Origin: a virus
Direction: 5' to 3' (one strand)
Length of the DNA stretch: 26,994 nucleotides
IMG/VR virus record: IMGVR_UViG_3300045996_000689
Span: 1-26,994 of that record
The translations under genes and the position numbers were made by a program. The notes under the pieces are model-generated. The model made no database searches and had not been told where the DNA came from. It saw only the letters and a program-made list of their open reading frames with translations. The first letter of the stretch is position 1, and the number at the start of each line of letters is the position of its first letter. Below, in pieces: positions 1 to 26,994 of the stretch.

Positions 1-18
1 GTCTGGCTCAAACTTTCC

Positions 19-53
19 CCCGATCGGGCAAAAAAACGGGAACCGTCCCGATC
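19..53. repeat. Nested inverted repeats near the left end
   Basis: CCCGATCGGG (19-28) is a perfect palindrome. GATCGGG (22-28) also pairs with CCCGATC (47-53), and CGGGA/TCCCG (37-41, 46-50) forms a smaller hairpin inside. The three structures are mutually exclusive foldings. They lie in the end region next to the 32-bp repeats, which fits a DNA-packaging (cos) site, but no nick site can be read from the sequence alone. Confidence 0.6.
30..50 (-). terminator. Possible rho-independent terminator, leftward
   Basis: Read on the minus strand, the stem CGGGA-CGGT-TCCCG is followed at once by seven T residues (complement of the A-run 30-36). That is a textbook intrinsic terminator shape, rare in this GC-rich window. 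No leftward gene lies nearby within the window, so it may serve transcription entering from the other side of a joined end, or the resemblance may be incidental to the end structure. Confidence 0.4.
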
Positions 54-64
54 CCGCTCATGCA

Positions 65-146
65 TGCGTCAGATCGCATCCCCACAAGGCGAAACGCGCT
101 GGCTTCCAACCGGGTGCGTCAGATCGCATCCCCACAAGGCGAAACG
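65..146 (+). repeat. Two 32-bp direct repeats, 50-bp period
   Basis: Identical 32-bp units lie at 65-96 and 115-146, separated by 18 bp. Each carries CATCCCCACAAGG, whose reverse complement is found in the third 25-bp repeat at the right end (26926-26950). With only two units, an 18-bp spacer and no cas genes, this is not a CRISPR array. A binding-site array (terminase, repressor or ParB-like protein) is the better reading. Confidence 0.8.
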
Positions 147-158
147 AGGACGGAACCG

Positions 159-527
159 ATGGACCTGTACCACTTCACCTGCGCCCATCGCGTGCAGCAC
201 ATCCGCGACGACGGGATCGTGGTCCCGGGTCAGCACCTGAAGCGCGATGACGGGCTCCCTGCGACAGCGATCCCGTGGTCAGCCTTCGCCTGGTTCACCG
301 ACCTGTCGGTCCCGGCTCGGGAGCCCCTGGGCCTGACGATGGAACTCCTCCGCTGCGACAGGACCGCCTTCCGCTTCCGCGCTCTCACCGGGTCGGCGCT
401 CATGCCGTGGCTGGAGGTGCGGCGCGGCTACCCGTGGCGGCACTTCCTGGAGTCACCGGGGACGCGTCCGGGCAACTGGTACGTCAGCGCCGAGTCGGTG
501 CCGGTGATCGAGGACCCGCTCGCATAA
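159..527 (+). CDS. Unknown protein, first gene of the left arm
   Basis: This is a 122-aa protein starting MDLYHFTCAH. The ATG at 159 is chosen because GAGGA (146-150) sits 8 nt upstream; an in-frame ATG at 60 would translate through the direct repeats and is unlikely. The N-terminal pattern (LYHFT, then I-x2-DG-I-V-x-PG) and a later AWFTD resemble the spacing seen in small ADP-ribosyltransferase-fold proteins, but no catalytic Glu can be placed with confidence. That comparison is an inference only. There is no signal peptide or membrane segment. It precedes the ParB/glycosyltransferase/terminase block, so a role in DNA modification or host takeover is possible but unproven. Confidence 0.75.
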   Translation: MDLYHFTCAHRVQHIRDDGIVVPGQHLKRDDGLPATAIPWSAFAWFTDLSVPAREPLGLTMELLRCDRTAFRFRALTGSALMPWLEVRRGYPWRHFLESPGTRPGNWYVSAESVPVIEDPLA

Positions 528-536
528 CGCCAAGGA

Positions 537-550
537 TGCATGCGCGCATG
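537..550. promoter_or_regulatory. Palindromic operator candidate
   Basis: TGCATGCGCGCATG contains the perfect 10-bp palindrome ATGCGCGCAT (540-549). It lies immediately upstream of the promoter candidate at 557-585. Its left half TGCATGCG also occurs at 61-68 and inside the repressor-region operator at 21964-21971, so one phage regulator may bind all three. Confidence 0.45.
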
Positions 551-556
551 GGAACT

Positions 557-585
557 TTGCCACGCGCAAGAATCGGGACCAGACT
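557..585 (+). promoter_or_regulatory. Promoter candidate for a leaderless ParB-like gene
   Basis: TTGCCA (557-562), a 17-bp spacer and CAGACT (580-585) form a plausible sigma-70-type promoter. The -10 ends 6 nt before the GTG at 592, so initiation would fall on or next to the start codon. No Shine-Dalgarno sequence is visible upstream of that GTG, which is what a leaderless actinobacterial transcript would look like. Confidence 0.4.
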
Positions 586-591
586 CGTCCT

Positions 592-1416
592 GTGACGGCA
601 TCCGTCCCCGCTCCCGAGTTCGATGCCCTGGCACCTTTCCGAGTGCCGCTGAGCAGTCTTCACCCGTCCGAGCGGAACCCCCGTATCGGTGTCATCCCTG
701 CGATCGCAGAGTCGCTGGCGACCAACGGGCAGTACCGCCCGATCGTGGTCCGCGCCGACGGGGAGATCCTGGCAGGCAACCACACCTGGAAGGCAGCCGC
801 GTCCCTCGGCTGGACTGAGATCGCTGTCGTCCGGGTCGACGTCACCGACGAGCAGGCTGCCCGCATCATGCTCGCGGACAACCGCACGGCTGACCTCGGC
901 GGCTACGACGACGCCGCCCTGCTCGCCCTGCTGCAGGAGGTGCAGGAGGTCGACCTCGCGCTGACGGGCACGGGCTACAGCCCCGACGACCTGGAACTCC
1001 TCCTCGGGATCACCGAGGCCGACGAGCCGACCGTCTACAGCCGCAAGGTCGACCCGATCCAGTACGTCCCGACGATGGAGGAGCCGCCCCCGTGCGCCGA
1101 ACTCGTGGACCGCACCAAGGCCTCAGCGCTGCTCGACGCGATCGACGCCGCCGCGATCCCCGAGGAGGTGCGCGACTTCCTGCGGGCAGGCGCGATGCGG
1201 CACCTCGTGTTCGACTACGCCCGGATCGCAGAGTTCTACAGCCACGCCGACGCTGAGGTCCAGGCGCTGATGGAGGCCTCGGCCCTGGTCATTGTCGACT
1301 TCGACGACGCGATCCACCACGGCTTCGTCAGGCTGAGCACCCGCCTGCAGGGACTGCTCGACCTCGACCTGGCCGACCGTCCCGCCTACGACGCGGCGGC
1401 TGGTCGCGGTGCGTGA
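592..1416 (+). CDS. ParB-like nuclease-domain protein
   Basis: This is a 274-aa protein. Residues about 15-100 form a ParB/sulfiredoxin-type domain: conserved NPR near residue 30, an I-x2-SL-x2-NGQ helix, PIVV, the DG-x-ILAGNHTW-x-AA loop, and TDEQA-x-RIMLADNRT. These are hallmarks of ParB-like proteins in phages and mobile DNA, not of the chromosome-partition protein with its HTH. The remainder (about 110-274) is not recognised. It overlaps the next gene, a glycosyltransferase, by 8 nt. In phage DNA-hypermodification loci ParB-like proteins often accompany such transferases, so a role in base modification or DNA recognition is inferred. The GTG start lacks a ribosome binding site (see promoter at 557-585). 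Confidence 0.85.
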   Translation: MTASVPAPEFDALAPFRVPLSSLHPSERNPRIGVIPAIAESLATNGQYRPIVVRADGEILAGNHTWKAAASLGWTEIAVVRVDVTDEQAARIMLADNRTADLGGYDDAALLALLQEVQEVDLALTGTGYSPDDLELLLGITEADEPTVYSRKVDPIQYVPTMEEPPPCAELVDRTKASALLDAIDAAAIPEEVRDFLRAGAMRHLVFDYARIAEFYSHADAEVQALMEASALVIVDFDDAIHHGFVRLSTRLQGLLDLDLADRPAYDAAAGRGA

Positions 1417-2275
1417 CGACTTCGGCGTCTTCATCCTGACCCACGGCAGACCTGCCGGGGTCTCTGCCACGCTCGGGGCTCTGCGCCGTGCGCGGTACAC
1501 GGGCAAGTGGTGGCTGGTCCTCGACACCGACGACGAGACGGTCCACGACTACGCCCAGCGCTGGGGTGCTGAGCACATCCTCACCTTCGACAAAGACGAG
1601 GAGGCGAAGCGATTCGACCTCGCGGACAACCGGGATCACCCGCGCGGCGTCATCGTCTACGCCCGCAACGCTGCAGCCCGCCTCGCTGCTGAGATGGGCC
1701 TGCGGTACTACATGCAGTTGGACGACGACTACTCGTACTTCGCGCACCGCTTCCAGCGCGGCGACACTGCTCTCCTGGACTACGCCTACACGTTCCGATT
1801 CGATGACGTGCTGGAGGCCTTCGTCGACTTCCTGGAGGACTCCGGGGCTCTCACCGTCGCGTTCGCTCAGGGCGGGGACTACATCGGCGGGCTCCCCGGT
1901 GACTGGTCCCGCGTGGTCGTGAAGCGCAAGGCCATGAACACCTTCATCGCGCGCGTCGACAGGCCGATCGACTTCGTCGGCAGGATCAACGAGGACGTCA
2001 ACACGTACGTCTGGCGCGGGGGTCAGGGTGATCTCTTCCTCACGATGACCGACTTCATGGTCGAGCAGAAGGAGACCCAGTCGCAGGGCGGCGGGATGAC
2101 CGGGGCGTACGTCGACGGAGGGACCTACGTCAAGTCGTTCTACAGCGTGCTCTTCAACCCGTCATGCGTGAAGGTCGCCACCCTCGGAGAGGCGCACGAC
2201 CGGCTCCACCACCAGATCGCCTGGAACAACGCGGTGCCGAAGATCGTCAGCGGCAGCCACCACCGCGCGGCGTGA
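1409..2275 (+). CDS. TET-associated-type GT-A glycosyltransferase
   Basis: This is a 288-aa protein of a phage glycosyltransferase family with a GT-A fold. The N-terminus FGVFILTHGRP is typical of the family. So are the nucleotide-sugar strand WWLVLDTDDE, the VIVYARNAAA segment and the metal-binding YYMQLDDDYSYF (about residues 105-116) with its DxD acids. Related enzymes were predicted to glycosylate oxidised bases in phage DNA. No TET/JBP oxygenase or hydroxymethylase is recognisable in this window, so the acceptor is open: a base made by host or unknown enzymes, or a virion protein. GTG start inside the ParB-like gene implies translational coupling. The family call is from motif recognition; a generic glycosyltransferase is the fallback. 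Confidence 0.75.
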   Translation: MRDDFGVFILTHGRPAGVSATLGALRRARYTGKWWLVLDTDDETVHDYAQRWGAEHILTFDKDEEAKRFDLADNRDHPRGVIVYARNAAARLAAEMGLRYYMQLDDDYSYFAHRFQRGDTALLDYAYTFRFDDVLEAFVDFLEDSGALTVAFAQGGDYIGGLPGDWSRVVVKRKAMNTFIARVDRPIDFVGRINEDVNTYVWRGGQGDLFLTMTDFMVEQKETQSQGGGMTGAYVDGGTYVKSFYSVLFNPSCVKVATLGEAHDRLHHQIAWNNAVPKIVSGSHHRAA

Positions 2276-2285
2276 GGAGGCCGCC

Positions 2286-2696
2286 ATGTCTGAGATCCCT
2301 GACAACCCGGGACCCGAGCCGAGCGAGTTGCTACGCCTCGCAGCGACCGGCATGGATATCGACGCGATCGCCCGTCGGTTCGGCATGCGCCGCGAGGAGG
2401 CCGCGAAGGCTCTCAGCGCTGACGCGGCCAACGCCAGGACCGCGATGCCTGACCTCGACGGCGAGCGGCTGATCGAGCGGACCCACCTCGACATGCTGCG
2501 GCGGACCCTGCTCCCGGCAGCCCTGAACGGTGACATACAGGCTGCTCGCCTGCTCGTCCGCATCCACACCGCGCGGGCTCTGCTCCTCGGCCTGCTCGAC
2601 GAGATGCCAGTGCTCGACACCGACAGCGCGGAGGAGGTGAACGAACTTGACCGGATCCGTGCTCGACGTGCCAACCGCCGCGCGTCCTCGGCTTGA
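2286..2696 (+). CDS. terS: Terminase small subunit (TerS)
   Basis: This is a 136-aa, largely helical protein just upstream of the large terminase. Residues about 12-45 hold a helix-turn-helix (GMDIDAIARRFGMRREEAAKAL) typical of small terminase DNA-recognition domains; the middle is a long amphipathic oligomerisation region (LIERTHLDMLRRTLL onward). TerS binds the packaging site and loads the large subunit. A strong GGAGG precedes the ATG (2286). The last 50 nt overlap the large terminase gene in another frame. The assignment rests on position, size and the HTH, since TerS sequences diverge strongly. Confidence 0.75.
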   Translation: MSEIPDNPGPEPSELLRLAATGMDIDAIARRFGMRREEAAKALSADAANARTAMPDLDGERLIERTHLDMLRRTLLPAALNGDIQAARLLVRIHTARALLLGLLDEMPVLDTDSAEEVNELDRIRARRANRRASSA

Positions 2697-4071
2697 AAGC
2701 CTGCCGTCGTTCCACCACAGCAGCGCTGACGAGGGCTTCGAGTTCCTGGACCTGCTCGGGATGCCGCTCCTCGACTGGCAGCGCTACAGCCTCGCGGCCA
2801 CCCTCGGGGAGACCGAGGCAGGGCTGTGGGCGGCACCCTGGGTCGTGGAGATCTGCCCGCGTCAGAACGGGAAGTCGTACAAGTGGGCGGCTCGTGTCCT
2901 CATGGGCTTGTTCGTGTTCGGCGAACGGCTCATCACGTACACGGCGCAGACGGTGAAGACGGCGCTGGAGGTCTTCCGGCTGGTCGAGTTCTACGCACTG
3001 CGGCACTCCAGCACCCGCCGCCTCGTGGCCCACGTCATCCACACGCAGGGCCGTGAAGAGATCGAGTTGTATTCCGGCCAGCGCTTCATGGTGCAGAGCC
3101 GCGTACGGAACTCGGGTCGTGGCTTCAGCGGTGATCTGCTCATCATGGACGAGGCGATGGACCTGCGAGACCAGGCTCCGATCAACGCGCTGATCCCGAC
3201 GCTCGCCGCCCGTCCGAACCCTCAACTCGTCTTCACCTCCTCAGCAGGTGACCCCGGCTCGGTGGTCCTCGCTGATCTCCGCGCACAGGGCCAGCGCGGG
3301 CAGGAAGGCCTTGCCTACCTGGAGTACAGCGCCGACGAGCGTGCCGCCTCGGATGACCCGAAGGCCTGGGCTCAGGGGAACCCCGCGCTCGGCACGCTGA
3401 TCTCAGAGGACACCGTCAGGCGCGAGCGGGCGATCATGTCCGACGACGGCTTCCGTCAGGAGCGTCTGGGCATCTGGGCCACGCAGGTCGCGGGCGCGGT
3501 GATCTCTCAGACTGCCTGGGACCACACCCGCGTCGAGGTCGCTGCTGAGCCGATCCCTGGCCTGCTCGGGTTGGCCTACGACGTGAGCCCGGATCGCTCG
3601 TGGGCAAGCGTTGTCGTCGCGTACGGCGTCGGCGCGAAGGTCCACGTACGGACCACCCGCCACCGCCTCGGCGACGGCTGGCTCGTGCAGGACCTCAGCA
3701 GCCTCGCGGAGGTCTACCAGGTGCCGGTGACCTATGACGCCAGCGGTCCGGGGCGTGACATCGCTGAGCAGTTGCGCGTCGGTGGGGTCGACGTCGTCGC
3801 GATCAGCGGGCGCGACTACAGCGCCGCCTGCCAGCGCCTGCTCTCCGGGCTGGTGAACCAGACGATCACCCATCACCCGGACCTCGCGCTCGACGAGGCT
3901 GCCGCGATCGCGACGACCCGCAAGTACGGCGAGTCCTGGATATTCGCCCGCACCTCCTCAGGGCACGGCGCGGCGACACCGATCAGCCCGCTCACGGCTG
4001 CCGCGATCGCGGTCTGGGCCAACGACCACGCGGGGACTGAGGTCCCGGCTCCGCGACCGGAGGTGTTCTGA
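2647..4071 (+). CDS. terL: Terminase large subunit (TerL)
   Basis: This 474-aa protein is the packaging ATPase and nuclease. The Walker A-like CPRQNGKS is at residues 70-77 and the Walker B LLIMDEA at about 164-170, followed by a coupling segment around VFTSSAGD. The RNase H-like nuclease half carries the first acid in LAYDVSPDRSWAS (about residue 310) and a second in YDASGPGRDIAEQL. Its length is usual for actinophage terminases. The TTG at 2647 is taken as the start because GGAGGAGGTGAAC lies just upstream; later in-frame GTG codons lack such a site. The gene overlaps terS by 50 nt, suggesting translational coupling. It would dock on the portal encoded next. Confidence 0.93.
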   Translation: MTGSVLDVPTAARPRLESLPSFHHSSADEGFEFLDLLGMPLLDWQRYSLAATLGETEAGLWAAPWVVEICPRQNGKSYKWAARVLMGLFVFGERLITYTAQTVKTALEVFRLVEFYALRHSSTRRLVAHVIHTQGREEIELYSGQRFMVQSRVRNSGRGFSGDLLIMDEAMDLRDQAPINALIPTLAARPNPQLVFTSSAGDPGSVVLADLRAQGQRGQEGLAYLEYSADERAASDDPKAWAQGNPALGTLISEDTVRRERAIMSDDGFRQERLGIWATQVAGAVISQTAWDHTRVEVAAEPIPGLLGLAYDVSPDRSWASVVVAYGVGAKVHVRTTRHRLGDGWLVQDLSSLAEVYQVPVTYDASGPGRDIAEQLRVGGVDVVAISGRDYSAACQRLLSGLVNQTITHHPDLALDEAAAIATTRKYGESWIFARTSSGHGAATPISPLTAAAIAVWANDHAGTEVPAPRPEVF

Positions 4072-4073
4072 CC

Positions 4074-5351
4074 ATGAGCGTGCTGACTGAGATCCGCGCC
4101 GCCGTCGGGCGGCTCTTCACCGCCACCGACGGACGAGACGTGCTGCAGAACACCCCGGACGGCTGGGAGATCGACAAGCCGTGGCTGTGGTGGGACGGGC
4201 CTGCAGGCAGCAGCGACGGCACCGGAGGCCCGTGGGGGAACCCGCTGCCCGGGGCTGACATGCCGTACGCCATGAAGGGCTCAGCGATCCCCGCTATGGC
4301 CCGCTGCCGGTCGCTGATCTGCGACGTCCTGGCAGGTGTCCCCTGGAAGGTCTACCGAGGCCGCGAGCAGTTGACCACCCCGTCGTGGATCGCTGACCCC
4401 CAGGGCTTGAACAACGACGGTCGTCGAGGCTCCTCGGTCGCTCCCGTGTCGCTGAGCGCCGTCGAGTTCTGGAGCCAGACCCTGCTGTCTGCCGTCGAAC
4501 TCGGGGAGGCGGTCCTCTACAGCCCGTTCGTCGGTGAGGTCGACGAGGCAGGGAAGGCGATCGCCTGGGGCTCGCGCGGAATCTTCTCGCTGAACCCGCT
4601 GGAGGTGAAGCGCGAGGGCGGCGCATGGGTCGTCAACCGTCAGGTCATCCCCGACTCCGATTTGCTCTTCATCCGCAACCGCGTCTGGCCCGGGCAGACC
4701 CGAGGCCTCGGCGTCTGGCAGCAGTTCGCCTCCGAGATCGGGTTCGCTGAGAACGTCCGCTCGTACGGCTCAGGCCTGCTAGGGCGCGGCATCCCTGCTG
4801 GCTACCTGAAGGTCACCGCACCCGACCTGGAGCAGGGCGAGGCAGACAAGTTGAAGGAGCGGTGGATGGCCGCGCACGGCGGTACGACGCGCCGCATCGC
4901 GGTCCTCAACGCGACGACAGACTTCAAGCCTCTGGAGATCAACCCCGAGGCAGTGCAACTGGCCGAGTTGCTGAAGTTGTCCGCCTGGGAGGTAGCCCTC
5001 ATGTACGGGGTCCCGCCCTACAAGTTGGGGATCTCGATGGGCTACTCCAACACGTACGCCAACATCGAGTCGGCCAGCATCGACTACGTCCAGGACGCGC
5101 TCCTGCCCTGGGCTCGCCGCATCGAGTCCGCGATCGACTCCAAGTTGGCGCACGGCACGAGCCTGAAGATCGACCTCGACGGGCTGCAGCGCGCCGACAC
5201 TGCTGCCCGCTTCTCGTCGTACGAGATCGCGCTCCGCAACGGCTTCATGACCAAGGAGGAGATCCGCACCCTGGAGGACCTTCCGCCGCAGGCCGATGAG
5301 GGCAGCACCATCCCACTCCAGGTCGTCCCCGAGGAGGAGGCAACCGCATGA
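4074..5351 (+). CDS. Portal protein (HK97 type)
   Basis: This 425-aa protein starts 2 nt after the terminase stop. HK97-family portal features include the N-terminal region with AMKGSAIPAMARCRSLI, the core strand block EFWSQTLLSAVELGEAV, and the conserved stretch VALMYGVPPYKLGISMGYSNTY (crown/clip region), followed by the DYVQDALLPWARRIESAIDSKL helix. Twelve copies form the vertex ring through which DNA enters and to which terminase and tail connector dock. The C-terminus ends in acidic residues. It overlaps the protease gene by four bases (ATGA). Confidence 0.93.
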   Translation: MSVLTEIRAAVGRLFTATDGRDVLQNTPDGWEIDKPWLWWDGPAGSSDGTGGPWGNPLPGADMPYAMKGSAIPAMARCRSLICDVLAGVPWKVYRGREQLTTPSWIADPQGLNNDGRRGSSVAPVSLSAVEFWSQTLLSAVELGEAVLYSPFVGEVDEAGKAIAWGSRGIFSLNPLEVKREGGAWVVNRQVIPDSDLLFIRNRVWPGQTRGLGVWQQFASEIGFAENVRSYGSGLLGRGIPAGYLKVTAPDLEQGEADKLKERWMAAHGGTTRRIAVLNATTDFKPLEINPEAVQLAELLKLSAWEVALMYGVPPYKLGISMGYSNTYANIESASIDYVQDALLPWARRIESAIDSKLAHGTSLKIDLDGLQRADTAARFSSYEIALRNGFMTKEEIRTLEDLPPQADEGSTIPLQVVPEEEATA

Positions 5352-5917
5352 GCACAGAGAGCACGATCGTCCCGCTGGAACTACGACGCGGGGCTGACGA
5401 GAACACCCTGGAGGGGATCTGCGTCCCGTACGGGGTCACCACCACGAAGGCAGGGCACGCCAACGGCGAGCGCTTCCTCCCGGGAGCCTTCGCGGACCTC
5501 GACGCCCGCAACAAGATCAGGCTGACTGACTCCCACCTGGAGGGCGAGTTCCGTCGCCCGGTCGGTGTCGGCATCGAGTTCCGGGACACCCCGACAGGGC
5601 TGCTCGGGCGCTTCCGGTTCTACGCCACGCCGGAGGGACGAGGAGCCCGCGAGAACGTCATCGAGGAGACGTACGGCGGGCTCTCCGTCGGCTTCCTGCC
5701 CGTGCAGGAGCAGACCGGCAGCGACGGCGCGCGAGAGATCGTCCGCGCCCGCTTGTTCCACGTCAGCCTGGTCGACGAGCCTGCCTACGACGACGCCAAG
5801 GTCCTCGCGGTGCGGAGTGCTGCCTCAGAGGACGTGCGAGCGCTTCTGAGCGTGTCGTACGACCCCGGGGACTACCCCGACCCGCCTGACCTGACGGGGC
5901 TCGTGTGGGGCCGTTGA
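5348..5917 (+). CDS. Prohead (capsid maturation) protease
   Basis: This 189-aa serine protease is of the HK97 prohead type. It shows the N-terminal EGICVPYG-type strand, RFLPGAFADL, the catalytic His in LTDSHLEG (about residue 60), the catalytic Ser in YGGLSVGF (about residue 117) and the conserved HVSLVDEPAYDDAKV strand. It cleaves the scaffolding part of the capsid protein and itself during head maturation. No separate scaffold gene is present; the N-terminal part of the capsid protein (charged, helical) probably serves as scaffold. It is translationally coupled to the portal gene by an ATGA overlap. Confidence 0.92.
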   Translation: MSTESTIVPLELRRGADENTLEGICVPYGVTTTKAGHANGERFLPGAFADLDARNKIRLTDSHLEGEFRRPVGVGIEFRDTPTGLLGRFRFYATPEGRGARENVIEETYGGLSVGFLPVQEQTGSDGAREIVRARLFHVSLVDEPAYDDAKVLAVRSAASEDVRALLSVSYDPGDYPDPPDLTGLVWGR

Positions 5918-5941
5918 CGGGCCACCCATAGCGGTCGTACC

Positions 5942-6030
5942 GTCGCCGTAGGCGGTTGAGTCTCGGTAGGGGACTCCCGTCAGGTCTCGGTAGGGGACCG
6001 ACGTCCAGCAGCGGCGTCTCGGTAGGGGAC
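5942..6030 (+). repeat. Direct-repeat cluster between protease and capsid genes
   Basis: GTCTCGGTAGGGGAC occurs exactly at 5960-5974, 5984-5998 and 6016-6030. A degenerate copy (10 of 15 matching) lies at 5942-5956. Spacings are 18, 24 and 32 bp from start to start. The repeats fill most of the 149-bp gap 5918-6066, the only sizeable gap in the head and tail genes. An in-frame upstream extension of the capsid gene would cross them, but the strong ribosome binding site at 6056-6061 favours a start after them. They may bind a repressor (stoperator-like), act as a transcription-initiation array, or set capsid mRNA level. Confidence 0.85.
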
Positions 6031-6066
6031 ACGCGATCCGAAGCGATCCGTGCCCAGGAGGCACCC

Positions 6067-7323
6067 GTGAACACCTACCTTCGCTCCAAGATCGAGGAGC
6101 GCGCGAGCCAGTCGGCCCTGCTCCAGTCGATGCAGACCCGCGCGGCTGACGACAAGCGGGACCTCACCGAGGCCGAGACCAAGACGTTCGACGAGATCGT
6201 CGCCCGCCTGAAGGATCTCGACGAGCAGATCAAGCGGATCTCCGAGTTCGACCAGGGCGCGGCCAAGTTCGCCTCCCTCGTCGGCGCACAGAAGGAGGCA
6301 GAGGAGGAGGCCGAGCGCGCGCACGACGACGCTGCGAAGCCTGACCCCGACCGCGAGCCCGCCGAGGCCCGTAGCGTCGACTACGGCAAGCGGTTCGTCG
6401 AGTCGACCGCCTTCCGGAACTACCGGGGCGCTGGCACCTCCGAGCGGCTGACCCTGCCTGGCCCTGCCTCCGCCGAGTTCCGCGCAGCGATCACGACCGG
6501 CAACGTCGGGCTGACTGCCTACACCGGCCCGGTCCCGCAGATCTGGTCAGGTCCTGCAGCGCCGACGTTCCCGACGACCGTGCTCGACATGGTCGGACGG
6601 GTCGCGACGTCGCAGTCCGCCGTCATGTACCTCACCTGGCAGCCGCAGCCCCCGGGCAACGCGCCGGTCGTGGCTGAGGGAGACCTGAAGCAGGAAGCGA
6701 TCATGGACGCCGTCGAGGCGACGATCGCGCTGCAGACGTACGCCCACTACAAGGCGGTCACCCGTCAGGCGCTGGAGGACATTCCGCAGATCCAGACGAT
6801 CATCCAGAACCGGCTCCTGTCCGGGGTGCGGTCGGCTCTCGACGCCGCTGCTGTGGCTGCTCTCCTCGCCGCCTCCCCGACTGCCGTGGACGGTGACGGC
6901 AACTTCATGCAGGCAGTCCGTGCCGCGATCGCGACGGTGGAGTCTCAGGGCTTCAAGCCGAACGCGGTGCTCCTGAACCCGCAGGACGCGGCGATGATCG
7001 ACATGCAGGCCATGTTCGAGACCGTCGATGGTGCCGTGCGCAACGGCGCGGTCTGGGGTCTCCCGATCGTGTCCTCGGCGTCGATCCCTGCAGGGACCGC
7101 GTACGTCGGCGACTTCAAGACCGGGCTGACCTGGTTCGACCGTGGCAACACGGACGTCTTCATGAGCGACAGCCACGCCGACTTCTTCCTCCGGAACCAG
7201 TTGGTGATCCTCGCGGAGGCTCGGGCCGCGTTCGCCGTCACGGAGGTCGCGGCCCTGGCCGAGGCCACCGCTGGAGTCGCCCCCGTCGCCGCATCGGCGT
7301 CGAGCAGCAGCAAGAGCAAGTAG
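6067..7323 (+). CDS. Major capsid protein (HK97 fold)
   Basis: This is a 418-aa protein. AGGAGG (6056-6061) lies 5 nt upstream of the GTG at 6067. Residues 1-110 are charged and coiled-coil-like (KIEERASQSALLQ, then KTFDEIVARLKDLDEQIKRI, then acid-rich), as in HK97-type capsids whose N-terminal delta domain acts as scaffold and is removed by the protease. The mature shell domain follows, with GNVGLTAYTGPVPQIW, the YKAVTRQALEDIPQIQTII spine helix, and the A-domain LLNPQDAAMIDMQ and GLPIVSSASIPAGTAYVGDF. The C-terminus is Ala/Ser-rich ending in Ser/Lys. It forms the icosahedral shell. Confidence 0.93.
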   Translation: MNTYLRSKIEERASQSALLQSMQTRAADDKRDLTEAETKTFDEIVARLKDLDEQIKRISEFDQGAAKFASLVGAQKEAEEEAERAHDDAAKPDPDREPAEARSVDYGKRFVESTAFRNYRGAGTSERLTLPGPASAEFRAAITTGNVGLTAYTGPVPQIWSGPAAPTFPTTVLDMVGRVATSQSAVMYLTWQPQPPGNAPVVAEGDLKQEAIMDAVEATIALQTYAHYKAVTRQALEDIPQIQTIIQNRLLSGVRSALDAAAVAALLAASPTAVDGDGNFMQAVRAAIATVESQGFKPNAVLLNPQDAAMIDMQAMFETVDGAVRNGAVWGLPIVSSASIPAGTAYVGDFKTGLTWFDRGNTDVFMSDSHADFFLRNQLVILAEARAAFAVTEVAALAEATAGVAPVAASASSSSKSK

Positions 7324-7330
7324 GCAGGCC

Positions 7331-7669
7331 GTGGAAGGCGTCCCGGACCTCGCTCAGGTACGCGCCTGGGTCGGTGTCCCTCCGACAGCAGTCAGCGATG
7401 CGGATCTCCAGCAGATCCTCGACGCTGAGCAGCAGATCCAAGCCCGGACCTGCCGCCTGCCGGAGGACACCGTCGAGGCTCCCGGGACGTATCCCGCAGC
7501 CCTGGCACGTGCCCTCCTGCGGCGCTGCCAGCGGGAGGTGGCCGTCAAGAACCTTCCGCTGGGAGCCCTCGGCGTCGACGGCTCCGAGTACGGGCCGGTG
7601 AACCTGCCCGCCTGGGATGCGGAGATCTCCCGCCTGGAAGCGACCTATCGGATCCCGGTGGTCGCATGA
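7331..7669 (+). CDS. Head-tail connector (HK97 gp6-like)
   Basis: This is a 112-aa helical protein directly after the capsid gene. It fits the gp6/SPP1 gp15-like adaptor family: N-terminal VRAWVGVPPTAVSDADLQQILDAEQQIQ, then the helix ALARALLRRCQREVAVKN, and a short C-terminal strand region. Such proteins form a ring under the portal and join head to tail. GTG start. It overlaps the next gene by four bases (ATGA). The call depends on position and general pattern, as the family is poorly conserved. Confidence 0.75.
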   Translation: MEGVPDLAQVRAWVGVPPTAVSDADLQQILDAEQQIQARTCRLPEDTVEAPGTYPAALARALLRRCQREVAVKNLPLGALGVDGSEYGPVNLPAWDAEISRLEATYRIPVVA

Positions 7670-8058
7670 GCCTCGCGAACGGAGGACGCACCACGGCAGA
7701 CGCGACTCGGCCCGCGACCTTCCGTGATCGTCTGGTCGCGGCGCTCGCTGGCGTGGCGGGCCTCACCGCCTACCCGACAGCACCGGACCAGGCGACTGCA
7801 GGAGCCGCGTGGCCGAAGTGGATCGAGACCACGTACGACGGGGATCTCTGCACGCTGGCGCGCGACACGTACGAGGTCATCGTCACCCTGCCTGGGTCCT
7901 ACGCCGAACACACGGTCGACCAGGGCGACGGCTTCCGCGACCTCGTCGCATTCGCGCTGATCCCGATCGCACGCGTCACGTTCGCGGAGCCCGCACAGAT
8001 CACCTTCAACGATCGCCAGACGATGCCCGGTCTCCGGTTCCGCGTCGTCATCAGATGA
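7666..8058 (+). CDS. Tail terminator/minor connector-like protein
   Basis: This is a 130-aa protein between the connector and the major tail protein. The order, size and alpha-beta pattern (FRDRLVAALAGVAGLTAYP, then DTYEVIVTLPG and a C-terminal strand PGLRFRVVIR) match tail-terminator proteins, which cap the tail tube and interface with the head. Coupled to the upstream gene (ATGA). No catalytic motif is visible. A second head-tail joining protein is the alternative. Confidence 0.65.
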   Translation: MSLANGGRTTADATRPATFRDRLVAALAGVAGLTAYPTAPDQATAGAAWPKWIETTYDGDLCTLARDTYEVIVTLPGSYAEHTVDQGDGFRDLVAFALIPIARVTFAEPAQITFNDRQTMPGLRFRVVIR

Positions 8059-8071
8059 GAGGCAAGAGACG

Positions 8072-8584
8072 ATGACCGTACCCACCGAGGAGACCTTCCC
8101 GCTCGGGCCGGGGCTGCTGACGATCGGCGCGACAGGGACCGAGATCGACGTCTCCTGCCTCGTCAACAACGCCGTGATCTCAGCGTCCAAGGACCAGGGC
8201 GACTCACAGACGAAGTTGTGCGGGACCGTGAAGGTCCCCAAGCCCGTCTACACGTACGAGTTGGCGGGCAACATGGACACCGACATTGCTGATGCGGCGG
8301 GCTTCTTCGCGCTGTCGCAGACTGCAGCCGGGACCGAGCAGTCGTTCACCTTCACGCCGTCGACGGATGCGGCCACGTCCGCGACCGGGACGCTCATCAT
8401 CGACCCGCTCGACTTCGGCGGTGAGGAGACCGGCGAGACCATGACGTCCGACTTCACCTTCACGGTCGTCGGTGCGCCCGTCTACACGTTCGGAGGCGGC
8501 GTCGTCGTCGCGGCAGCAGGAGCGACCACGGAGCAGCGTGAACTGGAGACGAGCGGCAGCGGGAAGGCCTCGGGCAAGAAGTGA
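8072..8584 (+). CDS. Major tail tube protein
   Basis: This is a 170-aa beta-rich protein of the siphophage tail-tube class. It opens with a short strand pair (GPGLLTIGATGTEIDVSCLVNN) and contains Thr/Ser-rich strands and the conserved-type segment ESFTFTPST/LIIDPLDFGGEETGETMTSDFTFTVVG. A short Ala/Gly/Ser/Lys tail ends the protein. It would polymerise around the tape measure. It lies upstream of the tail chaperone and tape measure, as expected, but the gp10-like gene follows it here instead of preceding it. Confidence 0.82.
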   Translation: MTVPTEETFPLGPGLLTIGATGTEIDVSCLVNNAVISASKDQGDSQTKLCGTVKVPKPVYTYELAGNMDTDIADAAGFFALSQTAAGTEQSFTFTPSTDAATSATGTLIIDPLDFGGEETGETMTSDFTFTVVGAPVYTFGGGVVVAAAGATTEQRELETSGSGKASGKK

Positions 8585-8937
8585 CGACAACGGTCGTAGG
8601 TGCCGACCGCCTCGCCGCGACCCTGCGCGGCGCGGCGGACGACATTCGTGACCTCAGCGCCGCGCAGCAGTCAGCAGGACGTCTCGTCGAGCAGCGATCC
8701 CGATCTGGCGCACCAGTCAGGACGGGAGCGCTCGCGAGGTCGATCCGCTCATCCACGACGGGCGCGGAGGTCCACGTCACGTCACCGCTCCGGTACGCGG
8801 GAGTCCAGGAGTACGGGAGCAACCACACGCCCGCGCACCCGTACATGCGTCCTGCCCTGTCGTACTCGACGCCGATCATCGTCGGTCTCTACGAGGCCGA
8901 CGTACAGCGGGCACTAGCGAAGGTGAAGGGCGCGTGA
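8581..8937 (+). CDS. HK97 gp10-like tail completion protein
   Basis: This is a 118-aa protein with the family pattern. An N-terminal helix (LAATLRGAADDIRDLSAAQQSAGRLVEQRS) is followed by APVRTGALARSIR, RYAGVQEYGS and TPAHPYMRPAL, the most conserved parts of HK97 gp10-like proteins. These act at the head-tail joint. GTG start overlaps the stop of the major tail protein gene (GTGA). The usual order places this gene before the tail terminator; here it comes after the tube gene. It ends overlapping the tail chaperone gene. Confidence 0.8.
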   Translation: MTTTVVGADRLAATLRGAADDIRDLSAAQQSAGRLVEQRSRSGAPVRTGALARSIRSSTTGAEVHVTSPLRYAGVQEYGSNHTPAHPYMRPALSYSTPIIVGLYEADVQRALAKVKGA

Positions 8938-9254
8938 TGGGAGACCAGCGATTGTCGAGTCCGCGACTGCGAGTCGTCCGCGACGGACAGGAGCCCCTGG
9001 AGGTCCAGACGGACAACCGGGACATGATCCTGTGGGAGAAGACACGCATCCGCCACAAGTGGCCGAAGTTCGACGAGGCTCCGTTCGTCTGGATGACCTT
9101 CCTCGGCTGGGCTGCTGCACGGCGCACGGGCGCGATCGACGCGGCCCTGACGTACGAGGTCTGGGAGTCAGAGGTCCTGGGCGTCGTGACTGTCGACGAC
9201 GGGGACACCACCGAGACGGGGCTCCCTACCGAGCCGGGACCCGATCCCGGCTGA
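8937..9254 (+). CDS. Tail assembly chaperone, short form (G-like)
   Basis: This is a 105-aa product lying between the tail tube block and the tape measure, the invariant place of the tail assembly chaperone. GAAGGG lies about 6 nt upstream of the ATG (8937); a GTG at 8934 is an alternative. Sequence features are a charged N-terminal half, then FVWMTFLGWAAARRTG, and an acidic, Pro/Gly-rich end (DDGDTTETGLPTEPGPDPG), matching short G-type chaperones that bind the tape measure before tube assembly. A -1 frameshift near its end would make the longer form. Confidence 0.75.
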   Translation: MGDQRLSSPRLRVVRDGQEPLEVQTDNRDMILWEKTRIRHKWPKFDEAPFVWMTFLGWAAARRTGAIDAALTYEVWESEVLGVVTVDDGDTTETGLPTEPGPDPG

Positions 9255-9388
9255 TCGTGGAGATCGCGATCGCCACGCAGACCGCCCCGTGCGACTGGTG
9301 GGAGGAGTCAGACGAGGTGATCGCGACAGCGCTCGACGTGCTCAACAGACACGCCAAGCAGGTCAAGCAGGCCAACCGGAGGAGGTGA
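8937..9388 (+). CDS. Tail assembly chaperone, -1 frameshift product (G-T-like)
   Basis: The -1 frame is open past the short form's stop to 9388 and encodes a T-like helical tail (WWEESDEVIATALDVLNRHAKQVKQ). No ribosome binding site precedes the only nearby GTG (9257), so expression by frameshift is preferred. Slip candidates are the GGG codon at 9219-9221, preceded by G, and the GGA codon at 9237-9239, preceded by G; both let a glycine tRNA re-pair one base back. Neither is a classic XXXYYYZ heptamer. The tail chaperone frameshift is conserved across long-tailed phages; its presence here is inferred, the exact site is not. Confidence 0.55.
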
Positions 9389-9394
9389 CCGATC

Positions 9395-11143
9395 GTGGCG
9401 TCAGCAGCAGAACTCGTCATCAAGATCATCACCGACGCGTCCGGCGCGGCGAAGGATCTCGACGAGACCGCATCCAAGGCGTCGAAGTTCGGGTCAGGCC
9501 TGCAGAAGGCAGCAGGACCGGCAGTCGCTGCGCTGGCAGGGATCGGTCTCGCAGCAGGGAAGGCAGTCAGCGCCGCAAGCAAGACCCAGCAGGCCTACGG
9601 CGCGCTGGACTCCATCTTCGGCAGCAACGCCGCGCAGATGAAAAAGTGGGCGGAGGGCGCGGGGACCAGCGTCGGTCTCGCCAAGTCCGAGTACGCAGAA
9701 CTGGCGAGCATCATTGGCGCGCAACTGAAGAATGCTGGCGTGCCGATGGACCAGGTCGGCAAGAAGACCGACGCGCTGATCCGGCAGGGTGCTGACCTGG
9801 CGGCCACCTTCGGCGGAAGCACCGCCGAGGCTGTCGGTGCCCTGTCGTCTGCCCTGAAGGGCGAGACCGACCCGATCGAGCGCTACGGCGTGGCGGTCAA
9901 GCAGTCCGATATCGCTGCACGGCAGGCCGCTGACGGCACGTCGAAGTTGGAAGGGGAGGCAGGGAAGGCAGCCAAGACCCAGGCGCTCCTGGCCCTCGTC
10001 AACGAGCAGACCGCAGACAGCGTGGGCGCGTTCGCCAAGGAGTCCGACAGCGCTGCAGGCTCCGCGCAGATCGCCTCCGCCCAGTACGAGAATCTCATGT
10101 CCACCCTGGGCACGATCCTCCTGCCTGTCGTGTCTGCCGTCGCGGAGGCGCTGGGCGGGCTGGCCGCGATGCTGGAAGGTCACGAGACGATCGTCCTCGT
10201 CGTGATCGGAGTCATCGGCGCGCTGGCTGCTGCGATCGTGGCGCTCAACATCGCCGTCGGGATCTACACGGCTGTGACCACCCTCGCGGGCTCTGCGACG
10301 GTCGTAGCGTGGGCTGCGGCCCTGTGGCCGATCCTCCTCGTCATCGCCGCTGTGGCTGCCGTCATCGCGATCGTCGTCCTGCTCTGGAAGAAGTCCGACG
10401 CGTTCAAGGGCGCGGTCCTCACGATCTGGGGCGGGATCAAGGCAGCGATCGGCTTCGTCATCGACACCGTGTCGCGGCTGATCGGGAGCATCGCGTCGAT
10501 CCGCGTCCCGGGCTTCATCAAGGACGCGTTCGACACGATCCGCAACGCGGTGCAGACCGCCTGGACGTGGGTCGGGAACCTGATCCAGAAGATCGGCAAC
10601 ATCAGCGTCCCGGGCCTGATCTCTGCAGCCTTCGACACGATCCGAGGCGCTGTCGAGCGCGCGTGGAACTGGGTCGGGAACCTCGTCACGAAGATCGGCA
10701 ACATCAGCGTCCCGGGCCTGATCTCTGCAGCCTTCAACACGATCCGGACGGCGGTCGAGAACGCTGTCACCTGGGTCGGCAATCTCATCACGAAGATCGG
10801 TCAGATCTCCGTCCCGGGCACGATCTCCGGGGCCTTCGCCACCGTGAAGGGAGCGATCGACTCGGTGGTCACCGCCGTGCAGAACCTGATCGGCTGGCTC
10901 GGGCGGATCAAGGTCCCGTCGATCAACCTCCCTGGCCCGTTCTCAGTGGGCGGGGCCTCCTCTTCGACGCCGAGCGCTGCCGCGTTCGCTGCTCCTGCAG
11001 TCCCGGCAGCCCGCTTGCAGTCAGGCAGCACGCAGACGGGGCCGACCTTCATCATCAACGGCGCGATCGACCCCGAGGCGACGGCGCGGCAGATCCGCAG
11101 GATCCTGCGCGGGCATGACCGTCGGGTCGGGATGACGACATGA
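9395..11143 (+). CDS. Tape measure protein
   Basis: This is a 582-aa protein, short for the family. The GTG at 9395 is preceded by GGAGGAGGTG. Domains in order: helical/coiled N-terminus with Ala/Lys-rich segments (1-250), hydrophobic segments about 262-290 and 295-330 that may cross the host membrane during DNA entry, then four 34-residue repeats from residue 369 beginning I-x-VPG, then a Gly/Ser/Ala-rich end with IINGAIDPEATARQIRRIL. It sets tail length; at about 1.5 angstrom per residue the tail would be near 90 nm. It overlaps the hub gene by four bases. Confidence 0.93.
   Translation: MASAAELVIKIITDASGAAKDLDETASKASKFGSGLQKAAGPAVAALAGIGLAAGKAVSAASKTQQAYGALDSIFGSNAAQMKKWAEGAGTSVGLAKSEYAELASIIGAQLKNAGVPMDQVGKKTDALIRQGADLAATFGGSTAEAVGALSSALKGETDPIERYGVAVKQSDIAARQAADGTSKLEGEAGKAAKTQALLALVNEQTADSVGAFAKESDSAAGSAQIASAQYENLMSTLGTILLPVVSAVAEALGGLAAMLEGHETIVLVVIGVIGALAAAIVALNIAVGIYTAVTTLAGSATVVAWAAALWPILLVIAAVAAVIAIVVLLWKKSDAFKGAVLTIWGGIKAAIGFVIDTVSRLIGSIASIRVPGFIKDAFDTIRNAVQTAWTWVGNLIQKIGNISVPGLISAAFDTIRGAVERAWNWVGNLVTKIGNISVPGLISAAFNTIRTAVENAVTWVGNLITKIGQISVPGTISGAFATVKGAIDSVVTAVQNLIGWLGRIKVPSINLPGPFSVGGASSSTPSAAAFAAPAVPAARLQSGSTQTGPTFIINGAIDPEATARQIRRILRGHDRRVGMTT
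10499..10906 (+). repeat. Four tandem 102-bp repeats inside the tape measure gene
   Basis: Four 34-codon units start I-R/S-VPG and contain an AFDTIR-like helix, W-V-GNL and K-IG. Two 45-bp blocks (10589-10633 and 10691-10735) are identical at the DNA level, including third positions. That points to recent duplication or gene conversion. Unit gain or loss would change tail length in steps of about 5 nm. Confidence 0.9.
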
Positions 11144-12945
11144 TCGGGCTGCACTCGGCTGTCGTGTACCAGGACCGCAACGCTGCAGGCTGGGGCTCCC
11201 CGGTGTTCACGAACGCCTACTTCGACCTCGACCTGACGGGCTGGGTGACCGCCCCGTTCGACGTCGCGTGGACGCACGGAGCTGGATCGGCGCAGGTCCA
11301 GACGGACGGGTCCACGGGGTCAGCGCTCAACCGCGCAGAGGCGTCTGTGATCGTGCGTCCCGCGAACGTCGCGACGTACCGCGCCCGTGCTGAGGTGACC
11401 GTCTCCCATGCGTCAGAGGTGTTCCTCAACCTGTACTTCGGGACCACGAAACTGGGCGCATCACAGGGACCGTTCTGGCGTCCGACTGAGGCCGTGCAGC
11501 GATGGGCCGCGCTGACCGTGCAGGCAGGGACCACCGTCGTCGAGTTCACCTACGACCAGACCGTGAACCCGCCCGGAGCGCAGTACACCTGGCTCGGTGT
11601 CGGGATCTCTATCGAGCCAAGCCCTGCCGTCGCGGTGGCGTACCAGGCAGCCCTGTCGTCACTGGAGGTCCACTACCGCAGCACCGGGGCGAGCGCCGAT
11701 CTCTCCTGCCTGATCGACGAGATCTCGATCCAGCACGGACGCGGCGAGTCGACGGGTCAGCCTGAGCCGTCTGCAGCGACGATCGACCTGACTGCGACAG
11801 GGGAGGAGCCGCTGTCGCCCATCGTCGACATTGGCGCGGTCATCATCGTCAGCACGACGACGTCGCAGGGCTCCTCGACACGCTTCACCGGGCGCGTCAC
11901 GGACGTTGCGCTCGGCTGGGAGGACGCGGGAGACGAGACCCCGTACTCGGGTCAGGTGCAGGTCGTCGCCGTCGGCACGATCGCGGACCTCGCACGACGC
12001 ACGGTCGGGGATGAGCCCTGGCCCGTCGAGCGCGACGGCACCCGGGTCGCACGGATCGCTGATCTCGCAGGACTGCCGCTCGACCCGCACTGGTCTGACA
12101 CCGGGACCGTAGACATCCTCGCGCGCGACGTGGACCGCTCCAACGCGCTCGACCGCATCCACGAGACGGCGGAGTCAGCCGGGGGAGTCCTCTGGCAGAC
12201 CCGCAGTGGTGACGTGCGGTACGCCGACGCGGACCACCGTCGCGGTGTCGCTCCCTCCCTCGACCTCGACGCCTGCGACGTGCTGGTGACCCCGGCTTGG
12301 ATCCGCAACCTTGACGGGCTCGTGAACGAGGTGAGCATCGGCTACGGGGTCGCACCTGAGGGAGGAGGAGACCAGCCGCGCTACACGGCAGAGGACGCGG
12401 CGTCGATCGCGAAGTACGGGCGCTACGCGATCAGCCCGACGACGGAACTGGCAGACTCGGCTGACGCTGCAGCGATGGGCCAACTCCTCCTCGTCCGCAA
12501 CTCGTCCCCGACCTGGATCATGGCCGCCCTGCCGGTCGACGTCGAAGGCCTCTCAGCACAGGAGACCGACGCGCTGCTCTCGCTCGACATGCACGACCTG
12601 ATCCGGCTGACGGGACTGCCCTCCCTCGGCACCGCGCCGACGTCTGCAGTCCTGTGGGTCGAGGGCTGGACCGAGCGCCTGTCCTACGGCGCGCACGAGA
12701 TGACGATAGCGATCTCCGGCTACTGCCGATCCTCTCCTCCGCCGCTGTGGGACGACGTCTCGCCGTCGTGGACCTGGAACACCATCCCGCCCTACACATG
12801 GGACGAGACCATGTGCCTCGGACCTCAGGCAGACCTCGGGCGCTGGGCTGACATTCCCGCGTCGAAGCGATGGGACGAACTACCTCCCGCGCAGACCTGG
12901 GACACGTGGACGACCACCCCTGCACTCGACGCCGTAGGAGGCTGA
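11140..12945 (+). CDS. Tail hub / putative receptor-binding protein
   Basis: This is a 601-aa protein directly after the tape measure. Residues about 25-185 look like a carbohydrate-binding jelly-roll insert (NAYFDLDLTGW opening, strand-rich, closing near SCLIDEISI). Residues about 215-520 have a baseplate-hub character (FTGRVTDVALGWED, DILARDVDRSNALDRIHETAESAGGVLWQ). The C-terminus is unusually Trp-rich with repeated W-x-D/W-T-W motifs (LWDDVSPSWTWNTIPPYTWDE, then RWADIPASKRWDELPPAQTWDTW). It probably joins the distal tail and host-surface contact in one chain, since no separate distal tail (Dit) gene is seen. Function is inferred from position and pattern. Confidence 0.75.
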   Translation: MIGLHSAVVYQDRNAAGWGSPVFTNAYFDLDLTGWVTAPFDVAWTHGAGSAQVQTDGSTGSALNRAEASVIVRPANVATYRARAEVTVSHASEVFLNLYFGTTKLGASQGPFWRPTEAVQRWAALTVQAGTTVVEFTYDQTVNPPGAQYTWLGVGISIEPSPAVAVAYQAALSSLEVHYRSTGASADLSCLIDEISIQHGRGESTGQPEPSAATIDLTATGEEPLSPIVDIGAVIIVSTTTSQGSSTRFTGRVTDVALGWEDAGDETPYSGQVQVVAVGTIADLARRTVGDEPWPVERDGTRVARIADLAGLPLDPHWSDTGTVDILARDVDRSNALDRIHETAESAGGVLWQTRSGDVRYADADHRRGVAPSLDLDACDVLVTPAWIRNLDGLVNEVSIGYGVAPEGGGDQPRYTAEDAASIAKYGRYAISPTTELADSADAAAMGQLLLVRNSSPTWIMAALPVDVEGLSAQETDALLSLDMHDLIRLTGLPSLGTAPTSAVLWVEGWTERLSYGAHEMTIAISGYCRSSPPPLWDDVSPSWTWNTIPPYTWDETMCLGPQADLGRWADIPASKRWDELPPAQTWDTWTTTPALDAVGG

Positions 12946-12948
12946 CCC

Positions 12949-13323
12949 ATGCCGTCATCGACCCCGAAGTACCAGTTGCCCTACCCGCTCGGGACGGACC
13001 GAGTCGCGGACGGGGACAACGCGATCCAGGCCCTGGCAGAGCGCGTCGAGGCGATCACTCCCTCAGTGCGGTACGGGGTGACCACGATGGCGACGAACGC
13101 GCAGAGTGACGGCACGATCACGTTCGCGACCCCGTTCCCGAACACCCTGACCGCGATCGTCGTCACGGAGGCGACCAACCCCGCGAACCTGGGTCCGCTG
13201 ATCCTGAAGTTCCAGCCGACGCTGTCGAACAAGACGGGTGCAGCCATGCGCGTCTACACCACCGCAGGTGCAGGGCTCCCGAGCGTGACCATCACAGTCG
13301 CCTACGTGGCGTACGGAACCTGA
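12949..13323 (+). CDS. Small tail tip/fibre-type protein
   Basis: This is a 124-aa protein, 3 nt after the hub gene. The N-terminus (KYQLPYPLGTDRVADGDNAIQALAERVE) is a motif common at the start of short phage tail fibres and tip proteins, where it forms a trimerisation or attachment helix. The rest is beta-rich (DGTITFATPFPNTLTAIVVTEAT onward), resembling small lectin-like fibre tips. It may bind the host surface. No enzyme motif is seen. Confidence 0.65.
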   Translation: MPSSTPKYQLPYPLGTDRVADGDNAIQALAERVEAITPSVRYGVTTMATNAQSDGTITFATPFPNTLTAIVVTEATNPANLGPLILKFQPTLSNKTGAAMRVYTTAGAGLPSVTITVAYVAYGT

Positions 13324-13336
13324 GAGGACCAGCCCC

Positions 13337-13642
13337 ATGACCTACGCAGAGGATGCCGCGACGACCAACGACCCAGGCTTCCGAGATCGCGTCTTCGCCT
13401 GTGCGACAGAGCAGGCCAAGACGTTCGTCAACGACGCGCGACCCGAGTTCTACGTCCTCGCCCAGCAGGTGATCTCCTCGCAGATGTACGCCACCGGGCT
13501 GATCCCGCTGGTCGCAGCAGAACCGGGCGTGACCCCAGCGGTCGACGACCCCGGGCTCCTCGGAGCAGTGCAGGCCGTCTGGCCTACCTACGGCGCGACA
13601 CTCGTCGACGTCACCACCACGGAAGGAAGCAACGATGCGTGA
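13337..13642 (+). CDS. Unknown protein after the tail module
   Basis: This is a 101-aa protein with a helical first half (FRDRVFACATEQAKTFVNDARPEFYVLAQQVI) and no motif, signal peptide or clear membrane segment. It starts 13 nt after the tip gene with a modest ribosome binding site (GAGAGGA) and overlaps the next small gene by 8 nt. Position suggests a minor virion or lysis-linked protein. No function is assigned. Confidence 0.65.
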   Translation: MTYAEDAATTNDPGFRDRVFACATEQAKTFVNDARPEFYVLAQQVISSQMYATGLIPLVAAEPGVTPAVDDPGLLGAVQAVWPTYGATLVDVTTTEGSNDA

Positions 13643-13793
13643 GCAGGAGCAGCAGGACGACCGTCGCAAGGTGACGGAGACCCACGAGAAGACCGAGACC
13701 CACGAGACGGAGACGGAGGCTCCCGTCGAGACGGAGGAGGAACTGGGCGGGCCTGACCAGGACGACGACGATGACGACCAACCCGCCGACTGA
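13635..13793 (+). CDS. Small, highly acidic protein
   Basis: This is a 52-aa protein whose ATG (13635) follows GGAAGGAAG by 5 nt. It contains two near-identical ETHEKTETHETETE elements and ends with a run of six Asp. Such a charged, repetitive miniprotein could mimic DNA or bridge proteins, but nothing in the sequence shows which. It overlaps both neighbours in different frames, the downstream gene by 23 nt, so the acidic run is partly double-coding. Confidence 0.6.
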   Translation: MREQEQQDDRRKVTETHEKTETHETETEAPVETEEELGGPDQDDDDDDQPAD

Positions 13794-13956
13794 TCTCCCG
13801 CAGGAGACTGACCCGCCCGACCTCGACCTGATCGTGGTCGCTGCTCAGCGGCTCCGGGCGATCATCCGCGACCCCGACCGCTCGACAGCAGACAAGCGTC
13901 GTGCGATCGACGCCCTGGGCCGCGTCCTCGTCAGGCTGAAGAGATCCCTGCGATGA
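13771..13956 (+). CDS. Small basic-tailed unknown protein
   Basis: This is a 61-aa protein. It has a Pro/Asp-rich start (PPTDLPQETDPPDLDL) followed by a helical basic half (VVAAQRLRAIIRDPDRSTADKRRAIDALGRVLVRLKRSLR). It begins inside the acidic gene and ends in an ATGA overlap with the endolysin gene, so it is likely translated by coupling. Its basic amphipathic helix would suit a lysis accessory or nucleic-acid-binding role; neither is shown. Confidence 0.55.
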   Translation: MTTNPPTDLPQETDPPDLDLIVVAAQRLRAIIRDPDRSTADKRRAIDALGRVLVRLKRSLR

Positions 13957-14489
13957 CTGCTCCGTCCGGTGAGGCAGCCCTGGCGAACGCGCGCGAGGTC
14001 GACACGTACGACGTCGGCTACTGCCAGAAGTACGTCCGCGAGGCCTGGAGGATCGGAGCCCTCTACGGCAGCGCGCTCGACGCCTGGTACGGAGCAGTCA
14101 GGAGGCACCCGGGCGACAGGAGTGTGCCGACAGGTGCGCCCATGTTCTACAGCGGCGGGAAGTACGGCCACGTCGTCATCGACGCGAAGAACAACCCGAT
14201 CCGCTCGACTGACTGCCCTTCACCGGGGCGGGTGTCAGAGACGGACATTGACTGGCCCGTGCGCAACTGGGGCTGCACGTACCTCGGGTGGACTGAGGAC
14301 CTGAACGGCGTAGATCTCCCGCTGGGAGAGGAGGACGAGATGAACGAGGACGACTGGAAGCGACTGCGCAACATCGTGCGCGAGGAGGTGTGGGAGAAGT
14401 CCCTACCCGTCGACAAGCCCGACGGATCGGAGACCAAGAAGAAGGCGTCACAGCAACTCCGCGAGATCCTGCAGCGAGTGCAGAAGTGA
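13953..14489 (+). CDS. Endolysin, CHAP/NlpC-P60-like cysteine peptidase
   Basis: This is a 178-aa protein. The catalytic Cys is most likely C24 in VGYCQKYVREAW and the catalytic His H73 in YGHVVIDAKN, the arrangement of CHAP/NlpC-P60 peptidoglycan hydrolases. A GAPMFYSGG strand precedes the His. The segment WPVRNWGCTYLGWTEDLNGV closes the catalytic domain. The C-terminal 60 residues are charged helices (EDDWKRLRNIVREEVWEK, then a Lys-rich end), not a known wall-binding domain. It would cut the peptide part of the host wall at lysis. No signal peptide, so a membrane protein must release it; the next 28-aa gene is a candidate. Confidence 0.75.
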   Translation: MTAPSGEAALANAREVDTYDVGYCQKYVREAWRIGALYGSALDAWYGAVRRHPGDRSVPTGAPMFYSGGKYGHVVIDAKNNPIRSTDCPSPGRVSETDIDWPVRNWGCTYLGWTEDLNGVDLPLGEEDEMNEDDWKRLRNIVREEVWEKSLPVDKPDGSETKKKASQQLREILQRVQK

Positions 14490-14503
14490 AAGGGATTGAC
14501 CCC

Positions 14504-14590
14504 ATGCGAAACGACACCCTACTGACCGTCGTCCTGCTCTTCGTCCTGGTCCTCCTGGTCGTCCTGGTGGCCGTCCTCGTGCCGTGGTGA
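14504..14590 (+). CDS. 28-aa single-span membrane protein, holin candidate
   Basis: This ORF encodes MRNDTLLTVV followed by an unbroken run of Leu/Val/Phe/Ala and ends VPW. It is essentially one transmembrane helix with a charged N-terminus (R2, D4). The ATG lies 14 nt after the endolysin stop with AAGGGA upstream. Its place beside the endolysin suggests a minimal holin or lysis helper; the size is small for a holin, so this remains inference. Confidence 0.6.
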   Translation: MRNDTLLTVVLLFVLVLLVVLVAVLVPW

Positions 14591-14594
14591 TCCC

Positions 14595-14813
14595 GTGATC
14601 GCGATCGACGTAGCCGACGTGTCAGCAGTCCTCGTCAGCGGCGACTGGACCAACGTGCAGGACGTCGTCGTCGAGTTCGCCGAGTTCACGGCAGGGACCT
14701 CCACCTGGGCCACGGGTCTCTACCTGGCAGCGACCATCCAGGGAGGCCCGCACAACGGCGACCGTGTCGTGGTCCCGCTGCGGTCCGTGGATGCCCTGCG
14801 GGTCGCATCATGA
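14595..14813 (+). CDS. Unknown small protein
   Basis: This is a 72-aa protein with a GTG start 4 nt after the membrane miniprotein and an ATGA overlap with the nuclease gene. It is beta-rich (VSAVLVSGDWTNVQDVVVEFAEFT, then GLYLAATIQGG and RVVVPLRSVDALRV). No Cys, no catalytic motif and no membrane span. Coupling suggests it is made together with the EEP-fold enzyme. Confidence 0.6.
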   Translation: MIAIDVADVSAVLVSGDWTNVQDVVVEFAEFTAGTSTWATGLYLAATIQGGPHNGDRVVVPLRSVDALRVAS

Positions 14814-15565
14814 CGATCCGGCACGGGCACTCCTCCTCCCGCTACGACAAGCCGCCGAAGACGCTGGCAGAGCAGGTGGGTCGCGCGACCACGTCCGGCA
14901 AGGACGGCAACCTCCTCACGTTCACGGAGGTGGACACCAAGGACCGCGCCGCGAAGTTGTCTGCTGAGGGCTGGGGAACCTACGCCCCGTTCAAGGAGGC
15001 TGACACCGACTGCGCGCTCATGTGGGACAAGGCCGAGTTCACCAAGGTCGCCGCGTTCACCTCGCGGCTCGGTGACGGGACCTGGCACATGGACGGAGGA
15101 CACGACCGCAAGGTGGTCTGCGCGACGATGGTCCTCGACCACGTGTCAGGGCATCGGCTCTGGGTCTCAGTGCTCCACCTGCCCTCCTCAGTGCAGGAGG
15201 GCGATCACTGGTCCAACGACCAGACCGACCAGGACCGAGTCAGGTGCTGGAAGGAGGGCGTCGAGGCGTGGCGCGAGAAGCGGAAGACCGCGAAGGACAA
15301 GCACCATCAGGACGTGTCAATGCACGTCGCTGACTGGAACGTCGACTGCCGCAGCGGGAAGTGGCGCGACGAGATCGACAAGCGGATCGGCGCGGATGCC
15401 TTCCGGGGGACCTGGACCAAGGACAACCTGCCGAAGGGCGGGACCCACGGCGACCGGCTCATCGACGCGACGTGGTCGAACGGCAAGTTCAAGAGCGTGA
15501 TGCTCCTGCCTGACGACGACTCCAGCGATCACCGTCCCTACGGCGACGTGATCGGCTGGCCCTGA
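14810..15565 (+). CDS. Endonuclease/exonuclease/phosphatase (EEP, DNase I-fold) protein
   Basis: This is a 251-aa protein with the motifs of the EEP superfamily in order: metal-binding Glu in LTFTEVD (about residue 44), VLHLPSS strand (about 122, the THL-like motif), ADWNVDCR (about 168, the GDxN-like motif with Asp/Asn), and SSDHRPYGDVIG at the C-terminus with the catalytic Asp-His pair. These enzymes use a metal ion to hydrolyse phosphodiesters in DNA or RNA, or phosphate esters. The gene follows the lysis genes, is late in the rightward unit, and is not near replication genes, so host DNA or RNA breakdown, or clearing DNA during lysis, are possible roles. Substrate is unknown. Confidence 0.7.
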   Translation: MTIRHGHSSSRYDKPPKTLAEQVGRATTSGKDGNLLTFTEVDTKDRAAKLSAEGWGTYAPFKEADTDCALMWDKAEFTKVAAFTSRLGDGTWHMDGGHDRKVVCATMVLDHVSGHRLWVSVLHLPSSVQEGDHWSNDQTDQDRVRCWKEGVEAWREKRKTAKDKHHQDVSMHVADWNVDCRSGKWRDEIDKRIGADAFRGTWTKDNLPKGGTHGDRLIDATWSNGKFKSVMLLPDDDSSDHRPYGDVIGWP

Positions 15566-15723
15566 CCCTGAGCAGCCCTCGCTGGCGCTTGTTGGTCAAT
15601 GTGATCCAGGACACACCCTGCGATCTGCTTGTGCTGACCGCGCATTAGAGTGTGTTATGTCGTCAAGCACATATGAGCCCATGCCTGACCGAGGGTGGGC
15701 GATTAGCGGAGGGGATCTCGGCG
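15566..15723 (+). promoter_or_regulatory. Intergenic region with a promoter candidate
   Basis: This 158-bp gap is more AT-rich than its surroundings. TAGAGT (15646-15651) matches the actinobacterial -10 pattern well but has only a weak -35 (ATCTGC at 15623-15628). A second pairing is TTGTGC (15629-15634) with TGTTAT (15653-15658). A start here would drive the accessory genes from 15724. No clear terminator hairpin was seen after the nuclease gene. Confidence 0.35.
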
Positions 15724-16062
15724 ATGGACCAGGGAGCACCAGAGCACGCGGACGTGGAGAGCGTCAGGGCCTTTGCCCAGGAACTCTCGACGGCCTTCCT
15801 GCTCTGCAGGGAACTCCAGCACAACTGGAAGCCCTTCTCGGCATGGTGGGACGAGGAGCACCACAACTACGCCCGGTCGATCCGGTGCGTGAGGTGCAAG
15901 ACCAAGAAGGTCCAGCGCCTGTCGTCCTCCGGGGCGATCCTCACGAGCCACTACGAGTACGCAGAGGGCTACCTCGCCCAGCACATTGGGCGCATCGTCG
16001 GGGAGGCCCGAGACTCGCTACGCCTGGAGTCCCTGACCCGATCCCTTCCGAAGACGACGTAA
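15724..16062 (+). CDS. Unknown protein with CxxC pair
   Basis: This is a 112-aa protein. The ATG at 15724 follows GCGGAGGGG by about 8 nt; upstream in-frame starts lack such a site. A helical N-terminus (ADVESVRAFAQELSTAFLLCRELQHNWKPFSAWW) is followed by IRCVRCKTKKVQRL, which may bind zinc. No family recognised. First gene of the accessory block and probably expressed from the promoter just upstream. The Cys pair and basic stretch would suit nucleic-acid contact. Confidence 0.7.
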   Translation: MDQGAPEHADVESVRAFAQELSTAFLLCRELQHNWKPFSAWWDEEHHNYARSIRCVRCKTKKVQRLSSSGAILTSHYEYAEGYLAQHIGRIVGEARDSLRLESLTRSLPKTT

Positions 16063-16088
16063 CCAATCCACGAAGGAGAGCAGGAAGC

Positions 16089-16595
16089 ATGTCCAAGGAG
16101 ATCCGCACCATCGCGTGGTGCGACGGGTTCACCCATGCCGAGTACGAGCAGGTCGAGGCAGCAGTCACACGCCGGTTCGCAGCCGACACCCTGAAGGAGT
16201 GCGAGATCGACCTCTGCGAGGTCTGCGACAAGACCATCGTGCAGCCGCTGCTCGACCTCCTGACTGAGCACGGTCAGCCCGTGAAGGGTGCGAAGACGAT
16301 CCAGCCCGTCCTGCCTGTCGCTGAGGATGCGCCGAGGGTACGGACTACCACCCGCCGCCCTGCTGAGATCAAGTGCCCGATCGACGAGTGCGACTGGGAG
16401 GGATCCCGCTCGGCTGGAGGGATGCACGCGCCGAAGGCTCACGGGGGTCAGACCCTGCCGGTCCTGGAGGGACGCTATGGCCGTCGTCTGCTGAACGGGA
16501 GCAGGCTCACCCTGGAGCACCCGTGCCCGCAGTGTGAGGCCGCGTACGACTCCAGGCCGGGGCTCACCACGCACCTTCGGGCGCACGCCGCATGA
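16089..16595 (+). CDS. Lsr2-like N-terminus fused to C2H2 zinc fingers
   Basis: This is a 168-aa protein starting at 16089 with AGGAGAGCAGGA upstream. The first 65 residues resemble the Lsr2 dimerisation region (IRTIAWCDGF opening, CEIDLCEVC strand, then TIVQPLLDLLTEHG helix), with extra Cys residues. The C-terminal half has two finger-like units: CPIDECDWEG with later HAPKAH, and a classical C-x2-C-x12-H-x3-H (CPQCEAAYDSRPGLTTHLRAH). Lsr2 is the xenogeneic silencer of actinobacteria; a phage copy with zinc fingers in place of the AT-hook domain may alter silencing or bind phage DNA. Domain calls are by pattern only. Confidence 0.65.
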   Translation: MSKEIRTIAWCDGFTHAEYEQVEAAVTRRFAADTLKECEIDLCEVCDKTIVQPLLDLLTEHGQPVKGAKTIQPVLPVAEDAPRVRTTTRRPAEIKCPIDECDWEGSRSAGGMHAPKAHGGQTLPVLEGRYGRRLLNGSRLTLEHPCPQCEAAYDSRPGLTTHLRAHAA

Positions 16596-16810
16596 GCGCG
16601 ATGAGGGACCTCGCGTCGGTGACGGTGAAGGGCACCGTAGACGGGACCATGCGTCGGCGCGGTGGACCTCACCTCCGCCTCGCCACGACGACGCGCGATG
16701 AGCGGGTTCACCCTGCAGTCATGGCAGCCGCGCACCGCGTCAGGCGCGAGGGCGAGCGGCTGCAGATCGTCAGCGCGACTGAGGTCCTGCTCGTGCCCAG
16801 GAGCCGGTGA
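16592..16810 (+). CDS. Small basic protein, unknown
   Basis: This is a 72-aa protein coupled to the upstream gene by ATGA and to the next by GTGA. Arg-rich (MRRRGGPHLRLATTTRDERVHPAVMAAAHRVRREGERL). No motif is recognised; the charge suggests nucleic-acid or nucleotide contact. Its place between two DNA-binding-type genes supports the same general role. Confidence 0.6.
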   Translation: MSAMRDLASVTVKGTVDGTMRRRGGPHLRLATTTRDERVHPAVMAAAHRVRREGERLQIVSATEVLLVPRSR

Positions 16811-17007
16811 TCGTGACGGGGGCGTACGGGAGGTGGGAGGCGCTGGCCGACGTGGCGTCGGCCCAGGAGGAGTTCGAGCAGGCGCGGGAGGACCGCCGAG
16901 ACGCCGTGAGCAAGGCGCGGGCTGCCGGGGCCACCTGGGCTGACATAGGCCGCGTGCTGCAGATCACCAAGCAGGCCGCCCACGAGAAGTTCCGGGACGT
17001 GATCTGA
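16807..17007 (+). CDS. Small helix-turn-helix protein
   Basis: This is a 66-aa protein with a GTG start. A helical N-terminus (ADVASAQEEFEQAREDRRDAVSKARAAG) leads into an HTH, ATWADIGRVLQITKQAAHEKF, of a type common in actinobacterial small regulators. With no other domain it probably acts as a dimeric DNA-binding protein or co-regulator. It is last but one in the accessory run before the 17261-17448 control region, which could be its target. Confidence 0.7.
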   Translation: MIVTGAYGRWEALADVASAQEEFEQAREDRRDAVSKARAAGATWADIGRVLQITKQAAHEKFRDVI

Positions 17008-17008
17008 G

Positions 17009-17260
17009 GTGGGCCACCGACCGCACATCTACGTGATCCGGCGCGAGCCTGCTGACCCCGGCGTCTCGCCGAACCAGTACCTCCCGCAGATCACCGTGGA
17101 GGTCCGGGCCTACTGGCCTGCACGAGAGCGACACCGGGTGCGCGCGATCCTCGATCAGGCCTACGCCGAGGCGGTGGAAGCGCTGGAGGCCTACGGGGTG
17201 AGTGACCTGCAACACACAACTGGGCCAAACGATCCAGTCCATGAGACGGACGAGGGCTAG
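17009..17260 (+). CDS. Unknown protein
   Basis: This is an 83-aa protein with a GTG start 1 nt after the HTH gene. Strand-rich start (HIYVIRREPADPG, then QITVEVRAYWP) and a helical second half (RHRVRAILDQAYAEAVEALEAYG), a ferredoxin-like order, but no catalytic residues stand out. It ends before a 188-bp non-coding control region. Confidence 0.6.
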   Translation: MGHRPHIYVIRREPADPGVSPNQYLPQITVEVRAYWPARERHRVRAILDQAYAEAVEALEAYGVSDLQHTTGPNDPVHETDEG

Positions 17261-17272
17261 GCACTGGATTCC

Positions 17273-17290
17273 GTGTGACCTGCCTCACAC
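17273..17290 (+). other. Short hairpin downstream of 17260
   Basis: GTGTGA (17273-17278) and TCACAC (17285-17290) pair across 6 nt. It sits 12 nt after the preceding stop codon and may end or stabilise the upstream transcript. No U-tract follows. Confidence 0.4.
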
Positions 17291-17359
17291 GCCCTAGCGA
17301 GCCCCAGCAGTCCTCGTCGTGTTTCCGCAGGTCAACGAGGTGCTGAGCACAACACCTGA

Positions 17360-17399
17360 GGAGGTACTGCCTTCCCGTTACCTCCATAGGTGTTAGGCT
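17360..17399 (+). promoter_or_regulatory. Promoter and operator candidate of the 17449 unit
   Basis: TGTTAGGCT gives an extended -10 (TAGGCT at 17394-17399); TTCCCG (17372-17377) is a weak -35 at 16 bp. An inverted repeat GGAGGTA (17360-17366) / TACCTCC (17379-17385) straddles the -35 and spacer, where a repressor would block polymerase. The 188-bp gap 17261-17448 otherwise holds only the hairpin at 17273-17290 and a leader. Confidence 0.45.
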
Positions 17400-17404
17400 G
17401 TGCG

Positions 17405-17422
17405 AGCACCACCCGATCAGCC
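17405..17422 (+). repeat. Leader repeat, copy 1
   Basis: AGCACCACCCGATCAGCC is present exactly here and at 17610-17627. Both copies are followed by CCGAGAGGC and then an ATG-ACC start, 26-33 nt downstream. The leaders of the 37-aa and 276-aa genes are thus duplicated. Confidence 0.8.
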
Positions 17423-17448
17423 CCCAACCGAAACCGAGAGGCACCCCG

Positions 17449-17562
17449 ATGACCTGCACCGCCGCTTACGACAACACCTGGACCTGCACGCTGCCCGACG
17501 CCCACGAGGGCGAGCACGAGACGCCCACCGGCGACCCGGGCATCACCTGGGCCTGGGCCTGA
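17449..17562 (+). CDS. 37-aa Cys/His miniprotein
   Basis: MTCTAAYDNTWTCTLPDAHE opens the protein and it ends ITWAWA. GAGAGGC lies 6 nt upstream of the ATG. Three elements, TCT at the start, WTC in the middle and H-x3-H (HEGEH), suggest a small zinc-binding fold, similar in look to short C-LP-x-GH-type peptides of actinobacteria. It is the first gene behind the promoter at 17372-17399 and is followed by a strong hairpin, so it may be expressed at high level. Function unknown. Confidence 0.6.
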   Translation: MTCTAAYDNTWTCTLPDAHEGEHETPTGDPGITWAWA

Positions 17563-17572
17563 CCCCACCCCC

Positions 17573-17605
17573 GGAGGAGGGCTGATCCGTAACCAGCCCT
17601 CCTCC
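17573..17605 (+). terminator. Perfect 12-bp intergenic hairpin, copy 1
   Basis: GGAGGAGGGCTG (17573-17584) pairs perfectly with CAGCCCTCCTCC (17594-17605) across the 9-nt loop ATCCGTAAC. No U-tract follows. A near copy with a compensated base pair lies at 18499-18531. It may be a partial terminator or processing and stability element between the 37-aa and 276-aa genes. Confidence 0.75.
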
Positions 17606-17609
17606 TCTC

Positions 17610-17627
17610 AGCACCACCCGATCAGCC
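17610..17627 (+). repeat. Leader repeat, copy 2
   Basis: Exact second copy of the 18-bp leader element at 17405-17422, now ahead of the 276-aa gene. Together with the similar CCGAGAGGC ribosome binding site it shows duplication of the untranslated leader. Confidence 0.8.
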
Positions 17628-17659
17628 AGCCAGCCACCACCAACCCGAGAGGCTCCACC

Positions 17660-18490
17660 ATGACCAGCACCGCCACCGCCAAGAAGTCCACCGCCACCGA
17701 GAAGGCCGCCGAGTTCGCCGACGCCTACACGCTCAGCCCTGAGGCAGCCGCCGCGATCGACGCGCTGACCCCGAAGGGCCGCCAGACCATGACCGAGGTC
17801 GGCAACTGGACCGGCTCCTTCTTCGACGAGGGCTGCACTGCAGGCTCCGGCATCTGGGGCGAGTGCTTCATGAACGAGGCGGGCCACAAGAGCGCCGGGG
17901 TCATCAACCGCCTCCGCGACCTGGGCCTCTTCGAGACCAGCATCGACGACGAGTCGGGTGTCTGGTTCGCGCTGACCCCGCTCGGGGTCGAGGTAGCCCA
18001 GCACCTGACCACCCCCACCACCACCGAGAACACCACCACCAAGGAGAACACCGTGACCGAGAACACCACCGCCAAGAAGACCGCCGCCAAGAAGACTGCT
18101 GCTGCTCCTGCTCCCCGCGCCTACAAGGTGCCGAAGGGCTACGAGGTCAAGTGGCAGCACGGGGGCCACGACCTGCTCAAGAAGTCTGACGCCGCGACTA
18201 AGGGTCCCGCCTGGTACACCGCCTGCAACGCGCACGGTGACCTGCACGAGGCCGCGAGCGCCAAGGAGGCCGAGGGCTTCGGTGTCCTGAAGGTCCGCAG
18301 CACCTGGTGCAAGGGTGACCACAAGCCCGCCGCCAAGAAGACCGCGCCCGCCAAGGCTGCTCCCGCGAAGACTGCCGCCGCGAAGACCACCAAGGCCGCG
18401 AAGACTGCCGCCGCGAAGACCGCCGCCGCCAAGGCTCCCGCCAAGGCCGCGACCACGACCAAGGCCGCCAAGGCTGCCGCCAAGAAGTGA
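17660..18490 (+). CDS. Winged-helix-like protein with histone H1-like Lys/Ala tail
   Basis: This is a 276-aa protein. Residues about 25-115 look like a winged helix (LTPKGRQTMTEVGNWTGSFF, then AGVINRLRDLGLFE helix and WFALTPLGVEVAQHL wing). A Thr/Glu linker (TTPTTTENTTTKENTVTENTT) leads to a second small domain about 150-222 (VPKGYEVKWQHGGHDLL, ending STWCKGDH). The last 55 residues repeat K-T/A-AAK, as in eukaryotic H1 and actinobacterial histone-like tails, which bind DNA non-specifically. It likely packs or coats phage or host DNA. ATG at 17660 follows GAGAGG. Low-complexity repeats make the tail prone to length change. Confidence 0.7.
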   Translation: MTSTATAKKSTATEKAAEFADAYTLSPEAAAAIDALTPKGRQTMTEVGNWTGSFFDEGCTAGSGIWGECFMNEAGHKSAGVINRLRDLGLFETSIDDESGVWFALTPLGVEVAQHLTTPTTTENTTTKENTVTENTTAKKTAAKKTAAAPAPRAYKVPKGYEVKWQHGGHDLLKKSDAATKGPAWYTACNAHGDLHEAASAKEAEGFGVLKVRSTWCKGDHKPAAKKTAPAKAAPAKTAAAKTTKAAKTAAAKTAAAKAPAKAATTTKAAKAAAKK

Positions 18491-18498
18491 ACACCCCC

Positions 18499-18531
18499 GG
18501 AGGAGCGCTGATCCGTAGCCAGCGCTCCTCC
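18499..18531 (+). terminator. Perfect 12-bp intergenic hairpin, copy 2
   Basis: GGAGGAGCGCTG (18499-18510) pairs with CAGCGCTCCTCC (18520-18531) across ATCCGTAGC. Compared with copy 1 at 17573-17605, one stem base pair is swapped (G-C to C-G) on both arms and the loop differs by one base. This lies 8 nt after the 276-aa gene. Confidence 0.75.
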
Positions 18532-18551
18532 TCCCGAGAGGAGATCCCCGC

Positions 18552-18728
18552 ATGATCCCGAACGACCGCTACACCGTCCGCCCGGAAGACCTCCGGGCGG
18601 CACGCCTGTCTCTCACCCGAGACGCCTGGGATGCCGCGCTGCTCGCAGGAGACGTGCAGGCCGCTGACCGCTACGCGGCTGAGGTATCCCGCCTGGAGAA
18701 CATCAACGACGAGGAGAACGACCGATGA
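18552..18728 (+). CDS. Unknown small acidic-tailed protein
   Basis: This is a 58-aa protein: NDRYTVRPEDLRAARLSLTRDAWDAAL, then AADRYAAEVSRLENINDEENDR. ATG at 18552 is preceded by GAGAGGAGA. Helical, charged, no motif. It ends in an ATGA overlap with the following gene, so the run 18552-20942 is probably one coupled transcript leading into the integrase. Confidence 0.6.
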   Translation: MIPNDRYTVRPEDLRAARLSLTRDAWDAALLAGDVQAADRYAAEVSRLENINDEENDR

Positions 18729-18976
18729 GCGACCACACCGAGGTCCCCGCGCTGACGTGGACCAACACCCACCCGGGCCGCTGGGTGACTGACGCGCCGA
18801 TCAACGGCGAGGACGGCGCGTTCGCAGCCGTGGCCCGCCGTGACGATCAGGGCACCTGGCGGATCCAGTGCAGCACCTACGGGCGATCAGTCGGCACCGC
18901 TGAGGCTGAGAGCCTGACCGATGCCCGCTCCGTCGCCCAGGACACGTACGACGTCGTGGAAGGAGTGAACCGATGA
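18725..18976 (+). CDS. Unknown protein
   Basis: This is an 83-aa protein. Strand-rich (PALTWTNTHPGRWVTD, then AFAAVARRDDQGTWRIQCSTYG) with a C-terminal helix (SLTDARSVAQDTYDVVEG), a layout like small double-stranded-RNA-type or MTH538-like folds, but no function can be given. Coupled by ATGA at both ends to its neighbours. Confidence 0.6.
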   Translation: MSDHTEVPALTWTNTHPGRWVTDAPINGEDGAFAAVARRDDQGTWRIQCSTYGRSVGTAEAESLTDARSVAQDTYDVVEGVNR

Positions 18977-19422
18977 GTGAGTCCCACGCGACCGACGAGT
19001 TCAACATGATCTGGCAGAACGACCAGGACGTGTACCTCGCCGTACTGGAGGAGGTGCGCGGGATGCTCAGGCAGGTCCCCGGGATGACCAACCAGACGAT
19101 CGGCGTCAACGTCAAGGCGCGGGTGTTCTCCTGGGCCTACGGCGGCGGCTGGGGCTACTCCTCAGGGTGGGGAGGCGTGACGTACTCCCTGCGCGACCGG
19201 GAGCGCTACGCCTACTGGACCGAGGGCAGCCCTCCTCCGAACTACCGGGTGACCCCGTTCTCGTACTTCCTGGACCGCGACCAGTACGGCCACGTCAGCG
19301 AGGAGCGCGTAGGCGAGGAGGCGCTGGAGGCCCTGGCGCTGGAGGACCCGGACGAGGAGGAGACCGGGCGTGTCCGTAACGCGCCCGGTCTCCTGCCCGC
19401 ATCGTACCTGGAGGCGGAGTAA
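18973..19422 (+). CDS. Unknown protein with Gly/Trp/Tyr-rich centre
   Basis: This is a 149-aa protein. The N-terminus is helical (DEFNMIWQNDQDVYLAVLEEVRGML); the centre is aromatic and Gly-rich (SWAYGGGWGYSSGWGGVTYSL), and the C-terminus is strongly acidic (EEALEALALEDPDEEE). No family recognised. It ends one base into the integrase start (TAATG), so it is coupled to integrase translation. Accessory or integration-linked roles are both possible. Confidence 0.6.
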   Translation: MSESHATDEFNMIWQNDQDVYLAVLEEVRGMLRQVPGMTNQTIGVNVKARVFSWAYGGGWGYSSGWGGVTYSLRDRERYAYWTEGSPPPNYRVTPFSYFLDRDQYGHVSEERVGEEALEALALEDPDEEETGRVRNAPGLLPASYLEAE

Positions 19423-20942
19423 TGACCGCGCTTCATGAGGCCGCGACCCGGACGCTCGTGGCCCGGTCCTACCTCAGGGTCAGCGAGGACCGGGGAGGAC
19501 TGAAGCGCTCCACCACGGAGCAGGACACCGAGAACACGCGCGCGATCTCAGCCCAGGGCTGGGTCCAGGGTGAGCCGTACCGCGACGACGGGATCTCCGC
19601 GTCGAGGTATAGCGGCAAGATCCGCGATGACTTCCAGCGCCTGATCCAGGACCTGCAGGCGCACGAGTTCGGGGCCGACGTCCTCGTGCTCTGGGAGACC
19701 TCCCGAGGCTCGCGTGAGATGTGGGAGTGGGTCAGGCTGATCGACCTGCTGGCCGAGGTCGGCGTGCTGGTCCACATCACCACCCACGGGAGGACCTACG
19801 ATCCCCGTAACTGGCGCGACCGCCGCAGCCTCCTGGAGGACGGCGTCGACAACGAGGCCGAGAGTGCGAAGGTGAGCATGCGAACCACGCGAACGGCAGC
19901 AGCCGAGGCAGCAGCAGGCAGGCCGACGGGCAAGTGCCCGTTCGGCTACAAGCGGGTCTACGACCCAAGCACGGGCAAGATGGTGACGCAGGTCCCTGAC
20001 CCCGAGACGGCTCCGATGGTCCGGGATCTCTACGAGCGGATCGCCAAGGGCCACGCCATGAAGGCGATCGCCCGTGACTTCGAGGAGCAGGGCTACCGGA
20101 ACGGCAAGGGTGAGCCCTTCAGCGCTGCTCACCTGAGATCGCTGGCGCGGCAGCACGCCTACACGGGGCTGCGGGTCCACATCCCGGGCCGGAAGGCGGG
20201 TCAGGACTGGCGGCACCTGATCCGGGCCGAGCACCTGATCGAGGCCAACTGGGAGCCGATCGTCGAGCGGGATCTCTTCTGGCAGGTGCAGGAGATCCTG
20301 GAGGACCCGAGGCGCAAGACGGCCCGCCCGGGCAGGGCCAACCACCTGCTCTCCCACGTCGCGGTGTGCGGTGCCTGCGGAGCCTGGATGGTGTGGCGGA
20401 ACCACATCCCGGGCAAGGGCAGGGACCGGGTCGCGCTGTACCAGTGCCGCAACGGACACGCCCGGGTGTTTGAGGAGGACCTGGACCGCTTCGGCGAGCG
20501 CGCGCTGCTGGACTACCTGGAGGGCGCGGCGCTGGCGGATGACCTCGCCGCGCAGGAGGCCGACGGCGCTGCCCTCCGTCAGGCCCGGGCCGATGCTGCT
20601 GCCCTGCGGGCGCAACTGAAGGGTCTGGCCGATGCGCTGGCTGAGGGCGTGTCACCTCAGACGGTCGCCGCTGCTGAGCAGAAGATCAAGCGGGCGCTAG
20701 CGGCTGCTGAGACGCGCGAGAGGGACCTCAGCACTCCTGCAGCCCTGCGAGGGCTGATCGAGCCGGGACCGGGCGTCAGAGCCCGCTGGGAGAGCACTCC
20801 GCTGGCAGCCAAGCGGGCGATCGCGCGGCTGGTGTTCTCTGAGGATCGGCTCGGCCTCCTCCGCGTCATGCCGACCGAGAGCCGTGGTCCGTTCCGGGTG
20901 CCTGTCGGGGACCGCGTGCGCCTCGGCACTGAGGAGGCCTGA
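19422..20942 (+). CDS. int: Large serine integrase
   Basis: This is a 506-aa large serine recombinase. Catalytic Ser is S21 in SYLRVSEDRGG; the resolvase domain continues through QGWVQGEPYRDDGISASRYSG and DVLVLWETSRGSREMWEW. The recombinase domain follows (PFGYKRVYDPSTG, DFEEQGYRNGKGEPFSAAHLRSLARQHAYTGLRV). A zinc ribbon starts at C316 (CGACGAW) with YQCRNGH nearby, then a coiled coil (about 370-435). These domains catalyse attP x attB integration without a host factor; excision normally needs a directionality factor. None is certain here. The ATG overlaps the previous stop (TAATG). A strong hairpin follows 11 nt after the stop. The attP core cannot be fixed from sequence alone. Confidence 0.92.
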   Translation: MTALHEAATRTLVARSYLRVSEDRGGLKRSTTEQDTENTRAISAQGWVQGEPYRDDGISASRYSGKIRDDFQRLIQDLQAHEFGADVLVLWETSRGSREMWEWVRLIDLLAEVGVLVHITTHGRTYDPRNWRDRRSLLEDGVDNEAESAKVSMRTTRTAAAEAAAGRPTGKCPFGYKRVYDPSTGKMVTQVPDPETAPMVRDLYERIAKGHAMKAIARDFEEQGYRNGKGEPFSAAHLRSLARQHAYTGLRVHIPGRKAGQDWRHLIRAEHLIEANWEPIVERDLFWQVQEILEDPRRKTARPGRANHLLSHVAVCGACGAWMVWRNHIPGKGRDRVALYQCRNGHARVFEEDLDRFGERALLDYLEGAALADDLAAQEADGAALRQARADAAALRAQLKGLADALAEGVSPQTVAAAEQKIKRALAAAETRERDLSTPAALRGLIEPGPGVRARWESTPLAAKRAIARLVFSEDRLGLLRVMPTESRGPFRVPVGDRVRLGTEEA

Positions 20943-20953
20943 CCCCGTCAGCA

Positions 20954-21000
20954 GCGAGGCCCGGGCACGTCGACCCCACGCGACGATGCCCGGGCCTCGC
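20954..21000. terminator. Strong bidirectional terminator hairpin
   Basis: GCGAGGCCCGGGCA (20954-20967) pairs perfectly with TGCCCGGGCCTCGC (20987-21000); CGTCG/CGACG (20968-20972, 20981-20985) extends the stem. It lies between the rightward integrase and the leftward unit ending at 21006, so it can end both transcripts. It was also considered as an att site. Confidence 0.8.
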
Positions 21001-21005
21001 TGGTT

Positions 21006-21089
21006 CTATGGGCGGCGCATGAGGATGAGCACCGCCATGCCCGTGACGACGGCCAGCATCACGAGCAGGGCCACGAGGTCCCCGCTCAC
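21006..21089 (-). CDS. 27-aa membrane miniprotein
   Basis: On the minus strand GTG-AGC-GGG opens the ORF: MSGDLVALLVMLAVVTGMAV, then LILMRRP. It is one hydrophobic helix with a positive C-terminal end. The GTG overlaps the stop of the 97-aa membrane gene (GTGA), so the two are coupled. Together they may alter the host membrane in lysogens, for example to block superinfection; this is inference from their location with the repressor. Confidence 0.5.
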   Translation of the reverse strand: MSGDLVALLVMLAVVTGMAVLILMRRP

Positions 21090-21379
21090 AGTGGCGGGTC
21101 AGCGTCGGCGTGCGGCGGGAGGTCCCGTCGGTGCTGCGGTTCCGGCCCGTCGTAGTCCTGCCACAGCGACATGGAGTGAACCAGGCGGACGACGCCGCGC
21201 GCCGTGAAGTGGCGCATGTCGAGGGCGAGCCCAAGGAGGCCGAGCGCGAGGCCTGCGTCTCGTACGGCGTGCAGGTCCTGCATGGCTCCGATGACGAAGA
21301 GCAGGAGCGCCAGGGCGTATGCCCCCATCGCTGCGTAGCCCAGGACCGCAATCGTCTGCGATCTGGTGGCGGTCATCAT
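21086..21379 (-). CDS. Two-span membrane protein
   Basis: This is a 97-aa protein. Two hydrophobic segments occur at about residues 10-30 (IAVLGYAAMGAYALALLLFV) and 39-52 (DAGLALGLLGLALD). The C-terminus is polar and proline-rich with many charged residues. GGAGAGGG lies about 11 nt upstream of the ATG pair at 21379-21374. It is in the leftward unit with the repressor and so probably expressed in the lysogen; superinfection exclusion is a reasonable but untested idea. Confidence 0.65.
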   Translation of the reverse strand: MMTATRSQTIAVLGYAAMGAYALALLLFVIGAMQDLHAVRDAGLALGLLGLALDMRHFTARGVVRLVHSMSLWQDYDGPEPQHRRDLPPHADADPPL

Positions 21380-21406
21380 GGTGTCGTAGTCCCTCTCCAG
21401 TGCTGC

Positions 21407-21505
21407 CTAGTCCCACGTCGCGCCGCACTCGCAGCGCCACGCCCCGGAGCGCGTCCGGGCCATCATGTGGAGACGGAGTTGATGCCAGAGCCGTCGAGCC
21501 CGCAT
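21407..21505 (-). CDS. 32-aa Cys-containing miniprotein
   Basis: Minus-strand ATG at 21505 has GGGGGAGGA only 4 nt upstream, a strong ribosome binding site. The product is MRARRLWHQLRLHMMARTRS then GAWRCECGATWD: basic helix followed by a C-x-C pair. It lies between the repressor and the membrane genes, on the same strand. Function unknown; existence rests on the ribosome binding site and orientation. Confidence 0.5.
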   Translation of the reverse strand: MRARRLWHQLRLHMMARTRSGAWRCECGATWD

Positions 21506-21549
21506 CCGTTCCTCCCCCGAGTCTTGGGGTGACGCAAGCCGGGACGGCG

Positions 21550-21900
21550 TTACCCCATAGACGGCAGCGTACGCAGCGGGCTGTCCACAAGCAAACGGCG
21601 CTTCACTTCAGCAGCCAGCCGCTCGTTGGAGACCTCGGAGAGATCAGCGCGACCCGGAGGCCGGACACCTGCCTCGGCCTCAGTCAGGAAGCCCGCGACG
21701 ACGAAGGCCTCCAGTACCGGCCTCTCGTAGCCGAGCGCGAAGGCGCGGGCGCTCCTGGCGCTGACTGCCTGCGGCTCTTCCTTCCGCCACCGGCTGATCG
21801 TGCCCTGGTCGACGCCGGTCTTCGCTGAGATCTCTACCTGGCGGTCGTCGCCGACGACCCAGTTCACGTACTCGCACCACGTCATCACCTTGCTGCCCAT
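21550..21900 (-). CDS. Immunity repressor, HTH family
   Basis: This is a 116-aa protein; the ATG at 21900 is chosen over upstream TTG/ATG starts because GAGGAG lies 7 nt before it. The HTH is DRQVEISAKTGVDQGTISRWRKEEPQA (about residues 19-45), followed by SARSARAFALGYERPVLEAFVVAGFLT, the pattern of actinobacterial phage repressors. It is divergent from a rightward paralogue at 22134 with the operator region between. It probably represses the rightward early promoter and its own gene. It lacks an autocleavage domain, so induction may not use RecA cleavage. Confidence 0.8.
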   Translation of the reverse strand: MGSKVMTWCEYVNWVVGDDRQVEISAKTGVDQGTISRWRKEEPQAVSARSARAFALGYERPVLEAFVVAGFLTEAEAGVRPPGRADLSEVSNERLAAEVKRRLLVDSPLRTLPSMG

Positions 21901-21947
21901 GATCGTCTCCTCGGGGGTCACCATCGTCATGTCCGAGACGGTGCCCA

Positions 21948-21976
21948 ACTGTACTTGACGTCATGCATGCGGCACA
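21948..21976 (-). promoter_or_regulatory. Leftward promoter of the repressor unit
   Basis: On the minus strand TACAGT (complement of 21948-21953) is a good -10; a weak -35 TGTGCC lies 17 bp upstream (21971-21976). The start point would fall near 21941, giving a leader of about 40 nt to the ATG at 21900. Confidence 0.45.
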
Positions 21977-21980
21977 TGCA
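21964..21980. promoter_or_regulatory. Operator candidate TGCATG-N5-CATGCA
   Basis: A perfect 6-bp inverted repeat with a 5-bp centre lies over the -35 region of the leftward promoter. TGACGTCA (21956-21963), another palindrome, is adjacent. The half TGCATGCG recurs at 61-68 and 537-544. It is the most likely site for self-repression by the 21550-21900 product or its paralogue. Confidence 0.6.
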
Positions 21981-22004
21981 CAAGACCTAATTGTTGCCGA
22001 ACTA

Positions 22005-22033
22005 TTGCCGTACCACAGATGCGGTCATAACGT
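22005..22033 (+). promoter_or_regulatory. Rightward early promoter
   Basis: TTGCCG (22005-22010), exactly 17 bp, and TAACGT (22028-22033) form a fair promoter. CACAGATGCGGTCA (22014-22027) in its spacer matches the motif of the right-end repeats (CACAGATGCGATNT). The leader to the GTG at 22134 is about 95 nt. It would drive the Cro/Xis-like gene and the recombination operon. Confidence 0.5.
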
Positions 22034-22133
22034 CTTGACGACACCCCGACGGATGATCTCCAAGCCGCCCGGACCCCGCGACCCGGACCCGTCGGGCGTG
22101 TCTCTTCGCTACCCACCTGGAGGTGCAGTGCCC

Positions 22134-22490
22134 GTGACCCATGCTGCTCTGCACGACGACTTCAACGCCGCCTCGGTCACTCCTGACTGGCTCTCGTACC
22201 TCCGCTCCCTGGCCGGTGAGGCTGCCAGCCAGACGGCGATCAGCGAGCGAACCGGAGTGGACCTGTCCACCGTCAACCGCTGGTTCATGCGGCGTCAGCC
22301 TCCGAGCGCCCGCACTGTCGTCCAGGTCGCGCACGCCTACGGGGTGAACCCGATCGACGCGCTGATCGCGGCGGGCTACCTCGACCGCACCGACCTGGAC
22401 CTCCCGCCCGCACCGATGGTCAGCCCTCGGGACTTCGCGCTAGAGGACCTGCTCTACGAGATCTCCCGCCGCGCCCGCGAGCGCGACTGA
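22134..22490 (+). CDS. Cro- or Xis-like HTH protein, paralogue of the repressor
   Basis: This is a 118-aa protein. GTG at 22134 is chosen since GGAGG (22119-22123) lies 10 nt upstream. Its HTH, SQTAISERTGVDLSTVNRWFM, and the following SARTVVQVAHAYGVNPIDALIAAGYL align with the repressor block (ISAKTGVD...RW...SAR...AGFL). The two are divergent paralogues that likely compete for shared operators, as cI and Cro do. As it is the first early gene, it could also serve as excision factor for the serine integrase. C-terminal end is acidic/basic mixed with no further domain. Confidence 0.75.
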   Translation: MTHAALHDDFNAASVTPDWLSYLRSLAGEAASQTAISERTGVDLSTVNRWFMRRQPPSARTVVQVAHAYGVNPIDALIAAGYLDRTDLDLPPAPMVSPRDFALEDLLYEISRRARERD

Positions 22491-22510
22491 CCCGCACCAC
22501 ACCCACCCAC

Positions 22511-22536
22511 AGAGGACGCGCCCAGCGCGGACCTCT
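22511..22536 (+). terminator. Intergenic hairpin after the Cro-like gene
   Basis: AGAGG-A-CGCGC pairs with GCGCG-GA-CCTCT around a CCA loop, with a small bulge. It follows the stop codon by 20 nt and could reduce read-through into the recombination operon or protect the 3' end. No U-tract. Confidence 0.45.
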
Positions 22537-22561
22537 ACCCGACTACACCCTGGAGGCCTCC

Positions 22562-22729
22562 GTGCAGGAGCAGCCCATCTACGACGCCGTCGTCCGTGAC
22601 CACGACTTCGACCCGTCGACACTGATCCGATTCGACCTCGCAGCCTTCCTCGCCTCGCACAGGGGACCGACAGGCGTACCCGAGGGCAGCAGGCCTCGGA
22701 AGGGTGCCCGTCGTGTACGCCGCGCCTGA
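22562..22729 (+). CDS. Unknown small protein with basic tail
   Basis: This is a 55-aa protein: QEQPIYDAVVRDHDFDPS, LIRFDLAAFLASHRG, then an Arg/Lys-rich end (GSRPRKGARRVRRA). GGAGG lies 7 nt ahead of the GTG. First ORF of the recombination operon after the hairpin. The acidic N-half and basic C-tail suggest a partner-binding DNA protein, but no family is recognised. It overlaps the next gene by 17 nt. Confidence 0.55.
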   Translation: MQEQPIYDAVVRDHDFDPSTLIRFDLAAFLASHRGPTGVPEGSRPRKGARRVRRA

Positions 22730-22874
22730 CGAGCACGAGGAGGCTGCTGCAGCCGAGCGCCGCGAGGCAGACCTGATCGCCCGTGCGGTGGCACGCAGCA
22801 AGCCGCTGTCAGCAGAGGACCGCAGGCAGATCGTCAGCCTGCTCGCCCGACCCCGACGCCAGGGCGCGGCATGA
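22713..22874 (+). CDS. Unknown small helical protein
   Basis: This is a 53-aa protein. GTG at 22713 is preferred because GGAAGG (22698-22703) gives normal spacing; an upstream GTG at 22704 touches that site. The chain is one long charged helix (DEHEEAAAAERREADLIARAVARSK) and a second (SAEDRRQIVSLLARP). It is coupled by ATGA to the resolvase-like gene. Function unknown. Confidence 0.55.
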   Translation: MYAAPDEHEEAAAAERREADLIARAVARSKPLSAEDRRQIVSLLARPRRQGAA

Positions 22875-23221
22875 CGACGCTCTACGCGCAGGGCAAGCGG
22901 CGCGAGTACGCGGTGCGCGACAACATGATCCTCGCGGGCTGGACGCACGTCATGACGGCAGCAGGGTCGAAGGGTCCTGCTGATCTGATCCTGGCTCACC
23001 CGCAGCACGGGGTCGCGCTCGTCCAGGTCGGCACCGAGGGCAAGTTCATCGGCCCGTCTGCCCGTCGCACCCTGCTCGCGCTCGCAGATCTCTGCTCAGC
23101 CCTGCCGATCGTGGCGACCCCGATCCCTCGGCTCGGCATCCGCTACCGCGTGGTGACCCTGACCCCCGCGCAGTCGTGGCCCGTGTTCGACCCCGTCCAC
23201 GGCCTGGACCCGCGCCGATGA
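22871..23221 (+). CDS. Holliday-junction-resolvase-like PDDEXK protein, altered active site
   Basis: This is a 116-aa protein resembling the archaeal Hjc/phage resolvase fold: GKRREYAVRDNMILAGW with E12, then AAGSKGPADLI with D38, then the strand ALVQV. Phage relatives carry Q-V-K at this strand; here it reads Q52-V53-G54, and the nearest lysine is K58. The catalytic lysine is therefore missing or shifted. It may still bind junctions, be inactive, or use K58. It sits in the recombination operon upstream of the exonuclease and the ERF annealer. ATGA overlap at both ends. Confidence 0.7.
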   Translation: MTTLYAQGKRREYAVRDNMILAGWTHVMTAAGSKGPADLILAHPQHGVALVQVGTEGKFIGPSARRTLLALADLCSALPIVATPIPRLGIRYRVVTLTPAQSWPVFDPVHGLDPRR

Positions 23222-23448
23222 CACGGCGCGGACACCGACCCCAACGCGAGCGGCGTCGGTCGCTGGCTGAGGAGGCCGCCTACGACGACCCCGCCAACTA
23301 CGAGGAGACCATCGTGTCGCTGACTGCTGAGCCCATCTGTCCGGAGTGTGCGCAAGGGAAGCACGGCAACTGTGTCGGGCAGGCCTTCAACGACCTCGAC
23401 CAGATCGTGTCGTGCTACTGCCCGACCTGCGGTGCTGGCGATGCCTGA
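23218..23448 (+). CDS. Small zinc-binding protein
   Basis: This is a 76-aa protein: basic N-terminus (TRRGHRPQRERRRSL), then CPEC, GKHGNC and CYCPTC. The three Cys groups fit a zinc ribbon. The gene ends with GAGDA, 8 nt past the start of the exonuclease gene. It may be a DNA-binding helper for the recombination or replication set. No family is named. Confidence 0.65.
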   Translation: MTRRGHRPQRERRRSLAEEAAYDDPANYEETIVSLTAEPICPECAQGKHGNCVGQAFNDLDQIVSCYCPTCGAGDA

Positions 23449-24241
23449 GCCGGGGCTGTATGACGCTCTCCCGGAGGACGAGTACCACGCCGACCGGGAG
23501 AGCCTGTCGGTGTCAGGTGCGAAGGATCTCCTGCGGGCTCCTGCCCTATACCAGTGGCGGCTCGACCACGAGGAGCAGCGCGACTACTTCGACTTCGGCA
23601 GCGCCGCCCATGCTCACCTGCTGCAGACGGGTCGCGACGTGGAGCGCGTCGAGGCCGACGACTGGAGGTCCGCAGCCGCGAGGGCAGAGCGGGACCGCAT
23701 CCGCGACGAGGGCAAGATCCCCGTCCTGGCGAAGGAGTGGCAGCAGATCCAGGACATGGGTGAGGCGATCAGCCACCATCGCATGGCCTCGGCTCTCCTC
23801 AGCGACGGGCGACCTGAGGTCTCGGCCTACGCCGTGGACCCCGAGACGGGCATCCTGCGCCGTGGTCGCTTCGACTACCTGACTCCTGAGGTGGTCGTCG
23901 ACTACAAGACGACCGCGAGCGCTGAGCCCTCCGCGTTCGCCGCGTCCTGCGCCCGCTACGGCTACGACCAGCAGGCCGCGTGGTACTTGGACCTGTGCTC
24001 CCTGCTCGGGGAGGACCGCGACGGGTTCGCCTTCGTGGCCCAGGAGAAGACGGAGCCCTACCTCGTGGAGGTCTACAGCCTGGACGAGGCAGCCGAGGAG
24101 CGGGGACGTCGCCGCAACCGCCGCGCGCTCGACCGCTTCCAACACTGCCTGGAGACCGACCACTGGCCCGGGTACACCGACGCCGCGTTCACCGAGTTGA
24201 GCCTGCCGCGCTGGGCCATGTACGAGGAGGGCATGCGATGA
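23441..24241 (+). CDS. PDDEXK exonuclease (RecE/YqaJ-like)
   Basis: This is a 266-aa protein. The family start YDALPEDEYHADRESLSVSGAKDLL is followed by FGSAAHAHLLQ (N-terminal His motif), and the PD-(D/E)XK core RFDYLTPEVVVDYKT with D145, D154 and K156. The segment YDQQAAWYLDLC is the usual following helix. Such enzymes resect one strand of double-stranded DNA to leave tails for the annealing protein. ERF annealer is encoded immediately downstream with an ATGA overlap, the normal exo-annealase pair. The start at 23441 overlaps the zinc gene by 8 nt; earlier GTG codons are less likely. Confidence 0.85.
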   Translation: MPEPGLYDALPEDEYHADRESLSVSGAKDLLRAPALYQWRLDHEEQRDYFDFGSAAHAHLLQTGRDVERVEADDWRSAAARAERDRIRDEGKIPVLAKEWQQIQDMGEAISHHRMASALLSDGRPEVSAYAVDPETGILRRGRFDYLTPEVVVDYKTTASAEPSAFAASCARYGYDQQAAWYLDLCSLLGEDRDGFAFVAQEKTEPYLVEVYSLDEAAEERGRRRNRRALDRFQHCLETDHWPGYTDAAFTELSLPRWAMYEEGMR

Positions 24242-24978
24242 CGCTGACCGGAGAGATCGCAGCCGCGCTGGCAGGGTTCCAGGCCGAGATGCCGGTGATC
24301 CCCAACACCGAGGTCGCCCGCATCGAGACGCAGAGCGGAGGAGGCTACGGCTACCGCTACGCGTCCCTGGGCACCATGATGCCGATCGTCGCGCCGCTGC
24401 TCGCCAAGCACGGGCTGGCGTTCACATGCATGCCGACCAAGACCGAGGGCGGGCCGATGCTGGTCGGGGTCCTGCTGCACTCCTCGGGCGAGAGCCTGCA
24501 GGGCGAGTTGCCGATCACAGGCAGGAGCCCGCAGGAGATCGGCTCCTCGCTGACGTACGGACGGCGCTATCTGCTCTGCTGCCTGACGGGCATCGTGACC
24601 GATGACGATGATGACGGAAGCCTCGCTGAGCAGGCGGCGCGCGTACGACGCGGTCTGACCGTCGTTGAGGAGACGGCGAGGTCCTCAGGGCCACGAGTAC
24701 CTGAGCCACGCGCAGAGCCTCGCGCACGAGCCACGAGCGAGACGGAGGCTCCTGACCCTGCAGGCAGCCCTGCCCTCAACACCTCCTCAGCCCTGGCGAA
24801 GCGTATGTACGCCTCCATCCGGGACGCGGGGATCGGGAAGGACGACGTCCACACCTTCATGTCGGAGGCCGTCGGTCGCGAGATCACCTCCTCCAAGGAC
24901 CTGACGGAGGCCGAGGCGCGGCGCGTCCTGGACTACCTGCCGCAGCAGCCGCCTGTCGCACCCCCGGAGGAGACGTGA
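24238..24978 (+). CDS. erf: ERF-family single-strand annealing protein
   Basis: This is a 246-aa protein of the ERF superfamily. The N-terminal domain shows YRYASLGTMMPIVAPLLAKHGLAF, LLHSSGESLQGELPI, EIGSSLTYGRRYLLCCLTGIVTDDDDDG, the core family motifs. A Pro/Glu/Arg linker follows (PEPRAEPRARATSETEAP) and a short C-terminal domain (AKRMYASIRDAGIGKDDVHTFM). It anneals complementary strands exposed by the exonuclease, for circularisation and recombination. Coupled by ATGA upstream and GTGA downstream. Confidence 0.9.
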   Translation: MTLTGEIAAALAGFQAEMPVIPNTEVARIETQSGGGYGYRYASLGTMMPIVAPLLAKHGLAFTCMPTKTEGGPMLVGVLLHSSGESLQGELPITGRSPQEIGSSLTYGRRYLLCCLTGIVTDDDDDGSLAEQAARVRRGLTVVEETARSSGPRVPEPRAEPRARATSETEAPDPAGSPALNTSSALAKRMYASIRDAGIGKDDVHTFMSEAVGREITSSKDLTEAEARRVLDYLPQQPPVAPPEET

Positions 24979-25121
24979 AGCCCAAGCCCTGCAGGACCTG
25001 CCAGTGCGACTCGCCGTGCGTGCTGGGTGAGGCCTGGCTGGAGGAGCGGGACCGTGACAGCGACGAGGCAGCCGACCGCGCAGGGGACGAGTACGAACGG
25101 TGGCTCGACTCCCGATGGTGA
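24975..25121 (+). CDS. 48-aa Cys-rich acidic miniprotein
   Basis: KPKPCRTCQCDSPC near the N-terminus gives four Cys in ten residues, then an acidic tail (EERDRDSDEAADRAGDEYER). GTG at 24975 overlaps the ERF stop (GTGA), and its own stop overlaps the next start. It could bind zinc or a redox metal; coupling suggests a function with the ERF or zinc genes. Confidence 0.6.
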   Translation: MKPKPCRTCQCDSPCVLGEAWLEERDRDSDEAADRAGDEYERWLDSRW

Positions 25122-25354
25122 TCCACGACCTAATCGCCTGCCCGACGTGTCATGCGCGGCTCGACGAGTCCTGCCGCACGCGCTCAGGTCACACGACCAC
25201 GGAGCACCGCAGCCGCCTCGCAGGCAGGAGGTGCCCGTGCGGTGCTGCCCTCAGGCCTCGGCGTCGGCTCTGCGACTGGTGCCGGGATCGCTGCCTGCAG
25301 GAGGGCAAGAACGCCTACGGCAAGCGGCGTCGTGCTGCCAGACGGGAGGGCTGA
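25118..25354 (+). CDS. Phage zinc-finger protein, CRT-SG type
   Basis: This is a 78-aa protein. CPTCHARLDESCRTRSG-x5-H is the zinc motif found in many actinophage miniproteins; a second group, CPCG plus CDWCRDRC, follows, and a basic C-terminus (KRRRAARRE) ends it. The GTG at 25118 overlaps the previous stop; an ATG at 25115 is an alternative. A related gene lies at 26344. DNA binding is likely. Confidence 0.65.
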   Translation: MIHDLIACPTCHARLDESCRTRSGHTTTEHRSRLAGRRCPCGAALRPRRRLCDWCRDRCLQEGKNAYGKRRRAARREG

Positions 25355-25357
25355 GCG

Positions 25358-25690
25358 GTGGTCTGGTTCAAGGTGGACGACTCGTTCACGGATCACCCGA
25401 AGGTGGCTGCTGCAGGGAAGGCGGCGCTAGCCCTGTGGGTCCGTGCCGGTCCCTGGTCTGCGCGGCACCTCACCGACGGCTACGTGCCCGCGCACATGCT
25501 CTCCACCTTCGGCGGCAACCGTGCTGCTGCGAACGCCCTGGTGAAGGCGGGGCTGTGGACTGCTGAGCCTGACGGCGGCTATCGGTTCCACGACTGGGAC
25601 CAGTACAACCCGTCACGGGCCAAGGTCGAGGCAGACCGAGAGGCCACTGCAGATCGGGTGCGGAAGTGGCGAGAGCGCCAGCAGGAGTAA
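25358..25690 (+). CDS. DnaD/replisome-organiser-like N-terminal domain, short
   Basis: This is a 110-aa protein. VWFKVDDSFTDHPKVAAAGK is the family start; TDGYVPAHML and ALVKAGLWTAEPDGGYRFHDWDQYNPS follow. This is the winged-helix N-terminal domain of actinophage replication initiator proteins, which are normally longer. The ORF stops at TAA 25688-25690, but the same frame is open to 25832 and encodes a TPPPTRPDPTRP linker-like peptide. This linker type is common in longer relatives. Truncation, a nonsense change or sequencing error are options. GTG start with GGGAGGG upstream. Confidence 0.7.
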   Translation: MVWFKVDDSFTDHPKVAAAGKAALALWVRAGPWSARHLTDGYVPAHMLSTFGGNRAAANALVKAGLWTAEPDGGYRFHDWDQYNPSRAKVEADREATADRVRKWRERQQE

Positions 25691-25738
25691 CGCCGTTACA
25701 GCTCCGTGTGTAACGCGTTACGTACGCCGTTAGTAACG
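25688..25738. repeat. TAACG/CGTTA palindrome cluster (origin candidate)
   Basis: Six TAACG or CGTTA pentamers lie in 51 bp: TAACG-C-CGTTA (25688-25698), TAACGCGTTA (25711-25720) and CGTTA-G-TAACG (25728-25738). The spacing is about two helical turns between the first two and less than two for the third. The cluster sits just after the replication-initiator-like gene, where an origin would be expected. Part may also be the remnant of a coding linker. Confidence 0.55.
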
Positions 25739-25743
25739 CCGCC

Positions 25744-25773
25744 CCCGACCCGACCCGACCCGACCCGACCCGT
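25744..25773 (+). repeat. (CCCGA)5-CCCGT pentanucleotide array
   Basis: Five exact CCCGA units and one CCCGT run together. In the frame of the upstream gene they encode PTRPDPTRP. The rest of the gap 25691-25903 holds GGAGGT-rich sequence and the partial inverted repeat CCGAATCCGA (25836-25845) / TCGGAATCGG (25882-25891); no further gene was seen. Confidence 0.85.
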
Positions 25774-25903
25774 AGTAGGTACAGGAGGTCTCTCGTCTAC
25801 AGGAGCACAGGGCCTGGTGGTTGTGGATCCCTAGTCCGAATCCGAAAGACCGAACCGTGCGCGCGAGGCTCCGCCCCGCGATCGGAATCGGGAGGAGAGA
25901 ACG

Positions 25904-26347
25904 ATGAACGAGCACGAGATCGACACGATCGCTGCCACCCTGCACGTCCTCAGGCCTGACTGGCCCAGCGGGCAGATCCGCACGCTGATCCGTGACAACC
26001 TGCAGGACCGCCCGAGGCGTGACGTCCTGGTCGCGCTGACCTGGGTCGCGGGTGACACCAGCAGCCACACCCCGTACCGCGTCCTGGAGAACGGTCCCTG
26101 GTGGAAGGCAGCAGCAGCCGACCGCACGATGCATGACCCTGAGGCGCACACCGACCCCGGTCGTCTGTGCTCCACCTGCCTGCAGCCTGAAGCCCGCTGC
26201 CGCAGGGCGTGGTCAGGAGACCACGACTACGTGAGCGTCGAAGATCACCTGGCCTCGCTCGACGCCGAGGACCCGATGGAGAGATCCCTGCAGGTGCGGG
26301 ACCTGAAGCGGCTGATCGCCACGTTCGGGAAGGTGCCCGAGTCATGA
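25904..26347 (+). CDS. Unknown protein common in actinophage early regions
   Basis: This is a 147-aa protein. MNEHEIDTIAATLHVLRPDWPSGQIRTLI and NLQDRPRRDVLVALTWVAGD, then TPYRVLENGPWW, form a pattern seen in early regions of actinobacterial phages and prophages. A later C-x2-C (CSTCLQPEARCRR) may bind zinc. ATG at 25904 follows GGGAGGAGAG. Position after the initiator-like gene suggests a part in replication, but no function is established. It ends with an ATGA overlap. Confidence 0.7.
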   Translation: MNEHEIDTIAATLHVLRPDWPSGQIRTLIRDNLQDRPRRDVLVALTWVAGDTSSHTPYRVLENGPWWKAAAADRTMHDPEAHTDPGRLCSTCLQPEARCRRAWSGDHDYVSVEDHLASLDAEDPMERSLQVRDLKRLIATFGKVPES

Positions 26348-26580
26348 CCTGGTGGCGTGAGGTGGTGATCTCGTGGCCGTGCGAGACCTGCGGCGCAGGA
26401 CCAGGCGACCGATGCCGCACCACCTCAGGCACTGCGAAGTACGAGGCCCATGCCAGCCGCTCAGCCCTGGCCTCGGCTCACCGCTGGCACCTGCCCGAGG
26501 AGGAGTCCTGCCACCACTGCCTGGACAACCCGCCCCGAGGTCACACCTGCCCGCGCTGCAAGAGGAAGACGCCACCGTGA
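26344..26580 (+). CDS. Phage zinc-finger protein, CRT-SG type, second copy
   Basis: This is a 78-aa protein. Start at ATG 26344 (ATGA overlap) is preferred over upstream in-frame starts inside the previous gene. It carries CETCGAGPGDRCRTTSG-x6-H, related to the 25118 gene, and then CHHCLDNP and CPRCKRK as a second zinc site. The two zinc genes look like diverged duplicates. The GTGA overlap couples it to the HNH gene. Confidence 0.65.
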   Translation: MTWWREVVISWPCETCGAGPGDRCRTTSGTAKYEAHASRSALASAHRWHLPEEESCHHCLDNPPRGHTCPRCKRKTPP

Positions 26581-26870
26581 CCGACGTACGGCACACCGCA
26601 GCCTGGGCAGCAGCGAAGGTGGCATGGCAGCAGGTCATCGACCAGGGTCTGGTGGAGTGCGGCAGGTGCGGGCTACCCATCGCACCGATCCAGCCCTGGG
26701 ACCTGGGCCACCCGAAGGACCGACCGCATCACGCAGCACCGACCGACGCGTCAGTCATCCCGCACTGTCGGCCCGAGCACGTCCGCTGCAGCCGCAGAGC
26801 AGGAGCCCGCGAACGCAGAGCGGTGACCGCAGCCCGCATCATCGACGGCCAGGACGGGTGGCTCTGGTGA
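26577..26870 (+). CDS. HNH endonuclease-like protein
   Basis: This is a 97-aa protein. CGRCGLPI gives a first zinc pair, WDLGHPKD a possible H of the beta-beta-alpha metal site, and HCRPEHVRCSRRAGAR the second part. The family usually has C-N-R-x-A-G at the end of this motif; here it is C-S-R-R-A-G, so the Asn of HNH is replaced. In many cos-type phages a small HNH nuclease is encoded next to the packaging site and helps the terminase. Its location beside the right-end repeats fits this, if the ends join. Confidence 0.7.
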   Translation: MTDVRHTAAWAAAKVAWQQVIDQGLVECGRCGLPIAPIQPWDLGHPKDRPHHAAPTDASVIPHCRPEHVRCSRRAGARERRAVTAARIIDGQDGWLW

Positions 26871-26875
26871 TCCGC

Positions 26876-26950
26876 CACATCCCTTGCACAGATGCGATCT
26901 CACATCCCTTGCACAGATGCGATGTGACATCCCTTGTGGGGATGCGATGT
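26876..26950 (+). repeat. Three tandem 25-bp repeats at the right end
   Basis: Units at 26876-26900, 26901-26925 and 26926-26950 share ACATCCCTTG and GATGCGAT. The first two carry CACAGATGCGAT; the third has CCCTTGTGGGGATG, an inverted motif, and is the reverse complement of the core of the left-end 32-bp repeats. Likely protein-binding sites flanking a cos-like junction. Confidence 0.85.
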
Positions 26951-26959
26951 GAGACGACC

Positions 26960-26986
26960 GGCGGTTTTTCTGACGCGCGAACCGCC
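26960..26986. repeat. Terminal inverted repeat GGCGGTT/AACCGCC
   Basis: GGCGGTT (26960-26966) and AACCGCC (26980-26986) pair across 13 nt, 8 bp from the window end. A T-run (26965-26969) lies in the left arm. With the left-end palindromes it would flank the junction if the two ends are joined. Confidence 0.6.
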
Positions 26987-26994
26987 GCCATGAG

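Follow-up and report, generated by a model that had tools for sequence, protein, structure and literature searches.

The repeats of the 15-nt sequence GTCTCGGTAGGGGAC between the prohead protease and major capsid protein genes of the virus IMGVR_UViG_3300045996_000689 are RNA hairpins, and it is near certain that they constitute a structured RNA element of the capsid leader. A regulatory role of this hairpin array is likely. We propose, with a probability of about 0.57, that the scaffold (delta) domain of the unassembled capsid protein reads it as a translational operator, which would place capsid synthesis under assembly-coupled feedback. The window analyzed here is the whole stretch of 26,994 nt (positions 1 to 26,994 of the record), and the features discussed below are as follows.

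5348..5917, + strand: prohead protease (Peptidase_S78)
5942..5956, + strand: degenerate fourth copy GTCGCCGTAGGCGGT, hairpin GUCGC-CGUAG-GCGGU, paired, with an off-consensus loop (marginal)
5958..5976, + strand: array hairpin 1, GAGUCUC-GGUAG-GGGACUC, 7 bp, supported by covariation
5983..5999, + strand: array hairpin 2, GGUCUC-GGUAG-GGGACC, 6 bp
6014..6034, + strand: array hairpin 3, GUCUC-GGUAG-GGGAC, with a GC/GC extension beyond a 2-nt bulge (AC)
6035..6048, + strand: weak terminal stem GAUC-CGAAGC-GAUC, identified by eye
6050..6064, + strand: possible RBS hairpin GUGCC-CAGGA-GGCAC, a thermodynamic prediction, containing part of the Shine-Dalgarno sequence AGGAGG (6056-6061)
6067..7323, + strand: HK97-type major capsid protein with an N-terminal scaffold (delta) domain, GTG start, the gene under proposed control
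6076..6108, + strand: conserved block YLRSKIEERAS, capsid codons 4-14, a putative RNA-reading helix

Repeats and hairpins in the capsid leader

The original prediction reported three exact, irregularly spaced repeats in the non-coding gap between the protease and capsid genes, with a sequence not seen elsewhere in the window, and these observations hold. The copies are located at 5960-5974, 5984-5998 and 6016-6030 of the + strand (start-to-start spacing of 24 and 32 nt), the gap extends 3' of position 5917 to the capsid GTG at 6067, and a search of the whole record revealed no further copy with up to 2 mismatches. At up to 3 mismatches the window contains 7 matches versus 1.4 expected, a number reached by 0 of 100 shuffles. 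What the prediction did not mention is that each copy corresponds to an RNA hairpin on the + strand, GUCUC-GGUAG-GGGAC, and that pairing of neighboring bases lengthens the stem to 7 bp (copy 1) or 6 bp (copy 2); the outer pairs of hairpin 3, past the bulge, are retained in most relatives. The 149-nt leader contains three C-GNYAN-G hairpins with at least 5 pairs, versus 0.018 on average in shuffles (0/2000); this constant loop class exceeds the shuffles, with variant-loop exceptions in the related loci L026, L088 and L089 (see below).

The degenerate fourth repeat was borne out only in part: it is present at 5942-5956 and all five of its stem pairs are kept through changes (GU, UG, CG, GC, CG), but the loop (CGTAG) is off-consensus, and we regard this copy as marginal because the closest relative, L026, does not keep it. 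The 3' end of the window array is 36 nt away from the capsid start, with the Shine-Dalgarno sequence outside the array. The form of the possible RBS hairpin is not conserved, and the global fold of the leader is no better than that of shuffles (z -0.5).

Two long-range pairings of hairpin 3 were considered and rejected. Pairing with the Shine-Dalgarno region was not significant when leaders were swapped between phages (p 0.08-0.13), and pairing with the capsid codons (GGUAGG/CCUACC) gave p 0.74 in the swap test. The capsid codons xCC-TAC-C (window 6073-6081), complementary to the loop GGUAGG, are found in 5/5 of the GGUAG-loop phages and in no others; a swap test based on duplex energies gave their pairing with the loop no support. 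Elsewhere in the window (592-2275), 5' of the terminase, we observed a ParB-like gene and a match to phage alpha-glucosyltransferase (phrog_842, E 4e-62), which possibly form a DNA-modification cassette.

Homologous arrays and covariation of the stems

Relatives were collected by protein searches with the capsid and protease sequences and by a scan for a two-copy pattern. The scan of viral contigs for the exact 15-mer returned 19 single matches, approximately the number expected by chance, with L013 as the sole true relative. Many matches of the two-copy scan of viral contigs were coding tandem repeats, and the two-copy core pattern was not above the reversed control in 396 actinobacterial genomes. 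Nine homologous loci were obtained, namely L023, L024/L025, L026/L028, L029, L030, L031, L067 and L089/L090 from IMG/VR and L088, a prophage in Xylanimicrobium pachnodae. The original prediction had suggested a search of related phages for repeats at this position and counted their absence from close relatives among the refuting findings; instead, an array of about 3-4 hairpins was found in the same protease-capsid gap in 9/9 of these loci. The L023 array comprises two strong hairpins and a weaker third, while in L088 an imperfect hairpin is present three times. The distance from the end of the proximal hairpin to the start codon, measured in eight loci, is 36-46 nt.

Both between phages and between copies, the stems vary in sequence with retention of pairing, and the loops of the copies within one genome are alike while the stems differ. 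In the alignment of 23 hairpins from 7 loci, 90.1% of the cells are paired, 26 cells exhibit double changes, and a compensatory (double) change is found at 6 of the 7 pairs. The covariation score is 0.488 versus 0.202 in shuffles (0/500) and collapses if the pairing register is slid by one column (slid registers ≤0.128). Among the non-Watson-Crick cells of the inner five pairs, read on the + strand, there are 19 G-U versus 1 A-C, which identifies the capsid-sense (+ strand) RNA as the paired molecule, although the 19 G-U cells do not represent 19 independent events, because 16 of them sit in one pair. On the strength of these compensatory changes at the homologous position in relatives, we assign the repeats to a class proposed here, the conserved cis-acting RNA hairpin arrays. 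Most copies have the loop GGUAG, GACAG, GCUAG or GAUAG; the variants are GGUACG in L089, GCAC in L088, and GGUCG, GUUCG and GUCG in L026. A covariance model of the family (R1) gave strong matches only at the protease-capsid gap in the scanned stretches of the family contigs, and it also ranks the L089/L090 copies, which were outside its training set.

Of the three roles suggested in the original prediction, an RNA element governing the capsid mRNA is the one favored by the compensatory changes and the strand-specific G-U wobbles, while stoperator-like repressor binding and a promoter array had to be abandoned. DNA repressor sites (stoperators or operators) or promoters would be in keeping with exact repeats in an intergenic gap and with the serine integrase and HTH regulator that the phage encodes. 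A DNA operator, however, would conserve its half-sites and let the spacer drift, and the opposite pattern is seen here: the arms change in a compensatory manner, with U-G wobbles on one strand, the loop (i.e. the spacer) is kept, and the array is present at one locus only. No promoter-like match was found, and the hairpins alone are conserved. Thus, an explanation at the DNA level is strongly disfavored.

Inspection by eye revealed an extra terminal stem between the array and the Shine-Dalgarno sequence in L023, L024, L029, L030, L067, L088 and L089. Its arms vary (GCGAA/UUCGC, GCGAU/AUCGC, GCGGA/UCCGC, AGAUC/GAUCU or CAGAUC/GAUCUG) and its loop is not conserved. In L067 (600-640) and L030 (3380-3430) the protease frame appears to reach the first hairpin or its vicinity, so the array may start at or within the end of the protease gene.

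Conserved N-terminal block of the capsid protein

The capsid protein is best conserved at residues 1-14 (mean 0.90, versus 0.72 over the remaining delta domain), with 9 of the 14 positions invariant. Residues 3-28 are predicted to form an N-terminal helix that contains the block YLRxKIEERAS (pLDDT of the block 74-83), in an AlphaFold model that is reliable for approximately residues 1-60 only, most of the rest being poor. Capsid proteins of array-bearing phages begin with Y[LI]xxK[IV][ED]ER. The array is missing in known phages with similar capsids (OnionKnight, mu1/6, Galaxy, Charlie and Armstrong), and the N-terminal block is absent from the capsids of these phages as well as from that of L027, i.e. 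from six array-less capsids. The likeness of YLRxKIEERAS to the motif of scaffold proteins described below was judged by eye.

Hairpins before head scaffold genes

Four further contigs matched by the two-copy scan encode unrelated capsids; here a scaffold gene is directly preceded by two hairpins that have the core CCCGACAGGGG. A scan of IMG/VR for TCCCGACAGGGGA followed by ATG within 4-14 nt yielded at least 120 stretches, 119 of them usable; among the matches listed, an ORF of at least 100 aa follows in 78/119 cases, versus 18/87 for the control TCCCAGCAGGGGA with the same stem and a permuted loop. Among these matches, the ORFs following TCCCGACAGGGGA encode mostly head scaffold proteins, assigned through PHROGs or a motif. 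In a less redundant set of 65 downstream proteins, 39 match a single family, the commonest scaffold PHROG, and additional proteins match other scaffold PHROGs. Among the proteins downstream of the loop-permuted control, 0/12 matched a scaffold family. A second hairpin is present upstream in 62 loci, selected among the matches listed for a scaffold-like motif; its loop, picked by stem strength only, has G at position 1 in 28/32, C at position 3 in 30/32 and A at position 4 in 29/32 cases, while positions 2 and 5 are free.

These data bear on the possibility that the hairpins are purely structural, serving as a shield against 5' decay or as a processing mark, with a loop that is unread by any protein. 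Leader hairpins often stabilize mRNA, and an abundant capsid message is required. Nonetheless, the loops are retained while the stems change, the link to scaffold genes disappears when the loop is permuted, and the terminal stem of the same leaders has no kept loop, all of which makes a purely structural role quite unlikely.

In the leaders of scaffold genes, the Shine-Dalgarno position is taken by the 3' arm (GGGGA) of the proximal hairpin, or else the Shine-Dalgarno sequence follows immediately; judged from the sequence, such placement is the anatomy of a translational operator. The same hairpins were found in Samy, Yvonnetastic, Bantam, ClubL, OneUp and the M. abscessus prophage prophi68-1 (GACAUG loop), all of which were picked by scaffold homology and not by RNA. 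Success, Ibantik, Ponzi and P318 possess two CCGAAAUGG hairpins instead, and Wrigley and Confidence are without the RBS hairpin. The class spans unrelated phages of Streptomyces, Gordonia, Mycobacterium and Bifidobacterium.

In some scaffold-type phages (loci L108, L109 and L110, upstream of the scaffold gene, and L384), a T-run comes after the first hairpin, which resembles an intrinsic terminator with the loop of the RBS hairpin; attenuation may have been added there. Transcription attenuation or antitermination (put- or nut-like), with the hairpins acting on RNA polymerase, could draw on such T-runs, present in Success, Ibantik, P318 and BigBern1, as a general explanation. In the window, however, no hairpin is followed by a T-run and no terminator-like match was found, and we consider this explanation very unlikely.

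The covariance model of the window family matched the scaffold-type hairpins only weakly (L087, E 0.017), and R1 run on the known scaffold phages gave no significant match at the expected sites. The window array and the scaffold hairpins are therefore parallel by form, not by demonstrated common origin. With this reservation, the window hairpins appear to be part of a similar, widespread class located before the head scaffold or capsid genes of actinobacterial phages.

A scaffold motif accompanying the hairpins

Scaffold proteins encoded downstream of GNCAN hairpins share the motif W-K-x-x-(A/S)-R-K-(H/W/K)-E or a close variant, while those associated with GAAAU loops carry W-K-x-L-S-R-(K/Q/T)-N-E; thus, R[KQT]NE scaffolds go with GAAAU and RKHE scaffolds with GNCAN. 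Wrigley has neither such a motif nor the RBS hairpin. In order to avoid a choice by RNA, scaffolds were gathered with PHROG profiles from the prophages present in up to 396 genomes of actinobacteria. According to a preset rule (at least two class hairpins), hairpins are present in 4/6 cases with the [AS]R-x-[HNWK]-E motif versus 0/21 without it (p 0.0009). The two misses, L331 and L341, had been assigned a wrong start codon, and with a better start each of them reveals three hairpins. After this post hoc correction 6/6 motif scaffolds have hairpins (p 3e-6), though both p-values are overstated, because related phages were counted as independent, and some of the 21 motif-less negatives may be false scaffolds. 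Among the profile-found scaffolds, the loop GCAC or GCAU occurs alongside (A/S)R(K/E)WE, and the Bifidobacterium phage BigBern1 (SRKWE), with two GCAC hairpins, is a seventh case. Shared ancestry confounds the association between motif and loop, which also has exceptions: SRKWE is found with both a pentaloop and a tetraloop. Within a clade of NE/GAAAU, L037 combines KHE with GACAG.

The same RNA operator array could be read by another protein, encoded by the host or by the phage, that represses or activates translation or steadies the mRNA. It would suit a conserved host factor that the 13-nt TCCCGACAGGGGA is identical in Streptomyces and Gordonia phages whose scaffolds are ~20-30% identical. 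Nevertheless, the loop type varies within one host genus (in Streptomyces, GAAAU in Success, Ibantik and Ponzi versus GACAG in Samy) and the presence of hairpins tracks the scaffold motif, which renders such a reader somewhat unlikely.

Proposed mechanism

We infer protein binding, the scaffold (delta) domain as the binder, and translational repression as the outcome; for the window array, analogy points to the delta domain as the best candidate reader. The three (or four) hairpins of 5-7 bp, closed by C-G and exposing the GGUAG pentaloop (of the G-N-Y-A-N form), would act as a translational operator. The delta domains of newly made, unassembled capsid proteins would bind the loops, with several molecules placed next to one another, and block the access of ribosomes to the start site just downstream. 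Repression would require a steric block or spreading, since the Shine-Dalgarno sequence lies outside the window array. Once capsid protein enters proheads, and the protease later removes its delta domain, the leader would become free and synthesis would resume; because the delta domain is removed on maturation, only the unassembled or immature capsid protein would bind.

More tentatively, and with somewhat less than even odds, we speculate that actinobacterial phage scaffolds, either free or fused to the capsid protein as the delta domain, share a short basic/aromatic helix that reads a loop code in tandem hairpins of their own mRNA, and that this provides assembly-coupled feedback across a whole class of tailed phages. 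The proposed code would assign GNCAN or GCAY to RK[HW]E, GNAAU to RxNE, and GNYAG to the fused capsids.

Relation to known systems and significance

The hairpin in the replicase leader of MS2/R17, in which the MS2 loop A-N-Y-A is bound by the coat protein, resembles the array in its combination of a short hairpin, a recognized loop, a translation start and (here proposed) a shell protein as the reader. The differences are that the present system, known here from sequence alone, belongs to a dsDNA tailed phage with the HK97 fold, has 2-4 tandem copies located before the shell or scaffold gene itself, and uses G-N-Y-A-N. Unassembled P22 scaffold reportedly lowers its own synthesis post-transcriptionally and in an assembly-coupled manner (work of King, Hall and Casjens in 1978 and of Wyckoff and Casjens in 1985), and to our knowledge no RNA site of this feedback has been mapped. 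The likeness, drawn from the description of P22 only, lies in the assembly-coupled post-transcriptional feedback that we propose. The GP20-a/b/c motifs are said to be structured RNA candidates upstream of phage scaffold-like genes (Weinberg, 2017) and are similar in this location; they were compared from their description and by a search of Rfam, which gave no match. In Rfam (release 15) no family matched the window and its relatives at the gathering score, nor did the 200-nt leader and the scaffold loci produce any match at relaxed thresholds. The stoperators of mycobacteriophage L5 are likewise repeated short sites of a temperate actinophage, but they are repressor-binding DNA sites dispersed over the genome, whereas the window array is paired RNA at one locus.

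The nearest actinophage precedent is the SAS/ESAS of cluster K mycobacteriophages, which, like the array, are short repeated sequences near start codons. The SAS repeats are asymmetric and 13 bp long, with 11-19 sites per genome (PMC3203893); SAS/ESAS are thought to act in translation initiation, and according to the authors the changes in ESAS do not support RNA pairing (PMC3203893). Unlike these elements (GGGATAGGAGCCC-type 13-mers near many starts), the window array has another sequence, a single location and paired arms, and it does not belong to them. In the open-access literature searched we found no description of the motif or of hairpins in capsid or scaffold leaders.

How tailed phages balance the synthesis of scaffold and capsid proteins with assembly is an old question, to which this analysis contributes a defined RNA motif and, on the protein side, a candidate helix, along with naturally occurring exchanges of loop and residue and named laboratory phages. 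If the proposed mechanism is true, it would reveal an RNA-protein recognition code in phages with the HK97 fold and provide a source of small orthogonal RNA-protein pairs.
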